A stretch of 64,000 nt of DNA from Alistipes sp. (GTDB lineage Bacteria > Bacteroidota > Bacteroidia > Bacteroidales > Rikenellaceae), in the NCBI GenBank assembly GCA_017555105.1, contig JAFZHB010000003.1, positions 1 to 64,000 of the forward strand, written 5' to 3'. The notes beneath the pieces are model-generated. The model searched no databases, had not been told where the DNA came from, and saw nothing but the letters and a program-made list of their open reading frames with translations. This document shows, in pieces, positions 1-64,000 of this stretch. Both the position numbers and the translations under genes were made by a program. Each line of letters starts with the position of its first letter. Within the stretch, counting starts at the first letter, position 1.

Positions 1-109
1 AAAAAGCGGAGTTTACTAAGCGTAAATGAGCATTTTGAGCGCGAGAAAAACGCAAAAAACACCTTGTTAGACAGCTTCGTTATTGATCAGGGTTGGAAAT
101 GCCCCTGTG

Positions 110-784
110 CTACTCCTCGTTCAGGGTCTTATGATCCGTGAGGAACTCCTCGGGCTGTAGGGCGCGCGGGGTGATGCGGATGCGATAGAGGTCGCCGTCG
201 AACCAGCACACCTTGTTCTGGCGTACGCCAACCGAGGTGATACCCTCCGAGATCTCGCGATAGGGGATCTCACCCGTAAGCTGCTGTACGCCATTCACAT
301 AGCTCGTTGCCTTGCCGTCAGCAACCACCATCGCAAGGTTATACCAGCGATCGCAGGGGTGGGGCTGTGCCGGATCGATCAGCACGAGGTCCTGCTTCTC
401 CTCGCCATCGAGGCGGATGTAGGTATCCAAATACCAGGTATTGTCGGGGTTCACACGCGTCTCGAAGAGCACGCGAGGACCGTTCACCTGACCCATGTGG
501 AGAAAGCGCTGCTCGAATTTAGCGTTGCTGTGCTGGCGGAAGATCACCTCGATGGTCATCTCTTTCATACCGGCAAGCGGATTTGTGCCGAGGTAGTAGG
601 CGTCGCACTCGCCATTGAAGCAAACAGCATTGCCGAGCGGCGTAGCAAAGTGTACAGGATCACCCATAATCGAGTCGATTGCTGGGAGCTCTGCCACCTG
701 CCAATCGATCGTGCAGGGCTGATTCTTGGGCGTACAGGCGGCCAAAGCAACGAGTGAGAGTGCCGCAAAGAGAAGTTTTTTCAT
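110..784 (-). CDS. LamG-domain lipoprotein
   Basis: This is a predicted lipoprotein of 224 residues. Its N-terminus has two lysines, a hydrophobic stretch and the lipobox LAAC (Cys17), so the mature protein should be lipid-anchored outside the cytoplasm. The body (about residues 55-215) reads as one LamG/concanavalin A-like jelly-roll, with the segment WYNLAMVVADGKATSYVNG typical of LamG_3 domains. Such domains usually bind glycans or act as accessory modules. I see no catalytic residues and cannot name a ligand. It starts 22 bp after the aminotransferase stop and is probably the last gene of the cvpA-rsgA-trmH-aminotransferase transcript. The family call is good; the function is unknown. Confidence 0.8.
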   Translation of the reverse strand: MKKLLFAALSLVALAACTPKNQPCTIDWQVAELPAIDSIMGDPVHFATPLGNAVCFNGECDAYYLGTNPLAGMKEMTIEVIFRQHSNAKFEQRFLHMGQVNGPRVLFETRVNPDNTWYLDTYIRLDGEEKQDLVLIDPAQPHPCDRWYNLAMVVADGKATSYVNGVQQLTGEIPYREISEGITSVGVRQNKVCWFDGDLYRIRITPRALQPEEFLTDHKTLNEE

Positions 785-806
785 ATTGGTTTGTGTTAGT
801 TTGGTT

Positions 807-2021
807 TTACGGTAATTCGGCCTGCAGGCGATCCAGCGCCGTGCGGATCAGGGCTGCGCTATCGCGAATCTCCTCGTCGGAGATGGTCAGCGGCGGCGAG
901 ATGCGGAAGGCCGTATCGCAGAAGAGGAACCAATCGCTGAGGATACCCACCTCCTTGAAGATCTCCATGAGGCGGTAAAGGCGATCCGAGCGTCCCAGCT
1001 CGACAGCCATCAGCAGACCCGCACGACGGATCTCGACTACCGTGGCGTGATCCGAGAGCAGCTCCTCATAGAGCGCACCCTTACGATCCACATCCTCGAC
1101 CAATCTCTCTTCGAGCAGGTACTCCAATGCGGCCAATCCCGCAGCGCAGCAGACCGGGTGTCCGCCGAAGGTGGTGATATGTCCCAACACGGGGTTGCTC
1201 TGCAGCGTATCCATCACCTCGTGGCGTGCCACGAAGCCACCGAGCGGCATACCGCCTCCGAAGGCCTTGGCCAGGCAGACAATGTCGGGCACCACCCCAT
1301 AGCGCTGCATCGCAAAGAGCGTTCCGGTGCGTCCCATGCCGGTTTGAATCTCATCGAAGATGAGCAGGGCACCCACCTCGTCGCAACGCTTGCGCAGCGC
1401 CTGCAGGTAGCCCTCCTCGGGCAAGCGGACACCCGCCTCACCTTGTACGGGCTCGACCAACACACAGGCCGTGCGCTCGGTGATCAGTTGCAGATCCTCG
1501 CGCTTGTTGTACTCAATGGCGCGCACATCGGGCAACAGGGGGCGGAAGGCGCGCTTCCACTCCTCGCCCTCGGGCTGTCCCATCATGCTCATTGCACCGT
1601 GGGTCGAACCGTGGTAGGCACGACGCATGGAGATCATCTCCGTGCGTCCCGTATAGCGTTTGGCCAACTTCAAAGCCCCCTCAACAGCCTCTGCACCCGA
1701 ATTGAGGAAGTAGACACACTCCAACCCTTCGGGCAGCTGCTCGGCCAGGAGCTTGGCATAGCGTACCTGGGGCGACTCGACCAGCTCGCCATAGACCATC
1801 ACATGCATATAGCGTGCGGCCTGCTCCTGCACGGCCTTCACCACGCGCGGATTACCGTGGCCGACATTGCTCACCGAGACTCCGGCGATCAGGTCGTAGT
1901 AGCGTTTCCCCTCGGGGGTATAGAAGACACACCCCTCGGCGCGCTCCACCTCAACCAGCATTGGCGAGGGGGAGGTCTGTGCCACATGTTGCAGGAACTG
2001 TCTGCGTAAAATCTCTTTCAT
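807..2021 (-). CDS. class III PLP-dependent aminotransferase
   Basis: The product is a 404-residue cytoplasmic fold-type I aminotransferase of class III (acetylornithine/ornithine/GABA aminotransferase family). The phosphate-binding turn is NSGAEAVEGALKLA (about 107-120), the cofactor aspartate lies in IFDEIQTGMGRTG (about 221-233), and the Schiff-base lysine is Lys252 in CLAKAFGGGMPLGG. The length is normal for the class. The substrate cannot be read from sequence, and no arginine-biosynthesis genes are adjacent, so ArgD is only one possibility. The ATG overlaps the stop of the upstream methyltransferase gene by 4 nt (ATGA), which implies translational coupling. Confidence 0.9.
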   Translation of the reverse strand: MKEILRRQFLQHVAQTSPSPMLVEVERAEGCVFYTPEGKRYYDLIAGVSVSNVGHGNPRVVKAVQEQAARYMHVMVYGELVESPQVRYAKLLAEQLPEGLECVYFLNSGAEAVEGALKLAKRYTGRTEMISMRRAYHGSTHGAMSMMGQPEGEEWKRAFRPLLPDVRAIEYNKREDLQLITERTACVLVEPVQGEAGVRLPEEGYLQALRKRCDEVGALLIFDEIQTGMGRTGTLFAMQRYGVVPDIVCLAKAFGGGMPLGGFVARHEVMDTLQSNPVLGHITTFGGHPVCCAAGLAALEYLLEERLVEDVDRKGALYEELLSDHATVVEIRRAGLLMAVELGRSDRLYRLMEIFKEVGILSDWFLFCDTAFRISPPLTISDEEIRDSAALIRTALDRLQAELP

Positions 2022-2740
2022 CGTTCGATCTCAAATTTTCGTTGTAAGATGCGATCGGCATCCTTCACACTGAGGCGCGTCCACGCATAGAGCAGGTGCG
2101 TCTGCTCCTCCTCGCTCAATGGCCAATTACTCACCTGCGAACGGATGCGTTGCGTGAGTTGGTAGATCAGAATGGCAGCCGAAGCTGAGACATTGAGGCT
2201 CTCAACCATGCCACACATCGGGATGCGCAGGTACTCGTCGGCAGCCTCCATCGCCTCATCCGAAATGCCGGCATGCTCCGTACCGAAGATCAGCGCGAAC
2301 TTTCCCTTCGTCACATCGAAGGTCTCGGGTGTGCAGCTCTCGCGGTGGGGCGTGGTCGCCACAAGGCGATACCCCTCGGCCTTCAAGGCGGAGAGCGCCT
2401 CGGCCGTCGAGTGGTGTCGCACCAGGTTGAGCCAACGATCCGATCCGCGCGAGATATTCTGCGAGGGGTCGAAGACGCAATCCGTCTCGATCGTGTGCAT
2501 CGACTGCACGCCAAAGGCCTCGCAGTGGCGAATCAGCGCCGCCGCATTGTGCGGATGGAAGGTGTTTTCAGCCAGGATGGTCATGTAGTGCGTGCGCTGC
2601 GCGAGCGTACGCTCGAAGAGCGAAAAGCGCTCCTCGGTCATAAACGAGGAGAGGTATGCAATGCGCTCACGATACCACTCCAGCGGATGATCGCTCGCCG
2701 TGACGGCCAGCGTGGGGATATTATTTGCGATATTTGTCAT
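2018..2740 (-). CDS. SpoU/TrmH-family RNA 2'-O-methyltransferase
   Basis: This 240-residue protein belongs to the SPOUT superfamily of SAM-dependent RNA ribose methyltransferases. The diagnostic motifs are present in order: an early motif with N and R (NTFHPHNAAALIRHCEAFG), motif 2 FGTEHAGIS (about 158-166), and motif 3 IPMCGMVESLNVSASAAI (about 179-196), which build the knotted SAM site. It resembles the TrmH type that methylates G18 of tRNA, but the exact target is inferred. The gene overlaps rsgA upstream by 20 bp and the aminotransferase downstream by 4 bp. Association with RsgA, a ribosome-assembly GTPase, fits an RNA maturation role. Confidence 0.88.
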   Translation of the reverse strand: MTNIANNIPTLAVTASDHPLEWYRERIAYLSSFMTEERFSLFERTLAQRTHYMTILAENTFHPHNAAALIRHCEAFGVQSMHTIETDCVFDPSQNISRGSDRWLNLVRHHSTAEALSALKAEGYRLVATTPHRESCTPETFDVTKGKFALIFGTEHAGISDEAMEAADEYLRIPMCGMVESLNVSASAAILIYQLTQRIRSQVSNWPLSEEEQTHLLYAWTRLSVKDADRILQRKFEIER

Positions 2741-3641
2741 CGTCGTCCAGCATTTTCAGGTAACTCTCATAGCGCTGCTCGGAGATCTCACCGGCCTCAA
2801 TGGCGGCCACCACAGCGCAGCCCGGCTCGTGGATGTGGGTGCAGTTGTAGAAACGACACCCCGCGCCGTGGTGCATCATCTCGGGGAAGTAGTGCCACAG
2901 CTCGTCGTGCTCGATATCGATCAGACCGAAGCCCTTGATTCCCGGCGTGTCGATCAGGTATCCCCCCTCCGAGAGCGGATACATGGTCGAGAAGGTGGTC
3001 GTATGGCGACCCTTGTGGTGGCTGTCGGAGATCTGTCCCGTGCGGATATCGAGCGTAGGGTCGATGCGCTGCACGAGGGTCGATTTACCGACACCCGAAT
3101 TACCCGAGAGGAGCGTCGTGCGACCCACCATGAGGCGGTGCACCTCCTCCACGCCCTCGCCCGTCGAGGCCGAAACGGCCACCACACGGTAGCCGATCGG
3201 CTCGTAGATAGCACGAAAGGCCTCCATCTCCTCCTCGCTCTGTAGGTCGGCCTTTGCCAAAAGGATCGTGACCGGCACTTTGTATGCCTCACAGGTCACC
3301 AGGAAGCGATCGACAAACTCTAGCGCCGTCTCGGGTTGGCGCAGCGTCACCATCAGCAGTGCGTGGTCGATGTTGGCAGCGATGATGTGCGACTCCTTCG
3401 AGAGGTTCGAGGCGCGGCGGATCACATAGTTGCGTCGCGGGTGGATGGCCGTAATCAGGTGGCTTCCCTGCTCATCGGTCAGGCACTCCACCTCGTCGCC
3501 CACCACGACCGGATTGGTCGAGCGAACCCCCTTCAGACGCAGCTTTCCGCGGATGCGGCACTGCACGCGCTCGCCATTAGCGAGCACCTCGTACCAACTA
3601 CCCGTCGACTGTGTTACGATACCGGTAAATTGTTGATCCAT
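2721..3641 (-). CDS. rsgA: ribosome small-subunit-dependent GTPase A
   Basis: RsgA (YjeQ) is a circularly permuted GTPase that acts late in 30S subunit assembly. This copy has 306 residues: an N-terminal OB fold (about 1-75), then the GTPase with G-motifs in permuted order (G4 at 129-132, P-loop GNSGVGKS at 180-187, DTPG at 231-234) and a C-terminal zinc module with Cys262, Cys267, His269 and Cys275. Oddly, the G4 motif reads AKAD instead of NKxD, so the asparagine that reads the guanine base is replaced by alanine. All other elements are intact, so I expect a functional protein. It follows cvpA by 11 nt and overlaps the methyltransferase gene by 20 nt. Confidence 0.95.
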   Translation of the reverse strand: MDQQFTGIVTQSTGSWYEVLANGERVQCRIRGKLRLKGVRSTNPVVVGDEVECLTDEQGSHLITAIHPRRNYVIRRASNLSKESHIIAANIDHALLMVTLRQPETALEFVDRFLVTCEAYKVPVTILLAKADLQSEEEMEAFRAIYEPIGYRVVAVSASTGEGVEEVHRLMVGRTTLLSGNSGVGKSTLVQRIDPTLDIRTGQISDSHHKGRHTTTFSTMYPLSEGGYLIDTPGIKGFGLIDIEHDELWHYFPEMMHHGAGCRFYNCTHIHEPGCAVVAAIEAGEISEQRYESYLKMLDDDDKYRK

Positions 3642-3652
3642 CGTCTTTCGAT

Positions 3653-4156
3653 TTAATCGTTATTTTTCAGTGCTTCGAGCTGTTCGGCCGAGCGGAGGAT
3701 GAAGGGAAGTACCTGCTTCGAAATGTTGCGCACGGGGGCATATCCTTTCGAGCTGGTGATCACCTGCTTGGGGATAAGCGAATAGTCGACATTAAAACAC
3801 TCGATGGCCGCAAAGAGCGAACTTACGATGAGCAGGTACTTTGCCGCCGCCACCAAAATGCCGAGCAGCGTATCCAACAAGCCAAATCCGGCAAATTGAA
3901 AAATCTTACGCACGGCTCGCGCCAAGATCGTGATTCCGAGCATCGCTACGACCAGCACCACGATAAATCCGGCAGCCTCGGTATATTCGGCCTGAATGTG
4001 CAGCAACGCCCCGATCGTCGCCCCATAGCGAGCGGCGAGCCAGATGGCAGCGACCAGCGCCACCAACGAGCAGATTTGCAGGATCAAGCCACGCTTCCAG
4101 CCGGTCCATACGGCCAGGAGCAACACAAGACAAAGCAGCAGATCGATGATATTCAT
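3653..4156 (-). CDS. CvpA family membrane protein
   Basis: This is a 167-residue inner-membrane protein with four predicted transmembrane segments, starting at IIDLLLCLVLLLAVWTGWKRG, a typical CvpA-family opening (PF02674) with the conserved G-W-K-x-G turn. E. coli CvpA is needed for colicin V production and envelope homeostasis, but the molecular role is unknown in Bacteroidota. It is the first gene of the minus-strand operon that continues with rsgA. Its likely -7 element is the variant TATCTTTA at 4183-4190, within an 18-nt block shared with the yfhO-like promoter. Confidence 0.85.
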   Translation of the reverse strand: MNIIDLLLCLVLLLAVWTGWKRGLILQICSLVALVAAIWLAARYGATIGALLHIQAEYTEAAGFIVVLVVAMLGITILARAVRKIFQFAGFGLLDTLLGILVAAAKYLLIVSSLFAAIECFNVDYSLIPKQVITSSKGYAPVRNISKQVLPFILRSAEQLEALKNND

Positions 4157-4179
4157 TCTCCTTGCAAGTTGGTTTTGGA

Positions 4180-4197
4180 GGGTAAAGATACGAAAAA
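4180..4197 (-). promoter_or_regulatory. candidate promoter of the cvpA-rsgA operon
   Basis: On the minus strand this reads TTTTTCGTATCTTTACCC. It contains TATCTTTA, one base off the Bacteroidota -7 consensus TAnnTTTG, 27-34 nt upstream of the cvpA ATG. The same 18-mer occurs at 24819-24836 upstream of the YfhO gene. Confidence 0.45.
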
Positions 4198-4217
4198 TTC
4201 AAAATTCAAAATTATTG

Positions 4218-4225
4218 TACCTTTG
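4218..4225 (+). promoter_or_regulatory. -7 box of the GH2 gene
   Basis: TACCTTTG matches the Bacteroidota -7 consensus and lies 31 nt before the GH2 ATG. I see no convincing -33 TTTG; the upstream DNA is an AATTCAAA-rich stretch. Confidence 0.6.
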
Positions 4226-4256
4226 TAGTCGGTAAGGGTTCTAAAAACTTGCAACA

Positions 4257-6296
4257 ATGAGGAAATTCAAAACACTCTTTACACTCTGCATAGCACTCCT
4301 CGTCGTCTCAACAACGATGGCGCGCGAGATCTACCCGCTCAACGATAGCTGGCAGTTCTTCTTCCGCTCGGAGAACGATAGCGAGCACGCCCGTCTGGTG
4401 TCGTTGCCTCACTCGTGGAACAACAACCCGATGGCTGGCAGCGATTTTCGCGAGACAACGGCCAACTACCTGAACGAGATCTTCATCCCACTCGAGTGGA
4501 GTTCGAAGCGCCTCTTCCTGCGTTTCGGGGGCGCCCAATCAGTGGCCAATGTCTTTGTTAACGGACTCCATGTCGGCGAGCACAAGGGCGGAGCAACGGC
4601 CTTCACCTTCGAGATTACCAACCAGGTGCGTGTCGGTACGAATAATACAATTCAAGTGGTTGTAAGCAACAACTACCGCAGCGATGTACTCCCCGTGTCG
4701 ACCGACATCAATCTCTATGGCGGCCTCTACCGCGGTGTGGAGCTGATTGTGACGGATCGTGAGGCGATCTCCCCCTGCTACCTGGGTACGCAGGGCGTAC
4801 TTGTCTACCCCACGGAGGTCGATGAGACGGAGGTGCGCGGCGAGGTGGAGGTGCGCTTGAGCTTGACCCCCCAGAGCGACATCACGCTGCGCGTGGAGTG
4901 GCTCAACAGCGAAGGTAAAACGGTCTTCACCCGTTCGCAGCGCGTGCGTGGAGCACAGCAGCACGAGCGTGTGCCGTTCCACTTCAAATATCCGCAGTTG
5001 TGGAGAGCGGAGGATCCGCACCTCTACACGGTGGTGGTCACGATTGAGGGTGAGGGGAGCCGCGACCAGGTGAAATTGCGCACCGGCTTCCGCACGCTGA
5101 CCATCGACAAGGAAACGGGCTGGCTGGCCATCAATGGAGAGGTGCAGCAGTTGCGTGGCGTGGTGATGCACCACGACAACAGCAGCGGTGGCACACCTAC
5201 GCGTGCCGACTTTGACCTGGACCTCGATTTTGTGCACGACTTAGGTGCTACAGCTATTCGCTCGGCCGTCATGCCGCACGATCCATACCTCTATGATTGT
5301 TGCGACGAGCAGGGTCTGTTGGCGTGGGTGGATCTGCCGTTGCACCGTGCCCCATTCATGGGCGACACGGCCTACTACTCGACCACCCTCTTTGAGCAGA
5401 ACGGTGTGCAGCAGTTGCGCGAGATCATTGCACAGAATATGCACCACCCGTCGATCGTCATGTGGGGTCTCTTCTCGCGCCTGCAGCTGCGTGGCGAGGA
5501 GATGCTTGCCTACCTGAAGCGCCTCAACGAGGAGGCACATCGCCTCGACCCGACCCGACCGACTGTGGCCTGCAGCGATCAAGATGGCGAGATCAACTTC
5601 ATCACCGACCTCATCGCTTGGCGTCAAGAGGTGGGATGGCGTCGTGGTTCGGCCGAAGATTTGGTGGTATGGCGTGCACAACTTCGCGAGCATTGGTCGC
5701 ACCTGCACTCGGCCGTGAGCTACGGTGGCGAGGGTTTCCTCGGCATGAGCCAACTCGGTGTGCAGCGCACGAAGGATCGCGAGTGGGTTTCGGAGCGAGC
5801 ACAGGCGCGCTTCCACGAGGAGTATTGCCGCCATTTGGAGGCCGATTCGCTCTTCTGGGGTATCTGGATCGAGAACCTTTTCGAATATGGATCGGCCCGC
5901 CGCCCCTATGGTTTGAATGGGGAGGGTCTGGTCTCGCTCAATCGCAACGAGAAGAAGGATGCTTACTACCTATATCGTGCGCTGTGGAATCAGGAGCAGC
6001 CGACCGTGCACCTGGTGAATCGTCGCTACCGTATGCGCCGCATCGACCGACAGGCCTTCACGGTCTACTCATCGGCCGGTGACCCCGTACTGCTCCTGCA
6101 CGATGATACGGTGGCTATGCACCGTTATGCGCCGTGCCAATATCGTTCGGATACGGTTACTTTGGGAGGAAATGTGCAAGTGCGCGTTTCAGCCGGCGGG
6201 TTGGGCGACGGTACGCTTATTCAAATCGGCAGCGTCTTAAGACCGCAACAGCGTTTGGTCCCTCTGCAAAAAGCAGATCTACAAACGATAGATTAG
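4257..6296 (+). CDS. secreted GH2-family protein, probably catalytically degenerate
   Basis: This 679-residue protein has a signal peptide (about 1-22, ending before REIYPLND) and the GH2 architecture: sugar-binding jelly-roll (about 25-180), immunoglobulin-like domain (about 185-285) and TIM barrel (from about 290). Active GH2 enzymes carry the acid/base Glu in a motif such as WGLxNE after HPSIV, and the nucleophile in one such as SEYG. Here they read HHPSIVMWGLFSRLQ and AVSYGGEGF: the first Glu is Arg and the second motif lacks its Glu. It may be a carbohydrate-binding pseudoenzyme. The last 26 codons overlap the convergent wbqC-like gene, and its terminator lies inside that gene. No SusC/D pair is nearby. 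Confidence 0.85.
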   Translation: MRKFKTLFTLCIALLVVSTTMAREIYPLNDSWQFFFRSENDSEHARLVSLPHSWNNNPMAGSDFRETTANYLNEIFIPLEWSSKRLFLRFGGAQSVANVFVNGLHVGEHKGGATAFTFEITNQVRVGTNNTIQVVVSNNYRSDVLPVSTDINLYGGLYRGVELIVTDREAISPCYLGTQGVLVYPTEVDETEVRGEVEVRLSLTPQSDITLRVEWLNSEGKTVFTRSQRVRGAQQHERVPFHFKYPQLWRAEDPHLYTVVVTIEGEGSRDQVKLRTGFRTLTIDKETGWLAINGEVQQLRGVVMHHDNSSGGTPTRADFDLDLDFVHDLGATAIRSAVMPHDPYLYDCCDEQGLLAWVDLPLHRAPFMGDTAYYSTTLFEQNGVQQLREIIAQNMHHPSIVMWGLFSRLQLRGEEMLAYLKRLNEEAHRLDPTRPTVACSDQDGEINFITDLIAWRQEVGWRRGSAEDLVVWRAQLREHWSHLHSAVSYGGEGFLGMSQLGVQRTKDREWVSERAQARFHEEYCRHLEADSLFWGIWIENLFEYGSARRPYGLNGEGLVSLNRNEKKDAYYLYRALWNQEQPTVHLVNRRYRMRRIDRQAFTVYSSAGDPVLLLHDDTVAMHRYAPCQYRSDTVTLGGNVQVRVSAGGLGDGTLIQIGSVLRPQQRLVPLQKADLQTID

Positions 6297-6816
6297 CAGC
6301 AAAGGGCTGTCGATCGGAAAAGACCTGAATATAGGGCTCGACATGAAAGGTCGGGCCCTCTTTTTTTGGGCGCAGATCGAGATCCTCGGGCGAGGCCGTG
6401 ATGTATTCGCGGCTGATGGCCGGCATCGGAATCCCTGCACAGCGGCACAGACGCTCGATCAAGGTGAGGTTCAGATCAACGAGGCGCTCCGTCTCGGTGT
6501 GGTAGAGCGGTTCAAGGAAGGGTGCATAGTGTTCAAAGAAGGGCGAGGCCTTATAGGCTGCCACGAGCGCACCCCAATGTTGATGCTGCCAACGCTTCGA
6601 GTAGTCGAGGCGCACGGTGTGCATCGGTTGACGGGGGCGATTGGCGTGTGCCACCTGCGCCGAGAGCTCAATCACGCCGTCTGCTGCCAGGATGCGCGCA
6701 CGGTTGCGCTCCGAGCGCTTGATATAGTGTTCGCCCAGGTCAATCACAGCATCGCCGTGTAAGATGGCTGCAAAGTAGCTGATCGAGGGGAGGTATGCCG
6801 CGGGAAGGATGGTCAT
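6217..6816 (-). CDS. WbqC-like family protein
   Basis: This 199-residue protein matches the WbqC-like family (PF08889), linked to O-antigen and other polysaccharide loci but biochemically poorly defined. Family landmarks are the opening ILPAAYLPSISYFA, the central HANRPRQPMHTVRLDYSKRW, and the C-terminal FAANLSFVDLLFAEGPNA. I chose the ATG at 6816 rather than a TTG 6 nt upstream. The final 25 codons overlap the antisense end of the GH2 gene, and the strongly conserved LSxxDLLFxEGP segment is inside the overlap, so this reading frame is the older, constrained one. Codons near 6333-6367 also encode, on the other strand, the GH2 terminator. Confidence 0.85.
   Translation of the reverse strand: MTILPAAYLPSISYFAAILHGDAVIDLGEHYIKRSERNRARILAADGVIELSAQVAHANRPRQPMHTVRLDYSKRWQHQHWGALVAAYKASPFFEHYAPFLEPLYHTETERLVDLNLTLIERLCRCAGIPMPAISREYITASPEDLDLRPKKEGPTFHVEPYIQVFSDRQPFAANLSFVDLLFAEGPNAVAVLRRCRFE
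6333..6367 (+). terminator. intrinsic terminator of GH2, inside wbqC-like CDS
   Basis: The plus strand has a 10-bp stem AGGGCTCGAC / GTCGGGCCCT with a 7-nt loop, then C and seven Ts. It lies 37 nt after the GH2 stop and wholly inside antisense coding sequence of the wbqC-like gene. Confidence 0.75.
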
Positions 6817-6855
6817 GGACAATTCAAAATGTGAAATTCAAAATTAAGAATTGCG

Positions 6856-8340
6856 TCACTGATCGCACCAATCGCCATTGGCTTTGATCAGCGCAATCAG
6901 GTGGTCGAGTGCCTTCTCCTGCGGGATGTTCTTTTCGATCACCTCACGACCCTTGTAGAGGGTGATGCGACCAGGAGCCGCGCCCACATAGCCATAGTCG
7001 GCATCGGCCATCTCACCCGGGCCATTCACAATGCAACCCATCACGCCAATGCGCAGATTCTTCAGATGCGAGGTCTTGCAGCGAATCTCGGCAAGGGTCT
7101 TCTCAATATCATAGAGCGTGCGACCACACGAGGGGCAGGCGATGTACTCCGTGTGCGAGAAGCGCACGCGTGCTGCCTGCAGAATCATCAGCTCCACTTC
7201 GTGGATCGCCTCGGCATCGTGCTGCGGGGCATCGATCCAAAGGCCGTCGGCCAAGCCATCGAGCAGCAGGGGCCCCAGGTCGGCAGCCGCCTTCACGGCT
7301 ACCACCTCGAGCGATTCATCGTCGTAGCGACGCTTTACCATCACTGGCTCATCCTCCTGCTCCAGGTTGAGAATCGCGGCGCGCAGTTCGGCCGTGGGGT
7401 TCTCGGAGTAAGCCTCCAACAGACGGAATGCCTCGTGCGGCTCGTCGTGCGTCAACGGGATCTGAATCGCCGAACGACGGCGATAGGCAAAGGGTGAGTA
7501 GCGCTCGGGGTGTTTCACCTCAAACTCACCGGCGCGGTGGGTGAAGTACTCCGCCAAAAGGAGCGCTGTCGGAATCTCGTTTTCGGGAGCCTCGGTGAGC
7601 GATACACGGATTGTGTCGCCGATACCGTCGGAGAGCAGGGCTCCAATACCCACCGCACTTTTGATGCGTCCTTCGAGTCCGTTGCCGGCCTCCGTCACAC
7701 CCAAGTGGATCGGGAAATGCATCTCCTCACGCTCCATCGCCTCAACCAACAGGCGATAGGCGGCGACCATTACACGCGTGTTGCTCGACTTCATCGACAC
7801 CACCACCTGATCGAAATCACGGTCGCGGCAGACACGGAGGAACTCCATAGCCGACACCACCATACCTTCGGGCGTATCGCCATACTCATCGAAGATGCGT
7901 TTTGCCAGCGATCCGTGGTTCACGCCGATACGCAACGCCACACCGCGACGGCGACACTGCTCGATGAGTACCTCCAATTCGCCATGCGCCGTACGATAGT
8001 TGCCCGGGTTGATGCGCACTTTATCGACATACTCGGCTGCAATGGTTGCTACCTCGGGGACGAAGTGAATATCGGCAACAATCGCCGTATCGAACCCATC
8101 GGCGCGCACGCCGGCGACAATCTCACGGAGGTTCTCGCCCTCCTTGCGTCCCTGCGCCGTGAGGCGGACAATCTTACCGCCGGCACGATCGATGCGCTCG
8201 ATCTGAGCTACCGATCCGGCCGTATCGTTCGTATCGGTGTTGGTCATCGACTGCACAGCCACGGGGTGCGTGGCGCCAATTTTCACCGATCCAATGCGCA
8301 CCTCGTTGCTGGTGCGGCGTATGTAGGTCGTTAAATTCAT
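6856..8340 (-). CDS. ispG: 4-hydroxy-3-methylbut-2-en-1-yl diphosphate synthase
   Basis: IspG (GcpE) is the [4Fe-4S] enzyme converting MEcPP to HMBPP in the MEP isoprenoid pathway. The 494-residue product has the N-terminal TIM barrel (VGSVKIGATHPVAVQSMTN, ADIHF, RINPGN, IGVNHGSL) and the C-terminal cluster domain with CPSCGRT and GCIVNGPGEMADADYG, supplying three cysteines. Between them (about 255-390) is an insert absent from the roughly 370-residue E. coli enzyme. This corresponds to the extra A* domain of plant/Bacteroidota-type IspG but looks shorter than the roughly 600-residue Bacteroides form. The start is the ATG at 8340, 23 nt below a TATCTTTG box. The gene is divergent from recG. 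Confidence 0.95.
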   Translation of the reverse strand: MNLTTYIRRTSNEVRIGSVKIGATHPVAVQSMTNTDTNDTAGSVAQIERIDRAGGKIVRLTAQGRKEGENLREIVAGVRADGFDTAIVADIHFVPEVATIAAEYVDKVRINPGNYRTAHGELEVLIEQCRRRGVALRIGVNHGSLAKRIFDEYGDTPEGMVVSAMEFLRVCRDRDFDQVVVSMKSSNTRVMVAAYRLLVEAMEREEMHFPIHLGVTEAGNGLEGRIKSAVGIGALLSDGIGDTIRVSLTEAPENEIPTALLLAEYFTHRAGEFEVKHPERYSPFAYRRRSAIQIPLTHDEPHEAFRLLEAYSENPTAELRAAILNLEQEDEPVMVKRRYDDESLEVVAVKAAADLGPLLLDGLADGLWIDAPQHDAEAIHEVELMILQAARVRFSHTEYIACPSCGRTLYDIEKTLAEIRCKTSHLKNLRIGVMGCIVNGPGEMADADYGYVGAAPGRITLYKGREVIEKNIPQEKALDHLIALIKANGDWCDQ

Positions 8341-8363
8341 CTTGCAAACACTTTTCCGTATGA

Positions 8364-8371
8364 CAAAGATA
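8364..8371 (-). promoter_or_regulatory. -7 box of ispG
   Basis: Minus-strand TATCTTTG, 23 nt from the ispG ATG. With the recG box at 8404-8411 it forms a compact divergent promoter region of 75 bp. Confidence 0.75.
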
Positions 8372-8403
8372 GATTTTTTTGGCGAAATACACACATTTTT
8401 CTC

Positions 8404-8411
8404 TATCTTTG
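8404..8411 (+). promoter_or_regulatory. -7 box of recG (near-leaderless)
   Basis: TATCTTTG ends only 4 nt before the recG ATG. A TTTG at 8378-8381 could be the -33 element (22-bp spacing). If transcription starts at the usual distance, the mRNA begins at or next to the start codon. Confidence 0.7.
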
Positions 8412-8415
8412 TTCT

Positions 8416-10530
8416 ATGGATTCAATTCTGCACAACGATGTGAAGTTCGTAGCGGGCGTAGGTGAGGCGCGCGCCCGACTGCTCGATCGAGAGCTCTCGA
8501 TCCGCACGGTCGGCGATCTGCTGAACCACTTTCCGTTCCGCTACATCGACCGCACACGCATCTACCCGATTGCCGAGGTGAGCGAAGCGGCCCAGCTGAC
8601 CTATGTGCAGATACGAGCCCGTGTCCTGAGCATCGGCTATGCCGGCGAGGGGCGCAAACGGCGCTTTACGGTCTATGTCCAAGATGCCACGGGGCGTGCC
8701 GAGCTGATCTGGTTTCAGGGCATTAAGTGGATTGAGAAGCGGATCGAGGTGGGACGCGAGTACCTGATCTTTGGTCGTCCCTCCTTCTACCGCGGTCTGC
8801 TGCAGCTGGCACACCCCGAGATCGAGACGATGGAGCAGGTGCTCTCGCGCAAAGCCGAGAGCGGCATGCAGGGAATCTATCCCTCGACCGAACGCCTCTC
8901 CTCGGCACTCGGCACGAAAGGGATGTATCGCATCATCGCCAACGCCTGGTCGCTGCTGCGTGCCCCGTTGAGCGACCCGTTACCCGAGTTGCTACGCCGC
9001 CAATATGGGCTCATCGGGCTGCACGAGGCCTACTACAACATCCACTTCCCGCAATCGGCCGAGGCGCTGCGTCAGGCGCAGTATCGCTTGAAGTTCGACG
9101 AACTGCTCGGTATCCAACTCCATGTGCAGAGTCGTCGTGCCGACCGCATGACGCGCCACGACGGTTTCCTCTTCCCGAAGGTGGGTGAACTCTTCAACAC
9201 CTTCTACCAGACGAAGCTCCCCTTCCCGCTCACCGGAGCGCAGAAGCGTGTCATCAAGGAGATTCGCCAAGACACGGTGACGGGCTTCCAGATGAACCGC
9301 CTCCTGCAGGGCGATGTTGGCAGCGGAAAGACCCTCGTAGCACTGATCTCGATGCTGCTGGCCGTCGACAACGGCTATCAGGCCTGCATCATGGCACCGA
9401 CCGAGATCCTGGCACGCCAGCACTACGCCTCGTTCCTCCGCTTCCTGGATGGTTTGCCCGTACGCGTAGCGATCCTCACCGGCTCATCGAAGGCCAAAGA
9501 GCGTCGCACTGCCCTCGAGGGGATCGCCTCGGGCGAGGTGCAACTGCTCATCGGTACACACGCCCTGATCGAAGATAAGGTGCAGTTCCAGAACCTCGGC
9601 TTCGTGGTGATCGACGAGCAGCACCGCTTCGGCGTCGAGCAGCGTGCCCGCCTCTGGACCAAGAACCAACAACCGCCCCATATTCTGGTGATGACCGCTA
9701 CGCCCATCCCGCGCACGCTGGCCATGACCCTCTATGGCGACCTCGATGTCTCGGTGATCGACGAGCTGCCCCCGGGGCGTAAACCGATACAAACCTCGCA
9801 CTACACCGATGCGGCGCGCCTGCGTCTGTGGGGCTTCCTGCGCAAGCAGATCGCCCTCGGGCGCCAGGTCTACATCGTCTATCCGCTCATCGCCGAGTCT
9901 GAGACCATGGACTATAAAGACCTCACGGACGGCTACGAGGCTGTCTCGCGCGACTTCCCGCTGCCCGACTATCGCGTAGCAATCTGCCACGGTAAGATGA
10001 AACCGGCCGACAAAGAGGAGTCGATGCGCCAATTCAAGGAGGGCGAGGCACAGATTTTGGTCGCCACCTCCGTCATCGAGGTGGGTGTCGATGTGCCGAA
10101 TGCCACGGTGATGGTGATCGAGTCGGCCGAGCGCTTCGGCCTCTCGCAGCTCCATCAGCTGCGCGGTCGCGTGGGCCGCGGTGGCGAGCAGTCCTACTGC
10201 ATCCTGATGTCGGGCGAGAAGCTCTCCCGCGAGTCGCGTGCACGCCTCGATGCGATGTGCGAGACGAACGACGGTTTCCGCCTGGCAGAGCTCGACCTCA
10301 AACTGCGCGGCGCAGGCGATGTGAACGGCACGCTGCAGAGCGGCATGGCGCTCGACCTCAAGATCGCCAACCCGACACGCGATGTGCAGGTGCTGACCCT
10401 CACACGCGAAGCTGCCGAGCAGATCCTGAAGCAGGATCCGACCCTGGAGCACCCTGCGCACCGCGGATTGGCTCAACTGCGCGAGCGCCACACAGCACAA
10501 GAACGCATCGATTTTTCACAAATTTCGTAA
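8416..10530 (+). CDS. recG: ATP-dependent DNA helicase RecG
   Basis: RecG is a superfamily 2 helicase that remodels stalled forks and Holliday junctions. The 704-residue protein has the N-terminal wedge/OB domain (about 1-200, with FPFRYIDRT and the OB strand VYVQDATGRAELIWFQG), then the helicase core: GDVGSGKT Walker A (about 298), VIDEQHRFG (DExH type), MTATPIPRTLAMT, SVIEVGVDVPNATVMV and the TRG-type segment QLRGRVGRG. The length is normal. It stands alone on the plus strand from its own promoter and is followed 41 nt later by the DUF3108 gene. Confidence 0.97.
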   Translation: MDSILHNDVKFVAGVGEARARLLDRELSIRTVGDLLNHFPFRYIDRTRIYPIAEVSEAAQLTYVQIRARVLSIGYAGEGRKRRFTVYVQDATGRAELIWFQGIKWIEKRIEVGREYLIFGRPSFYRGLLQLAHPEIETMEQVLSRKAESGMQGIYPSTERLSSALGTKGMYRIIANAWSLLRAPLSDPLPELLRRQYGLIGLHEAYYNIHFPQSAEALRQAQYRLKFDELLGIQLHVQSRRADRMTRHDGFLFPKVGELFNTFYQTKLPFPLTGAQKRVIKEIRQDTVTGFQMNRLLQGDVGSGKTLVALISMLLAVDNGYQACIMAPTEILARQHYASFLRFLDGLPVRVAILTGSSKAKERRTALEGIASGEVQLLIGTHALIEDKVQFQNLGFVVIDEQHRFGVEQRARLWTKNQQPPHILVMTATPIPRTLAMTLYGDLDVSVIDELPPGRKPIQTSHYTDAARLRLWGFLRKQIALGRQVYIVYPLIAESETMDYKDLTDGYEAVSRDFPLPDYRVAICHGKMKPADKEESMRQFKEGEAQILVATSVIEVGVDVPNATVMVIESAERFGLSQLHQLRGRVGRGGEQSYCILMSGEKLSRESRARLDAMCETNDGFRLAELDLKLRGAGDVNGTLQSGMALDLKIANPTRDVQVLTLTREAAEQILKQDPTLEHPAHRGLAQLRERHTAQERIDFSQIS

Positions 10531-10571
10531 TATAACAGCATCAAAAAGCGTTACCAATAAAAACCAACCAT

Positions 10572-11366
10572 ATGAAACGATTGATCCTAAGCATACTGCT
10601 CCTACTCCCCACAGCGCTCTCGGCGCAATTCTACCACCCGGGTGAGGTGCTCGAATACCGTGTCAGCTACAGCGCGAAATACTTCCCCAACACCGAGATC
10701 GGTTCGGTGGATGTGACGACAACGGCGGTGCAGGAGCAGGGCAAGAGCTACTACCGCGTGGAGGGCGTGGCTCGCACGCTGCCGACCTACCGTTGGTTCT
10801 TCAACATGGAGGATCGCTACATCATCGACATCGACCCGGAGACGATGCGCACCGAGAAGTTTCGCTCCGACCTGATGGAGGGAAGCTACACCTTTGAGAG
10901 CAACTATGACTACGACTGGGAGCAGATGCAGGTACATACCCGTTGGAGCAGCCGCAAACGCCCCTTCAAGGAGAAGACCATCGCCCTCACCCCCGAGAGC
11001 ATGGATGCCATCTCGCTCTTCTTCAACATGCGCTCGGCCAAGGCCGAGAACTTCTCACAGGGGGAGATCGGTACGCTCGATATGCTGCTCGAGGACACCG
11101 TGCGCCGCATTCACTACCGCTTTTTGGGACACGAGACGAAGAAGATTCGCAACCTCGGCAAGTTCCGCTCGCTGAAGTTCGAGTGCCAGCTGGGCTCGAG
11201 CGAGGGGTACTCCTTCACCGATGGATCGATCTTCACGATCTGGATCTCGGATGACGAGAATAAAATTCCGCTGGCGATCGAATCGCCCGTGCGCATCGGT
11301 AGCATCAACGGCTACATCTACCGCTACAAGGGGTTGAAATACCCCGTCAAGAGCCGCCTGCGATAG
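10572..11366 (+). CDS. DUF3108 domain-containing exported protein
   Basis: This 264-residue protein has a Sec signal peptide (about 1-19, cleavage after LSA before QFYHPG). The mature part fits DUF3108, a beta-rich periplasmic family, with the typical opening FYHPGEVLEYRVSYS and the DLMEGSYTFESNYDYDW segment. The function is unknown; structural relatives include periplasmic beta-clam proteins. It sits 41 nt after recG and is followed by a separate promoter for the U32 gene, so it may be cotranscribed with recG. Confidence 0.85.
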   Translation: MKRLILSILLLLPTALSAQFYHPGEVLEYRVSYSAKYFPNTEIGSVDVTTTAVQEQGKSYYRVEGVARTLPTYRWFFNMEDRYIIDIDPETMRTEKFRSDLMEGSYTFESNYDYDWEQMQVHTRWSSRKRPFKEKTIALTPESMDAISLFFNMRSAKAENFSQGEIGTLDMLLEDTVRRIHYRFLGHETKKIRNLGKFRSLKFECQLGSSEGYSFTDGSIFTIWISDDENKIPLAIESPVRIGSINGYIYRYKGLKYPVKSRLR

Positions 11367-11385
11367 TCTGCTACACGGAGAGGCG

Positions 11386-11417
11386 TTTGGCTTCCCGTGG
11401 AATTATTTGTACTTTTG
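11386..11417 (+). promoter_or_regulatory. promoter of the U32-M24-xer operon
   Basis: TTTG at 11386-11389, 20 bp spacer, then TACTTTTG at 11410-11417: a full match to the Bacteroidota housekeeping promoter. The predicted leader to the ATG at 11469 is about 45 nt. Confidence 0.75.
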
Positions 11418-11468
11418 GAGGCTCTTTCGAGCAATACATTTACTATACACAAGAAACCTCTATACGCT

Positions 11469-12716
11469 ATGCAGCGAAGTGATTTGGAATTGATGGCCCC
11501 GGTGGGCTCCTACGAAGCGTTGGCCGCAGCCATTGAGGCGGGTGCCGATTCGGTCTATTTTGGCGTCGGCAAGCTCAACATGCGCTCGGCCTCGGCCGCT
11601 AACTTTACGCTCGACGACCTTGCGGAGATTGTCCGCCGGGCGCACGAAGCGGGCGTAAAAGCCTACCTGACGGTCAACACCGTAGTTTACGAAGATGAAT
11701 TGCGTACGATGCAGGAGGTGATCGACCGTGCACGCCGCGAGGGGGTCGATGCCATCATTGCAACCGATATGGCCGCTATTCTCTATGCTCGACGCATAGG
11801 ACAGGAGGTGCACATCTCCACGCAGAGCAACATCTCGAACTCGGAGGCTGTGAAGTTCTTCTCGCAGTGGGCCGATACGGTGGTTTTGGCGCGTGAGCTA
11901 ACGCTCGAGCAGGTGAAGGCGATCCACGACGAGATCGTCGCCAACGACATCCGCGGCCCGAAGGGCGAGCTGGTTGAGATCGAGATGTTTGCCCACGGTG
12001 CACTCTGCATGTCGATCTCGGGTAAGTGCTACCTCTCGCTCTATGAAACCAACTGCTCGGCCAACCGAGGCGCTTGTCGTCAGCTCTGCCGCCGAAAATA
12101 TACAGTACGCGACAAGGAGACGGGCGCTGAACTCGACATCGACGGACGCTATGTCCTCTCGCCGAAGGACCTCTGCACGATCGACTTCCTCGACCGCTTC
12201 ACGGCAAGCGGTGTGAAGGTCCTAAAGATCGAGGGGCGTGCGCGTGGCGCGGAGTATGTCAAGCGAGTGGTCTCCTGCTACAACGAGGCACTCAACGCCC
12301 TCTGCGACGGCAGCTACACCCCCGAGTTGGCAGCCTCGCTCAAGGAGCGCCTTTCGGAGGTCTTCAATCGCGGCTTCTGGGAGGGTTACTACGCCGGTCG
12401 TCCCGTGGCCGAGCATAGTGCGCATTATGGCTCGGCCGCCACACGCCGCAAGGTCTATGTGGGCAAGGTGGTCAACTTCTACAAGAAGATCTCGGTGGCC
12501 GAGGTACTGGTAGAGGCTGCACCGCTGGAGGTGGCCGATGAGATCTTCTTCCTGGGCGCTACGACCGGCGTGGCGGAGCAGAAGCTCGAGGAGCTGCACG
12601 GCCCCGATGGAGAGGTCACCAACCGCGTGGAGCAGGGTAAGCTCTGTGCCATTCGCACCAACGGTCTGATCCGCCGTGGCGATCAACTCTATAAATTTGA
12701 ACCTACCGACAATTAA
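11469..12716 (+). CDS. U32 family peptidase-like protein
   Basis: This 415-residue protein belongs to peptidase family U32 (PF01136). The family signature is intact (EMFAHGALCMSISGKCYLS), followed by the Cys-rich NCSANRGACRQLCRR. Many U32 proteins once called collagenases are now known as tRNA/rRNA modification factors (TrhP-type hydroxylation, RlhA), so an RNA-modification role is more likely than proteolysis. The start is the ATG at 11469 (MQRSDLELMAP) rather than an upstream in-frame codon, because the promoter lies at 11386-11417. The next gene starts 17 nt after its stop. Confidence 0.9.
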   Translation: MQRSDLELMAPVGSYEALAAAIEAGADSVYFGVGKLNMRSASAANFTLDDLAEIVRRAHEAGVKAYLTVNTVVYEDELRTMQEVIDRARREGVDAIIATDMAAILYARRIGQEVHISTQSNISNSEAVKFFSQWADTVVLARELTLEQVKAIHDEIVANDIRGPKGELVEIEMFAHGALCMSISGKCYLSLYETNCSANRGACRQLCRRKYTVRDKETGAELDIDGRYVLSPKDLCTIDFLDRFTASGVKVLKIEGRARGAEYVKRVVSCYNEALNALCDGSYTPELAASLKERLSEVFNRGFWEGYYAGRPVAEHSAHYGSAATRRKVYVGKVVNFYKKISVAEVLVEAAPLEVADEIFFLGATTGVAEQKLEELHGPDGEVTNRVEQGKLCAIRTNGLIRRGDQLYKFEPTDN

Positions 12717-12733
12717 AAAAAACACGATACGAT

Positions 12734-14128
12734 ATGTTTGCACCATCGACCTATGTGGCGCGTCGTAAGATGCTCGCCGAAAAGATCGGCAAGGGGTTGA
12801 TCCTCCTGCCGGGCAACACTTTCTCGCCCAATAACTATCCGAACAACGCCTACTACTTCCGCCAGGACTCGACCTTCCGCTACTACTTCGGGCTCAACAC
12901 TCCGACTGTAGTGGGTCTGATCGACGCCGAGACGGGCGAGTCGGCCCTCTATGGCGACGACTTCACGGTAGAGGATATCATTTGGACGGGCCCGCAGCCC
13001 ACGCTGCGTGAGCAGGGTGCCGAGGTGGGTGTTGAGGCCTGCTACCCGCTCGCTGAGCTGGCTGCGAAGTTGACCGCCGCGATTCGTCTGGGTCGTCGCG
13101 TGCACTACCTGCCTCCCTATCGCGGAGAGACTAAGTTGCAGCTCTCCGAGTTGCTCGGCATAGCTCCCGCACAGCTCCACGACTACAAGTCGGTTGACCT
13201 GATGATGGCCGTGGCCGAGATGCGCGAGAAGAAATCCGAGGAGGAGATCGCCGAGATGGAGCGCGCCTTCCTCCTGGGCTACGAGATGCACATGCTGGCG
13301 ATGAAGATGTGCCGCCCGGGTGTGGTGGAGCGCGAGATTGCCGGCGCGGTTGAGGGTTTGGTGAAGCAGTACGGGCAGGGTGTCTCGTTCCCGACCATCG
13401 TTTCACAGCATGGCGAGACACTCCACAACCTGAATTGCGACGGCGTGCTGGAGGCAGGTCGTCTGTTGCTCGTAGATGGCGGCGCCGAGACGCTCAACGG
13501 CTACTGCTCCGACCACACGCGTACCTATCCCGTGAGCGGCCGTTTCACCGACCGTCAGCGCGACATCTACAACATCGTGCTGAAGGCGCACGATGAGGTG
13601 GCTGCACTGGTGCGCCCGAAGATGATGTATACGGAGGTACACCGAGCCTCTTACCTCGCCTTGGCCGAGGGGTTGATCGGCGTAGGTCTGCTGCACGGCA
13701 CGGCCGAGGATGCTGTGGCGAGCGGCGCGATGACGATGCTCATGCCGCACGGCTTGGGTCATGGTCTGGGTATGGATGTACACGACTGTGAGGCGATGGG
13801 TGAGCGCTCGTTCGACTTCTCGACCATCGCAGAGCGTGCTGCCCGTTCGGCTACCTGCATCCATCGTGCGACCTGGCGTCTTGAGCCGGGCACGGTGCTG
13901 ACCGACGAGCCGGGTCTGTATTTCATCCCGGCGCTGATCGAGAAGTGCAAGAGCGAGGGTAAGTATGCCGGCATCGTGGATTACGACCGCTTGGCCGACT
14001 ACTACGACTTCGGCGGCATCCGCATCGAGGATGACCTGCTCGTAACCGAGACGGGCAACCGCATGCTGGGTGGCGAGAAGAAGATCCCCGTCACGGTGGA
14101 GGAGCTCGAGGCTGTTATCGGTAAATAA
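12734..14128 (+). CDS. M24 family aminopeptidase P-type metallopeptidase
   Basis: This 464-residue protein has the pita-bread fold of Xaa-Pro aminopeptidases. An N-terminal creatinase-like domain (about 1-165) precedes the catalytic domain, where the dinuclear metal ligands appear in order: Asp in VDGGAE, Asp in YCSDHTRTYPVSG, His in MPHGLGHGLGMDVHD, Glu in TDEPGLYF and Glu in GIRIEDDLLVTE. It likely trims N-terminal Xaa-Pro from peptides in the cytoplasm, since no signal peptide is seen. It lies 17 nt after the U32 gene and 31 nt before the recombinase gene. Confidence 0.92.
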   Translation: MFAPSTYVARRKMLAEKIGKGLILLPGNTFSPNNYPNNAYYFRQDSTFRYYFGLNTPTVVGLIDAETGESALYGDDFTVEDIIWTGPQPTLREQGAEVGVEACYPLAELAAKLTAAIRLGRRVHYLPPYRGETKLQLSELLGIAPAQLHDYKSVDLMMAVAEMREKKSEEEIAEMERAFLLGYEMHMLAMKMCRPGVVEREIAGAVEGLVKQYGQGVSFPTIVSQHGETLHNLNCDGVLEAGRLLLVDGGAETLNGYCSDHTRTYPVSGRFTDRQRDIYNIVLKAHDEVAALVRPKMMYTEVHRASYLALAEGLIGVGLLHGTAEDAVASGAMTMLMPHGLGHGLGMDVHDCEAMGERSFDFSTIAERAARSATCIHRATWRLEPGTVLTDEPGLYFIPALIEKCKSEGKYAGIVDYDRLADYYDFGGIRIEDDLLVTETGNRMLGGEKKIPVTVEELEAVIGK

Positions 14129-14159
14129 TAGGCGGCAACGCCCGCTTGCCCGTTGCGTT

Positions 14160-15095
14160 ATGTTTGCGGCCTTCATCCGCCACCTCGAAGCCGAGCGTCG
14201 TTACTCACCCCTCACGGTGCGTAACTACCGACGCGATGTGGAGCGCTTTGCGGCGTGGTGGAGTGCCAAACAGAAACGGCCATTCGCCCCCGCAGAGGTG
14301 AAGGCCGAAGAGCTGCGGGCGTGGATCGTTCATCGAAGCGACAAAGGAGGAGTCTCGGCCGCCTCGATGAACCGCGAACTCTCCTCGTTGCGCGCCTACT
14401 TTCGATTCCTACGCCGTGAAGGGCAGCTCGAGCAAGAGCCTTTTGCCCACATTCCCGCGCTGCGTACCTCGCGACGCCTCCCCTCCTTCGTCCCCGAGAG
14501 CCGCATGCGCACGGTGTTGGAGGGGTGTCACGATGAGGAGCAGGTTCAGGCAGGAGCGAGTAGTTTCGAAGAAGAGCGCAACGACCTGGTGATCCTGCTG
14601 CTCTATGGAGCGGGGCTGCGCTTGGCGGAGCTGATTGCCATCGACCGCGATCACTTCTCGGCAGACTATACCACCTTGCGCGTACGCGGAAAGGGTGATA
14701 AAGAGCGACTTGTGCCCGTTTTGGCCTATGTGCGTGAAAAAATTATTGCCCACCTCGATACAATTTCGCGGCTTCAAATTTGCAATTGTAAAGAAAAAGC
14801 ACTATTTTTAACCAACAAAGGAGAGCGAATCTCCCGCTCGACGGTCTATCGAATGGTGCAGAAACGCCTGGCAGAGGCGGGTGTGCAGGGGAAAAAGAGC
14901 CCCCATGTGCTACGCCACAGCTTTGCGACCCACCTGATGAACGGAGGAGCCGACATGCGGGCGATACAGGAGTTGATGGGACACGCTTCGCTGCGTTCGA
15001 CGCAGGTCTATACCCACAATTCGATCGCTCAACTGGGTGAGGTCTATGCGGCCGCCCATCCGCGCAGCCGCAGCCGAACAAAAACCGAAGGCTAA
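14160..15095 (+). CDS. tyrosine recombinase, XerC/XerD type
   Basis: This 311-residue integrase/recombinase has an N-terminal SAM-like core-binding domain (about 1-95; FIRHLEAERRYSPLTVRNY) and a catalytic domain with the full set: Arg in GAGLRLAEL, Lys in RGKGDKERLVP, HVLRHSFATHL (H-x-x-R), GHASLRSTQVYTH (His and nucleophilic Tyr). It is Xer-sized and sits in a housekeeping operon, so chromosome-dimer resolution at dif is the most likely role. Whether it is the XerC or XerD partner cannot be told here. The start is the ATG at 14160; an in-frame upstream extension overlaps the M24 gene and is unlikely. Confidence 0.9.
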   Translation: MFAAFIRHLEAERRYSPLTVRNYRRDVERFAAWWSAKQKRPFAPAEVKAEELRAWIVHRSDKGGVSAASMNRELSSLRAYFRFLRREGQLEQEPFAHIPALRTSRRLPSFVPESRMRTVLEGCHDEEQVQAGASSFEEERNDLVILLLYGAGLRLAELIAIDRDHFSADYTTLRVRGKGDKERLVPVLAYVREKIIAHLDTISRLQICNCKEKALFLTNKGERISRSTVYRMVQKRLAEAGVQGKKSPHVLRHSFATHLMNGGADMRAIQELMGHASLRSTQVYTHNSIAQLGEVYAAAHPRSRSRTKTEG

Positions 15096-15153
15096 GGAAG
15101 AGGCAGCCCGCGAGGTTGTCGTATACATAGTTAACCATTTAATACACAGGACT

Positions 15154-15435
15154 ATGAATGTACAGATTCAATCCGTGAAATTCGATGCCAGCAAGCAGCT
15201 GATCGAATTTATTGAGGCCAAGATGGCTAAGTTGGAACGATTCGCAGAGCCTACGAGCGCAGAGGTGGTGCTCAAATTGGAAAAGGACGCCGAGCGCGGC
15301 AATAAGATCGCAGTGATTACGCTTCATGTGTCGGGCGGTGATATGCGTGCCGAGGCACAAGCTAAAAGCTTCGAGGAGGCTTTCGATACCGCAATGGACG
15401 CCATCAAACGACAGATTGAGAAGCGCAGAGAGTAA
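15154..15435 (+). CDS. hpf: ribosome hibernation-promoting factor (short HPF/RaiA family)
   Basis: A 93-residue protein of the HPF/YfiA family, which binds the 30S decoding region and inactivates ribosomes in stationary phase. It opens with MNVQIQSVKFDASKQLIEFI and contains the family's LRAEAQAKSFEEAFDTA-like C-terminal helix (here DMRAEAQAKSFEEAFDTAMD). It is the short form without the C-terminal dimerisation domain. The start at 15154 is 58 nt after the recombinase stop, and a good terminator follows 26 nt after its own stop. Confidence 0.92.
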   Translation: MNVQIQSVKFDASKQLIEFIEAKMAKLERFAEPTSAEVVLKLEKDAERGNKIAVITLHVSGGDMRAEAQAKSFEEAFDTAMDAIKRQIEKRRE

Positions 15436-15460
15436 TGCGCCGACAAACAAGTAACACAAA

Positions 15461-15500
15461 AGGACCTGCTCAACGAAAGTTGGGCAGGTCCTCTGTTTTT
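15461..15500 (+). terminator. intrinsic terminator after hpf
   Basis: Stem AGGACCTGC / GCAGGTCCT around a loop of about 13 nt, followed by CTGTTTTT. It lies between convergent hpf and surE and may serve both. Confidence 0.8.
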
Positions 15501-15537
15501 AAAGGATGGCGGTAGAACACCCTCCTCCTATATATTA

Positions 15538-16308
15538 TCAAAAGAGTTGTTCGAGCTCCTTCTTGCGGCGGTAGTCCGTCAGGTCGACCTGCACGGGTAC
15601 AATCGCCACATAGTTATTCGCCAGCGCCCACTCGTCGGTATCCTCGGCCTCGGGTTCGCGGTTGATGAACTCGCCCGTGAGCCAGAAGTACTCGCGGCCA
15701 CGCGGATCCTCGTGGTGGTAGAACTCCTCCTTCCAGTAGCCATCAGTCTGGCGGCAGACGCGAATGCCCCGGATCTGATCGATCGTCGCCACGGGGAAGT
15801 TCACATTCAGGCAGAGCGACCCGGTGAGGTTGCCTTCCAACACGCGCCCTACGATCTCTCGACCGTAGTGTAGAGCCGCATTGAAGTCGGCATCGAGGTC
15901 ATGATCCGTCAGCGAGAGACCGATCGACGGACAGCCGTAGAAACTCCCCTCGATGGCCGCACCCATTGTGCCCGAGTAGAGCACATTCACTGCGGCATTC
16001 GAACCGTGGTTGATACCCGAAATAACCAAATCGACCTGCTCGTCGGCAAGCAGGTAGTCGAAGGCCATCTTCACGCAATCGACGGGCGTACCCGAAAAGG
16101 AGTAGATCACCACGCCTGCTTCCTCGTGTTGCTTGCGGAGGAATAGGGGATTATACATCGTAATGGCTTGGCTCATGCCGCTCTGCGTGCGCTCGGGAGC
16201 TACAGCCACCACGCGGCCGAAGGTGCGGGCCACCTCGATCGCAGCACGGAAACCTTTGGCTGTGTAGCCGTCATCGTTCGTAACCAGGATCAGTCGTTCT
16301 TTCTTCAT
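15538..16308 (-). CDS. surE: 5'/3'-nucleotidase SurE
   Basis: SurE is a metal-dependent nucleoside-monophosphate phosphatase. The 256-residue protein carries the metal site NDDG at residues 11-14, the Ser of TQSGMSQA, and Asn in SGINHGSN, all family hallmarks; the length is normal. The start is the ATG at 16308 (MKKERLILVTNDD), which lies 20 nt below the -7 box at 16329-16336. The much longer open frame upstream is antisense to GH43 and is not used. It is divergent from GH43. Confidence 0.95.
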   Translation of the reverse strand: MKKERLILVTNDDGYTAKGFRAAIEVARTFGRVVAVAPERTQSGMSQAITMYNPLFLRKQHEEAGVVIYSFSGTPVDCVKMAFDYLLADEQVDLVISGINHGSNAAVNVLYSGTMGAAIEGSFYGCPSIGLSLTDHDLDADFNAALHYGREIVGRVLEGNLTGSLCLNVNFPVATIDQIRGIRVCRQTDGYWKEEFYHHEDPRGREYFWLTGEFINREPEAEDTDEWALANNYVAIVPVQVDLTDYRRKKELEQLF

Positions 16309-16328
16309 CGCTTGAAATCTTTTCTCGA

Positions 16329-16336
16329 CAAAGATA
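16329..16336 (-). promoter_or_regulatory. -7 box of surE
   Basis: Minus-strand TATCTTTG, 20 nt upstream of the surE ATG. Confidence 0.65.
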
Positions 16337-16368
16337 CACCTTTTTTGCAGATCCGATGCGTCGAGGGG

Positions 16369-16398
16369 TTGCCGATCGGCGAAAAAAGTGTAACTTTG
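16369..16398 (+). promoter_or_regulatory. promoter of the GH43 gene
   Basis: TTG at 16369-16371, 19 bp spacer, TAACTTTG at 16391-16398; the ATG is at 16423. It is back to back with the surE promoter. Confidence 0.7.
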
Positions 16399-16422
16399 TT
16401 TAAACGCACAACCCCACACACC

Positions 16423-17994
16423 ATGAAACAGCTCGTTTTGACCCTCGTTGCGCTCTGCGCCCTGACCACCGCATCGGCTCAATGGACGCCCGACCGTGGC
16501 GACGGTACCTATCAGAATCCGATCCTGCATGCCGACTACTCCGACCCCGATGTGATCCGCGTGGGTGAGGATTATTGGCTCGTGGCGTCGAGTTTCACGG
16601 CCATGCCGGGCATTCCGCTGCTCCACTCGCGAGACCTGGTGAATTGGACGATCGTCAACCACATCTACGACCGCCTTCCGCTCGATAAGTACAACTATCC
16701 GATGCACGGCGAGGGGTCGTGGGCACCCTCGATTCGCTACCACAAAGGGCTCTTCTATGTTTATTTCTGCACCCCCGAAGATGGTCTCTTCGTGGCGCGT
16801 GCGAAGGATCCGCTCGGTAAGTGGGAGCTGCATCAGATGCTCGAGGTGGTGAAGTGGGAGGACCCCTGCCCCTTCTGGGATGAGGATGGTAAGGCTTACC
16901 TCGTACACAGCATCCACCGTGGCGGTCCGGCGATCCTGCACCGCATGTCCGACGACGGACTGCGCCTGCTCGACAATGGCGTGGTGGTCTATCACAATGT
17001 GCAGGAGAATCCCGTGTTGGAGGGGTTGAAGATGTGTAAGCGCAACGGCTACTACTACATCTTTGCTCCGGCGGGTGGTGTCTCGACGGGGTGGCAAACC
17101 GTCCTGCGCTCGAAGGAGATCTACGGCCCTTATGAAGCGCGCCGCGTGCTGGCCGAGGGGAATGGCATCAATGGCCCGCACCAGGGCGGTCTGGTCGACA
17201 CCCCCTCGGGCGAGTGGTGGTTCATCCACTTCCAGTCGAAGGGGATCTACGGCCGCGTCTGCCACCTGCAACCGGCACGCTGGGGTGAGGATGATTGGAT
17301 CGTGATCGGCGAAGACCCTGATGGCGACGGCGTGGGTGCTCCGCTCTTAAGCTGCCGCAAACCGGATGTCGGGCGCAGCTATCCGATCCAGAACCCGCAG
17401 ACGAATGATACCTTTGCTGCGCGCCAGCTCGGGCGTCAATGGCAGTGGCAGGCACACGAGCAGCAGCGGTGGTACTCGCTTACCGCACGCCGTGGTTTCC
17501 TGCGTCTCTATGCCGAGCCTTGTCCCTCGGAGCAGGGCAACCTCTACTATGCGGGCAATCTGCTCCTGCAGAAGCTGCCGGCACCTACCTTTACTGCCAC
17601 CACGCGTGTGGAGTGCCACCTCGCGCAGCAGGGCGAACGCGCGGGCTTGGTGCTCTTCGGCAATGCCTACACCTATTTGGCGGTGGTTCGCGGTGCGGAG
17701 GGGCTCTACCTGGCGGTGGTGAGCGGCACGCAGAGCAAATATGCAGTAACCCCCAAGGAGGAGGCTGTCGTCCCCCTGACGCAAAGCAACCTCTGGCTAC
17801 GCGTTGAGTTGCACAACGACAGCACCTGCTCCTACGCATACAGCCTCGATGGTGAGCAGTTCCGCCCGATCGGAGAGCGCTACACCGTGACTCCGGGCAC
17901 TTGGGTTGGTGCTAAAGTGGGACTCTTTGCTGCGTCGCCCAATGTGGTGCGAGGTGCTGGTTTTGCCGATTTTGACACCTTTGAGATCGAATAA
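16423..17994 (+). CDS. secreted GH43 glycosidase (beta-xylosidase/arabinofuranosidase type)
   Basis: This 523-residue protein has a signal peptide (about 1-19, ASA cleavage before QWTPD) and a five-bladed GH43 propeller. The general base is the Asp of ADYSDPDVIRVG, the pKa-modulating Asp lies further along (region EDPCPFWDEDGKAYLVHS), and the acid is the Glu of LEGLKMCKRNGYYYIFAPAGG. A C-terminal concanavalin-like domain (about 340-523) completes the usual two-domain layout of GH43 xylosidases. Export suggests it trims plant arabinoxylan-type side chains in the periplasm. No SusCD pair or regulator is adjacent, so it is not in a classical PUL. Confidence 0.92.
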   Translation: MKQLVLTLVALCALTTASAQWTPDRGDGTYQNPILHADYSDPDVIRVGEDYWLVASSFTAMPGIPLLHSRDLVNWTIVNHIYDRLPLDKYNYPMHGEGSWAPSIRYHKGLFYVYFCTPEDGLFVARAKDPLGKWELHQMLEVVKWEDPCPFWDEDGKAYLVHSIHRGGPAILHRMSDDGLRLLDNGVVVYHNVQENPVLEGLKMCKRNGYYYIFAPAGGVSTGWQTVLRSKEIYGPYEARRVLAEGNGINGPHQGGLVDTPSGEWWFIHFQSKGIYGRVCHLQPARWGEDDWIVIGEDPDGDGVGAPLLSCRKPDVGRSYPIQNPQTNDTFAARQLGRQWQWQAHEQQRWYSLTARRGFLRLYAEPCPSEQGNLYYAGNLLLQKLPAPTFTATTRVECHLAQQGERAGLVLFGNAYTYLAVVRGAEGLYLAVVSGTQSKYAVTPKEEAVVPLTQSNLWLRVELHNDSTCSYAYSLDGEQFRPIGERYTVTPGTWVGAKVGLFAASPNVVRGAGFADFDTFEIE

Positions 17995-18071
17995 TTCGAG
18001 GGGAAAGCAGGTTTTTGCACTTTTTTTGCATTTTTTTCTCAAAAAAATTTGCAGGATAAAAAAAGTCGCCT

Positions 18072-18079
18072 TATCTTTG
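18072..18079 (+). promoter_or_regulatory. -7 box of the tRNA-Glu gene
   Basis: TATCTTTG, 16 nt before the tRNA 5' end. Confidence 0.65.
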
Positions 18080-18095
18080 CACTCGCAAAACCAAT

Positions 18096-18167
18096 GGTGG
18101 ATTCATCTAAGGGCTAGGATACGTGCCTCTCACGCACGACATAGGGGTTCGAATCCCCTATCCACTA
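18096..18167 (+). tRNA. tRNA-Glu (anticodon CTC)
   Basis: A 72-nt cloverleaf. The acceptor stem GGTGGAT pairs with ATCCACT (first pair G-U, as in other Bacteroidota tRNA-Glu), the discriminator is A, and CCA is not encoded. The anticodon arm is CGTGC-CTCTCAC-GCACG with CTC at positions 34-36, reading GAG. The T arm is AGGGG-TTCGAAT-CCCCT. It decodes GAG, which is very frequent in the genes around it. It stands alone, with its own promoter and terminator. Confidence 0.93.
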
Positions 18168-18170
18168 CTA

Positions 18171-18197
18171 AAGGCGCTGATTATCAGCGCCTTTTTC
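18171..18197 (+). terminator. terminator after tRNA-Glu
   Basis: AAGGCGCTGA-TTA-TCAGCGCCTT stem followed by TTTCTTT, starting 4 nt after the tRNA. Confidence 0.85.
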
Positions 18198-18396
18198 TTT
18201 TTATCACCCAAATTTTCACCCAAAAACAGGTGCAATTGGGCTTCGTGCTCAAAAAGAGAGCTAAAGAAACTGTTGAGTTGTCATTTCAGCAGTTTTTTTC
18301 TTTGTATCTATAACCCAATATTATATGCCCCCTCGCGTAGGTCTCTTTTTGACCATTAAGCCGTTCCCCGGGTTTAGAAGTGATGTTTGAGATCCC

Positions 18397-19815
18397 TTAC
18401 AGCAGCGGTGAGAAGAGGCGCATGGTCGACTCGGCCATACGACGGATGCGCGAGCGGCGGAACCACTCGCCAGCCGTAACGGTATGGCAGAGCTGCTCAT
18501 CCTGTTGGTAGAGCGCTGCCAGCTGTGCGACAAAGTCACGATCGTAGACGAAACCGTTGATTTCGAAGTTGTGCTCGAAACTGCGGAAATCGAGGTTGGC
18601 AGAGCCGACGACAGCCAGCTCGTCGTCGATGAGCATGAGCTTCGAGTGGAGGAAGCCTCCCGTGTAGAAGAGCACCTTGACCCCTGCCTTGAGCATATCG
18701 TCGAGGTAGGAGTGTACGGCCAGATCGACTAGCGGTGCGTCGGAACGGAGTGGGAGCATCAGGCGGACATCGATCCCGGCCAGTGCTGCCGTCTGTAGCG
18801 CATTGTTCAGCGGTTCGGAGGGGAGGTAGTAGGGGGTCTCGATCCAGATGCGACGCTTGGCGCGGCTGATCGCCAGGCCGGCCGCCTGTTGCAGCGTGCG
18901 CCATTGCCCCAGCGGGCCGCCCGAGAGGAGCTGTACAACATTTTGCGTGGGGCAGTTCTCAACTCGGTAGTAGCGCTCGGTGAAGCACTGCTGTTGATTC
19001 GTGGTAGCATGCCAATCGTTCAGAAAGGACATCTGCAATCCGCCTACGATGCCCCCTTCGACGCGGAAGTGGGTGTCGCGCCAAGCTCCGAGTCGATTTC
19101 CCTTGACATAGCGGTCGGCGATGTTCATCCCGCCAAAGAAGCCGATGCGGCCGTCGATGACCACCACTTTGCGGTGGTTGCGGTAGTTTACTTTGCTGGT
19201 GAAGCGCGGAAATTGTACATGGAGGAACTCGTGCACCTCGATTCCGGCCTCGATCATCGGGGCGAAGAACTCCTTGCCGAGCGAGCGAGAGCCCACGTCG
19301 TCGTAGAGCAGGCGCACCTCGATACCCGATTTCGCTTTGCGAACGAGGGCGTCGCGCAGGCGGCGACCGGTCTCATCGTTGTCGATGATGTAGTACTGCA
19401 GGTGGATGTGGTGCTCGGCCTTTTCGATCGCATCGAGCAGCGCCTCCATCTTCGATGCGCCGTCGGCGAAGATCTCAAAACGACTACCGTAGAGAGGTAT
19501 GGCGTGGCCGCTCTCGATGAGCAGTCGCTCGAGCGGACGCAGGTATTCGACTACCTCGGGGTGTTCGATTTGGTTGGTGGATGCGATGTAGGAGTCGATC
19601 TTGCGCCGCATGCGCCGCGTGATGTTGCGCCGTTTCGAGAGGTTCTGCCCGAAGAAGAAGTAGAGCAGCAACCCCAGAACGGGCGTCAGCACGAGCACAA
19701 TGAGCCACGGCATGCTCTTCAGCGGGTTGCGATTCTCGGAGATAATGACCAGAATCACCCCCACAATGGAGAGCGTGTAGCACGCCAACAACAGGTATGT
19801 GATGAACCCTGTCAT
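18397..19815 (-). CDS. cls: cardiolipin synthase
   Basis: This 472-residue phospholipase-D-superfamily membrane enzyme probably condenses two phosphatidylglycerols into cardiolipin. Two N-terminal transmembrane helices (about 4-25 and 35-55) precede two HKD motifs, HRKVVVID (in NYRNHRKVVVIDGRIGFFGG) and HSKLMLID (in FLHSKLMLIDDELAVVGSAN). Length and layout match ClsA-type synthases. It lies 13 nt downstream of the DUF4837 gene and is likely cotranscribed with it. The 229 bp between the tRNA and this gene hold the tRNA terminator and a weak second hairpin (18267-18300), otherwise nothing I recognise. Confidence 0.93.
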   Translation of the reverse strand: MTGFITYLLLACYTLSIVGVILVIISENRNPLKSMPWLIVLVLTPVLGLLLYFFFGQNLSKRRNITRRMRRKIDSYIASTNQIEHPEVVEYLRPLERLLIESGHAIPLYGSRFEIFADGASKMEALLDAIEKAEHHIHLQYYIIDNDETGRRLRDALVRKAKSGIEVRLLYDDVGSRSLGKEFFAPMIEAGIEVHEFLHVQFPRFTSKVNYRNHRKVVVIDGRIGFFGGMNIADRYVKGNRLGAWRDTHFRVEGGIVGGLQMSFLNDWHATTNQQQCFTERYYRVENCPTQNVVQLLSGGPLGQWRTLQQAAGLAISRAKRRIWIETPYYLPSEPLNNALQTAALAGIDVRLMLPLRSDAPLVDLAVHSYLDDMLKAGVKVLFYTGGFLHSKLMLIDDELAVVGSANLDFRSFEHNFEINGFVYDRDFVAQLAALYQQDEQLCHTVTAGEWFRRSRIRRMAESTMRLFSPLL

Positions 19816-19828
19816 GGCTTATGGGGTG

Positions 19829-20854
19829 TTACTCTGCGGAGTTGCCGGTGCTGTTTGTGGGAAAGCTTACCGTGTAGAGCAGGTGCTCCAAGCTGTGCAT
19901 CAGGTTGCGCTTGTGGGGCGGGAGCTTCGGGGCATAGACATAGCAGTCGATGGTGACGATGTAGCCTGTCGAGGTGTCGATGGTCGAGTAGCTGACAAAG
20001 GGACCACCCATAAAGTCGTTCTTCACATCCCAGAAACCGCGCATCTCAACCCACAGACGACCATTGAGGCGGAAGGCTCGCACCTCCGTGGGCGGGAATA
20101 CGGCCGAGTTGGTCATATACGAGCCCTTCGAGGGGCCGGGGATGCGTTTTGCGAAACGCTCGCGAGCCGCGGCCAACGCCTCTACGGTCAGCGACTTGGC
20201 CCCTTCGCTCGGATAGGAGTAGATCATCACACCCTGGCTGGCGGTCGGCAACTCGTAGCGTGTCCAAATGAAGTCGGGCTCGTTGGCTGCCAGGATGTAT
20301 CCCTTGGGGATGTGGATCTCGAAGCCGAAACGCTCTTTGACGGCCTGCTCTACATTCGGCGCACCGTAACGCTTGGCCAAATCAACGGCACGATCGCGCT
20401 CGGCCTGCTTGATGGCATAGACCAACTTATGGCCGTTCTCGCTCAGGTAGTTCACGAGCGAAGCCTCGTTCGGACCTTGGAGCGTTAACACGATCTGCGG
20501 TGCGGCGGTCACATCGTACTGTACAGCAACCGAGGCCTCTTTGAGCGAGGGATCGACAAGCACTTTGAGGATGTTGCGGTGGTCGACTACCACGCTGGTG
20601 AAGCCGTCGGGCGTCACGCGCGTCACATCGAACTCGGGCTCGACCTGCGGCAGATACTCGATGGGTGCCGTGAGCAGTGCTCGCAGCGAATCGCCGAGTG
20701 TACCCATCCAAATGGGCTGATTCGCCACGACGATCAGGTCGTAGGGGCGTCCTTGGGCCGACTTCTTGTTGGAGGAGATTGTCTGATAGGCCTGGCAACC
20801 GCTCATCGTAACAAGAGCGAGCAGGGCGAAAATAAGCGTGCGTAATCTTTTCAT
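19829..20854 (-). CDS. DUF4837 family lipoprotein
   Basis: This 341-residue predicted lipoprotein (signal peptide with lipobox MSGC, Cys20) belongs to DUF4837, a family found in Bacteroidota. Recognisable stretches are LIVVANQPIWMGTLGDSLRALL and the second half FGFEIHIPKGYILAANEPDFIW followed by RFAKRIPGPSKGSYM; the fold is unknown to me. It precedes cls by 13 nt, which suggests an envelope role, but that is inference. Its upstream region contains an exact 20-bp tandem duplication that doubles the candidate -7 box. Confidence 0.85.
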   Translation of the reverse strand: MKRLRTLIFALLALVTMSGCQAYQTISSNKKSAQGRPYDLIVVANQPIWMGTLGDSLRALLTAPIEYLPQVEPEFDVTRVTPDGFTSVVVDHRNILKVLVDPSLKEASVAVQYDVTAAPQIVLTLQGPNEASLVNYLSENGHKLVYAIKQAERDRAVDLAKRYGAPNVEQAVKERFGFEIHIPKGYILAANEPDFIWTRYELPTASQGVMIYSYPSEGAKSLTVEALAAARERFAKRIPGPSKGSYMTNSAVFPPTEVRAFRLNGRLWVEMRGFWDVKNDFMGGPFVSYSTIDTSTGYIVTIDCYVYAPKLPPHKRNLMHSLEHLLYTVSFPTNSTGNSAE

Positions 20855-20860
20855 CTCGAT

Positions 20861-20900
20861 ACCATTTTCGCAAATTTACAACCATTTTCGCAAATTTACA
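20861..20900. repeat. 20-bp tandem duplication carrying two -7 boxes
   Basis: Two exact adjacent copies of accattttcgcaaatttaca. On the minus strand each copy holds TAAATTTG, a match to the -7 consensus, directly upstream of the DUF4837 gene (ATG at 20854). Confidence 0.9.
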
Positions 20901-20965
20901 ACCGCAGAGAGCGCTCCGAAAGAGCGAAAAAAGGGGCAGAAACTACTTTTTTGTGCTAAATTTGT

Positions 20966-20973
20966 TACCTTTG
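20966..20973 (+). promoter_or_regulatory. -7 box of the polysaccharide deacetylase gene (near-leaderless)
   Basis: TACCTTTG ends 7 nt before the ATG at 20981. A second candidate, TAAATTTG, lies at 20957-20964. Confidence 0.6.
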
Positions 20974-20980
20974 TGTCGTT

Positions 20981-21589
20981 ATGCGACTCAAACCGCCCAA
21001 AATACTCCGCCGCTTGATGCCCGATCTGATCTGGGAGATCGATGATCAGGAGGGGATCTTTTTGACCTTCGACGACGGCCCTACGCCGGGCGTTACGGAG
21101 TGGGTCTTGGCGCAGTTGGAGAAGTATGAAGCCAAGGCAACCTTCTTCGTGCTGGGTAAAAATGTGGAGATGTACCCCGATCTCTATCAGCGCATTATCG
21201 ATGCGGGGCATAAGATCGGAAACCACACCTACTCCCACCAGAAGGGGTGGAAGATGTCGCTCGAACGCTACACGGAGGATATCGATTTTGCCAACGATAT
21301 GGTGCATAGCGATCTGTTTCGTCCGCCCTATGCGCAGATCACGCCGGCGCAGGCGCGCTTCTTGGGGCAGCGCTATAAGTTGGTGATGTGGGATGTTGTT
21401 TCGCGCGACTACAACCGAGCGCTCTCGCCACGCACCTGCTTGCGCAATGTCACGAAATACCTCGATCCAGGTACGATCATCGTTTTCCACGACAGCGAAA
21501 AGGCCTTCCGTAACCTTCGCTACGCCCTGCCGCGCACGCTCGAGGCGATTCGAGAGAAGGGTTTGAAGTGTAAAGCGATTGAGTTATAG
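20981..21589 (+). CDS. polysaccharide deacetylase (NodB domain, CE4)
   Basis: This 202-residue protein is almost entirely a NodB homology domain, a metal-dependent deacetylase acting on N-acetylated glycans such as peptidoglycan or chitooligomers. Motif 1 is TFDDGPT (base Asp and metal Asp), motif 2 is HTYSH (metal histidines), motif 3 RPPYAQ and motif 4 region WDVVSRDYN; IIVFHDSEK carries the late His. No signal peptide is visible, so it may act in the cytoplasm or be anchored otherwise. It is divergent from DUF4837. Confidence 0.9.
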   Translation: MRLKPPKILRRLMPDLIWEIDDQEGIFLTFDDGPTPGVTEWVLAQLEKYEAKATFFVLGKNVEMYPDLYQRIIDAGHKIGNHTYSHQKGWKMSLERYTEDIDFANDMVHSDLFRPPYAQITPAQARFLGQRYKLVMWDVVSRDYNRALSPRTCLRNVTKYLDPGTIIVFHDSEKAFRNLRYALPRTLEAIREKGLKCKAIEL

Positions 21590-21608
21590 CGTTTTTTTTC
21601 GAAAAAAC

Positions 21609-21639
21609 TTTGTTTTGCCACGACGATGTCGTATCTTTG
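21609..21639 (+). promoter_or_regulatory. promoter of efp
   Basis: TTTG at 21609-21612, 19 bp, TATCTTTG at 21632-21639; the ATG is at 21675 (about 30-nt leader). Confidence 0.75.
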
Positions 21640-21674
21640 TCGCCGCGAAAATTAATTAATAAACAGATAAAACT

Positions 21675-22247
21675 ATGCAGATTACAGCAGCTGATATCAA
21701 AATCGGTATGTGCATCGAGATGGACGGCAAGACCTTCCTTGTAGTCGATTTCCAGCACTGCAAGCCGGGCAAGGGTCCCGCTTTCGTTCGTTCGAAGCTC
21801 AAGAATTTGGAGAACGGTCGCGTTCTCGAGAACACCTTCTCGTCGGTAGGTATCAAGATCGAGCAGGTACGCGTTGAGCGTCGCCCCTACCAGTTCACCT
21901 ACGAGGATGACCTGGGCGCACACTTCATGCACACGGAGACCTTCGAGGAGATCAACATCGAGAAGTCGCTCATCAACAACTACGACCTGATGGCTGACGG
22001 CCAGATCGTTGAGGTGATGTTCCACACCGAGAAGGAGATGGTTCTCTCGGCCGAGCTTCCCCCGATCGTTGATATGGAGGTTACCTACACCGAGCCGGGT
22101 ATCAAGGGTGATACGGCTTCGACCAACTCGCTCAAGCCCGCTACGGTTAACACGGGCGCAACGATCAAGGTTCCCCTGTTCATCAACACGGGCGACAAGA
22201 TCCGCGTAGACACGCGTACGCGCGAGTATTACGAGCGCATTAAGTAA
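21675..22247 (+). CDS. efp: elongation factor P
   Basis: EF-P relieves ribosome stalling at polyproline. The 190-residue protein has the three-domain layout: KOW-like N domain with the modifiable lysine in HCKPGKGPAF, then two OB folds, ending in the conserved FINTGDKIRVDTRTREYYERIK region (RVDTRTREY). No modification gene (epmA or earP) is seen nearby. It stands alone between its own promoter and a strong bidirectional terminator. Confidence 0.97.
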   Translation: MQITAADIKIGMCIEMDGKTFLVVDFQHCKPGKGPAFVRSKLKNLENGRVLENTFSSVGIKIEQVRVERRPYQFTYEDDLGAHFMHTETFEEINIEKSLINNYDLMADGQIVEVMFHTEKEMVLSAELPPIVDMEVTYTEPGIKGDTASTNSLKPATVNTGATIKVPLFINTGDKIRVDTRTREYYERIK

Positions 22248-22270
22248 GATCGGTTCTCCGATTATAAACA

Positions 22271-22306
22271 AAAAGAGGCTACCTAATCGGGTGGCCTCTT
22301 TTGTTG
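22271..22306. terminator. bidirectional terminator, efp / YfhO gene
   Basis: A 13-bp stem AAAAGAGGCTACC / GGTGGCCTCTTTT with loop TAATCG; A-run and T-run flanks serve both convergent genes. Confidence 0.85.
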
Positions 22307-22323
22307 TGTGGTGCAGGGATCGG

Positions 22324-24801
22324 TTACGCCTTGCGCGGCTTCAGCGTGGCTACAACGGCTGCCAGAGCAGCCAGCAGCACGAGGAGCGAGGCGACGAGCG
22401 TGATGCCGCTCACCAAGCCCCACTTCGGGGCACGGAAGCGCCATTCGATCGTATGCTCACCGGCCGGAAGCTCCATACCGCGCAATACATAGTCTGCGCG
22501 GAAGTAGGGGTGCTCCTCGCCGTCGATGTAGGCGCGCCAACCCTTGTCGTAGAAGATCTCCGAGAAGATGGCAATCGCGGGCTCGGAGAGCGAGGCGCTG
22601 TAACGCAGGTAGTTCGGACGATACTCCTCGAGCGTGATGTGGCTCTCCTCGAGCGTGGGGTAGATGGCGTTGATCTGCTCCAGGTCGCGCTCGGCAACAA
22701 CGGCCGTCGTGCGCAGGTCTACCTCGCCAAGCAGTGCCAACTCCTCGGAGGCCGAGCTGCCATAGACTACCCCCTCGACCAACCACGCCGCGCCATACTC
22801 TGTGCCACGGCGTACGGCCATGGGGCGGTGCTGGGCGTCGGGGCGGATCAAATAGCGCGTGTTGAGCATATCGAGCACCTGCTCGTTCTCGCTGTTGAGG
22901 TAGCGGTCGATCAGGTCCTGGTAGCGAGCCAGCTTCGCACCGTGGTAGCCACCCACCGAGCGGTGGAAGTAGGAGGTCTTGGCGTCGTTGAAGGGGCTGA
23001 CGGTGAGGTTTAGCACACGATAGCCCGGATCCTTATCCTGCAGGATCTCCTTGTCTGCAGCCGTAGCGGTGATGCGGCGGCGCGACGGAGCTACGAAATC
23101 ATCGTGTGAGAGGAAGCGCAGATCTACCGGTACGAGGTCGAGCAGCATCACGGCAGCAAGCGCCGTGGCCAAAGCGATCTTGCCCATCTTGCGGAGAACA
23201 AAGAGCGTGACGGCAGCGGCCGCCAGGAGAATCATCAGCAGCGAGCGCCAGGCGTCGGCCTGCATCATCTCGATGCGCTCGGCCACCATAGCCGAGGCGA
23301 TCATCTCGCCCCACTCGAGATCCAGGCCGCGGTCAATGTAGGCCTGCATCTGGTTTGCTGCCAGCACATCGTGCATATAGCCGGTCATCAACTCCACGGC
23401 CTCCGTGTGACCGAACGAGAAGAGTGCCCCTCCGGCTACGGCCATCAGGAGGCAGAGACCGCCGGTGATGCCGGCCGCCCAGCCGATGTGGCGGAGTTGC
23501 TGACGCTGCGACAGCGTCGTGCGAAGCAGCTCCTTGAGGGCAAGTGCACCGAGGAAGGGAACAGCCCACTGCACGACCACGAGGGTCATTGATACGGTGC
23601 GGAATTTGTTGTATCCGGGCAGGAAACGGAAGCAGAATTCGGTGAAGCCCATGAAGTTGCGACCCCAAGCCAGCAGGAGCATCACCACCATCACGGCGGC
23701 GATCCACCAGCGGTTGCGGCCGCGCGTGAGCAGCAATCCGAGTAGTGCGAGGAAGATCGCTGCAGCACCCAGGTAGGTTGGGCCGGCCGTGTAGGGCTGT
23801 CCGCCCCAATAGGTCGGCAGCTGCTCGGCCAATCCGTTCAGGCCGATCTCGTTCACCGTGGCGGCTACCTGTCCGTCGCGGGCAAAGGTCGAGGCCGATT
23901 CGCGGCCGGCGAAGTCGGGAATCAGCAGGTTCCAGCTCTCGGCACGGCCATAGCTCCAGGCCGTGGCATACTCCAGATCCAAACCGCTGTTGGTCGCTGT
24001 TGCAGCCTCCTGCGTGAGCTCCGATCCGCCACGAATCGTATCTTTGGTGTGCTGCATGGTGTACCAGAGTGGCGCAAAGTTTGAGAGCACGGCCAGCATA
24101 CCCGCTGCCACCAAAACCAGGGTGCGCCGAGCAAACCCGCCGAGTCGCTTCTCGCGGAGCGAACGGATACCCTCGCTAAGCCAGAAGGCGGCCATCGCCA
24201 TTAGGAAGTAGTAGGTGATCTGCGGGTGGTTGGCTCCGATCTCCAACGAGGTGAAGAGCGCCGTGAGTGCACCTCCCTGCCACCAACTACCTCGTAGCGT
24301 GAGAAAGGCTCCACCCATCATGAGTGGGGCCCACACCATGGCCCACATCTTGGTGACATGGCCCGCACCGATGATTAGCAGGAAGTAGGTCGAAAGACCG
24401 TAGGCGAGTGCCGGAGCCAATGCCAGATAGCCCTCTACGCGGCAGATGCGCAACATGAGCCACATCGAGAGCATGGCGAAGAAGAGGAAGGCGAGCGGCG
24501 TGTCGAGCAGGTTCTTGATGCGCCCTATGCTCTGCACGACGAGTTGCGTGGGGTAGCTCACATCGATCAGGTAGGCCGGCATACCGCCAAACATCGCGCC
24601 TGTCCATTGCGGGTCTTCTCCCGTTGCGGCACGCATCTGTTTGATTTCGCGCGCCATGCCGTCATACTGCACGGTGTCGTGTTGCGAGAGGCAGTCGCCT
24701 CCGAGCTGCGGTGCAAAGTAGAGCGCGCTGACCACCAGGAACAGCACGATGGCAACCACGGTGGGGAGCGAACGGGTAAAGATTTTATTCAGTTTTTCCA
24801 T
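22324..24801 (-). CDS. YfhO family polytopic membrane protein
   Basis: This 825-residue integral membrane protein has about 12-14 predicted helices and a soluble C-terminal part before the last helix (VSGITLVASLLVLLAALAAV). It matches the YfhO family (PF09586), whose GT-C-like fold and involvement in glycosylation of teichoic acids or surface glycans are known in Firmicutes. The extracellular loop after helix 1 contains YFAPQLGGDCLSQHD, like the acidic first loop of GT-C enzymes. The Bacteroidota role is unknown. The promoter candidate at 24819-24836 shares 18 nt with that of cvpA. Confidence 0.88.
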   Translation of the reverse strand: MEKLNKIFTRSLPTVVAIVLFLVVSALYFAPQLGGDCLSQHDTVQYDGMAREIKQMRAATGEDPQWTGAMFGGMPAYLIDVSYPTQLVVQSIGRIKNLLDTPLAFLFFAMLSMWLMLRICRVEGYLALAPALAYGLSTYFLLIIGAGHVTKMWAMVWAPLMMGGAFLTLRGSWWQGGALTALFTSLEIGANHPQITYYFLMAMAAFWLSEGIRSLREKRLGGFARRTLVLVAAGMLAVLSNFAPLWYTMQHTKDTIRGGSELTQEAATATNSGLDLEYATAWSYGRAESWNLLIPDFAGRESASTFARDGQVAATVNEIGLNGLAEQLPTYWGGQPYTAGPTYLGAAAIFLALLGLLLTRGRNRWWIAAVMVVMLLLAWGRNFMGFTEFCFRFLPGYNKFRTVSMTLVVVQWAVPFLGALALKELLRTTLSQRQQLRHIGWAAGITGGLCLLMAVAGGALFSFGHTEAVELMTGYMHDVLAANQMQAYIDRGLDLEWGEMIASAMVAERIEMMQADAWRSLLMILLAAAAVTLFVLRKMGKIALATALAAVMLLDLVPVDLRFLSHDDFVAPSRRRITATAADKEILQDKDPGYRVLNLTVSPFNDAKTSYFHRSVGGYHGAKLARYQDLIDRYLNSENEQVLDMLNTRYLIRPDAQHRPMAVRRGTEYGAAWLVEGVVYGSSASEELALLGEVDLRTTAVVAERDLEQINAIYPTLEESHITLEEYRPNYLRYSASLSEPAIAIFSEIFYDKGWRAYIDGEEHPYFRADYVLRGMELPAGEHTIEWRFRAPKWGLVSGITLVASLLVLLAALAAVVATLKPRKA

Positions 24802-24818
24802 TTTCTTGTGTTATAACG

Positions 24819-24836
24819 GGGTAAAGATACGAAAAA
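24819..24836 (-). promoter_or_regulatory. candidate promoter of the YfhO gene
   Basis: Minus strand TTTTTCGTATCTTTACCC with the variant -7 TATCTTTA; identical to 4180-4197. Confidence 0.45.
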
Positions 24837-24870
24837 AACGCTAGACGGCACTGCAAGTCTAAGATTTTGC

Positions 24871-24878
24871 TATCTTTG
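24871..24878 (+). promoter_or_regulatory. -7 box of the polyprenyl synthase gene (near-leaderless)
   Basis: TATCTTTG ends 7 nt before the ATG at 24886 (19 nt before an alternative ATG at 24898). Confidence 0.65.
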
Positions 24879-24885
24879 CGGTGTA

Positions 24886-25887
24886 ATGACATCCATTATG
24901 ATTACACTTGATTCCATTCGCAAACCGGTGCTTCGTGAGCTAGAGAGTTACGAGGCTTTTGTTGAACGCCAATTTACGGCAGAGGGCGACCTGCTGAACG
25001 AGATGCTGCGCGAGGCGCTCGCATCACGCGGCAAGGGGGTGCGTCCGTTGCTGGTGGCGCTCTCGGCAGCACTCAACGGCCGTACGGAGGGTGCTGCGGG
25101 TAGTCCGCGTGTCTCGTTAGCGGCCATGCTCGTGGAGATGATCCACCTCGCCTCGCTGATCCACGACGATGTGATTGATGAGAGCGATACACGCCGCGGC
25201 AGACCCTCGATCAATGCTCGCTGGCAGTCGCACAAGGCGGTGTTGCTGGGTGACTTTATCCTGGCACGCAACATGGCTATCGGCTTGCAGAGTGGTCAGT
25301 TCGACCTTGTGTCGCATATTTGTGGTAGCATGGTGGCGCTCTGTGAGGGTGAAGTGCTGCAGAGCGATTGTGCTTCGAAGCAGAATATGACGCTTCGTGC
25401 CTACCTGGATATTGTCTACAAGAAGACCGCTACGCTGCTTGGCGTAAGCGCCTCGGCGGGTGCTATGGCGGTGGGTGCTGCGCGCGAGAAGGTCTCGACG
25501 ATGCGCCGCTTTGGTGAGTCGCTGGGTGTGGCGTTCCAGATCCAGGACGATATTCTTGACTATACGCCCGAGGCGCAGACGGGCAAGCCCTCGAACAACG
25601 ACCTGCGTGAGGGCAAGATCACCCTGCCGCTCTTGATTCTGCTCGATCGAGCCGATGCGGAGCGTCGTGCGGAGCTTTTGGCACTCTTGCAGCGCTGTCG
25701 CGAGGATGACGAGGCGGTGCAGCAGATGCAGCAGTTGGTGGTGGCTGAGGGAGGCCTGCAGGAGGCTCAGACCATGATGCAGGGCTATGTCAACAAGGCG
25801 GTGAATATCCTCTCCGAGTATGAGGATTCGCCCTATCGCACTTCGTTGGTGCACTTGTGTAGCTATATCATGGAACGAAATAAATAG
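24886..25887 (+). CDS. trans-polyprenyl diphosphate synthase
   Basis: This 333-residue prenyltransferase adds IPP units to an allylic diphosphate to make the long chain for menaquinone or a related lipid. The first Asp-rich motif is in LIHDDVIDESD (DDxxD, about 92-100), followed by RRGRPSIN, and the second is FQIQDDILDY. GKGVRPLLVALSA is the IPP-binding region. The length suits octaprenyl/heptaprenyl synthases rather than farnesyl synthase, but chain length is not determined. The start may be the second ATG at 24898 (MITLDSIRKP). It is convergent with rplS across a terminator. Confidence 0.92.
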   Translation: MTSIMITLDSIRKPVLRELESYEAFVERQFTAEGDLLNEMLREALASRGKGVRPLLVALSAALNGRTEGAAGSPRVSLAAMLVEMIHLASLIHDDVIDESDTRRGRPSINARWQSHKAVLLGDFILARNMAIGLQSGQFDLVSHICGSMVALCEGEVLQSDCASKQNMTLRAYLDIVYKKTATLLGVSASAGAMAVGAAREKVSTMRRFGESLGVAFQIQDDILDYTPEAQTGKPSNNDLREGKITLPLLILLDRADAERRAELLALLQRCREDDEAVQQMQQLVVAEGGLQEAQTMMQGYVNKAVNILSEYEDSPYRTSLVHLCSYIMERNK

Positions 25888-25910
25888 GCTTTCAGCCATA
25901 GATATAAACG

Positions 25911-25944
25911 AAAAAAGCCTGTCCGTTTGGACAGGTTTTTTCTT
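25911..25944. terminator. bidirectional terminator, prenyl synthase / rplS
   Basis: Stem CCTGTCC-GTTT-GGACAGG flanked by AAAAAA and TTTTTT, between convergent genes. Confidence 0.85.
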
Positions 25945-25959
25945 TCAGCTTCGTGGGGT

Positions 25960-26331
25960 TTACTTAACCACCTTGCGAGCCTCCTTGATGCGAGCCTTCT
26001 TACCGGTGAGGTTACGCAGGTAGAAGATACGAGCGCGACGAACAATACCGATCTTGTTCACCTCGATCTTGTCGATGTGAGGCGAGTAGAGGGGGAAGAT
26101 ACGCTCTACGCCGATGCCGTTCGATACCTTGCGGATCGTGAACATCTTGGTCTTGCCCGAGCCCTTGATCTGGATTACCACACCACGGAAGCTCTGGAGG
26201 CGCTCCTTGTTACCCTCGACGATTTTGTAGGTTACGGTGATCGTGTCACCAGCCTTGAACGCCGGTACATCAGCGTCCGTCTTCGGCCACATCTGCTCGT
26301 TTACGAGCTTGATGATTGCATCTTTGTTCAT
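25960..26331 (-). CDS. rplS: 50S ribosomal protein L19
   Basis: Ribosomal protein bL19 sits at the 30S-50S interface. The 123-residue product has the family core [30 protein letters not shown] and [20 protein letters not shown], with a basic C-terminal tail ([13 protein letters not shown]). It is not in the usual rpsP-rimM-trmD-rplS operon here. It is a single gene with a long leader of about 160 nt behind its own promoter, which suggests leader-level control. Confidence 0.97.
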
Positions 26332-26503
26332 TGTTGCAACAATTTTTTAATGATTTCGCACCCAACATTCCCGCTGTGTCGAAGCTACCATACGCCGTTT
26401 ATACTCGTCGTAATCCCGCACTTTGGTCCGAAAACCGCCGCACTTATGCTCCGCGCACCCAATGAAAGAGGTTGATTTACGCCCACTTGGGGATGCAAAG
26501 GTA
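26332..26503 (-). promoter_or_regulatory. rplS promoter and long 5' leader
   Basis: The minus-strand box TACCTTTG at 26496-26503 is the only good promoter upstream of rplS, leaving an approximately 160-nt leader. The 9-mer TTGGGTGCG occurs twice in it (near 26456-26464 and 26360-26368). The rest of the gap to the next gene (to 26624) holds the sugar ABC promoter. An autoregulatory leader is possible but I have not resolved a structure. Confidence 0.45.
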
Positions 26504-26596
26504 CGATTCAAAATTAAAAAAACAAAATTCGCAGCAAAAATTTCATGGAGAGCTTCAAAATCTCAATCCTCTATAGGGTTTTCCCGAGAAAAATTC

Positions 26597-26604
26597 TATC
26601 TTTG
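26597..26604 (+). promoter_or_regulatory. -7 box of the sugar ABC operon
   Basis: TATCTTTG, 20 nt before the ATG at 26625. Confidence 0.65.
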
Positions 26605-26624
26605 TAGAAACAGATTCAAGAACT

Positions 26625-27560
26625 ATGCTGAAACGATCATTGGTGTTTTTTGTGCTTGTTATCTCTTTGGTGGCGTTTTCTGGTTGCGGAGAGCGGTCGC
26701 CACAAAAAACAAGCAAGCGTGTGGCTGTAGTGATCTCCACACTCAACAACCCTTGGTTTGTCCTCTTGGGCGAGTCGGCCAAGGCGCGCGCGGAAGAGCT
26801 GGGCTATGAAGCGGTGATTTTTGACTCGCAGAATAACTCTTCGAAGGAGACGGAGCATTTCGACAACATCATCGCTGCAGGCTATGCAGCGATCCTCTTC
26901 AACCCTACCGATGCCGATGGCTCGGTGGTCAATGTGCGTCGGGCCAAGCAGGCTGAGATCCCGGTGTTTTGCATGGATCGTGAGATCAATGCACGCGATG
27001 TGGCCACCTGCCAGATTTTGTCGGACAACTTCTCGGGGTGTGTTGAGATTGGTAAGGAGTTTATCCGCACGGTTGGCCGCGAAGGAAATTATGCTGAGCT
27101 GTTGGGGCTGGTCGGTGACAACAATACCTGGAATCGCTCGCGCGGATTTCACACGGTGGTCGATTGCTTCCCGGGGCTGAAAATGGTTGCACAGCAGAGC
27201 GCCGATTTTGACCGCAATACGGCAATGATGGTCATGGAGTCTATTCTGCAGGCACACGGCGACATCGTCGGAGTCTTTTGTGGTAACGATGCGATGGCCA
27301 TGGGCGCCTATCAGGCAGTATTGGCGGCAGGAAAGGCCGATCAGATCAAGGTCTTTGGCTTTGATGGTGAGAAGGATGTGTTGAATGGTATTCGTGAGGG
27401 CAAAATTGTCGCTACGGGCATGCAGTCGCCTGTGTTGATGGCTCGCACGGCGGCCGAGTTTGCTCATCGTTATCTTTCAGGTGACCAAAATTTCTCGAAG
27501 AAGATCCCCATTGCGGTACATGCCGTTACGCGCGAGAATATCGATCAGTTCTTGGAGTAA
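26625..27560 (+). CDS. RbsB-like sugar-binding lipoprotein
   Basis: This 311-residue periplasmic-binding-protein (PF13407 type) is the capture component of a CUT2-class sugar importer. The N-terminus is a lipoprotein signal with lipobox FSGC (Cys21). The mature protein opens [20 protein letters not shown], the typical ribose-binding-protein start, and later has [10 protein letters not shown] and [14 protein letters not shown]. Ribose is the closest guess, but the ligand is not assignable from sequence. It is the first of four genes (17 nt to the DUF2291 gene) and is the only Sus-independent sugar importer in the window. Confidence 0.9.
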
Positions 27561-27577
27561 ACAGCAACAAAATAACT

Positions 27578-28192
27578 ATGAAAAAGAGTCTACAATGGAG
27601 CATTCGCATCCTGATTTTAGCGGTTGTCATTGCTCTTTCAATTAAGATAGAACCGCTCGATCAGCGTTCGACGCAGCATTTTGATCCGGCGCGGCAGATC
27701 GAAGAGTTTTGGCAGGAGAGGCTTCCGTCCTTGTTGCAGGGTGACCGCGTGTTGGATGCAGATCTCTTCCGTACAGAGCTGAAGAATAATCGAAAACTGC
27801 TGGTAGATCGCTACGGCTCAACGCTTGGTATTGGTGCTCCCTACTCGTTGCTTTTGGGTGGTGAGTTCGAGGTGTTTGAGGTGGGAGAGGAGCTTATCCA
27901 CATTCGTACGGAGCAGGGCGCGGCATTTGATCTGCGCACCGACTATATCTTTGGAAATACGGTGCGAGAGGCTACAGCTTCCTTCTCGATCGACGACTAC
28001 GAGAATACGATGGATTTCAACCTCGTGGCCTCGGAGTTGAATCGTCGCGTCTTGCAGTTGGTGGTAGCGCCGGTGCGAGACCAACTGGTGAAGGGTGCTC
28101 GCTTGCACCTTATCGGGGCGGTAGATCTGCCGCAGGAGGGGCTCCCGAAGGGATACTTTGAGCTGATTCCCCTCACTATAGAGTTGCGTTAA
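27578..28192 (+). CDS. DUF2291 family protein in sugar ABC operon
   Basis: This 204-residue protein has one N-terminal membrane segment (about 9-24, ILILAVVIALSIKI) and a soluble extracytoplasmic domain. It fits DUF2291, a family of unknown function found with RbsABC-type importers. It lacks the lipobox cysteine seen in some relatives (the segment runs LSIKIEPLD). Its place between the binding protein and the ATPase (2 nt before the ATPase ATG) suggests a dedicated accessory subunit of this transporter. The role is inferred only. Confidence 0.8.
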   Translation: MKKSLQWSIRILILAVVIALSIKIEPLDQRSTQHFDPARQIEEFWQERLPSLLQGDRVLDADLFRTELKNNRKLLVDRYGSTLGIGAPYSLLLGGEFEVFEVGEELIHIRTEQGAAFDLRTDYIFGNTVREATASFSIDDYENTMDFNLVASELNRRVLQLVVAPVRDQLVKGARLHLIGAVDLPQEGLPKGYFELIPLTIELR

Positions 28193-28194
28193 CG

Positions 28195-29721
28195 ATGAAA
28201 CCAATGCTTGATAGCGTGCTGCTCGAAGCGCGCAAGATTACGAAACGCTGGCCGGGTGTAGTAGCACTCGACGGGGTTGATTTTCGTGTCTATGCAGGTC
28301 GGGTCAACGCCCTTGTTGGGGAGAATGGAGCCGGAAAGTCGACCTTGATGAATATCCTCTCAGGTGTCTATGCCGACTATGAAGGCGAGCTCCTCTTGGA
28401 GGGGGCGCCGATCCGATTTAGAACGACGGCCGAGGCGCAAAAGGTCGGCGTAACGATGGTGCATCAGGAACTGAACCTGATTCCTCAACTCAATGTGGCT
28501 GAGAATATCTTTCTGGGGCGAGAGCCGCGGAGTTGCATGGGGCTGATCGATTACAACAAGATGCATGGCGAGGCGCAACAGCATCTGCGCCGTGTCGGCT
28601 TTGTGCACGACAGCCACACTACGCTTTGCGATTTGAAGGTGGGGGAGCAGCAGCTGGTTGAGATTGCCAAGGCGCTTTCGTTGCGGGCGCGTGTGCTCAT
28701 TTTCGATGAGCCGACCTCATCGCTCTCCGAGCAGGAGACGCAGACCCTCTTTCGCCTGATTGATGAATTGAAGAGGGAGGGCGTTGGCATAGTCTATATT
28801 ACCCATAAGATGGATGAGCTAAGTCGTTTGGCCGACTATGTGACGGTGCTGCGCGACGGCCATCTGATCGGAGAACACCGCGTACACGATACTTCGACCG
28901 ATGAGATTGTGCGTCTGATGGTGGGGCGTGAACGCAAAGATCTCTTCGTAAAGAATGATCATCCGAAAGGAGAGGTTGCTCTGGAGGTGCGTTCACTCTC
29001 GTTGGAAAAGAGGCTGCAAAACCGTACACTGAAGTTGGAGGAGGTATCCTTTGAGGTGTGTCGTGGTGAGGTGTTGGGTATCTATGGTTTGATGGGGGCA
29101 GGTCGTACGGAGGTTGTGGAGACCATCTTTGGCTTGCATGGCGCAGCTGCAAAGGGCGTTTTGCGAATCGGCGGTCGCGAGTTCCTGCCGAAAACTCCCC
29201 GCGAGGCGATGGATGCCGGCATCGCTTTGATTCCCGAAGACCGCAAACACGATGGTTTGGTGCTGGGAATGGATATAGCGCGAAACACCACCTTGGCCTC
29301 GCTGGACACGATGTTGCGTTGGGGTGGTATCGATCGTGGAAGAGAGGAGGCCGAGGCGGAGCACTACCGCGCGGAGCTGGCGATTAAGTCCCACTCGGTA
29401 CAACAGCCGGCGGGTGAGTTGAGCGGTGGTAATCAGCAGAAGGTGGTCTTGGCCAAGATGCTGCGCACCGATCCGCAAATCTTGCTCTTGGATGAACCTA
29501 CGCGCGGCATCGATATCAATGCCAAGAACGAGATTTATAAGTTGATCGACCGCCTTGCAGCCGAAGGGCGTGCCGTCGTGGTGATCTCCTCCGAGATGCC
29601 CGAGATTATGGCACTGTCAGATCGTATCATAACCCTCTCGGCTGGTCGGGTGACTGCCTGTTTCAATCGCGACGAATTTACCGAGGAGGCGCTCCTGAAG
29701 GCCTCGCTCCCCACGAAATAA
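28195..29721 (+). CDS. sugar ABC transporter ATP-binding protein (RbsA type)
   Basis: This 508-residue protein is a tandem ATPase of the CUT2 class. The N-terminal domain has GENGAGKST (Walker A), signature region LKVGEQQLVEIAKAL and LIFDEPTSSL (Walker B). The C-terminal domain has the degenerate Walker A GLMGAGRTE, the strong signature LSGGNQQKVVLAKML and LLLDEPTRGIDINAK. This asymmetry is normal for RbsA/MglA/XylG. It is flanked by the DUF2291 gene (2-nt gap) and the permease gene (6-nt gap). Confidence 0.95.
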   Translation: MKPMLDSVLLEARKITKRWPGVVALDGVDFRVYAGRVNALVGENGAGKSTLMNILSGVYADYEGELLLEGAPIRFRTTAEAQKVGVTMVHQELNLIPQLNVAENIFLGREPRSCMGLIDYNKMHGEAQQHLRRVGFVHDSHTTLCDLKVGEQQLVEIAKALSLRARVLIFDEPTSSLSEQETQTLFRLIDELKREGVGIVYITHKMDELSRLADYVTVLRDGHLIGEHRVHDTSTDEIVRLMVGRERKDLFVKNDHPKGEVALEVRSLSLEKRLQNRTLKLEEVSFEVCRGEVLGIYGLMGAGRTEVVETIFGLHGAAAKGVLRIGGREFLPKTPREAMDAGIALIPEDRKHDGLVLGMDIARNTTLASLDTMLRWGGIDRGREEAEAEHYRAELAIKSHSVQQPAGELSGGNQQKVVLAKMLRTDPQILLLDEPTRGIDINAKNEIYKLIDRLAAEGRAVVVISSEMPEIMALSDRIITLSAGRVTACFNRDEFTEEALLKASLPTK

Positions 29722-29727
29722 TATACA

Positions 29728-30711
29728 ATGGATATGCTTAAAACTCAAATACTTCGTATCGACCGCTCGACGCTTCGTCCGCTGGTGGCGTTGGTTGTAA
29801 TGGTCTTAGCGCTTTCCCTCCTTTCGGAAAGTTTCTTCACCTCGGATAACATCTTCAATGTGATGCGTCAGGTGTCGGTGAACCTCTGTATCTCGGTCGG
29901 TATGACCCTGGTGATCCTCACCGGAGGTATCGACCTCTCTGTTGGTTCGATCCTGGCATTGAGCGGAGCCGTCTCTGCCGGACTGATCAAGTCGGGATTG
30001 CAATTTGCGGGGATCAACCTCCATGTCGGCTTCACCTTTTTCGGTGTGGTGGTTGTGGCGCTGCTGATTGGAGGGCTCTTGGGATGGTTTAACGGCCAGA
30101 TGGTCACCCGATTTAAGGTGCCGCCCTTTATCGCTACGCTTGGTATGTTGACCATTGCGCGCGGTATGACGATGCTCTACACGAATGGTCACCCGATCAC
30201 GGGGCTGGGAGCGCAGTTCGAATATCTTGGTACAGGGTGGTTCTGTGGTATTCCGATGCCGGTGCTGGTGGCCGTCCTGGTTGTGCTGCTCTTTGCGCTC
30301 TTCATGCGCAAGGCGCCCTGGGGTCGATATATCTATGCTATCGGAGGGAATGAGCGTGCTTCGCGCTTGTCGGGTATTGATGTGAATCGCGTCAAGTGTT
30401 TTGTCTATACGGTAGCAGGAGTTTTATCGGCCGTGGCAGCACTGATCGTAACGGCACGCCTCGATTCGGCACAGCCCAATGCCGGTACGGGGTATGAGTT
30501 GGATTCGATTGCCGCGGTGGTGATTGGCGGCACTTCGCTCAATGGCGGAAGGGGGTCGGTTTGGGGGACGGTGATCGGTGCGCTGATTATTGGTGTGCTG
30601 AATAACGGTTTGGTACTGATGAATGTATCGCCCTTCTGGCAACAGGTAATCAAGGGTGTGGTGATTCTCTTGGCGGTTATCATGGATCGCATGAATGCCA
30701 AGGAGGCATAG
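29728..30711 (+). CDS. sugar ABC transporter permease (RbsC type)
   Basis: This 327-residue inner-membrane permease of the RbsC/XylH family (PF02653) has about 8-10 helices. It contains the CUT2 landmark LTGGIDLSVGSILALSGAV and the EAA-like loop IYAIGGNERASRLSGIDV, followed by AVVIGGTSLNGGRGSVWGT. It completes the importer. No kinase (RbsK), pyranase (RbsD) or regulator follows, so the catabolic step must be encoded elsewhere. A bidirectional terminator lies 38 nt downstream. Confidence 0.95.
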   Translation: MDMLKTQILRIDRSTLRPLVALVVMVLALSLLSESFFTSDNIFNVMRQVSVNLCISVGMTLVILTGGIDLSVGSILALSGAVSAGLIKSGLQFAGINLHVGFTFFGVVVVALLIGGLLGWFNGQMVTRFKVPPFIATLGMLTIARGMTMLYTNGHPITGLGAQFEYLGTGWFCGIPMPVLVAVLVVLLFALFMRKAPWGRYIYAIGGNERASRLSGIDVNRVKCFVYTVAGVLSAVAALIVTARLDSAQPNAGTGYELDSIAAVVIGGTSLNGGRGSVWGTVIGALIIGVLNNGLVLMNVSPFWQQVIKGVVILLAVIMDRMNAKEA

Positions 30712-30748
30712 CCTCAGACAGCCACGCAGAGCGTGCTTTGGTAGAATA

Positions 30749-30793
30749 CAAAAAAAAGTTGCACCTCCCAATCGGGTGATGCAACTTTTTTTT
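30749..30793. terminator. bidirectional terminator, sugar ABC operon / candidate small RNA
   Basis: AAAAAAAGTTGCA...TGCAACTTTTTTT with inner CC/GG pairs. T-runs on both strands can end the plus-strand operon and the minus-strand RNA. Confidence 0.88.
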
Positions 30794-30930
30794 CTGAGGT
30801 CAATCAGCCGGCTTTCGACTGCACTTCGGCGAGCACCGCTCGAAGCGTCTAAGTCGTGCTTAGCACAACATTCGGCCGATCTATCCTCTACCAACCTAAA
30901 ACTACTAACCTAAATGAACCTTAAAACTTC
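30750..30930 (-). ncRNA. candidate structured small RNA of about 180 nt
   Basis: There is no ORF here, but a perfect promoter (30935-30966) points into a highly structured minus-strand stretch that ends at an intrinsic terminator. Helices on that strand are GAGG/CCUC (30885-30888 with 30796-30799), AUCGGCCG/CGGCUGAU (30873-30880 with 30803-30810), hairpin GUUGUGC-UAA-GCACGAC (30853-30869), and CGCUUCG(A)GCG/CGCCGAAGUG with loop GUGCU. The last three each contain a G-U pair that would be an A-C mismatch on the plus strand, so the minus strand is the folding one. The 5' part is unpaired and repeats AGGUU three times. It may be the Bacteroidales-1/6S-like class, but I cannot confirm a family. 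Confidence 0.7.
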
Positions 30931-30934
30931 GCTG

Positions 30935-30966
30935 CAAAGGTAAGGCAGATTTTTGAGTTATGCAAA
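30935..30966 (-). promoter_or_regulatory. promoter of the candidate small RNA
   Basis: On the minus strand: TTTG, exactly 20 nt, TACCTTTG (30935-30942). It is among the best promoter matches in the window, and the only gene it could serve is the RNA at 30750-30930. Confidence 0.8.
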
Positions 30967-31061
30967 TTTTTTAGAAAAAAATTAAATAAATTTAATAATT
31001 AAAATTGCAGATCGCCCTCAGAAGGGCGTAGAAGGGATTTTTTTATCTCAAAATTTTTTGC

Positions 31062-31069
31062 TACCTTTG
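31062..31069 (+). promoter_or_regulatory. -7 box of hemW (near-leaderless)
   Basis: TACCTTTG ends 8 nt before the ATG at 31078. A 6-bp hairpin CGCCCT-CAGA-AGGGCG lies just upstream (31013-31028). Confidence 0.65.
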
Positions 31070-31077
31070 ATACCCGC

Positions 31078-32190
31078 ATGGCCGCAATATACTATCATAT
31101 ACCATTTTGCAAGCGAATTTGCAGTTACTGCGACTTCTATCGTACGGCGCGTCTTTCGACCCTTCCCGACCTGGTCTCGGCGATGTGTCGCGAGGTGCGT
31201 GAGCGGCGTGATTACCTGCGTGGAGAGCCGATTTTGACCCGTTATTTCGGCGGTGGGACTCCCTCGCTCTGCTCGATCGAACAGCTCTCGAAGCTGTTGC
31301 GAACGACCGAGGAGCTATTCGATTGCTCGCAGGTGGAGGAGACGACCCTCGAGGCGAACCCCGATGACCTGACGGCGGAATATCTGGCCGGGCTGCGCTC
31401 GATCGGCATCGATCGCCTTTCGATTGGTATTCAATCTTTCGATGATGCGTGTCTGCAGTTGATGAATCGCCGCCATACGGCTGCCGAGGCCGAGGATGCG
31501 GTACTTCGAGCGCAGGATGCGGGCTTTGATAACCTAACCATCGACCTGATTTTTGGCGTTCCGGGCTTTGGGGGCGCATCATTTGAACGCTCGGTCGAGC
31601 GTGCGCTGGCTCTCAATGTGCAGCACATCTCGGCCTATCTGCTCTCGATCGAGCCGCGTACGCGCTTCGGTCTGATGCGCGATCGGGGTGAGTTGGTCGA
31701 GACCCCCGATGAGGTGTGCGATTCGGAGTTTCGTTATCTGCATGAGCAACTTACAGCTGCGGGCTTTGAGCACTATGAGATCTCGAATTTCGCCCGCAAG
31801 GGGTGTCGTGCACGCCATAACAGCTCCTATTGGCAGGGTGTTCCCTACCTTGGCATTGGCCCTGCAGCCCACTCCTTCGATGGGGAGAGCCGCCAGTGGA
31901 ATGTGGCCTCTGTCGAGCGCTATTTGGCGGGAGAGGCGCCCGAGGTGGAACAGTTGAGCGAAACGGACCGAATCAACGAGTTTTTGATGACGCGTCTGCG
32001 TACGGCGGAGGGTTTTTCGCTGGCCGATTTTGAGGCGCGTTTCGGTCTTTTGCGTCGCCGGGAACTCGAACGCGAGGTGCAGCGTCAGTGTGCAGCCGAA
32101 GTGCTGGTCCGTGCGGGGGATCGGGTGCGGATTCTGCCCGACGAGATGCTTATCTCGGATCGCGTAATTGCTGCTCTTTTTGTTGATTAG
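31078..32190 (+). CDS. hemW: HemW, radical SAM heme chaperone
   Basis: This 370-residue HemN-like radical SAM protein has the cluster motif CxxxCxxC in PFCKRICSYCDFY near the N-terminus, the FGGGTPSLCS glycine-rich SAM segment, ANPDD, and RLSIGIQSFDD. It lacks the N-terminal extension of true coproporphyrinogen dehydrogenase (HemN), which fits HemW, a heme-binding chaperone. The C-terminal HemN_C domain (about 290-370) is present. It is a single gene, with the glycogen cluster beginning 137 nt later behind its own promoter. Confidence 0.92.
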   Translation: MAAIYYHIPFCKRICSYCDFYRTARLSTLPDLVSAMCREVRERRDYLRGEPILTRYFGGGTPSLCSIEQLSKLLRTTEELFDCSQVEETTLEANPDDLTAEYLAGLRSIGIDRLSIGIQSFDDACLQLMNRRHTAAEAEDAVLRAQDAGFDNLTIDLIFGVPGFGGASFERSVERALALNVQHISAYLLSIEPRTRFGLMRDRGELVETPDEVCDSEFRYLHEQLTAAGFEHYEISNFARKGCRARHNSSYWQGVPYLGIGPAAHSFDGESRQWNVASVERYLAGEAPEVEQLSETDRINEFLMTRLRTAEGFSLADFEARFGLLRRRELEREVQRQCAAEVLVRAGDRVRILPDEMLISDRVIAALFVD

Positions 32191-32249
32191 CCGGATTGAT
32201 AACCGGCTGGGAGCGTGTGGATAAATTGTTATTAAAAAAATTGAAAAAG

Positions 32250-32280
32250 TTGGAATAAATAAATATAAGTATTACCTTTG
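32250..32280 (+). promoter_or_regulatory. promoter of the glycogen cluster
   Basis: TTG at 32250-32252, 20 bp, TACCTTTG at 32273-32280; the ATG is at 32328. Confidence 0.75.
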
Positions 32281-32327
32281 CGCCCTATTCGATAAAAAGT
32301 CGAAAAGAACAATAATTTTAAACATAT

Positions 32328-35300
32328 ATGAGCAACACGAAAATGACGCCCGACTTTCTCTTTGAGGTAAGTTGGGAAGTATGCAACAAGGTTGGCGGTA
32401 TTCACACCGTCATTGCTACTAAGGCCAAGACCGCGCTGCGTAAATTCGATGACCGCTACGTGCTGATCGGACCCGATCTGCAGCACGAGGGTAAGAATCC
32501 CGAGTTCGAGGAGGATGCTACGCTGCTGCGTCAGTGGCGTCAGAGCGTCTACGAGATGGGTATTCGTATCCGCGTAGGTCGTTGGAAGATCCAGGGTGAG
32601 CCGGTGGCTGTTTTGATTGACTTCACCTCGCTCTTCGCGAAGAAGGATGAGATTCTGAAGAAGCTTTGGGACGAGTACCATGTGGATTCGATCTCGGGTC
32701 AGTGGGATTACATCGAGCCGGTGCTCTTTGGTTGGGCTGCCGGTCAGGTGATCGCATCGTATGTCGACACCTTCTGCTCGGCTACGGATAAGGTGGCTGC
32801 CCACTTCCACGAGTGGATGACGGCTGCCGGTGCGCTCTACCTGCGCACGAACGCTCCCTACATTGCAACGCTCTTCTCGACGCACGCTACGGTGATGGGT
32901 CGCTGCATCGCAGGTAACCACCTGCCGCTCTACAACGACCTGCCGAAGTTCAACGCCGATGACCTGGCTCGCCAGTTCAATGTGATGGCTAAGCACTCGA
33001 TCGAGAAGATGGCTGCTTCGTACACGGATTCGTTCCTGACGGTGAGCGACATCACGGCTAACGAGTGCAAGTACCTGATTGGTCGCGAGCCCGATGCTGT
33101 GACGCCGAACGGTTTCGAGAACGACTTCGTTTGGAGCGGCAAGGAGTTCGATAAGAAGCGTAAGGAGGCCCGCAAGGCGATGATCGAGGTGGCTGAGGCT
33201 TGCCTGGGTCAGAAGTTCGCTGCCGAGCCGCTGATCGTGGGTACGAGCGGTCGCTATGAGTTCCGCAACAAGGGTCTGGATCTGTTCATCGAGTCGCTGA
33301 AGCGTCTCGCTACTTCGGATCAGCTTAACCGCGAGGTGCTGGCCTATATCACGGTGCCGGCTGCTAACTGCGGTGCACGCATGGACCTGCAGGCACACCT
33401 GGCTGACGCCAAGAACCCGATCGACCAGAGCCAGTACAAGTACTCGACGCACCGTCTGGAGTACCAGTCGACCGACCAGGTGGTAAACGCCATTGGTGGT
33501 TCGATCCTCACGACCGAGCACTCGAAGGTGAAGGTCATCTTCGTGCCGACCTACCTGAATGCCAACGACGGTATCTTCAACAAGCACTACTACGAGCTGC
33601 TCGTGGGTATGGATGTAACGGTATTCCCGTCGTACTACGAGCCGTGGGGCTACACGCCGCTGGAGTCGGTTGCTTTCTCGGTTCCGACCGTGACGACGAC
33701 CCTCGCAGGTTTCGGTATGTGGGTTGACAAGAAGATCGAGCACGCCGGTGTGGAGGTAATCCGCCGCGACGACTACAACGATATCGAGGTTACGATCAAG
33801 ATCGCTGACGCCCTGCTGCGCTTCGCCAAGATGAACGAGGAGCAGGTGGCTGAGGTTCGCAAGTCGGCTTACGAGATCTCGAAGACGGCTCTGTGGAAGA
33901 ACCTCTATCCCTTCTACGAGCAGGCTTACGCCGAGGCTCTGGAGGCATCGGTACTGCGCACGAACCGCGCCGTATTGGGTGAGGGTGGCTCGCGCAACGA
34001 GCAGATCAACTTCGTGCGCCAGCAGCTCTTCGTAGAGAAGCCGAGCTGGAACCGTATGATGATCGACAAGACGCTGCCGGCTCGCCTGCACGCCTTGGAG
34101 GAGCTCTCGCGCAACCTCTGGTGGTGCTGGAATCCCTGCGCTCGCGATCTGTTCGAGGGCATCGATCAGCAGCTCTGGCTGGAGTGCGATCAGAATCCGA
34201 TCGCTTTCCTCGACAAGCTCCCGATGGAGCGTCTGAAGCAGCTCGAGCAGGACAAGGAGTTCCTCGCACAGCTCGATAGCGTATACAACACCTTCCGTGC
34301 TTACATGGAGGAGAAGCCCGCAGAGGGCGCTACGACCATCTCGTACTTCTCGATGGAGTATGGTTTGCACTCGTCGCTCAAGATCTACTCGGGTGGTCTG
34401 GGTATCTTGGCCGGTGACTACCTGAAGGAGGCTTCGGATAAGAATGTTCCGATGTCGGCTGTGGGTCTGCTCTACCGCTACGGTTACTTCACGCAGCGTC
34501 TCTCGGCTCAGGGTGCACAGGAGGCTACCTATGAGGCGCAGAACTTCTACAAGCTGCCGATCTCGCCCGTGCGTGACGCTATGGGTAACTGGGTAACGGT
34601 GAATGTGGCTCTGCCGGGTCGCACGCTCTCGGCGCGCGTATGGCTCTGCCAGGTAGGTCGTACGGACCTCTACCTGCTCGATACGGATTACGAGGCTAAC
34701 CTCGAGGAGGATCGTCAGATCACGCACTACCTCTATGGTGGTGACTGGGAGAACCGTCTCAAGCAGGAGATCCTGCTGGGTATCGGTGGTATCCGCGCCC
34801 TGCGTCAGATGGGCATCAAGAACGATGTATACCACTGCAACGAGGGTCACGCCGCATTCATCGGCGTAGAGCGTATCCGCGAGTTGGTACACCACAAGCG
34901 TCTTTCGTTCTCGGAGGCTCTGGAGGTGATCCGTTCGTCGTCGCTCTTCACGACCCACACGCCTGTTCCGGCAGGTCACGACGCCTTCCCCGAGTCGATG
35001 ATCCGTCAGTATATGTCGCACTATCCCGATGTATTGGGTATCACCTGGGAGCAGTATATCAACCTCGGTAAGACCAACCCGAACGATCCGAACGAGAAGT
35101 TCTCGATGTCGGTATTGGCTTGCAACCTCTCGCAGGAGGTGAACGGTGTATCGTGGCTCCACGGTGAGGTGTCGAAGGATATCCTGGGCAACATGTGGCC
35201 GGGTTACTTCAAGAACGAGCTCCACATTGGCTATGTAACGAACGGTGTACACTTCCCGACCTGGATTGCCACCTCGTTGCGTCGCCTCTACGCTCGCTAC

Positions 35301-36578
35301 TTCGCCGATTCGTTCGAGGGTCATGTATATGACATCCCGGGCTGGCAGAAGGTGAACCAGATTCCGGACGAGGAGCTCTGGTCGGAGCGTATGAAGCTCA
35401 AGGAGCGCCTGATCCGCCACATCCGTCGTCGCTACAGCGATCCGCGTCAGGTACGCCTGGATTCGCCCCGTCAGATGTTGCAGATCATCGACAGCATCAA
35501 GCCTGAGGTGCTCACGATTGGTTTCGCTCGTCGTTTTGCAACCTACAAGCGTGCACACCTGCTCTTCACGAACCTGGAGCGTCTGTCGGCTATTGTAAAT
35601 AATAAGGAGCGCCCCGTGCAGTTCATCTTTGCCGGTAAGGCTCACCCGCACGATAAGCCGGGTCAGGATCTGATCAAGCGCATCGTAGAGGTTTCGGCTA
35701 TGCCGCAGTTCGTAGGTAAGATCCTCTTCCTGCAGAACTATGACATGGAGCTCGCTCGCCGCATGGTACAGGGTGTTGATGTATGGTTGAACACGCCGAC
35801 GCGTCCGCTGGAGGCTTCGGGTACCTCGGGTGAGAAGTGTGTAATGAATGGTGTAATGCAGTTCTCGGTGCTCGACGGCTGGTGGGTCGAGGGCTACAAG
35901 GAGGGCGCAGGTTGGATGCTGCCGATGGAGCGCACCTTCGCAGATCAGCGCTTCCAGGATGAGCTCGACGCCGAGATGATCTACAACACGATCGAGGATG
36001 AGATTGCTCCGAAGTACTACAACCGTGGTGCAGACGGCATCCCGCACGATTGGGTAGCATCGGTGAAGAGCTGCGTGGCTGACATTGCCTCGAACTTCAC
36101 GACGAACCGCATGCTCATCGACTATGAGGATCGCTTCTACAACAAGCTGGCAGCTCGCAAGCGCGAGATCGTAGCCGGTGGTTACAAGCTCGCTCGCGAG
36201 ATTGCAGCCTGGAAGCGCAAGGTTTCGGCCGCTTGGGACGCTGTTCGTGTTGTAAACACGGAGCGTGTAGAGCTGAGCCAGGAGGCCATCTTCGTAGGTT
36301 CGAAGTATCGCTTCTCGGTAACGCTCGACATCTCGAACCTCAATCCGGAGGATATCGGTGTCGAGATGGTTGTGGCTCAGCAGATCGTCGGCCATGAGTC
36401 GGTAGATGTGAAGAACACGATCGCCCTGGAGCGTACGAAGGTTGAGGGCACGCTCGTAACCTACTCGCTGGAGTACACTCCCGAGGAGGCCGGCACCTTC
36501 GACTACGCACTGCGTATCTTCCCGCAGAACGCTCACCTGCCGCATCGCATGGACTTCGCGTTGGTGAAGTGGGCCTAA
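32328..36578 (+). CDS. glycogen synthase (GT3) - alpha-glucan phosphorylase (GT35) fusion
   Basis: A 1416-residue bifunctional glycogen enzyme. Residues about 1-550 resemble eukaryote-type GT3 glycogen synthase: it opens FLFEVSWEVCNKVGGIHTVI, like yeast Gsy, and has FPSYYEPWGYTPLESVAFSV in the donor site. From about 577 it is a DUF3417/GT35 alpha-glucan phosphorylase: LHALEELSRNLWWCWNP, FSMEYGLHSSLKIYSGGLG, and the PLP lysine Lys1170 in EASGTSGEKCVMNG. One chain thus carries both polymer synthesis and phosphorolysis. This fusion is known in Bacteroidota. It leads the four-gene glucan cluster and uses strongly biased codons, implying high expression. Confidence 0.93.
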   Translation: MSNTKMTPDFLFEVSWEVCNKVGGIHTVIATKAKTALRKFDDRYVLIGPDLQHEGKNPEFEEDATLLRQWRQSVYEMGIRIRVGRWKIQGEPVAVLIDFTSLFAKKDEILKKLWDEYHVDSISGQWDYIEPVLFGWAAGQVIASYVDTFCSATDKVAAHFHEWMTAAGALYLRTNAPYIATLFSTHATVMGRCIAGNHLPLYNDLPKFNADDLARQFNVMAKHSIEKMAASYTDSFLTVSDITANECKYLIGREPDAVTPNGFENDFVWSGKEFDKKRKEARKAMIEVAEACLGQKFAAEPLIVGTSGRYEFRNKGLDLFIESLKRLATSDQLNREVLAYITVPAANCGARMDLQAHLADAKNPIDQSQYKYSTHRLEYQSTDQVVNAIGGSILTTEHSKVKVIFVPTYLNANDGIFNKHYYELLVGMDVTVFPSYYEPWGYTPLESVAFSVPTVTTTLAGFGMWVDKKIEHAGVEVIRRDDYNDIEVTIKIADALLRFAKMNEEQVAEVRKSAYEISKTALWKNLYPFYEQAYAEALEASVLRTNRAVLGEGGSRNEQINFVRQQLFVEKPSWNRMMIDKTLPARLHALEELSRNLWWCWNPCARDLFEGIDQQLWLECDQNPIAFLDKLPMERLKQLEQDKEFLAQLDSVYNTFRAYMEEKPAEGATTISYFSMEYGLHSSLKIYSGGLGILAGDYLKEASDKNVPMSAVGLLYRYGYFTQRLSAQGAQEATYEAQNFYKLPISPVRDAMGNWVTVNVALPGRTLSARVWLCQVGRTDLYLLDTDYEANLEEDRQITHYLYGGDWENRLKQEILLGIGGIRALRQMGIKNDVYHCNEGHAAFIGVERIRELVHHKRLSFSEALEVIRSSSLFTTHTPVPAGHDAFPESMIRQYMSHYPDVLGITWEQYINLGKTNPNDPNEKFSMSVLACNLSQEVNGVSWLHGEVSKDILGNMWPGYFKNELHIGYVTNGVHFPTWIATSLRRLYARYFADSFEGHVYDIPGWQKVNQIPDEELWSERMKLKERLIRHIRRRYSDPRQVRLDSPRQMLQIIDSIKPEVLTIGFARRFATYKRAHLLFTNLERLSAIVNNKERPVQFIFAGKAHPHDKPGQDLIKRIVEVSAMPQFVGKILFLQNYDMELARRMVQGVDVWLNTPTRPLEASGTSGEKCVMNGVMQFSVLDGWWVEGYKEGAGWMLPMERTFADQRFQDELDAEMIYNTIEDEIAPKYYNRGADGIPHDWVASVKSCVADIASNFTTNRMLIDYEDRFYNKLAARKREIVAGGYKLAREIAAWKRKVSAAWDAVRVVNTERVELSQEAIFVGSKYRFSVTLDISNLNPEDIGVEMVVAQQIVGHESVDVKNTIALERTKVEGTLVTYSLEYTPEEAGTFDYALRIFPQNAHLPHRMDFALVKWA

Positions 36579-36889
36579 TGCAATAGACTGCACTGTGTGT
36601 GCAGCATATTACTGTCAACCGACGGAACTCCAAAAGGTGAGTTTCGTCGGTTGTGCAGGTAAAAAGATCGAGGTTTCGAGGGGGAGGCGCCCTATATAAT
36701 ATAAGGTGTTCGGCGTGAGGTAAAAGCCGCATGTTTGAGCTTTATTTTATAAAAGGTGGCCCTTTCGAGCGCTCGATGAGATAGAAAAAAGATAGAAAAT
36801 TATCGTCTGAAAAAGTTTTTTTGAAGAAATAGAGAACAGTTCTCGTTTTTTTTGTTTAACTTTACATACGAACCGATTTATTTACGCAT
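36579..36889 (+). promoter_or_regulatory. intergenic region with hairpin and promoter before debranching gene
   Basis: This 311-bp gap holds no ORF I believe. At 36617-36652 is a 14-bp stem AACCGACGGAACTC / GAGTTTCGTCGGTT without a U-run. At 36832-36857 is a small hairpin GAGAA-CAG-TTCTC followed by eight Ts. TAACTTTA at 36858-36865 is a variant -7 box 24 nt before the ATG. The debranching gene may therefore have its own promoter. Confidence 0.45.
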
Positions 36890-38926
36890 ATGTCAGCTTT
36901 AACTTTCGACAAAGCCTCGCTTGGTAATCTCGAATATTCGCTCCAACGCGAGATGCTCGCAACCGACCGTATCGGCGGTTACATGAGTACGACGATCGTA
37001 TGCTGCAACACCCGCAAGTACCACGGATTGATTGTAGCACCGATCGATGAGAGTGATCGCACCTATGTCCTCCTCTCGTCGCTCGACGAGACCATCGTGC
37101 AGCACGACCAGTCGTTCAACCTGGCCCTGCACCGTTTCAAGGGGGTGTATGAGCCGCGCGGTCACAAGTACATCACCGATTTTGAGTACACGCCCACTCC
37201 GACCATTACATACCGTGTCGGTGGTGTGATCTTGAAGAAGGAGATGCTCTGGATTCACAAGCGTACGCAGCTCATGATTCGCTACACGCTCGTGGATGCG
37301 CACTCGGAGACGAAACTCCGCCTGCGTCCTTTCCTGGCTTTCCGCGACAAGCACGCGCTGACGCATGCCAATATGGAGGCTGATGGCCACTCCTACACGG
37401 CTGTCAATGGTGTGAAGTGCCGCATGTACGGCAACTTCCCCTGGCTCTACATGCAGACCAACAACCCGAAGGCCGAGTTCGTGCCCGCTCCCGATTGGTA
37501 CTACAACTTTGAGTACCTGCAGGACCTGGCTCGTGGCTACGATGGTTATGAGGATCTGCTGACGACGGGCTATTTCGAGACGGAGTTGAAGAAGGGTGAG
37601 AGCATCATCTTCTCGGCGTCGCTCGATGAGATGAAGTCGGGTGCCGAGATCGAGCAGATGTTCGAGCAGTCGATTGCGCGTCGTACGCACAAGGTTGACT
37701 TTATCAGCTGCCTGGAGCACGCTGCACGCCAGTTTGTAATTCGTCGCGGTGAGCGTACGGAGGTCATCAAGGGCTATCCGTGGCACCGTGAGCAGGGTCG
37801 TCAGACCTTTGTTGCCCTGCCGGGTATCACGCTCGAGCAGAACCACAAGGAGGACTGCATGGCCGTGCTTGACACGATGGTAGGCGATATGCAGGATGGT
37901 ATGTTCACCGGCACGGCTTCGGCTCGTGAGGCAGTGGATGCTCCGCTCTGGTTCTTCTGGACGCTGCAGCGTCTGGAGCAGCACATCGGTAAGAAGGAGA
38001 TCTGGAAGCGCTATGGTGAGGCAATGAAGGGCATCCTCGAGAATTATCGCCGCGGTATCGACGGCCGTATCTGCGTCAATGAGAACGGTCTGGTATGGGC
38101 TACCTCGAACGGTTTCCCCGTTTCGTGGATGGACTCGGTGATCGACGGCAAGGCTGTAACCCCGCGTAATGGTTATCAGGTTGAGGTTCAGGCGCTGTGG
38201 TACAACGCTGTGATGTATGCACTCGAGTTGGCTACGGCTAACAAGGATAAGGAGTTCGTGGCAGCATGGGCCGATATGCCGGAGAAGACGAAGGCTTCGT
38301 TCAACGCCATGTTCCCGCTGCGTGAGGGCTATTTGGCCGATTACATCGGCGAGGAGGGTGTTAACACCTTCATCCGCCCGAATATGGTCATCGCTTGTGG
38401 CCTTCCCTATAAGATGCTCAATTCGGAGGTGATCCTCGATACGCTCCGCACGGTTCGTCAGCACCTGCTCACGCCGCGTGGTCTGCGTACGCTGTCGCCC
38501 CGCAACCCGCTCTATCGCGGTTCGCAGGAGGGTACGCCCGCCGAGCGCGACTTCGCCGGTAAGAACGGTTCGGTATGGCCTTGGATGCTCTCTTTCTATG
38601 TGGCTGCTGCGTTCGACATCAATGGCGATCGCTACCTGCCCACGGCCGAGGAGATTCTCGAGTACTTCGAGGAGGATATCCAGAGCTACGGCATTGGCTC
38701 GATCTGCGAGCTCTACGACGCCGATCCCCCGTACGCATCGCGTGGCGCAATCTCGCAGGCTTGGTCGGTGGCCGCTGTGCTCGACATCTATCAGATGATC
38801 CGCAGCCGCAAGGAGGCTGCCGAGCCCAAGAAGCCGGCCAAGAAGGCTGCTGCGAAGGCTGCGGCAAAGGCAGAGAAACCTGCAACGAAGAAGGCGCCGG
38901 CCAAGAAGACGGCAACGAAGAAATAA
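36890..38926 (+). CDS. glycogen debranching enzyme (amylo-alpha-1,6-glucosidase type)
   Basis: This 678-residue protein has the GDE_N domain (about 1-230; GGYMSTTIVCCNTRKYHGLIV) and the alpha/alpha-barrel GDE_C domain (about 270-640; VWATSNGFPVSWMDSVIDGK, PRNGYQVEVQALWYNAVMYA, GSVWPWMLSFYVAAAF). It should hydrolyse alpha-1,6 branch points of glycogen in the cytoplasm. The last 38 residues are unusual: 14 Lys and 14 Ala plus Pro/Thr in a histone H1-like repeat, with no place in the fold. The GH57 protein of the cluster ends in a similar, shorter tail. The next gene starts 28 nt downstream. Confidence 0.93.
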   Translation: MSALTFDKASLGNLEYSLQREMLATDRIGGYMSTTIVCCNTRKYHGLIVAPIDESDRTYVLLSSLDETIVQHDQSFNLALHRFKGVYEPRGHKYITDFEYTPTPTITYRVGGVILKKEMLWIHKRTQLMIRYTLVDAHSETKLRLRPFLAFRDKHALTHANMEADGHSYTAVNGVKCRMYGNFPWLYMQTNNPKAEFVPAPDWYYNFEYLQDLARGYDGYEDLLTTGYFETELKKGESIIFSASLDEMKSGAEIEQMFEQSIARRTHKVDFISCLEHAARQFVIRRGERTEVIKGYPWHREQGRQTFVALPGITLEQNHKEDCMAVLDTMVGDMQDGMFTGTASAREAVDAPLWFFWTLQRLEQHIGKKEIWKRYGEAMKGILENYRRGIDGRICVNENGLVWATSNGFPVSWMDSVIDGKAVTPRNGYQVEVQALWYNAVMYALELATANKDKEFVAAWADMPEKTKASFNAMFPLREGYLADYIGEEGVNTFIRPNMVIACGLPYKMLNSEVILDTLRTVRQHLLTPRGLRTLSPRNPLYRGSQEGTPAERDFAGKNGSVWPWMLSFYVAAAFDINGDRYLPTAEEILEYFEEDIQSYGIGSICELYDADPPYASRGAISQAWSVAAVLDIYQMIRSRKEAAEPKKPAKKAAAKAAAKAEKPATKKAPAKKTATKK

Positions 38927-38954
38927 GGAGACGAAAAAATAAAAAGATAGAACT

Positions 38955-40268
38955 ATGAGAGTTTTAATGTTTGGTTGGGAGTTTCCGCCTCACATCGCCG
39001 GTGGTCTGGGTACGGCATGCTACGGCATGACGCGCGGACTGGCACGCAACGGAGTGGATGTAACCTTCATCGTTCCGCATGCTTATGGTGATGAGGACCA
39101 GCGCTTTATCCGCGTTGTGAATGCAAGCGATGTGGAGGCCGTTTACGGTGCTACGGAGAGTGGTGCAGACGATATTCTCGACAAGATCTCGTTTATCCAC
39201 ATCGACTCGAATATGGTGCCCTACATCTCGCCCGAGGAGTATGTCTCCTACCACGACGAGTATGTGAAGAGTGGCAAGCGTGTTTGGGAGACCACCGACT
39301 GCTGGAAGCAGCGCTACACCTTCTCGGGTAAGTATGGTGCAAACCTGATGGAGGAGGTTGCTCGCTACGCCGTGGTAGCTGCCCAGGTAGCGAAGGATCT
39401 GGAGGGACAGTTCGATGTGATCCACGCCCACGACTGGTTGACCTACTATGCCGGTATCGCTGCAAAGCGCGTATCGGGCAAGCCGCTGGTGGTGCACATG
39501 CACGCCACGGAGTACGACCGTTCGGGTGAGAATGTCAATACGCAGGTGCACGCCATCGAGAAGACGGGTATGCAGGCTGCTGATTGCGTGATGGCGGTAT
39601 CGAACCTCACGCGTAACATCGTGATCAACCGCTACGGCATTCCGGCCGAGAAGGTTGTGACGGTACACAATGCCGTACGCTTCGCCGAGAAGCAGTCGGA
39701 GGCACCCGAGCGTGGTGTGGATGACAAGATCATCACCTTCCTGGGTCGTATCACCTATCAGAAGGGTCCCGACTACTTTGTGGAGGCTGCAGCCAAGGTG
39801 CTGAAGCGCGTTCCGAATGTGCGTTTCGTGATGGCCGGTTCGGGTGATATGATGAACCATGTGATCCGTCGCGTGGCTCGCCTCGGTATCGCGGATCGTT
39901 TCCACTTTACGGGCTTCCTGCGCGGTGACGATGTACACAAGATGTTCCAGCTGTCGGATGTATATGTGATGCCTTCGGTATCGGAGCCTTTCGGTATCTC
40001 GCCTCTGGAGGCTATGCGTTCGAATGTGCCGGTGATCATCTCGAAGCAGAGTGGTGTAGCCGAGGTGTTGGACTACGCTGTAAAGGTGGACTACTGGGAT
40101 GTAGATGCCCTGGCTGACGCTATGTATGCCCTGATTAAGTATCCCGCACTTGCCAATATGTTCTCGTCGAAGGGCCTCGAGGAGGTGACGAACCTGAAGT
40201 GGAACAATGTGGCAGCCAAGATGAAGACGATCTATGAGCGTATCATCGAAGAGAGTAAGAACAAATAA
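38955..40268 (+). CDS. glycosyltransferase, GT4/GT5-like
   Basis: This 437-residue GT-B glycosyltransferase opens with MRVLMFGWEFPPHIAGGLGT, the G-G-L-G acceptor/donor loop shared by starch synthases and GT4 enzymes. It has HAHDWLTYYAGI and, in the C-terminal domain (about 240-437), FLGRITYQKGPDYFVEA and the E-x7-E motif SEPFGISPLEAM. In this cluster it probably acts in alpha-glucan synthesis, for example as a maltosyl or glucosyl transferase, but donor and acceptor are not known. Gaps of 28 and 15 nt to its neighbours support one operon. Confidence 0.9.
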   Translation: MRVLMFGWEFPPHIAGGLGTACYGMTRGLARNGVDVTFIVPHAYGDEDQRFIRVVNASDVEAVYGATESGADDILDKISFIHIDSNMVPYISPEEYVSYHDEYVKSGKRVWETTDCWKQRYTFSGKYGANLMEEVARYAVVAAQVAKDLEGQFDVIHAHDWLTYYAGIAAKRVSGKPLVVHMHATEYDRSGENVNTQVHAIEKTGMQAADCVMAVSNLTRNIVINRYGIPAEKVVTVHNAVRFAEKQSEAPERGVDDKIITFLGRITYQKGPDYFVEAAAKVLKRVPNVRFVMAGSGDMMNHVIRRVARLGIADRFHFTGFLRGDDVHKMFQLSDVYVMPSVSEPFGISPLEAMRSNVPVIISKQSGVAEVLDYAVKVDYWDVDALADAMYALIKYPALANMFSSKGLEEVTNLKWNNVAAKMKTIYERIIEESKNK

Positions 40269-40283
40269 AAAACAATAACCATC

Positions 40284-41510
40284 ATGAAAACCGTTTGTCT
40301 TTATTTTCAGGTCCACCAGCCGTGGCGTTTGAAGAAGTATCGTTTCTTCAATATGGGCAAGGACCACAACTATTTGGACGACCTCTCGAACCGCGCCATC
40401 ATGCAGAAGGTTGCTCGTCAGTGCTACCTGCCGATGAATGCCCTGCTGCTGAACCTGATCAAGGAGCATAAAGGTGCTTTCCGTTGCTCGTTCTCGCTGA
40501 CCGGTATCGCTGTAGAGCAGTTCAAAGCTTATGCACCCGAGGTACTCGACTCGTTCAAGGAGTTGGCTGCTACGGGTTGCGTAGAGTTCCTGGCCGAGAC
40601 CTACTCGCACTCGCTTGCTTCGCTCGCCTCGAAGGAGGATTTCAAGGAGCAGGTGAAGCTCCACACGGCAATGATCAAGAAGGAGTTTGGTCAGAAGCCG
40701 ACCGCTTTCCGCAACACGGAGCTGATCTACTCGGACGAGATCGGTGCTATGGTTGCTGAGTTGGGCTTCAAGACGATGCTGGCCGAGGGTGCTCGCCACA
40801 TCCTGGGTTGGAAGTCGCCCAACTATGTTTACGCCAACGCCATCGACCAGAAGATGCGCCTCTTGCTGCGTAACTACAAGCTCTCGGATGATATTGCATT
40901 CCGTTTCTCGAACCAGGGCTGGGATCAGTATCCGCTGACGGCCGATAAGTATGTATCGTGGCTCCACGCCGAGGATACGCCGGGTGAGGTGATCAACCTC
41001 TTCATGGACTACGAGACCTTTGGTGAGCACCAGGGTGCTGAGACGGGTATCTTCGACTTCATGAAGGCGTTGCCCGCTACGGTTTTGGCTTCGGGTATGG
41101 AGTTCGCTACGGTGAGCGAGGCTGCCAAGAAGTACCAGCCGGTGGCTGTTCTCCACTGCCCGCACGCAATGTCGTGGGCTGATGAGGAGCGCGATGTGAC
41201 GGCTTGGTTGGGTAACGAGCTGCAGAACGAGGCCTTCTCGAAGATCTATGGTCTGAAGGAGAAGATTGCCAAGCTCAAGAGCGAGGACTTCAACTATGTA
41301 TGGAACTTCATGCAGACCTCGGACCACTTCTACTACATGGCAACGAAGTGGCTCTCGGATGGTGATGTACACTCCTATTTCAACCCCTACGACTCAGCTT
41401 ACGACGCGTTCATCAACTACATGAATGTGATGTCGGACTTCGAGATCGAGGTTGACAAGGCGCTGGAGGCAAAGGCCGCTGCTAAGCGTAAGAGCACGAA
41501 GAAGGCTTAA
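40284..41510 (+). CDS. GH57 family glucanotransferase/amylase
   Basis: This 408-residue cytoplasmic GH57 protein has a (beta/alpha)7 barrel. The conserved regions are visible: FQVHQP (region 1, HQP), the nucleophile Glu in AFRNTELIYSDE (region 3), and the acid/base Asp in FMDYETFGEHQ (region 4). GH57 covers alpha-amylase, 4-alpha-glucanotransferase and branching enzymes. At this length and without the long C-terminal domain of branching enzymes, alpha-amylase or transferase is likelier. The chain ends with a basic tail (ALEAKAAAKRKSTKKA) like that of the debranching enzyme. It closes the operon. Confidence 0.92.
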   Translation: MKTVCLYFQVHQPWRLKKYRFFNMGKDHNYLDDLSNRAIMQKVARQCYLPMNALLLNLIKEHKGAFRCSFSLTGIAVEQFKAYAPEVLDSFKELAATGCVEFLAETYSHSLASLASKEDFKEQVKLHTAMIKKEFGQKPTAFRNTELIYSDEIGAMVAELGFKTMLAEGARHILGWKSPNYVYANAIDQKMRLLLRNYKLSDDIAFRFSNQGWDQYPLTADKYVSWLHAEDTPGEVINLFMDYETFGEHQGAETGIFDFMKALPATVLASGMEFATVSEAAKKYQPVAVLHCPHAMSWADEERDVTAWLGNELQNEAFSKIYGLKEKIAKLKSEDFNYVWNFMQTSDHFYYMATKWLSDGDVHSYFNPYDSAYDAFINYMNVMSDFEIEVDKALEAKAAAKRKSTKKA

Positions 41511-41524
41511 TCGAGCCGCTCAAT

Positions 41525-41569
41525 AAGAGAAACACCCCGCTCCGCAAGGAGTGGGGTGTTCTCTTTTTT
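41525..41569. terminator. bidirectional terminator, glycogen cluster / ctpA
   Basis: A very long stem, AAGAGAAACACCCCGCTCC / GGAGTGGGGTGTTCTCTT, loop GCAA, then TTTT. It is located between convergent operons. Confidence 0.9.
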
Positions 41570-41591
41570 GGGGTGGGCTGTCGAGGAGGGG

Positions 41592-43223
41592 CTACTTCGC
41601 CTGTAGCTCCTTGATAGCGCGCGTCGTGACGGGATCTACGGGGTGGATGTTGGCGTAGAAGCCGTTATCTTCGAGCACGGTATTGCGACCGATGTAGGCT
41701 CGGAGCTGCGCCTCGATCAGCTTGCGCGAACGCGCAATGTCGCGCTGTCGCGGTGCAACACCTTGACGAGCTGCGTAGGCTACGAACTGCTCTACGAGCG
41801 TGCGGTCGCTGTTGAGCAGCGTAGTCAGTTCGTCGAGCGTCGTGACGGCATTCAGCGCCTCGCGGTGACGATCGGCATACTCGATCGTGTAGCGATAGAG
41901 GATGTTGCGTCCCGATACCTCGATGAAGTAGGGGGTCAGATCGGTCGTGTCAGCCGGAATGAAGAGGTCGGGCATAATGCCGCCACCGCCATAGACCACC
42001 TTGCCTTTCGGCGTGATACGCTTGAGCGAGTCGGCGAAGTGGATCGAATCGGCCGAGAAGAACTCGTTGTTCTCGTAGCGATGCCAGAGGTCGGCCTCAT
42101 ACTCCTCACCCTCGCCGTAGGCGTAGGGCTTTTGGATTGAGCGGCCGGTCGGGGTGTAGTAGCGAGCCGTGGTTAGGCGCAGGGCCGAGCCGTCGGGATA
42201 GCCGATCTGTCGCTGCACGAGACCCTTGCCGAATGAGCGTCGACCGATGATCGTGCCGCGGTCGTTATCTTGGAGTGCGCCGGCCAGGATCTCGCTCGAG
42301 GAGGCGCTGTACTCGTCGATCAAGACGGCCACCTCCATATCTTGCGCCATACCCGTGCCGTTTGCATACTCACTCATACGCGTGCGGTGGCGATCTTCCG
42401 TGTAGACGATGAGCTGCCCCTTATGTAGGAACTCGTTGGCAATCAGGATGGCCTGATCAAGGAAGCCGCCCGAGTTACCGCGCAGGTCGAAGATCACCTT
42501 CTGGATCCCCTCGGCGCGTAGCTTCAAGAGAGCGAGCTGCAACTCGGCGTGCGAGGTGCGTGAGAACTGCCCCAGCTTGATGTAGCCGATCCCATCAGCA
42601 ATAACGAACGAGGCCTCGATGCTCTTGATCGGAATCACACCACGCTCCACTACTACATCGACTAACCCCTCGATGGGGCGACGCTCCAGGGCGAGGCGCA
42701 CCTCCGTGCCACGCGGGCCGCGCAGCCGTTTGACGATCTGGTTTTGGGGAATCTTCTGCCCGGCAACGATCGAGTCGTTGATCTTGATGATGCGATCGCC
42801 GGCCTTCACGCCCGCCTTGTCGCTCGGCCCCTTCGGGATGACATTGAGTACGATGACCGTGTCGGTCGCCATGTTGAAAACAACGCCAATGCCGTCGAAC
42901 TCCCCCTCTAGCGGGTCGTTCATCTCGGCCATCTCCTCGGCCGAGATATAGACTGAGTGGGGATCGAGCTTCTTGAGCAGGATCGGGATCATCTGCTCCA
43001 CGAGTGTATCCATCGGCAGCGAATCGACATACTCACGCTCCAAGAGGGAGAGCGTGTGGGTCAATTTATTCTGCGATACGGCCATCTGCTGCAGCAATCC
43101 GCGCAGACGGTAGGCGCTGTTGTTACGGCCGAGGTAGTTGCCAAAGAGCAGACCTCCGATGATGCCTGCTGCGAGGATCATCGGGAAGAGGAGTACCCGC
43201 AGGCGATTTTTATATTTTCCCAT
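41592..43223 (-). CDS. S41 family C-terminal processing protease
   Basis: This 543-residue periplasmic protease is anchored by an N-terminal helix (about 9-28, VLLFPMILAAGIIGGLLFG). A PDZ domain (about 95-170, GVVFNMATDTVIVLNVIPKGPSDKAGVKAGD) precedes the S41 domain, with FDLRGNSGGFLDQA, the catalytic Ser in YSASSSEILAGALQDN and the Lys in RRSFGKGLVQ. It degrades or trims exported proteins at their C-termini. Its ATG overlaps the DUF3078 stop (TAATG), so it is translationally coupled and possibly serves that outer-membrane protein. Confidence 0.93.
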   Translation of the reverse strand: MGKYKNRLRVLLFPMILAAGIIGGLLFGNYLGRNNSAYRLRGLLQQMAVSQNKLTHTLSLLEREYVDSLPMDTLVEQMIPILLKKLDPHSVYISAEEMAEMNDPLEGEFDGIGVVFNMATDTVIVLNVIPKGPSDKAGVKAGDRIIKINDSIVAGQKIPQNQIVKRLRGPRGTEVRLALERRPIEGLVDVVVERGVIPIKSIEASFVIADGIGYIKLGQFSRTSHAELQLALLKLRAEGIQKVIFDLRGNSGGFLDQAILIANEFLHKGQLIVYTEDRHRTRMSEYANGTGMAQDMEVAVLIDEYSASSSEILAGALQDNDRGTIIGRRSFGKGLVQRQIGYPDGSALRLTTARYYTPTGRSIQKPYAYGEGEEYEADLWHRYENNEFFSADSIHFADSLKRITPKGKVVYGGGGIMPDLFIPADTTDLTPYFIEVSGRNILYRYTIEYADRHREALNAVTTLDELTTLLNSDRTLVEQFVAYAARQGVAPRQRDIARSRKLIEAQLRAYIGRNTVLEDNGFYANIHPVDPVTTRAIKELQAK

Positions 43224-44434
43224 TACTTGTTCTTAAAGGTGTAACTCAAGCCGACGCTGAGCAGGGTCTTGGTCTGCACGCGCACCGTCTGAGAACGGTT
43301 GTAGTAGAGCTGGAACGAGAGCGAGGTGGTCAGGTAGCGCGTAGCGCGGATGTCGACCGTATTCTCCCAGCGTGCCGTGGGGTGGATTGCCAGGCGCGGC
43401 TTGGTCTTGATGTCCTCATCGCCCTTGGCTAGCCAACGGTCGTAGGCGTCGCAATACTCGCTGTAGCTGTTGTACTTGTTGTCGAGTGCGAGGTTGGTGA
43501 TCCAACCGTAGAAGGAGAAGAGGGTGGTGCGGTAGCGGATGTTCTGATCCTCGCCGAACTTGCGGTCGAAGTCGATCTGGATCGACGAACCGCCCTCGTA
43601 GCGGGCGTTCTTGTCGGGATCCTCAATACCGTAGGCGAAGGCCTTCTTGATGCGCTTACCATCCTTGTCAAACTGCTCACGGCGCACCCAGTCGTTCGTG
43701 GCGTAGACGGCCGAGAGGGCGATCGGCGAGAGGTCGACTACGAAAGGTAACTTCCGGTTCGGGCTCTTGAACTTCAAACCAATCGAGAGGTCGAGGTACC
43801 CCGGCGTCATAAAGCTGCTCTTCATATCCTTGCGGCGCTGCTCGGTGCGCGAGAGATAGCCGCGCGCGAGCTGGCTGCGGAACTTGAACGAACCACCGTA
43901 CGACCAGTTCTTTGCCATCTTGAACGAGGGGTCGACCGAGAAGTAGAACTCATCCTGGTTTTTGAACCAGATACCCTCGCGGTCGATATACTCTGCACCA
44001 TTGGCATCCGTCTTGTTCATTTCGACCTTGATGCGGTTGTAGCCAAACTTACCCTCGAACTTCGATTCGAGCGTGAAGAGATCCTTCGTGAAGGTGTGCT
44101 TTACGAAGACATTGGCCACCGTAGCGATCGAGTTATCACCACCCGACACATCGACCCAGGGGTCGTTGTAGGCCGTCACCGAGGCCATCAGGCTACCGGT
44201 CACCTCGAGCGTGTTACGCTCCTTGCGGATGGCGGCACGCTCCGCCTTATGGCGAGCGAGCGAGAAGAACTCGGCATCGGCCGAGGTCTGCTTCATCGTG
44301 TCGCGGAACGACATCTGATTCTGTATCTGCTTTTTGGGCTGCGTCTTCACGGCGTCGATTGTGAACTGTGCAGCGGCGGGAGTGGCGATCATCAGCATCA
44401 CACCTACAACAATTGTACTAAAAAGAGGTTTCAT
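43223..44434 (-). CDS. DUF3078-like outer-membrane beta-barrel protein
   Basis: This 403-residue exported protein has a signal peptide (about 1-22, cleavage AAA-QF) and resembles the Bacteroidota DUF3078 family. The mature part alternates aromatic beta strands (LEVTGSLMASVTAYNDPW, SYGGSFKFRSQLARGYLS) and ends in LLSVGLSYTFKNK, with a near-terminal phenylalanine as in outer-membrane barrels. The function is unknown. Its promoter is the TATATTTG box at 44463-44470. It is coupled to the S41 protease gene by TAATG. Confidence 0.85.
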   Translation of the reverse strand: MKPLFSTIVVGVMLMIATPAAAQFTIDAVKTQPKKQIQNQMSFRDTMKQTSADAEFFSLARHKAERAAIRKERNTLEVTGSLMASVTAYNDPWVDVSGGDNSIATVANVFVKHTFTKDLFTLESKFEGKFGYNRIKVEMNKTDANGAEYIDREGIWFKNQDEFYFSVDPSFKMAKNWSYGGSFKFRSQLARGYLSRTEQRRKDMKSSFMTPGYLDLSIGLKFKSPNRKLPFVVDLSPIALSAVYATNDWVRREQFDKDGKRIKKAFAYGIEDPDKNARYEGGSSIQIDFDRKFGEDQNIRYRTTLFSFYGWITNLALDNKYNSYSEYCDAYDRWLAKGDEDIKTKPRLAIHPTARWENTVDIRATRYLTTSLSFQLYYNRSQTVRVQTKTLLSVGLSYTFKNK

Positions 44435-44462
44435 CTCGCTGTCTTTTTATGATCTTTCTACG

Positions 44463-44470
44463 CAAATATA
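44463..44470 (-). promoter_or_regulatory. -7 box of the DUF3078-ctpA operon
   Basis: Minus strand TATATTTG, 28 nt upstream of the ATG at 44434. Confidence 0.6.
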
Positions 44471-44506
44471 CAAATTATAATTTAGATAACGGGGTGCAGT
44501 TCGTCC

Positions 44507-44541
44507 AAAAAAAAGAGTGACACCCGATTCGGATGCCACTC
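44507..44541 (-). terminator. intrinsic terminator of deoC
   Basis: Minus-strand stem GAGTGGCATCCG / CGGGTGTCACTC followed by eight Ts, 40 nt after the deoC stop. Confidence 0.8.
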
Positions 44542-44580
44542 ATCTTGCTTATCGAAATGCGATAGCTCTTCGTGCAGATC

Positions 44581-45459
44581 TTAGTAGTATTTCACGGGCG
44601 AACCTTCGATTGCCGTCAGCAGGGCATTGGCCACCGACGAAGCACCGATGCGGAAGAGCTCGGGCGTGAGCCACTCGGCGCCGAGCACCTCCTCCACGAT
44701 CGTGTAGTAGAGGGCTGCATCCTCAGCCGAACGAACACCACCGGCTGCCTTGAAGCCGATCTTCTTGCCCGTCTTCTCATAGTAGTCGCGGATTGCCTGG
44801 CACATCACTACAGCGGCCTCGGGCGTAGCTGCCACATCGATCTTACCGGTCGAGGTCTTCACGAAGTCGGCGCCGGCAAACATCGAGAGGAGCGATGCCT
44901 TGCGGATCAGCTCGGGCGTCTTGAGTGCACCCGACTCGATGATCACCTTCAGCACCACATCCTCGCCACACTCGCCAACCAAGACCTCCACCTCGGCAGC
45001 AGCCTCGTCGTAGCCACCCGTCAGCATCTTGCCCACATTCAGCACGATGTCGATCTCATCGGCGCCATTCTCGATGGCCATAGCCGTTTCGAGAGCCTTC
45101 ACCTCGAGGAAGGTCTGCGAAGCGGGGAAGCCGCCCGAGACGCTCGTGATGCGCATCGGCGTGCCATCCACTGCTAGACCAACGGTCTCGACAAACGACG
45201 GATAGACGCAGATCGAAGCCACATTCGGAATGTGGGGGAAGGCCTGGTAGAAGGCTGCAGCCTTGCGGGCAAACTCAGTTACCGACTCCACAGAGTCGTT
45301 GCACGACAGCGTCGTGAGGTCGATCGTCGAGTAGCAGAACTTATAGACATCGACCGTGCAGTTCTTTGCGGAGAGCTCTTTGATGCGGGCTACCTCCTGA
45401 TCTACCTGCTCAGCCGACCACGCGGGAGCATACTCGTTGAGTTGATTTGCGTATTCCAT
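44581..45459 (-). CDS. deoC: deoxyribose-phosphate aldolase
   Basis: DeoC cleaves 2-deoxyribose 5-phosphate to glyceraldehyde 3-phosphate and acetaldehyde in deoxynucleoside catabolism. The 292-residue class I aldolase has the Schiff-base Lys in ADFVKTSTGK, the second active-site Lys in GFKAAGGVRS, and the Asp of ADEIDIVLNVG. The start is the ATG at 45459 (MEYANQLNEY), not a GTG 9 nt upstream; it lies 17 nt below a TATTTTTG box. No other nucleoside gene is adjacent. Confidence 0.95.
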   Translation of the reverse strand: MEYANQLNEYAPAWSAEQVDQEVARIKELSAKNCTVDVYKFCYSTIDLTTLSCNDSVESVTEFARKAAAFYQAFPHIPNVASICVYPSFVETVGLAVDGTPMRITSVSGGFPASQTFLEVKALETAMAIENGADEIDIVLNVGKMLTGGYDEAAAEVEVLVGECGEDVVLKVIIESGALKTPELIRKASLLSMFAGADFVKTSTGKIDVAATPEAAVVMCQAIRDYYEKTGKKIGFKAAGGVRSAEDAALYYTIVEEVLGAEWLTPELFRIGASSVANALLTAIEGSPVKYY

Positions 45460-45476
45460 AGTGTGCACAGTTTTTA

Positions 45477-45484
45477 CAAAAATA
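45477..45484 (-). promoter_or_regulatory. -7 box of deoC
   Basis: Minus strand TATTTTTG, 17 nt before the ATG. Confidence 0.6.
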
Positions 45485-45558
45485 GTGAAAATTTTAGAAA
45501 AACAAGCGCTGCAAGGCTAAAAAACGCCGGCGGAGGCGCGATGTGATACCTATTATAA

Positions 45559-45590
45559 TAAAAAAAGGAGGAGCCTTTTGGGCTCCCCCT
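45559..45590 (-). terminator. intrinsic terminator of the OmpA/TPR lipoprotein gene
   Basis: Minus-strand stem GGGGGAGCC-CAAAA-GGCTCCTCC (one G-U pair on this strand), then seven Ts. Confidence 0.82.
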
Positions 45591-45614
45591 TCGGAAGTGG
45601 CTCTTCGCCGCTCC

Positions 45615-47339
45615 TTATTTGATTACCTTCTCCAAGAGAATGTCGTTCTTGGCCTTAGCCTCCAACTCCGGGTTCTTCTTGATGGCGCTGTTGAGCTGAG
45701 CCTTAGCCTCTACGAGCTGACCCTGCTTTGCAGCGATTACGGCACGCAGGTAGTCAGCGTCAGCCGACTTGTCCTGTGCGATAGCCTTCTGAGCAGCCGT
45801 CAGGTCGTTGTTCATCACAGCAGCGATGGCAGCGTTGTAGCCCTCGAGCTGCTTGGCAGCAGCCGTGTAGTTACCCTCTGCAGCAGCAACAGCAGCCTTA
45901 GCCTCTGCGTCTACAGCAGCAACATACTTCTTAGCCTCAGCCGTCTTGCCGTTAGCCAGGTTAGCCAGCAGCAGGTTCTTGTTCAGTGCGCTCGATGCGT
46001 CGAACTTGGCAGCCTTCTCGAATGCCTTGAGCGCGAGCTCGTCAGCATCCATCTTCGTCAGCGCTACACCCAGGTTGTTGTATACGCGAGCGTCATCGTA
46101 CGACTTAGCGGCAGCGGTCAGGATCTTCACCTGCATCTCCGGATCCTCGGTCAGCGACTCGGCGGCGTAGAGGTACTCCTCCACGGTCAGCGTCTTGCCG
46201 GCAGCGAAGAGCTGCATGATCTCAGCGTCGGTGTTGCCCTGGATGTCCGTGCTGTTGATGATCTGAGCACGACGCAGTTCGGGCAGGATCTCGCTCTTGA
46301 GCTCCGAGAATACCGACGAGAGGTTCTTGATCTCGTTCTCGCGCTCTGCGGGCGAGTTGTAGAGGCTCAGTACCTGCAGAATGAGGTTCTTATCCTTGAT
46401 GTTCGACTGCTCAACCAGCTCCTTGAAGCCGTCCCAGTCCTCACCATAAGCGGCAGCGTCTACCTCCAGACCCGTGTTCTCCAGCAGTACCTCAACGATC
46501 TCCTTCGACGACTCGCTACGAGCCTTCGAGAGCTTGTCGTTGTACTTCTCCGGACCATCGGGCGAAGCGTAACCCTTCACCGAGATGTTCTGCGTAGCGC
46601 GGTTATTCTCGAGCTTGTTGTCAACATCCGTGCGGAAGATATCCAGGTTGGCGTTGCGACGGTTCTCCTTCGTGATCTTCGACGAGTTGATCGCATAGAG
46701 CATGTCGGTCTTCGTTACCGTCGTGGTTACCTTCTTGTAGTTGTTGGCCATCACCTCCATGATGTCACCGTACTTGATATCCTTCTGCAGCGTGTTCAGA
46801 CCGTAAGCAACCGTCAGACCGAACTGCTGACGCAGTGCGCGAGCGGCCTTGCCACCCTCCTCGAGGATCTGCTGCTCGGCCTTCGTCGGCAGAGCACCGT
46901 TGTTCAGGTTTACGATCGTGAACTCCTTGCAAGCACCCTTCGGGCACTTGATCTCGGCGCGGAGCTGCAACTCGCAACGCTCCATACCCTCAACATAGTT
47001 GAAAACAACATGCTGCGTGAAGTTGCCACCCAGTTCGCTTACGGCCGTGTAGTTGTCCTGGACCTTCTCGCCCTGGAAGAACTTCGTCGTACCGGCTACC
47101 TCACCGTCGGCGTATACCAGCACGGGGGTTACCTTCAAGACAGCCTTGGCGTTGAAATACTCCGCCGGGAAGGCTACATGGATGTCAGCCTCGATCTGGC
47201 CGTTGTTCAGTACAAGAACCTCCGGCGTGGTCGTGATCTTCACGGCGTCCTGGTTCTTCGACATCTGCTTAAAGCAGTTGCAACCCATCATCAGGGCAGC
47301 TGCTGCGAGCACAAAGCTCAGCTTCAGAATCTGTTTCAT
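45615..47339 (-). CDS. OmpA-like/TPR lipoprotein
   Basis: This 574-residue predicted lipoprotein has lipobox MMGC (Cys20). The first half is beta-rich (about 30-190). Residues about 215-300 contain an OmpA-like segment, NISVKGYASPDGPEKYNDKLSKAR, resembling the peptidoglycan-binding region. The C-terminal third (about 385-574) is helical with TPR-like repeats (YNNLGVALTKMDADELALKAFEKAA) and very Ala-rich. It probably links the outer membrane to peptidoglycan and acts as a scaffold; this is family-level inference. It follows pnp by 26 nt. Confidence 0.8.
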   Translation of the reverse strand: MKQILKLSFVLAAAALMMGCNCFKQMSKNQDAVKITTTPEVLVLNNGQIEADIHVAFPAEYFNAKAVLKVTPVLVYADGEVAGTTKFFQGEKVQDNYTAVSELGGNFTQHVVFNYVEGMERCELQLRAEIKCPKGACKEFTIVNLNNGALPTKAEQQILEEGGKAARALRQQFGLTVAYGLNTLQKDIKYGDIMEVMANNYKKVTTTVTKTDMLYAINSSKITKENRRNANLDIFRTDVDNKLENNRATQNISVKGYASPDGPEKYNDKLSKARSESSKEIVEVLLENTGLEVDAAAYGEDWDGFKELVEQSNIKDKNLILQVLSLYNSPAERENEIKNLSSVFSELKSEILPELRRAQIINSTDIQGNTDAEIMQLFAAGKTLTVEEYLYAAESLTEDPEMQVKILTAAAKSYDDARVYNNLGVALTKMDADELALKAFEKAAKFDASSALNKNLLLANLANGKTAEAKKYVAAVDAEAKAAVAAAEGNYTAAAKQLEGYNAAIAAVMNNDLTAAQKAIAQDKSADADYLRAVIAAKQGQLVEAKAQLNSAIKKNPELEAKAKNDILLEKVIK

Positions 47340-47365
47340 GTTTGTGTTCGTATTAACTTTGTTTA

Positions 47366-49597
47366 TTACTCCTTGTGATCTTTGTGGTCGTTGCGGGGAC
47401 GACGGTCGCCACGCTCACCACGCTCGGGGCGGGGACGACGCTCACGCTCTACATAACCCTCGGGCTTCGGAAGCAGTACCTTGCGCGAGAGACGCAGCTT
47501 GCCGGTCTTCTCGTCCAGGCCGATGAGCTTCACATCGATCTCGTCACCCTCCTTGATACCCGTCTCGTCCATCGTCTCGAAACGCTTGTAGTCGATCTCC
47601 GAGATGTGGAGCAGAGCATCCTTGCCCGGCATGATCTCTACGAAAGCACCGAAAGCAACGATCGAGCGAACCTTACCGTGGTAGGTCTCACCCACCTCAG
47701 GGATAGCAACGATTGCCTTAATGCGGTTCAGCGCACCATCCAGCGCCTCCTTGTCAACACCGAAGATGTCAACAATACCCTTGTTGTCAACCTCCGTGAT
47801 CGTGATCGTCGTGTTGGTGGTCTTCTGAATGTCCTGGATCACCTTACCGCCGGGGCCGATAACAGCACCGATCATATCCTGCGGGATGGTGATCTGTACG
47901 ATGCGCGGTACAAACTCGCGGTAGTCCTCACGCGGCTCGGCGATCGTCTCGGTGATCTTGCCCAGGATGTGGAGGCGACCCTTGCGAGCCTGCTCCAGAG
48001 CGGCAGCCAACACCTCATACGAAAGACCGTCAACCTTGATATCCATCTGCGTAGCGGTGATACCGTCAGCCGTACCCGTTACCTTGAAGTCCATATCGCC
48101 CAGGTGGTCCTCATCGCCCAAGATGTCCGAGAGAACAGCCCACTTGCCCGATGCCGAATCCGAGATCAGACCCATAGCGATACCCGATACGGGCTTCTTG
48201 ATCTTTACACCGGCATCCATCAGAGCCAGCGTACCGGCGCAAACCGTAGCCATCGACGACGAACCGTTCGACTCCAGGATGTCCGAAACCACGCGTACTG
48301 CGTAGGGGTTCTCCTCGCCCAGCGGAATCATCGGCTTCAGGGCACGCCATGCCAGGTGACCGTGACCGATCTCGCGACGCGACAGACCGCGCGATGCCTT
48401 GGCCTCGCCGGTCGAGAAGGGCGGGAAGTTGTAGTGCAGCACGAACTGCTCCGTGCCCTGTACGAGCACCTCGTCCTTCACCTTCTCGTCGAGCTTCGTA
48501 CCGAGCGTAACGGTCGTCAGCGACTGCGTCTCACCACGCGTGAAGATGGCCGAACCGTGAGCGCAGGGCAGGTAGCCTACCTCGCACCAGATCGGGCGGA
48601 TCTCGTCGGTCTTACGGCCGTCGAGGCGCTTGCCCTCATCGAGGATCATGTTGCGCATAGCCTTCTTCTGAACATCGTCGTGGAAGTATTTGTGGATCAG
48701 CGAAGCCTTCTCCTCGAGCTCCTCCTCCGTGAAGCGGGCAGCGAACTCAGCCTCCAAGTTGTTGAAGAGCTCCTCGCGCTCGTGCTTCATCGTGCCGCTC
48801 GTAGCGATGGCGTAAGCCTTGTCGTAGAGCTCCGTGATGATCGTCTGACGCAGCTCCTCGTCGTTTACCTCGTGGCAGTACTCGCGCTTTACATCCTTGC
48901 CGAGCTCCTTCATCAGCTCGATCTGTACGGCGCAGTGCTTCTTGATCTCCTCGTGAGCGAACTTGATGGCGCCGAGCATAACCTCCTCCGACACCTCCTT
49001 CATCTCACCCTCGACCATCAGGATGTTGTCGATCGTACCACCGACCATGATGTCGAGATCGCACTCTGCCATCTCCGAGAAGCCCGGGTTGATGGCGTAC
49101 TCGCCGTTCTTGCGTACGACGCGTACCTCCGAGATCGGGCCACCGAACGGAATGTCCGATACGGCAAGAGCGGCCGATGCTGCCAGACCGGCCAGTGCAT
49201 CGGGCTGAATATCCTTCTCGGCCGAGATCAGGTTAACCGTAACATAAACCTCGGCGTGATAATCCGACGGGAAGAGGGGACGCAGTGCGCGGTCGATCAG
49301 ACGGGCCGTCAGCACCTCGGCATCATTAGCCTTACCCTCACGCTTCATGAAACCGCCCGGATAGCGACCACACGAAGCATACTTCTCTTTGTACTCTACC
49401 TGCAACGGCATGAAATCCGTGTCGGGTTTAGCATCCTTTGCGGCCACAACCGTACCGAGCAACATCGTGCCGCCCATCTTGACGACAACCGAACCGTCGG
49501 CCTGCTTGGCCAGCTTGCCCGTTTCGATCTCGATCACGCGACCATCAGCCAGCGTAATCTCCTTACGGACAGCATTGTACAGCTTGTTTTCTTCCAT
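47366..49597 (-). CDS. pnp: polyribonucleotide nucleotidyltransferase
   Basis: PNPase degrades RNA 3' to 5' phosphorolytically. The 743-residue protein has two RNase PH domains (about 15-140 and 325-465; [23 protein letters not shown] and [23 protein letters not shown]), a KH domain with the GxxG loop IGPGGKVIQ, and an S1 domain (about 640-705; [20 protein letters not shown]). It ends in an Arg/Glu-rich tail. It lies downstream of rpsO as in many bacteria, with a stable hairpin between them. Confidence 0.97.
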
Positions 49598-49643
49598 TTT
49601 CTTCTTTTTTCCTCTATAGTGTGTAAATCGTTGATTTCTTTAC

Positions 49644-49684
49644 GAAAATGAAGGCAACCCCTTGCGGGAATTGCCCTCATTTCT
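49644..49684 (-). promoter_or_regulatory. rpsO-pnp intergenic hairpin
   Basis: Minus-strand stem AAATGAGGGCAA / TTGCCTTCATTT with an inner CCC-GCAA-GGG, without a clean U-run. It resembles in position the RNase III-processed hairpin of the E. coli rpsO-pnp transcript, which controls pnp. Confidence 0.6.
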
Positions 49685-49695
49685 TCCTCGGCGGA

Positions 49696-49968
49696 TTACT
49701 TGCGGAGGTTGAGCTTCTTGATAATCGCGCGGTAACGCTCGATGTCGATCTCCTTCAAGTACTCCAACAACTGGCGACGCTTACCGATCATACGCAACAT
49801 GGCGCGCTGCGTACCGAAGTCGTGACGGTTGTTCTTGAGGTGCTCGGTAAGGTGGGCAATACGGTACGAAAACAAGGCAATCTGGCTCTCGGGCGAACCC
49901 GTATCCGTGTTAGACTTGCCGTACTGACCGAAAAGCTCCTGCTTTTTCTCTGCTGTTAAATAAGCCAT
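49696..49968 (-). CDS. rpsO: 30S ribosomal protein S15
   Basis: uS15 is an early-binding 16S protein at the central junction. The 90-residue product has the hallmarks TGSPESQIALFSYRIAHLTEHLK and RAMLRMIGKRRQLLEYL, a normal length. The gene is expressed from TACCTTTG at 50043-50050, with a folded leader of about 70 nt that could be a self-binding site. pnp follows 98 nt later. Confidence 0.98.
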   Translation of the reverse strand: MAYLTAEKKQELFGQYGKSNTDTGSPESQIALFSYRIAHLTEHLKNNRHDFGTQRAMLRMIGKRRQLLEYLKEIDIERYRAIIKKLNLRK

Positions 49969-49998
49969 AATTTTTTGATGATTATTTAAGTTCCACTC

Positions 49999-50050
49999 TA
50001 CGACGCATTCCCCTTACTACGGAATAGCGCCAGAGCGTCGCGCAAAGGTA
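49999..50050 (-). promoter_or_regulatory. rpsO promoter and structured leader
   Basis: The minus-strand -7 box TACCTTTG (50043-50050) is followed by sequence that can pair GCGACGC (50035-50041) with GCGTCGT (50000-50006), enclosing an ATTCC/GGAAT stem (50007-50011 with 50021-50025). The outer stem depends on where transcription starts. Confidence 0.5.
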
Positions 50051-50147
50051 CAAATTAATTTGTAAATCAAGCGGTAAAACCTCAAATTTTTCGCTACTTT
50101 TTTACGCTTTTTTGAGGGAGAGCTTGCGAAAAACCGAAGGAATGTTG

Positions 50148-50155
50148 TATTTTTG
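50148..50155 (+). promoter_or_regulatory. -7 box of apbE
   Basis: TATTTTTG, 20 nt before the ATG at 50176; it is back to back with the rpsO promoter. Confidence 0.6.
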
Positions 50156-50175
50156 CAGAAAAATAGTTGAAATCT

Positions 50176-51177
50176 ATGCGCAAACGACGCCTGATTGTCC
50201 TGCTCGGACTCCTTCTTGTGGCGGGGGCTTGTACCCCTCCGGCAACCTATCGTGTGGTGGAAGGAACGATGCTTGGCACGACGCTCCGCATCGTGGCTCA
50301 GACGCCGACCGATGCGGCCGATCTCTATCGCGAGGCGATGCGCGTCGATCGCGAGGCAAAGGCCTCAATGTCGCTCTTCGACGAGCGCTCCCTGCTGAAC
50401 CGCTTGAACCGCTCGGAGACCGATTCGCTCGATCGTCATATTGCCTTCAACATCCTTTTAGCAGACTCGCTGAGCCGTCTCTCGGGGGGCGCCTATGATA
50501 TCACGATCGCACCCCTGACGCGTGCGTGGGGATTTGCCGGTCGCGAGGCCGATCGTCGGCCGAATGTGGACTCGCTGCTGCAGTTTGTCGGCTACGAGAA
50601 GGTGCGCATTGAGGGCGATCGCTTGGTGAAGAGCGATCCGCGCGTGCAACTCGATCTGAACTCGATCGCCAAAGGGTATACGGTGGATCTCCTGGCGGAG
50701 ATGCTCGAGGAGCAGGGGGTGGAGAACTACCTGGTTGATGTGGGTGGCGAGGTGCGCTGCCGCGGTGTGAATCGCTCGGGAAATGCTTGGCGCATCGGTA
50801 TTGAGACGCCGTTTGATGGGAATATGACCAATGGGGAGCATATCCAGCAACGCATCGCGCTGGGTGAGGGCGCTTTGGCTACCTCGGGAAACTACCGTCG
50901 CTTCTACCTCGATGCCGAGGGGCGCAAGGTGGCGCATACGATCGACCCCCACACGGGTTACAGCACCCTCTCGCGGTTGCTCTCGGCTACGGTGGTAGCT
51001 CCTTCGTGTGCCGAGGCGGATGCCCTCTGTACGATGCTCATGGCACTCGGTGCCGAGCGTGCAGTGGCCTTTGCGGAGGCACATCCGGCCCTGCCCGTTT
51101 ATCTGATCTTCTCCTCCGACACGGAGCAGGAGTATGAGGAGTACTACTCCGAGGCGATGCGTGAGCGTATGTTATAA
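50176..51177 (+). CDS. apbE: FAD:protein FMN transferase (ApbE), lipoprotein
   Basis: ApbE covalently attaches FMN to Thr/Ser of flavoproteins such as NqrB/NqrC and RnfG. The 333-residue protein has a lipoprotein signal (lipobox VAGAC, Cys18), the family core DLNSIAKGYTVDLLAEML and YLVDVGGEVRCRG, and the Mg/FAD region HTIDPHTGYS followed by SATVVAPSCAEADALCTMLM. I chose the ATG at 50176 rather than a TTG 9 nt upstream. No Nqr/Rnf genes are adjacent, so the target is encoded elsewhere. It is followed 17 nt later by the lipid-kinase-like gene. Confidence 0.94.
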   Translation: MRKRRLIVLLGLLLVAGACTPPATYRVVEGTMLGTTLRIVAQTPTDAADLYREAMRVDREAKASMSLFDERSLLNRLNRSETDSLDRHIAFNILLADSLSRLSGGAYDITIAPLTRAWGFAGREADRRPNVDSLLQFVGYEKVRIEGDRLVKSDPRVQLDLNSIAKGYTVDLLAEMLEEQGVENYLVDVGGEVRCRGVNRSGNAWRIGIETPFDGNMTNGEHIQQRIALGEGALATSGNYRRFYLDAEGRKVAHTIDPHTGYSTLSRLLSATVVAPSCAEADALCTMLMALGAERAVAFAEAHPALPVYLIFSSDTEQEYEEYYSEAMRERML

Positions 51178-51194
51178 AAAGATCAAGAAGAGGC

Positions 51195-52064
51195 ATGAAA
51201 AAGGCACTTTTTCTCTACAATCCGCGCTCGGGTCGCGGTCGCATCGAACAGTGCAAGGAGGCGATCCTGGCCGAATTCGAGGCGGCAGGCTACGCTGTTG
51301 AGGCGCTGCAAATCGACTTTGGAAGCAATCCCTTTGAGGGGCGCGAGGATCTGGATTTGGCGGTGGTAGCCGGTGGTGATGGTTCGATGAACTATCTGGT
51401 TAACTGCATGATGCGCAAGGGGCTAAACCTGCCGTTGGGCATCATTCCTGCCGGTACGGCCAACGACTTTGCCTGTGCCATCGGCATGGCCAAGGATCCT
51501 GTCTTAGCAGCACGCCAGATCGCTACGGGCGAGGTGGAGCCGATCGACTGCGGATGCGTCAACGACCTCTACTTTGTAAATATCTTCTCCTTCGGTCTCT
51601 TCACAACCACCTCGCAGCGTACGCCCGACGAGCGGAAGCACCGCCTCGGCAAGTTGGCCTACATCATCGAGGGTATCCAGGAGTTGCGACGCATGCATAA
51701 GATTCCGCTGCAGATCAAGACCCCGCAGGAAAATTTTGATTTCGATGCGCTGATCGTGTTGATCTTCAACGGTGAGACGGCCGGCGGTTTCCGTCTGGCG
51801 CGTCGTTCGTCGCTGACCGACGGTGTGCTGAACTGCATCCTGCTTGAGAAACGCTCCTTCCTGCACGCCTGCTGGACGATGGTGCGCTACCTGCTGGGTG
51901 GCTCGCCGCGTGCCATTCGACACCTTGATGTGGAGCAGCTCGAACTGCATGCTCCCTTCCAGGAGCCGACCGATGTCGACGGACAGCAGGGCGCTGAGTT
52001 CCCGCTTGCGATCCGTTGCCTGAAAGGCGTGCTGCAGATTCAGTGTGCGCCGGAGAAAAAGTAA
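51195..52064 (+). CDS. diacylglycerol/lipid kinase family protein
   Basis: This 289-residue cytoplasmic protein has a DAGK catalytic domain (about 1-130) with YNPRSGRGR, the nucleotide loop VVAGGDGSMNYLVN and LGIIPAGTANDFACAIG, plus the C-terminal beta-sandwich. It belongs to the YegS/DgkB family that phosphorylates diacylglycerol, phosphatidylglycerol or related lipids; the substrate is unknown. It lies 17 nt after apbE. The AraC-type gene starts 29 nt later. Confidence 0.92.
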   Translation: MKKALFLYNPRSGRGRIEQCKEAILAEFEAAGYAVEALQIDFGSNPFEGREDLDLAVVAGGDGSMNYLVNCMMRKGLNLPLGIIPAGTANDFACAIGMAKDPVLAARQIATGEVEPIDCGCVNDLYFVNIFSFGLFTTTSQRTPDERKHRLGKLAYIIEGIQELRRMHKIPLQIKTPQENFDFDALIVLIFNGETAGGFRLARRSSLTDGVLNCILLEKRSFLHACWTMVRYLLGGSPRAIRHLDVEQLELHAPFQEPTDVDGQQGAEFPLAIRCLKGVLQIQCAPEKK

Positions 52065-52093
52065 CCAACCAATACCGAACCTTAAATAACTTT

Positions 52094-53002
52094 ATGGATA
52101 TGCAAAACAGTGTGGTCAACGCTTCTGAACGCCGCGTGGGACGCATCTCGATTGCGCGCATCAAGCGCGAGTTACACGATGTATCGTACCTTTCGGATGA
52201 CCTGGTCTTCACGGCCATCAACGCCTCGATCAACCCCACCGAACGCTCGCCGAAGACAATCGAAGGCTTCGGAGCACTGATTATGCTTGCGGGCGAGGCG
52301 ACGATCTCCGTGAATATGAAGAGCTATACGGTCAAGCCCAACACGCTGGTCTTCTTCAATCCCGGTTCGGTGATCCGCTCGGAGCGCGTGTCGGCGAATG
52401 CGGCAGGCTACTTCCTGACCTATTCGAAGAGCTTCATCAACGACATTCAGGTCGGGCTCTCCTCGTCGCTGCCGATCTATATGCAGTTCCGCCTCTCGCC
52501 GCTGCTGAATGTCTCGCAGGAGGAGATCTCGGAGATTTTGCAGGTCTTCCGTCTGATGAAACAGCAGTTGCGTGGGGATAAGCAGCTGTATCGCAACGAG
52601 ATTGTCCGCTCGCTCTTTGCGACGGCCTTCTACATCATTGCCGAGATTAACAACAAGCAGAAGGAGCAACAGGTCAAGAAGGGGCGCAGCAGCGTGATCT
52701 TCGACGACTTTATGCGCCTGCTCGAGCAGCACTGCCGCCACGAGCGAAATGTGGGTTTCTATGCCGAACAGCTCGACTTGACGCCCAAATATTTCTCGAC
52801 GGCGATTCGCGATGTGAGCGGCAAAACGGCTGCGCGCTGGATCGACGAGGCGGTGATCCTCGAGGCGAAGACCCTGCTCAAATACTCCGACAAGAGCATC
52901 TATGAGATTGCGCGCGAGTTGAACTTCTCGACCCAATCCTTCTTTGGTAAATATTTTAAACAGCATACGGGGGAGTCGCCCTCGCGCTATAAGCGTAAAT
53001 AA
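52094..53002 (+). CDS. AraC family transcriptional regulator
   Basis: A 302-residue regulator with an N-terminal cupin-like sensing domain (about 30-140; MLAGEATISVNMKSYTVKPN style) and a C-terminal double helix-turn-helix (about 200-302; second HTH region IYEIARELNFSTQSFFGKYF, then GESPSRYK). The effector is unknown and no regulated catabolic operon is adjacent, so it may act elsewhere. I start it at the ATG at 52094 (MDMQNSV), since the longer frame runs back into the lipid-kinase gene. The nfo gene follows by 9 nt. Confidence 0.92.
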   Translation: MDMQNSVVNASERRVGRISIARIKRELHDVSYLSDDLVFTAINASINPTERSPKTIEGFGALIMLAGEATISVNMKSYTVKPNTLVFFNPGSVIRSERVSANAAGYFLTYSKSFINDIQVGLSSSLPIYMQFRLSPLLNVSQEEISEILQVFRLMKQQLRGDKQLYRNEIVRSLFATAFYIIAEINNKQKEQQVKKGRSSVIFDDFMRLLEQHCRHERNVGFYAEQLDLTPKYFSTAIRDVSGKTAARWIDEAVILEAKTLLKYSDKSIYEIARELNFSTQSFFGKYFKQHTGESPSRYKRK

Positions 53003-53011
53003 CTGCTCATT

Positions 53012-53878
53012 ATGGCCTATTTTATCGGTGCACATGTCAGTGCAGGTGGTGGGGTAGAGAATGCCCCGAAGAATGCTGCGGCAATCGGCGCAACAGCCTT
53101 TGCTCTCTTTACGAAAAATCAACGCCAGTGGGTGGCTAAACCGCTCGCGGAGGAGGAGATCCTGCGCTTCAAACAGCTCTGTGCAACACACGGCTATACG
53201 GCCGCACAGATCCTGCCCCACGACTCCTACCTGATCAATCTGGGAAATCCCGACGATGAGGCGCTCGAGAAGTCGCGTCAGGCTTTTTACGATGAGATGA
53301 AACGCTGCGAATTATTGGGGCTCGATCGCCTGAACTTCCATCCGGGCAGTCACCTGCGCGTGATCTCGGAGGAGGCTTCGCTTGATCGCATTGCCGAGAG
53401 CATTAACCTCGCCCTCGAGCGCACGAAGGGGGTGACAGCCGTGATTGAGAATACGGCAGGCCAGGGATCGAACCTCGGCTATCGATTCGAGCAGCTGCGC
53501 TATCTGATTGATCGCGTGGAGGATAAATCGCGTGTCGGCGTCTGCATCGACACCTGCCACGCCTTTGCGGCGGGCTACGACCTGCGCTCCGAGGAGCTGT
53601 GTGCCGAGACCTTTGCCGAGTTTGATCGCGTGGTGGGGTATGAGTACCTGCGCGGTATGCACCTGAACGACGCCATGAAACCGCGCGGCAGCCGTGTCGA
53701 TCGTCATCAGCCGCTGGGTGATGGCCTGATCGGCATTCCCTGCTTTCGCTACATTCTCTCCAATCCGCAGTTTGAGAATATCCCGTTGATCCTTGAAACG
53801 CCCGACGAGAGCCGTTGGCCGGAGGAGATCGCCCGATTGAAGGGTTTTGCCGAGCAAAACGCCCGCAGCGGGGAGTAA
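53012..53878 (+). CDS. nfo: endonuclease IV
   Basis: Endonuclease IV cuts at abasic sites in base-excision repair. The 288-residue TIM-barrel enzyme shows the three-zinc site: [70 protein letters not shown] and ILETPDE. The length is typical. It ends the small plus-strand run beginning at apbE; a short GGGCT-CGCGA-AGCCC hairpin follows at 53898-53912. Confidence 0.96.
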
Positions 53879-53951
53879 GTATAAATACTTAATTTTGGGC
53901 TCGCGAAGCCCTTCTCTACCCCTCTGAGAAGGCTATTCCGGAAAAAAGTGT

Positions 53952-54015
53952 TACATTTGTAGCATATTTTGGACGGTTTGGATGTTCCTTGCGTCTTTGA
54001 CGCAGGGCTAACCGT
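53952..54015 (+). promoter_or_regulatory. promoter and structured leader of the BASS transporter gene
   Basis: TACATTTG at 53952-53959, then an approximately 90-nt leader. It can form an outer stem ACGGTT/AACCGT (53973-53978 with 54010-54015) around an inner 9-bp hairpin CCTTGCGTC-TTT-GACGCAGGG (53987-54007). Confidence 0.5.
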
Positions 54016-54053
54016 TCGTTTAACGATGTAACAGATAAGCACTTAACTATTTT

Positions 54054-55004
54054 ATGAAGGAACAGTTGGAGAGCCTCAACGCGCTAACGATCAACTTTGG
54101 CGAGGGGGGTATGTTGATTGTCAATGTAATTTTGGCATTCGTGATGTTTGGTGTGGCACTTGGTATCAAGTCGAGCACCTTTAAGAAGGTATTCACCAGC
54201 CCCAAGTCGGTAATCGTGGGTGTGCTCCTGCAGTGGGTAGCCCTGCCGGCCGTAACCTTTGCCGTTGCCTTTGCGCTCAGCCCGTTCATTACGCCGATGA
54301 TCGCGTTGGGTATGATCCTTGTGGCGTCGTGCCCGGGTGGTAACATCTCGAACTTCATGTCGTCGCTCTCGAAGGGCAATGTTGAGCTCTCGGTCTCGAT
54401 GACGGCCATCACCACGGCAGCAGCTCCGATTGTGACCCCCTTCAACTTCTTCTTCTGGGGCTCGCTCTACAGCCAGCTGATCAGCATCCGCAGCGATATC
54501 CCGCGCTTGGTGATCCCCTTCTTCCCGATGTTGGAGCAGATCCTTCTGTTGCTCGGAGTGCCCATCGTGCTGGGTCTGATCTTCTCGCACTACTTCCCCA
54601 ATGCCACGAAGAAGATCACCAAGCCGGCGCAGATCATCTCGATCCTGCTCTTCCTGGCCATGGTGGTTGCCTCCTTCTCGCAAAACTTCCGCCTCTTCCT
54701 CGATCACCTCTTCTATGTCTGCATCATCGTGTTCATTCACAATGCTGCTGCGTTGGCTACGGGCTACTTTGGTGGTCGCCTGGCCAAGCTCCCGATGGCC
54801 GATTGCCGTTCGATGACCGTGGAGGTGGGTATTCAGAATTCGGGTCTGGGTCTGATTCTGCTCTTCAACCCGGCAATCTTCCCGCCCGAGATCTGGCACG
54901 GACACTATGGCGGTATGCTCTTCATCACGGCGTGGTGGGGTATCTGGCACATCATCTCCGGTTTGAGTGTAGCCTCCTTCTTCCGCCGCACTCCGCTTAA
55001 GTAA
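54054..55004 (+). CDS. bile acid:sodium symporter family (BASS) transporter
   Basis: This 316-residue inner-membrane protein has about 9-10 helices and matches the BASS/SBF family (PF01758). It shows the family's crossover regions: LVASCPGGNISNFMSSLSKGNVELSVSMT in the first half and MTVEVGIQNSGLGLILLFNPAI in the second, the two discontinuous helices that line the sodium/substrate site. The substrate in bacteria ranges from bile acids to organic anions and cannot be assigned. It has its own promoter and a folded leader. The acyltransferase gene follows by 18 nt. Confidence 0.92.
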   Translation: MKEQLESLNALTINFGEGGMLIVNVILAFVMFGVALGIKSSTFKKVFTSPKSVIVGVLLQWVALPAVTFAVAFALSPFITPMIALGMILVASCPGGNISNFMSSLSKGNVELSVSMTAITTAAAPIVTPFNFFFWGSLYSQLISIRSDIPRLVIPFFPMLEQILLLLGVPIVLGLIFSHYFPNATKKITKPAQIISILLFLAMVVASFSQNFRLFLDHLFYVCIIVFIHNAAALATGYFGGRLAKLPMADCRSMTVEVGIQNSGLGLILLFNPAIFPPEIWHGHYGGMLFITAWWGIWHIISGLSVASFFRRTPLK

Positions 55005-55022
55005 TTTATCAGCCTTTGATTC

Positions 55023-56351
55023 ATGGCAAAACAACGCAAAATTCAGGATTACGATCCGCTCTATAGCTTCTTGCGCCACTATGTGGACGCGATGCTGAAA
55101 CTCTCTTACCGCACGATCCGCTATGTGGGTCGTGAGCGTGTGCCGCAGGATGGTGCGGTGATCTACGCACCGAACCACACGAACGCCCTAATGGACGCCC
55201 TGGTGATCCTGGCTATGGATCGCAAGGCGAAGGTCTTTGTGGCGCGTGCCGACATCTTCCGCAACAAGACCCTCGCGAAGGTCTTCGCTTTCTTGAAGAT
55301 TATGCCCATTATGCGCATCCGTGACGGTTTCGATGAGGTGAAGAAGAACCACGAGACGATCGAGCGCGCGGTGGATGTGTTGCGCGATAAGGTGCCTTTC
55401 TGCATCTTCCCCGAGGGTCAGCACCAGGCGAAATACTCCTCGCTGCCCCTCTCGAAGGGTATCTTCCGCATCGCCTTCCAGGCACAGGAGCTCATGCCCG
55501 ATATGCCGCTCTACATCGTTCCCGTGGGTATGCGCTACGGCAGCTTCTTCCGCTTCCGCTCGACGGTACGCGTTGAGGTGGGCGATCCGATCGATGTGCG
55601 CCGCTTCATGGCCGAGCACACCGACCTTACGCCGCAGGAGCAGATGAATATCATGCGCGAGGAGTTGGCTGTGCGTATGCGCGATTCGATCTTCCACATC
55701 CCGAATGACGCCGACTACGAGGCGATTTACGAGTTGTGTGCTGCGGTGGTGAAGCAGCAGGCCAAGAGCCTGGAGGCCGAGTCGCCGAAGCGTCTGCATC
55801 GCCTCGATGCCCATTTCCGCGCCAATAAACTCACCGTTGAGCAGCTCGCTGCGATGCGCACGGAGGATCCCGAGCGTGCCGAGCGTCTCCTGCAGCTGGG
55901 TCGTGAGGCGGCTGCCATGCGTGCCGAGCGAAAGATCAACCTCAACTCGGTGTCGGTGCGCTATCCGATTCTCTCGCGCATCCTCAAGACGCTCTTTGTG
56001 GTGGGTACTTGCGTCTATTGGTTGCCCGTGTCGATCTTGGTGCTGCCGATGACGGCTCTCTGCGCCTTCCTCTTTACGAAACTCAAGGATCCCGCCTTCC
56101 GCAACTCAGTGCGCTACATGGTGAATCTCCTGCTCTGGCCGCTCCTGGTGCTCATCTACGCGGTGATTGCCCTGGTGGTGCTGCCGTGGCCGTGGGCACT
56201 TGGCCTGATCCTTGCGCTGATTCCCGCACCGATCGTGGCGCAGGATACCTGGCGATTGTTGCGCCTGGCCGTTTCCGATTTCCGCCTCTTTGCTGCGAAG
56301 GATCTGCGTCAGAAGTACAACGAGATCAGAACAACTTTCTTTAATCGATAA
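55023..56351 (+). CDS. lysophospholipid acyltransferase (PlsC domain)
   Basis: This 442-residue protein has a PlsC-type acyltransferase domain (about 45-230): the HxxxxD motif in APNHTNALMDAL, the glycine/arginine region ADIFRNKT, and the FPEG motif in FCIFPEGQHQ. After a helical linker, the C-terminal part (about 315-410) has two or three transmembrane segments (VVGTCVYWLPVSILVLPM, LLLWPLLVLIYAVIALVV). It is longer than 1-acyl-glycerol-3-phosphate acyltransferases (about 240 residues) and resembles Bacteroidota glycerolipid or lipid-A-linked acyltransferase variants. The exact acceptor is unknown. Confidence 0.9.
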   Translation: MAKQRKIQDYDPLYSFLRHYVDAMLKLSYRTIRYVGRERVPQDGAVIYAPNHTNALMDALVILAMDRKAKVFVARADIFRNKTLAKVFAFLKIMPIMRIRDGFDEVKKNHETIERAVDVLRDKVPFCIFPEGQHQAKYSSLPLSKGIFRIAFQAQELMPDMPLYIVPVGMRYGSFFRFRSTVRVEVGDPIDVRRFMAEHTDLTPQEQMNIMREELAVRMRDSIFHIPNDADYEAIYELCAAVVKQQAKSLEAESPKRLHRLDAHFRANKLTVEQLAAMRTEDPERAERLLQLGREAAAMRAERKINLNSVSVRYPILSRILKTLFVVGTCVYWLPVSILVLPMTALCAFLFTKLKDPAFRNSVRYMVNLLLWPLLVLIYAVIALVVLPWPWALGLILALIPAPIVAQDTWRLLRLAVSDFRLFAAKDLRQKYNEIRTTFFNR

Positions 56352-56361
56352 AATCTGTTTG

Positions 56362-57762
56362 ATGATGAAAAAGATCGTTTTAGCACTCCTCGGAGTTGCC
56401 ATTTTCACCCTTCAGAGCGCTGTAGCGCAGGAGAAGGAGCACGGCTCGCAGGAGATCGTCAAGACCGGTTACAATTTTGGTCCGCTGCCTGCTATCGCCT
56501 TCGATGCCGATAAGGGTTTCCAGATGGGCGCGATCCTCAACATCTACGACTTTGGCGACGGTAAGGTCTACCCCAACACGCGCCAGCAGTGGTTCTTCGA
56601 GGCTTCATTCTTCACGAAGGGCTCGCAGCTCTACACCATCTCCTACGACAATCGCTTCCTGATTCCGGGCGTGCGTTTCTCGGCTACGCTGACGGCGACG
56701 AACGACAAGGCGATGGACTTCTACGGTTTCAACGGCTACCGCTCCTACTTCGATTATGAGAAGGTGGATGCCGGCAAGGAGGGTGACTCCTATATTTATA
56801 CGCCGAAGTACCGCATCGACCGTGTGGCGGTGCTCTTCAAGTCGGACTTCACGGGTAATATCTGGGATAACAAACTCTTCTGGGAGGCCGGTTACCACCT
56901 GAGCTACTTCAAGCAGGGTGCGATTGATCGCGAGAAGATTAACAAGAACAAGGATAAGAACGAGGTCTTCCCCGACGACGAGCCGACGCTCTTCGAGCAG
57001 TACCGCGAGTGGGGCATCATCAAGGACGATGAGGCCGATGGCGGTCTGAACAGCTCGGTGCGCCTGGGTCTGTTGTTCGATACGCGCGATAAGGAGGGTG
57101 CTCCTTCGCGTGGTGTCTGGGCGGAGGCGCACATGACCCTCGCTCCGAAGTGGCTGGGCACGAGCGTCCCCTTCTATAAGTACTCGGCGACCTTCCGTCA
57201 CTACCTCCCGATCTTGGATCAGGATCGCCTCACCCTTGCCTATCGCCTGAACTATCAGGGTACCTTTGGCAAGGAGGCTCCCTACTACATCCTGCCCTAC
57301 TACACGATCATGGGTCAGTCCTACGACCGCGATGGTATGGGTGGCTTCCGCACGATCCGTGGTATTATGCGTAACCGTGTGCAGGGTCTCGATATGGCGT
57401 CGTACAACGCCGAGGTGCGTTGGCGCTTTGTCTCGTTCCCGCTCTGGAAGCAAAACATCGCCCTCGGTCTGAACCTCTTCAGCGATGGTACGATGGTGAC
57501 GAAGGAGTACGACATGTCGTTCGGCCGCACGGTGGCTGACTACGCCTCGGAGGCTGACTATCGCGCCTCGAGGAGCGCCTACGACGACTACATGGCACAG
57601 GGCCTCGATAGCGATCGCCCGCACATCACGCTGGGTGCAGGCTTCCGCTTCATCATGAACCAGAACTTCATCGTTTGCTTCGAGTACGGTAAGCCGGTGG
57701 GCAAGTACAGCAAGCAGGATGGCAACGGCGCCTTCTACATCAATACGGGTTACCTCTTCTAA
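56362..57762 (+). CDS. outer-membrane beta-barrel protein, BamA/TamA surface-antigen type
   Basis: This 466-residue exported protein (or 465 from the next ATG) has a signal peptide ending at AVAQEKEHG. The rest is a 16-strand-type barrel with the Omp85 features FNYGPLPAIAFD-like opening (YNFGPLPAIAFDADKGFQMG), RTGLFDTRD-type strand (RLGLLFDTRDKEGAPSRGVW) and the conserved GGFRTIRGI strand-loop. POTRA domains are absent, so it is a surface-antigen-only (patatin-barrel-like) member. It ends in FYINTGYLF, an outer-membrane C-terminal signature. It follows the acyltransferase by 10 nt, which suggests a shared envelope-lipid role. Confidence 0.88.
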   Translation: MMKKIVLALLGVAIFTLQSAVAQEKEHGSQEIVKTGYNFGPLPAIAFDADKGFQMGAILNIYDFGDGKVYPNTRQQWFFEASFFTKGSQLYTISYDNRFLIPGVRFSATLTATNDKAMDFYGFNGYRSYFDYEKVDAGKEGDSYIYTPKYRIDRVAVLFKSDFTGNIWDNKLFWEAGYHLSYFKQGAIDREKINKNKDKNEVFPDDEPTLFEQYREWGIIKDDEADGGLNSSVRLGLLFDTRDKEGAPSRGVWAEAHMTLAPKWLGTSVPFYKYSATFRHYLPILDQDRLTLAYRLNYQGTFGKEAPYYILPYYTIMGQSYDRDGMGGFRTIRGIMRNRVQGLDMASYNAEVRWRFVSFPLWKQNIALGLNLFSDGTMVTKEYDMSFGRTVADYASEADYRASRSAYDDYMAQGLDSDRPHITLGAGFRFIMNQNFIVCFEYGKPVGKYSKQDGNGAFYINTGYLF

Positions 57763-57777
57763 TAGGAATCTATAAGC

Positions 57778-57817
57778 ACAATAACGGCTGTCTGCACCCG
57801 CAGACAGCCGTTATTGT
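57778..57817. terminator. perfect 18-bp hairpin between convergent genes
   Basis: ACAATAACGGCTGTCTGC / GCAGACAGCCGTTATTGT with loop ACCC. Neither side has a long U-run, yet position and stability suggest transcript 3' ends. Confidence 0.7.
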
Positions 57818-57822
57818 ACTTA

Positions 57823-58989
57823 TTATAAGTGTCGTAAAAGTTCAGCCATCAGTACGCCGAGGTGGTTGCCGGCGGCATAGCCGACGATGCCGGCGCCAAG
57901 CCCCGTCACGAGGGCGCGTTTGTTGTTCATCGCGGCCGAGACCATCGGCACGAACGGCGGCGAGTTGATGAAGGCGACCGAGGAGATCACCATCGAGTCG
58001 GCATCCACGCGCCACAAGCGGCAGAAGAGGGCGTGGAGCGCGAGCGAGAGGAAAACGGCGACGAGCATAAAGCCGAGCTGGTTGATGCCGCCCGCCAGAT
58101 CGAGGCGCGAGAAGTCGGCCATCGAGGCGATGGCGAGGCTGAAGATGTAGATCAGGTACATGCCCAGATCGTAGCTCAAATCAAGGCGTTGGATCGGCTT
58201 TAGGAAGGAGCTCGCCACGCCCAGCGTGGTTAGTAGCAGGATGAAGATCACCATGAACCATCCCTCAGGCATCAGGATCGCAACGCCACCCGAGATAGCG
58301 GCGATGAGCAGTGTGGCAAGTACAGCGCGGAGTGCCTGTTTCGCCCCCTCGCGGGTGCGCAGGCGGCTGTAGGGGTTTTGCTTCGCGGTTGCGATCTGAG
58401 CCTCCAGCTCGCGGCGCTCGTGCTCGGAGAGCTGCTTCTTCCCCTCGCCAAAGAGGCGGCGGAAGAGGCGGATGCCGATGCTGAAGAGGAAGACGAAGTA
58501 GAGGAACGAGATCAGGATGTCGTAGGAGTTGATGAGCACATACTGCTCGCCGGGGATACGGAAGATCGCCTGCAGGGCAGCGGCATTGAGTGTGCCACCC
58601 GTATACATGCCGGTGATGATGCCACCCACCTCGGTGCCCTGCCCAATATGACGACCGCAGAGCAGATATCCCACCACCACAGCCACGGCTACCGAGAGGA
58701 AACCGCTGATGACGAGCTTGAGTTGCAGCGCGGCCTCGTGGCGCGAGAAGCGACAGCCGAAGAGCATCATCGGAATGGCCAACGGGATGGTGATATTGGG
58801 CAGCAACTCTTGCAGGAGGGCGATCTCTTCGGGCATGATCCGCAGGTTGCCCGCTACGATGCCGATGGCGTAGAGCACCATGATGGGGCCGAGTTTGTCG
58901 AGCCAGGCATAGCGGCGACAGAGGGCGATGACCAGTGCTGGGGTAGCCAGGAAGAAGATGATGAGCAGCAGGTAATTTAGAAGTACCAT
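57823..58989 (-). CDS. DUF819 family membrane protein
   Basis: This 388-residue polytopic protein (about 10-11 helices) of the DUF819/YjcL family has the landmarks GIVAGNLRIMP, MYTGGTLNAAALQAIF and AFINSPPFVPMVSAAMNNK. The family looks like a secondary transporter, but the substrate is unknown. I start it at the ATG at 58989 (MVLLNYLLL); the frame extends 57 nt upstream without a better start. It is convergent with the barrel gene and divergent from the radical SAM gene. Confidence 0.88.
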   Translation of the reverse strand: MVLLNYLLLIIFFLATPALVIALCRRYAWLDKLGPIMVLYAIGIVAGNLRIMPEEIALLQELLPNITIPLAIPMMLFGCRFSRHEAALQLKLVISGFLSVAVAVVVGYLLCGRHIGQGTEVGGIITGMYTGGTLNAAALQAIFRIPGEQYVLINSYDILISFLYFVFLFSIGIRLFRRLFGEGKKQLSEHERRELEAQIATAKQNPYSRLRTREGAKQALRAVLATLLIAAISGGVAILMPEGWFMVIFILLLTTLGVASSFLKPIQRLDLSYDLGMYLIYIFSLAIASMADFSRLDLAGGINQLGFMLVAVFLSLALHALFCRLWRVDADSMVISSVAFINSPPFVPMVSAAMNNKRALVTGLGAGIVGYAAGNHLGVLMAELLRHL

Positions 58990-59076
58990 CGTGTGGGAAT
59001 TTGTTGGTTCGGTTACAAAGATAGCATTATTTTGTTGGAAACGCATGGTGGGGTTGGATATCTCGATCCAAACCCT

Positions 59077-59084
59077 TACTTTTG
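59077..59084 (+). promoter_or_regulatory. -7 box of the radical SAM gene
   Basis: TACTTTTG, 33 nt before the ATG at 59118; a TTGG lies at about 20-bp spacing upstream. Confidence 0.6.
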
Positions 59085-59117
59085 TCTGTAAATCTGCTTT
59101 AAACCGCTTTGTCTGCT

Positions 59118-59891
59118 ATGACCGCACTCTTCGAAGATGTGATTTTTGGCCCGATCCGCTCGCGCCGTTTGGGGTTGTCGTTGGGGGTAAACTTGCTGCC
59201 GACGCACGCCAAACTCTGTTCGTTCGACTGCATCTACTGCGAGTGTGGTTGGAATGCCGAGCGCCGAGGCGATCGCCGTTTCAATGATCGTGTGGTGGTG
59301 CGCGAGGAGCTCGAGCGGGTCTTGGGACGGATGGTAGAGGAGGGCACACCGCCCGATGTGATCACCTTTGCGGGAAACGGCGAACCGACGATGCACCCGG
59401 AGTTTGAAGCGGTGATCGAGGATACGATTGCCCTGCGCGATCGTTTGGCACCGTCGGCTGCCATTTCGGTGCTCTCCAATGCTACACAGCTCCATCGCCC
59501 GGAGGTGGTGCGTGCCCTGCTGCAGGTAGATAACAACATCCTTAAGCTCGACTCGGCCTTTGATCGCACGGTGCAACGACTCAACAAACCGCAGCAGAGC
59601 AGCTACACGGTAGCGCGTGTTGTGGAGCAGATGAAACCCTTTGCGCATCAGATGATTCTGCAAACGATGTTCCTGCGCGGATCGTATGAGGGCGAGGTGA
59701 TCGACAACACGACCGAAGCGGAGGTTGCGGCCTGGTTGCAGTGCGTCGAGCAGCTTCAGCCGCGCAGCGTGATGGTCTACTCGATCGATCGTGACACCCC
59801 CTGTCAGAGCCTCGAGAAGGTCTCGAAGGAGGAGCTCTCGACGATCGCTTGTCGCGTGGAGGCTCTGGGTATTCCCTGCTCGGTGGCTTAA
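59118..59891 (+). CDS. radical SAM protein of unknown substrate
   Basis: A 257-residue cytoplasmic enzyme with the cluster motif CSFDCIYCECGW (CxxxCxxC, Cys about 34-41), the SAM-binding GNGEPTMHPEF and a compact partial TIM barrel. The opening FGPIRSRRLGLSLGVNLLP is typical of a widespread family annotated only as radical SAM protein (related to MoaA/NrdG-type). The reaction is unknown. Its TAA overlaps the stop of the convergent lipocalin gene within TTAA. It is not associated with queuosine or cofactor genes here. Confidence 0.88.
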   Translation: MTALFEDVIFGPIRSRRLGLSLGVNLLPTHAKLCSFDCIYCECGWNAERRGDRRFNDRVVVREELERVLGRMVEEGTPPDVITFAGNGEPTMHPEFEAVIEDTIALRDRLAPSAAISVLSNATQLHRPEVVRALLQVDNNILKLDSAFDRTVQRLNKPQQSSYTVARVVEQMKPFAHQMILQTMFLRGSYEGEVIDNTTEAEVAAWLQCVEQLQPRSVMVYSIDRDTPCQSLEKVSKEELSTIACRVEALGIPCSVA

Positions 59892-60415
59892 TCCCGCTCC
59901 TGGTTGACAAAGATCAGCGGAGCGGTAGGGTAGCCTCGCTGGGCGATCTGCTGAAGGATCTCGTTGCGGCTCTTCTCCGAGAGTTGTTCGGTGCGCGAGA
60001 GGATCCAGAGATACTTGGGCGAGTGCGAACCGATCACTGCCCATTCATAGTTCGGGCCGAGTGCCAGCACATTGTAATCCGAATAGAAAAAGAGAAAAAA
60101 CGAGACGCGGAGTCTTCCTGTGGTCGGGGTGGTGCGTGCACTGCCGTGAGCAACCTTCTCCTCGCCCGTGCGGCTGTCGATGCCGCGATTGACCACCTCG
60201 ATCGTGCCGTCGGGCAGCAGCGTGTAGTCGGTCATGACCTGCTCCAGGTCGCGTTCAAAGCGGTGGTCGTAGCGTGCGATCTCGTACCAGCGCCCCATAA
60301 AACGCTCCAGGTCGAGCGTATCGACGGGGCTGCGGTTGATGCAGTAAGCCTTTGGCGCGCAGAAGATGCAACTCGCCAGGAGAAGGAAGAGCAACGAGAG
60401 AATGATGAATTTCAT
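59888..60415 (-). CDS. lipocalin family protein (Blc type)
   Basis: This 175-residue exported protein has a signal peptide of about 22 residues. The lipobox is uncertain (LLLASC, Cys16, is a candidate for a lipoprotein). The lipocalin signature GRWYEIARYDHRFERDL is followed by VMTDYTLLPDGTIEVVNRG and YKYLWILSRTE-like strands (SPKYLWILSRTEQLSE). Bacterial lipocalins bind lysophospholipids or other hydrophobic ligands at the outer membrane. The start at 60415 (MKFIILSLL) excludes an unlikely upstream extension. It lies just after the dxs terminator. Confidence 0.9.
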   Translation of the reverse strand: MKFIILSLLFLLLASCIFCAPKAYCINRSPVDTLDLERFMGRWYEIARYDHRFERDLEQVMTDYTLLPDGTIEVVNRGIDSRTGEEKVAHGSARTTPTTGRLRVSFFLFFYSDYNVLALGPNYEWAVIGSHSPKYLWILSRTEQLSEKSRNEILQQIAQRGYPTAPLIFVNQERD

Positions 60416-60454
60416 GGTGCAGTGCTTTGTCGCGCACTGTTGCAAAAGATGTTC

Positions 60455-60493
60455 CAAAAAAAGAGCGGAGTGTTGCACGCAACACCCCGCTCT
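60455..60493 (-). terminator. intrinsic terminator of dxs
   Basis: Minus-strand stem AGAGCGG(g)GTGTTGC / GCAACAC(t)CCGCTCT followed by seven Ts. Confidence 0.85.
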
Positions 60494-60513
60494 CTGTATG
60501 TTTATAAGATAGT

Positions 60514-62391
60514 TTACCTCTGCTTGATGGCTCGATAGATCGCCTCCTGGTCGAAACCGCAGAGCGCATAGAGCTCGGCTGGTTTTCCCTGTTCCACCCA
60601 CTCGTCGGCAATGCCGAGGCGCGTGATCGGGAGTGCGTGTCCGTGGTCGTTCATGTAGGCAGCAACTGCCTCGCCCACGCCGCCACGCAGCGAACCATCC
60701 TCCACCGTGATCAGGCGTTTGTGCTTCGCAGCGATCTCCTCCAAAAGTTCCTCGTCGAGCGGTTTTACGAAGCGCAGATCATAGTGCGCCACGGAGATAC
60801 CCTCCTGCTCGGTACGCTGAATGGCGGCTGTAGCTGCAGCTGCGGTGGTGCCGATGGTGAGCACGGCCACCTCTCCGCCCGTGCGCAGGCAGCGACCCTT
60901 GCCGGTGGGGATCACCTCGAAGGGTTCGTTGCGCCAGGCTGCCCCCTCGCCCGTACCGCGCGGGTAGCGAATCATGTAGGGCGTGCCGCTCTGCAGGGCG
61001 CTATACATCAGGTTGCGGAGCTCGCGCTCATTGCTCGGCGCGGCGATCGTCAGCCCGGGAACAGCCGCAAAGGCAGCCATGTCGAATACGCCGTGGTGCG
61101 TGACGCCATCCTCTCCGACCAAACCACCTCGGTCGAGGCAGAAGACTACGGGAAGGTGTTGAATGGCCACATCGTGGATCACATTGTCGTAGGCGCGCTG
61201 CATAAAGGTCGAGTAGATGGCGCAGAAGGGCACTTTGCCTGCAGTGGCCAAACCGGCAGCAAAGGTGACGGCATGGCCCTCGGCGATGCCGACATCGAAG
61301 GTGCGTTCGGGGAACTCGTTCAGCAGACGGCTCATGCCACACCCCGAGGGCATGGCGGCCGTGATGCCCACCACGCGCTCATCGAGGCGAGCCAGGTCGA
61401 CCAGCGTCTCACCGAAGACATCCTGATAGCGGTCGGCACACCCCTTCGAGGGGATGCGCTCGCCCGTCTCGGGGTTGAAGCAACCTGGGGCGTGCCAGGT
61501 GGGCTGATCCTGCTCGGCAGGGGTGTAACCCTTACCCTTGACCGTCAGTACATGCAGTAGCTTCGGTCCGGGAATATCGCGCATGGCTCGCAGCGTGCGC
61601 ACCAACTCGTGTAGGTCGTGGCCGTCGATCGGCCCGAAGTAACGGAAGTTGAAACTCTCGAAGATGTTGCTGCGACCTAAAACTACCTGCTTCAAGGCGT
61701 TGCTCATCTTACGCAGCATGCGCTGGAAGCGGGGAACACCGGCAAAGAGTGCCCACATATGCTGCTTGAAGCGGTTGTAGTTGTGCGAGGAGGTGATCTT
61801 CGTCAGGTAGCGCTTCAGCGCTCCCGTGGCGGGGTCGATCGCCATGTTGTTGTCGTTGAGAATAACGAGCAGGTTCGTGTCGTGCGCAGCGCCGGCGTTG
61901 TTTAACCCCTCGAAGGCCAAGCCTCCGGTCATCGAACCATCGCCGATGATGGCTACGACCTGCTGCTCCTTGTCACCATTCAGCGCTGCAGCTTGCGCCA
62001 TGCCGAAGGCCGCCGAAATTGATACCGAGGCGTGGCCGCCACCAAAGGCATCGTAGGGGCTCTCGTCCATACGAGGGAACCCGCTCAGACCGTTCAGCGT
62101 GCGCTGCGTGAGGAAGGCCTCACGGCGTCCGGTGATGATCTTGTGCGCATAGGTTTGATGGCCGACATCCCATACGAGTTTATCGTGGGGGGTGTTGAAC
62201 ACATAGTGCAGTGCAGCAGCAAGTTCCACGGCACCGAGGCTCGAGGCCAGGTGGCCGGGATTGACCGCACACGCCTCGATGATGTAGCGGCGCAACTCGT
62301 CGCAGTAGGGGACGAGTTGATCCACCGAAAGCTCCTTGAGCGCATCGGGCGAGTCGATCTTATTTAGATATTGGTATTGCTGTTCGACCAT
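60514..62391 (-). CDS. dxs: 1-deoxy-D-xylulose-5-phosphate synthase
   Basis: DXS condenses pyruvate and glyceraldehyde 3-phosphate to start the MEP pathway, which IspG at 6856-8340 continues. The 625-residue thiamine-diphosphate enzyme has the GDGSMTGGLAFEGLNN-type motif (VVAIIGDGSMTGGLAFEG), HVLTVKGKGYTPAE, GITAAMPSGCGM and the DRGGLVGEDGVTHHG stretch. The start is the ATG at 62391 (MVEQQYQYL), only 7 nt below a TATCTTTG box, so the mRNA is nearly leaderless. It is divergent from pyrH. Confidence 0.97.
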   Translation of the reverse strand: MVEQQYQYLNKIDSPDALKELSVDQLVPYCDELRRYIIEACAVNPGHLASSLGAVELAAALHYVFNTPHDKLVWDVGHQTYAHKIITGRREAFLTQRTLNGLSGFPRMDESPYDAFGGGHASVSISAAFGMAQAAALNGDKEQQVVAIIGDGSMTGGLAFEGLNNAGAAHDTNLLVILNDNNMAIDPATGALKRYLTKITSSHNYNRFKQHMWALFAGVPRFQRMLRKMSNALKQVVLGRSNIFESFNFRYFGPIDGHDLHELVRTLRAMRDIPGPKLLHVLTVKGKGYTPAEQDQPTWHAPGCFNPETGERIPSKGCADRYQDVFGETLVDLARLDERVVGITAAMPSGCGMSRLLNEFPERTFDVGIAEGHAVTFAAGLATAGKVPFCAIYSTFMQRAYDNVIHDVAIQHLPVVFCLDRGGLVGEDGVTHHGVFDMAAFAAVPGLTIAAPSNERELRNLMYSALQSGTPYMIRYPRGTGEGAAWRNEPFEVIPTGKGRCLRTGGEVAVLTIGTTAAAATAAIQRTEQEGISVAHYDLRFVKPLDEELLEEIAAKHKRLITVEDGSLRGGVGEAVAAYMNDHGHALPITRLGIADEWVEQGKPAELYALCGFDQEAIYRAIKQR

Positions 62392-62398
62392 AACAGCA

Positions 62399-62406
62399 CA
62401 AAGATA
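62399..62406 (-). promoter_or_regulatory. -7 box of dxs (near-leaderless)
   Basis: Minus strand TATCTTTG ending 7 nt before the dxs ATG. Confidence 0.7.
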
Positions 62407-62471
62407 AGGATAAATGCGAATTTTTTCAAAGAATTTTGCTATCTTCGCATATTGAAACAACTCTTTCAACC

Positions 62472-63179
62472 ATGAAATACCAACGAATCCTTCTTAAACT
62501 GAGCGGTGAGTCGCTCCAAGGTGAACAGAAATACGGCATCGATCCGCAGATGTTGCAGTCTTATGCCGAGCAGATCAAGGCGGTTGTTGAGACCGGTGTA
62601 CAGGTCGGCATCGTGATCGGCGGCGGAAATATCTTCCGTGGCATGACGGGTGCCAAGCGTGGTTTCGACCGCGTGAAGGGCGACCAGATGGGTATGCTGG
62701 CTACGATCATCAACTCGCTCGCACTCCACTCGGCACTCGAGGACAATGGCGTGAAGTGTAAGGTGCTCACCTCGATCCGCATGGAGCCCATCGGCGAGTA
62801 CTTCTCGAAGGCCAAGGCCATTGAGTACCTCGAGGCTGGTTATGTGGTGATCATCGGTGGTGGTACCTCGAACCCCTACTTCACGACCGACACGGCTTCG
62901 GCGCTGCGCGGCATCGAGATCGAGGCGGAGGTGATGCTGAAGGGTACGCGCGTGGACGGCGTCTATACGGCTGACCCGGAGAAGGATCCTACGGCAACGA
63001 AGTTCGATGAGATCACCTTCGATGAGGTCTTGGCGCGTCGTTTGAAGGTGATGGATCAGACCGCCTTCACGCTCTGCCGTGAGAATAAACTGCAGATCAT
63101 CGTCTTCGATATGGATACGCCGGGTAACCTCGGTAAGGTGCTGGCAGGCGAGCCGATCGGTACTTTGGTGAAACTTTAA
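62472..63179 (+). CDS. pyrH: UMP kinase
   Basis: PyrH phosphorylates UMP to UDP. The 235-residue hexameric amino-acid-kinase-fold protein shows LLKLSGESLQGE, IVIGGGNIFRG, GDQMGMLATIINSLAL, GTSNPYFTTDTASALR and MDTPGNLGKVLAGEPIGT. The start is the ATG at 62472 (MKYQRILLKLSGE), 27 nt below a degenerate -7 box TATCTTCG (62440-62447). It heads pyrH-TlpA-like-frr, a variation on the common pyrH-frr pair. Confidence 0.97.
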   Translation: MKYQRILLKLSGESLQGEQKYGIDPQMLQSYAEQIKAVVETGVQVGIVIGGGNIFRGMTGAKRGFDRVKGDQMGMLATIINSLALHSALEDNGVKCKVLTSIRMEPIGEYFSKAKAIEYLEAGYVVIIGGGTSNPYFTTDTASALRGIEIEAEVMLKGTRVDGVYTADPEKDPTATKFDEITFDEVLARRLKVMDQTAFTLCRENKLQIIVFDMDTPGNLGKVLAGEPIGTLVKL

Positions 63180-63191
63180 TCGGAAGCGACT

Positions 63192-63788
63192 ATGGCTATT
63201 AGACATCGCAAAAAGCAGAGCACCACGCGTCTGTGGTTGCTCGTGGCGCTGCTCATCGCAGTATGTGCCGTGATCTTCCTCCTCCCTGCAGGTGGTGATA
63301 CCCCTGCTGCGCAGGCTGCCGAGCAGACCGAGCCCGATATCGAGGGTACGACCCTCATCAAGGCCGGCATGCAGGCTCCCGACTTCAGCGTAGAGCTCTT
63401 CGAGGGTGGTAATCTGACGCTCTCTTCGCTCAAGGGTAAGGTCGTATGGCTCAACTTCTGGGCTACCTGGTGCCCGCCTTGCCGTCAGGAGCTGACGCGT
63501 GTGCAGGCCGATATCGTGGATCACTTCGCTGGCCAGGAGTTCCTTTTCCTCCCCATCTCGCGTGGCGAGGAGCGTGAAACGGTGGCTGCTTTCCGCGAGA
63601 AGCAGGGTTACACCTTCACGATGGGTCTCGATCCCGAGCGTGCGATCTACGACCGCTTTGCATCGAACTACATTCCGCGCAACTTCCTCATCGACCAGGA
63701 GGGTCGTGTGGTGATGACCTCCGTAGGTTATGAGCCCGAGGAGTTTGAGGCGATGATCCAGAAGGCCGAGGAGCTGCTTAAGAACTAA
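63192..63788 (+). CDS. TlpA-like membrane-anchored thioredoxin
   Basis: This 198-residue protein has an N-terminal membrane anchor (about 16-34, LLVALLIAVCAVIFLL) and an extracytoplasmic AhpC/TSA-TlpA thioredoxin fold. The redox motif is WATWCPPCRQEL (CPPC, about 97-100) and cis-Pro lies in YIPRNFLID. It probably reduces or oxidises disulfides in the envelope. Its location between pyrH (12 nt) and frr (29 nt) is unexpected and functionally unexplained. Confidence 0.92.
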   Translation: MAIRHRKKQSTTRLWLLVALLIAVCAVIFLLPAGGDTPAAQAAEQTEPDIEGTTLIKAGMQAPDFSVELFEGGNLTLSSLKGKVVWLNFWATWCPPCRQELTRVQADIVDHFAGQEFLFLPISRGEERETVAAFREKQGYTFTMGLDPERAIYDRFASNYIPRNFLIDQEGRVVMTSVGYEPEEFEAMIQKAEELLKN

Positions 63789-63817
63789 GGACAAACAAAT
63801 TAAAAACAGAATAGATA

Positions 63818-64000
63818 TGGATACCAAAACGATTATGAACGATGCGACGCTGCGCATGCAGAAGTCGGTCGATCACCTCGATGAGGAGTTGCTGAATATC
63901 CGTGCCGGCAAGGCTTCGGTCAATGTGCTGAACGGTGTGATGGTCGAGTACTACGGCTCGCAGGTACCCGTGTCGGGTGCAGCCTCGGTGACCGTGCCCG
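63818..64000 (+). CDS. frr: ribosome recycling factor (partial, 3' end beyond window)
   Basis: The first 61 codons encode MDTKTIMNDATLRMQ, LDEELLNIRAGKAS and NVLNGVMVEYYGSQVPVSG, matching RRF, which splits post-termination ribosomes with EF-G. The RAGKAS and EYYGSQVP segments are strongly conserved in the family. The gene runs off the right edge. The start is the ATG at 63818, 29 nt after the TlpA-like gene. Confidence 0.92.

Follow-up and report, generated by a model that had tools for sequence, protein, structure and literature searches.

The 64,000-nt stretch of Alistipes DNA analysed here, which we call the window, carries a small-RNA gene at 30930-30750 on the minus strand in which a promoter, a 5′ tract, a multi-helix domain and a terminator follow one another in that order. 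The RNA almost certainly belongs to a real RNA family for which we found no Rfam entry. Judging from sequence comparison, we favour with moderate confidence the view that the Rikenellaceae (Alistipes and Tidjanibacter) have a paralogous family of small RNAs that would act in trans as repressors at the start sites of their targets, and that the window RNA is its long-form member. What chance cannot explain is the conservation, which extends to 158 of 180 genus genomes and includes changes on both sides in 17 of 22 base pairs.

A putative independent transcription unit with a covarying domain

The gene lies between a sugar-type ABC permease gene (BPD_transp_2; 29728-30711) and a HemN/HemW-type radical SAM gene (31078-32190). 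Since both of these are on the plus strand, whereas the small RNA is on the minus strand, the latter reads as an independent transcription unit. Its features, with the evidence for each, are the following.

30963-30966, minus strand: TTTG, the -33 element of a Bacteroidota primary sigma promoter (sequence; family-wide spacing)
30935-30942, minus strand: the -7 element TACCTTTG, consensus TAnnTTTG (sequence; distinct family elements)
30891-30930, minus strand: near-invariant 40-nt 5′ tract GAAGUUUUAAGGUUCAUUUAGGUUAGUAGUUUUAGGUUGG with three UUUARGGUU repeats (aligned long forms; both forms)
30888-30796, minus strand: multi-helix domain (fold and alignment)
30885-30888, minus strand: P1 5′ strand GAGG of the closing stem, pairing with CCUC at 30799-30796 (sequence and fold; conserved but ragged in alignment A1)
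30873-30880, minus strand: P2 5′ strand AUCGGCCG (fold and covariation)
30853-30869, minus strand: P3 hairpin, GUUGUGC (30869-30863) with GCACGAC (30859-30853) (covariation; length and sequence vary in relatives)
30822-30847, minus strand: P4 hairpin, CGCUUCG (30847-30841) with CGAAGUG (30828-30822), conserved GGUGCUC loop (covariation)
30803-30810, minus strand: P2 3′ strand CGGCUGAU (fold and covariation)
30796-30799, minus strand: P1 3′ strand CCUC of the closing stem (alignment)
30750-30793, minus strand: separate intrinsic terminator hairpin with a U8 tail (fold and sequence)

The minus-strand promoter of the original prediction was confirmed, with TTTG at 30966-30963, a 20-base spacer and TACCTTTG at 30942-30935. 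The pattern TTTG-N17-22-TACCTTTG occurs twice in the 64 kb, where 0.01 occurrences are expected; this promoter type (TTTG/TAnnTTTG) is outside the coverage of the sigma-70 promoter scan. Across the family, TAnnTTTG is present in 154 of 159 distinct elements, with TTG 19-21 bases upstream in 153 of these 154, and it is followed by GAAGT at a distance of 4 nt in 133 of the 154 and of 5 nt in a further 19. Because the tract stands at this fixed spacing from the promoter, the RNA very likely begins with it. An A/T-rich stretch, e.g. AATTGTTAAATTTATTTAATTT, lies upstream of the -33 box (30966), with similar stretches in the near relatives L002-L004 and also in L006 and L013, and is possibly an UP-like element.

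The three helices that had been predicted lie at the proposed places, each with the proposed G-U pair when the pairs are read by eye, and the predicted intrinsic terminator appears in the fold as a long hairpin with an eight-U tail at 30793-30750; it is not among the results of a simple terminator scan. The fold beats all 200 shuffles, with a z-score of -4.39 that is high in part because of the terminator. In the near kin L002-L004 the terminator hairpin is likewise separate from the domain, some other relatives (L006, L009, L013) have a different extra hairpin, and 79 of 102 long-form rows have a run of at least five U within 3 nt downstream of the closing stem.

Covariation was assessed in alignment A1, for which 109 long-form rows were reduced to 84 by redundancy filtering; seven of these were removed as short forms or because of a misplaced end, and four with a deviating domain (L037, L040, L131, L156) were omitted, which left 73. 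Over the 22 pairs of the four helices, 95.5% are standard pairs, as compared with 28-50% when the partners are slid by 1-3 columns. The covariation score is 0.523, against 0.07-0.15 for the slid and 0.239 for the shuffled alignment. In helix 1 (P2), 97.2% of cells are paired, with both-sided changes in four of eight pairs; in helix 2 (P3) the values are 95.5% and six of seven, and in helices 3 and 4 (P4) all seven pairs change on both sides. P1 was left out of the count, being ragged in A1. A concern about these statistics is that they are somewhat flattered, since the structure was derived from the same alignment and the four deviating rows were omitted. This effect is too small to explain the covariation, which proves the helices.

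A family without an Rfam match and with two 3′ ends

With Rfam 15 at the gathering threshold, the 64-kb window gave no match except a tRNA elsewhere; at E up to 10, nothing within 30600-31080 came near a gathering score, and at E up to 3 the RNA was unmatched in nine relative loci that included short forms. In the same library the FopS model (RF04319) matches phage loci and the GibS model (RF04182) is present. The accessible parts of the literature, including PMC11697453, PMC7366714 and PMC8040213, contain no such RNA, although the supplement of PMC8040213 may hold an unnamed entry; that paper, as far as its accessible text goes, reports thousands of candidate structured RNAs, one of them mostly from Alistipes and upstream of L20. 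The original prediction of a free-standing regulatory RNA is supported, as one that Rfam does not describe, by a covariance-model search that matched no known family, by the covariation and by the conservation across the genus.

The class proposed for it fared differently. That the RNA is 6S-like or a Bacteroidales-1 RNA, and as such binds RNA polymerase, would agree with its size and its free-standing gene, and Bacteroidales-1 (RF01693, a model of 179 positions) is likewise a structured Bacteroidales RNA of similar length. RF01693, however, is absent from the window and from nine genus genomes including the present one, while as a control it matches an order-level relative and Bacteroides ihuae; the RNA is not Bacteroidales-1. 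No 6S family is among the Rfam matches of the window (gathering threshold) or of 30600-31080 (E up to 10). 6S RNA is a long bulged rod, whereas the present RNA consists of a 5′ tract and a branched 3′ domain, and its second form, described below, has only the 5′ tract in common with the first and no rod. We consider this class assignment highly improbable.

The family is widespread in the genus. A BLAST search with 226 bases gave matches in 22 of 41 genomes, the present one included, and all 22 are of the same genus. The tract-core pattern occurs in 157 of the 180 genus genomes and the backwards pattern in none, while model R1 matches 158 of the 180 and 67 of the 70 that are of good quality, with at most three copies found per genome. 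When named genomes were scanned with the tract pattern, at least 118 stretches were found. Among the matches listed with a title, 76 of 80 are named Alistipes, Tidjanibacter or Rikenellaceae; the four other-named rows and three of the 38 untitled rows among the matches listed are simple-repeat matches. Loci consisting of simple TTTAGG-type repeats (L072, L073, L096, L112, L128, L147, L148) were removed before elements were counted.

Over 198 order genomes, R1 gave one certain find in another genus of the same family, a short form with tract and promoter (G535). Eighteen other order genomes gave matches with E of 0.002-0.1, and of the six matches inspected L392 alone stays ambiguous, being either a chance match or a distant relative. 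L392, from another family of the order (G615:C109), reads TTTAGGATAGTAGTTTTAGGTTG, followed by a GAGG..CCTC hairpin and a T-run, and the gene that ends just before it we take to be dnaK-like. A 66-nt query against 247 class-level genomes returned nothing convincing outside the genus, the matches outside the present genome having E-values of 1.5e-5 and worse; nine that were fetched (L028-L036) have no promoter-tract-domain arrangement by eye. The tract pattern is found in no stretch of the viral collection, which was searched for phage carriage. A fixed neighbour gene was considered and rejected, as the largest cluster comprises 31 of the 489 flanking ORFs of 159 elements.

One and the same tract is joined to two different 3′ ends. 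In the structured long form, to which the window copy belongs, GAGG/CCUC encloses an inner stem that carries two branches, whereas the tract of the short form leads directly into a terminator hairpin. The present genome has both, since besides the window copy there is a short form on contig 16 (G000:C16:125282), and in some genomes (L006, L013, L157) the two lie 0.3-0.5 kb apart. A rough sorting by regular expression gave 105 long (one of them a repeat match), 37 short and 25 unsorted among 167 rows; after repeat removal it gave 87 long, 44 short and 28 unsorted among 159. In all four loci scanned (L051, L058, L123, L142) a short-type copy immediately precedes a tRNA-Leu(gag) gene; L051 and L058 are from Tidjanibacter.

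The two forms bear on the possibility that the RNA is a signal sensor, in which the branched domain, with its GGUGCUC loop and its CUAA/GAAU junction strands, would bind a ligand or protein and so expose or hide the tract. In favour of it, the domain covaries across the genus and the letters of loop and junction are conserved; yet the domain deviates in several relatives (L005, L037, L131, L156), and the short form does without it altogether. We regard as improbable this reading, in which the long form would be the sensing version of the short one.

Complementarity of the 5′ tract to translation starts

The original prediction had described the 5′ third of the RNA merely as U-rich with three AGGUU repeats. 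The repeats are there, at 30926-30892, but the key part, a near-invariant tract, had gone unrecognised. The tract, which starts with GAAGUUUUAAGG (30930-30891, minus strand), is common to long and short forms and nearly all identical across the 73 aligned long forms, apart from the variable length of one U-run and changes in single rows at three other positions. Predictions leave it only partly unpaired (mean 0.51, against 0.33 for the domain). A coding reading was rejected: all forward frames contain stops by eye, and the length of the U-run varies.

We propose that the tract is an antisense-to-start-site seed at the 5′ end of the RNA. Its reverse complement, with one extra 3′ base, is ACCAACCUAAAACUACUAACCUAAAUGAACCUUAAAACUUC, which resembles a translation start of the Bacteroidota, AUG included (AACCUAAA...AUGAA). 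In the mechanism that we favour, RNA polymerase would start at the TAnnTTTG promoter and, as the spacing suggests, the RNA would begin with the tract. The tract is the reverse complement of the typical Bacteroidota start region, a leader AACCUAAA or ACCUUAAAA followed by AUG, and would pair with the start sites of SusC-like receptors, lipoproteins, glycosidases and transporters, a step for which there is statistical support. Pairing would presumably block ribosome entry, and the 3′ part, which is branched and covarying in the long form and a plain terminator hairpin in the short form, would protect and terminate the RNA. The action would resemble that of GibS (long form) and FopS (short form) of Bacteroides, apparently without RbpB, and the RNA would then probably be a brake on what these gut bacteria eat.

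The statistical support comes from exact complements of the tract around start codons. Over 1219 starts in the fetched genus DNA, a first set for which SusC loci were in part deliberately chosen, a 9-nt complement at -40 to +10 occurs in 37 genes, compared with 22.3 +- 7.5 for 200 shuffled tracts, six of which reach 37; there is no excess at -100 to -50 or at +30 to +80, and the tract's own sense gives 5 genes. The excess resides in SusC-like starts (8 of 25 against 2.0 expected; 2 of 500 shuffles) and in signal-peptide genes (19 of 371 against 10.7; 22 of 500 shuffles), and is not seen in other genes (10 of 823 against 9.1). At 10 nt, SusC-like starts of this set give 1 of 25 against 0.7.

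A second set of SusC-like genes consisted of 60 stretches, two of them without a start, and thus of 58 starts. Complements of 9 nt were found in 12 of the 58 against 4.3 expected (6 of 1000 shuffles), with none of the 58 at -100 to -50, and complements of 10 nt in 7 against 1.5 (5 of 1000 shuffles). Nine of these 58 starts are near-duplicates of the first set and there is one more internal duplicate. Without internal duplicates the 9-nt count is 11 of 54 against 3.5 (6 of 2000 shuffles). In the strictest set, from which the near-duplicates of the first set were removed as well, it is 8 of 48 against 2.8 (18 of 2000 shuffles), a weaker p-value in the same direction, and the 10-nt count is 5 against 0.9 (5 of 2000 shuffles).

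Other measures of pairing gave no significant signal. Complements of 7 nt were reached by 131 of 1000 shuffles for the 58 starts and by 333 of 2000 for the strictest 48. The duplex energy over 679 starts was -12.72 against -12.34 +- 0.37, with 11 of 60 shuffled tracts as good, and the longest helix with G-U allowed was matched by 19 of 60 shuffles. SusC-like starts of outgroup genomes, in which the RNA was not found, have 9-nt complements in 5 of 39 against 2.0 expected (101 of 2000 shuffles). Since outgroup starts also show some excess, the signal stems in part from a leader that is common in the order. Genus and outgroup differ only at 10 nt (6 of 54 against 0 of 39, p 0.03) and not at 9 nt (p 0.25), and the published FopS consensus at 9 nt finds a comparable proportion, 11 of the 58 genus starts and 9 of 40 in the outgroup.

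Near-complements were searched for in 41 genomes with the 19-mer CAACCTAAAACTACTAACC at up to three mismatches. Outside known small-RNA genes this gave 32 sites, 12 of which were read as a third RNA form (8 fetched, 4 assigned by matched letters alone) and 20 as possible targets. Fifteen of the latter were examined, the remaining five being G343 (twice), G001, G011 and G398; the fifteenth, a gene leader (L477), was kept out of the count. Of the 14 counted, 11 lie at start codons, as compared with 3 of 20 for the reversed pattern. Two of the sites were picked because the match held ATG (L470, L479) and one was known beforehand (L411); leaving these three out gives 8 of 11. The sites L481 and L482 are orthologous.

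In the present genome, a sodium:solute symporter gene (PF00474, start near G000:C5:25182) has CAACCUAAAACUACUUAUG at its start, with 15 contiguous complementary bases that end one base before the AUG. The window itself contains a weak candidate, which lies 8-17 bases upstream of the start codon (ATG 52094) of an AraC-type regulator gene.

52077-52086, plus strand: GAACCTTAAA, 10-nt exact complement of the tract, weak candidate target (prediction)

The strongest single site, at a GH43 lipoprotein gene of G008, was rejected as a conserved target, as it is missing from five close orthologues including that of the present genome. It is because of the failed energy and helix tests, the outgroup signal and this non-conserved best site that we hold the proposed mechanism with no more than moderate confidence.

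The invariance of the whole tract also counts against the repressor reading, as it exceeds what variable targets obviously need. An alternate explanation is that the three UUUARGGUU repeats titrate an RNA-binding protein, in the way that CsrB titrates CsrA, and that the match to start sites is incidental. The three repeats within a near-invariant tract would suit such a sponge, as would the presence of two unrelated 3′ ends on one tract. A protein site shared with other transcripts would, however, appear elsewhere as the same sequence, yet it is the complement that is enriched (37 genes, against 5 for the sense), and a search of 13 genus genomes for one Bacteroidota candidate, an RRM protein, found none. 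We therefore consider a sponge unlikely and retain repression at start sites as the preferred reading.

The third RNA form is a recurring locus, read in 12 of the 41 genomes. Seven of the eight fetched copies, and L215 from another genome, carry UUCAUUUAUUUAAGUUUGGGUUAGUAGUUUUAG or a near copy, while L478 has only the later part. The core of the third form reads, in reverse complement, as a start region with AUGAAGAAA. By eye this form has a 5′ hairpin and a terminator. Upstream of all eight aligned copies (L477 and L478 set aside) is TGGYAY-N5-TTGY, which we take to be the -24/-12 pattern of sigma-54 promoters. Nothing above gathering score was found for it in Rfam, in a search that covered the copies other than L215. 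The copy of the present genome (G000:C20:153694; L471) has GGUUAGUAGUUUUAG and UUCAUUUA in common with L441, L472-L476 and L215. In G017, for which the near-complement search gave no third-form site, a DUF3276 gene (L477; G017:C12, minus strand near 778) has a leader that is exactly complementary to the third form over about 31 bases. It is conceivable, though we would lean against it, that the long and short forms with their housekeeping promoter and the third form with its sigma-54-type promoter, all with the reverse complement of an idealised Bacteroidota start, together restrain exported and glycan-uptake proteins in general and independently of RbpB, as a system that replaced GibS/FopS-RbpB of Bacteroides or arose alongside it, the two sigma factors setting the timing.

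Comparison with GibS, FopS and RbpB

Post-transcriptional control in gut Bacteroidota is described mainly for B. thetaiotaomicron, with GibS and FopS acting together with RbpB, as far as the accessible parts of PMC7366714 and PMC11697453 go; both RNAs bind this RRM protein there (PMC11697453, accessible part). The RbpB fold, RRM_1, was found in none of 13 genus genomes (G000-G012, the present one included) and in four of eight order-level relatives; as the 13 genomes are 72-98% complete, the absence is likely but short of certain. The two 3′ forms, the anti-start-site logic and the GibS/FopS-like design go beyond what the original prediction contained, and since the tract is so constant, one probe or knock-down design would serve most of the genus.

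FopS (RF04319), in the accessible text of PMC11697453, is a paralogous family with a canonical promoter and a 5′ seed complementary to SusC starts, as is the case here. Its copies start about 4 nt after TAnnTTTG by eye, the same spacing as in our family, and its terminator comes directly after the seed, as in our short form. Complementarity of this type to SusC starts is found in silico for the present tract as well (11 of 54 against 3.5), partly in common with outgroup starts. In contrast, the FopS R1′ seed was not found at the 5′ end of the tract, where the 9-mer UUUAAGGUU is the sole R1′ sequence that the tract contains, and homology is not supported, as the alignment score of the tract with the published FopS consensus was reached by 713 of 3000 shuffle pairs. 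FopS has 12-15 copies whereas we found at most three per genome, and it differs from our family, which has three repeats and a structured long form.

GibS (RF04182), as described in the accessible part of PMC7366714, is about 145 nt long and consists of a conserved 5′ segment of 38 nt, mainly single-stranded, which base-pairs with start regions, a structured part and a terminator, which is the same layout as that of our long form. GibS has its own promoter type whereas the promoter here is canonical, and the domain of our long form, unlike that of GibS, is a covarying multi-branch structure. We thus think it fairly likely that the RNA works like GibS and FopS, and that it is, by the tests made, a member of neither family. 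RNAs of the GibS/FopS design, with a seed that is not detectably related, are present in a gut genus whose searched genomes yielded no RRM protein. If the proposed mechanism is right, pairing with SusC-type starts would be a recurring means of controlling glycan uptake that is possible without RbpB.
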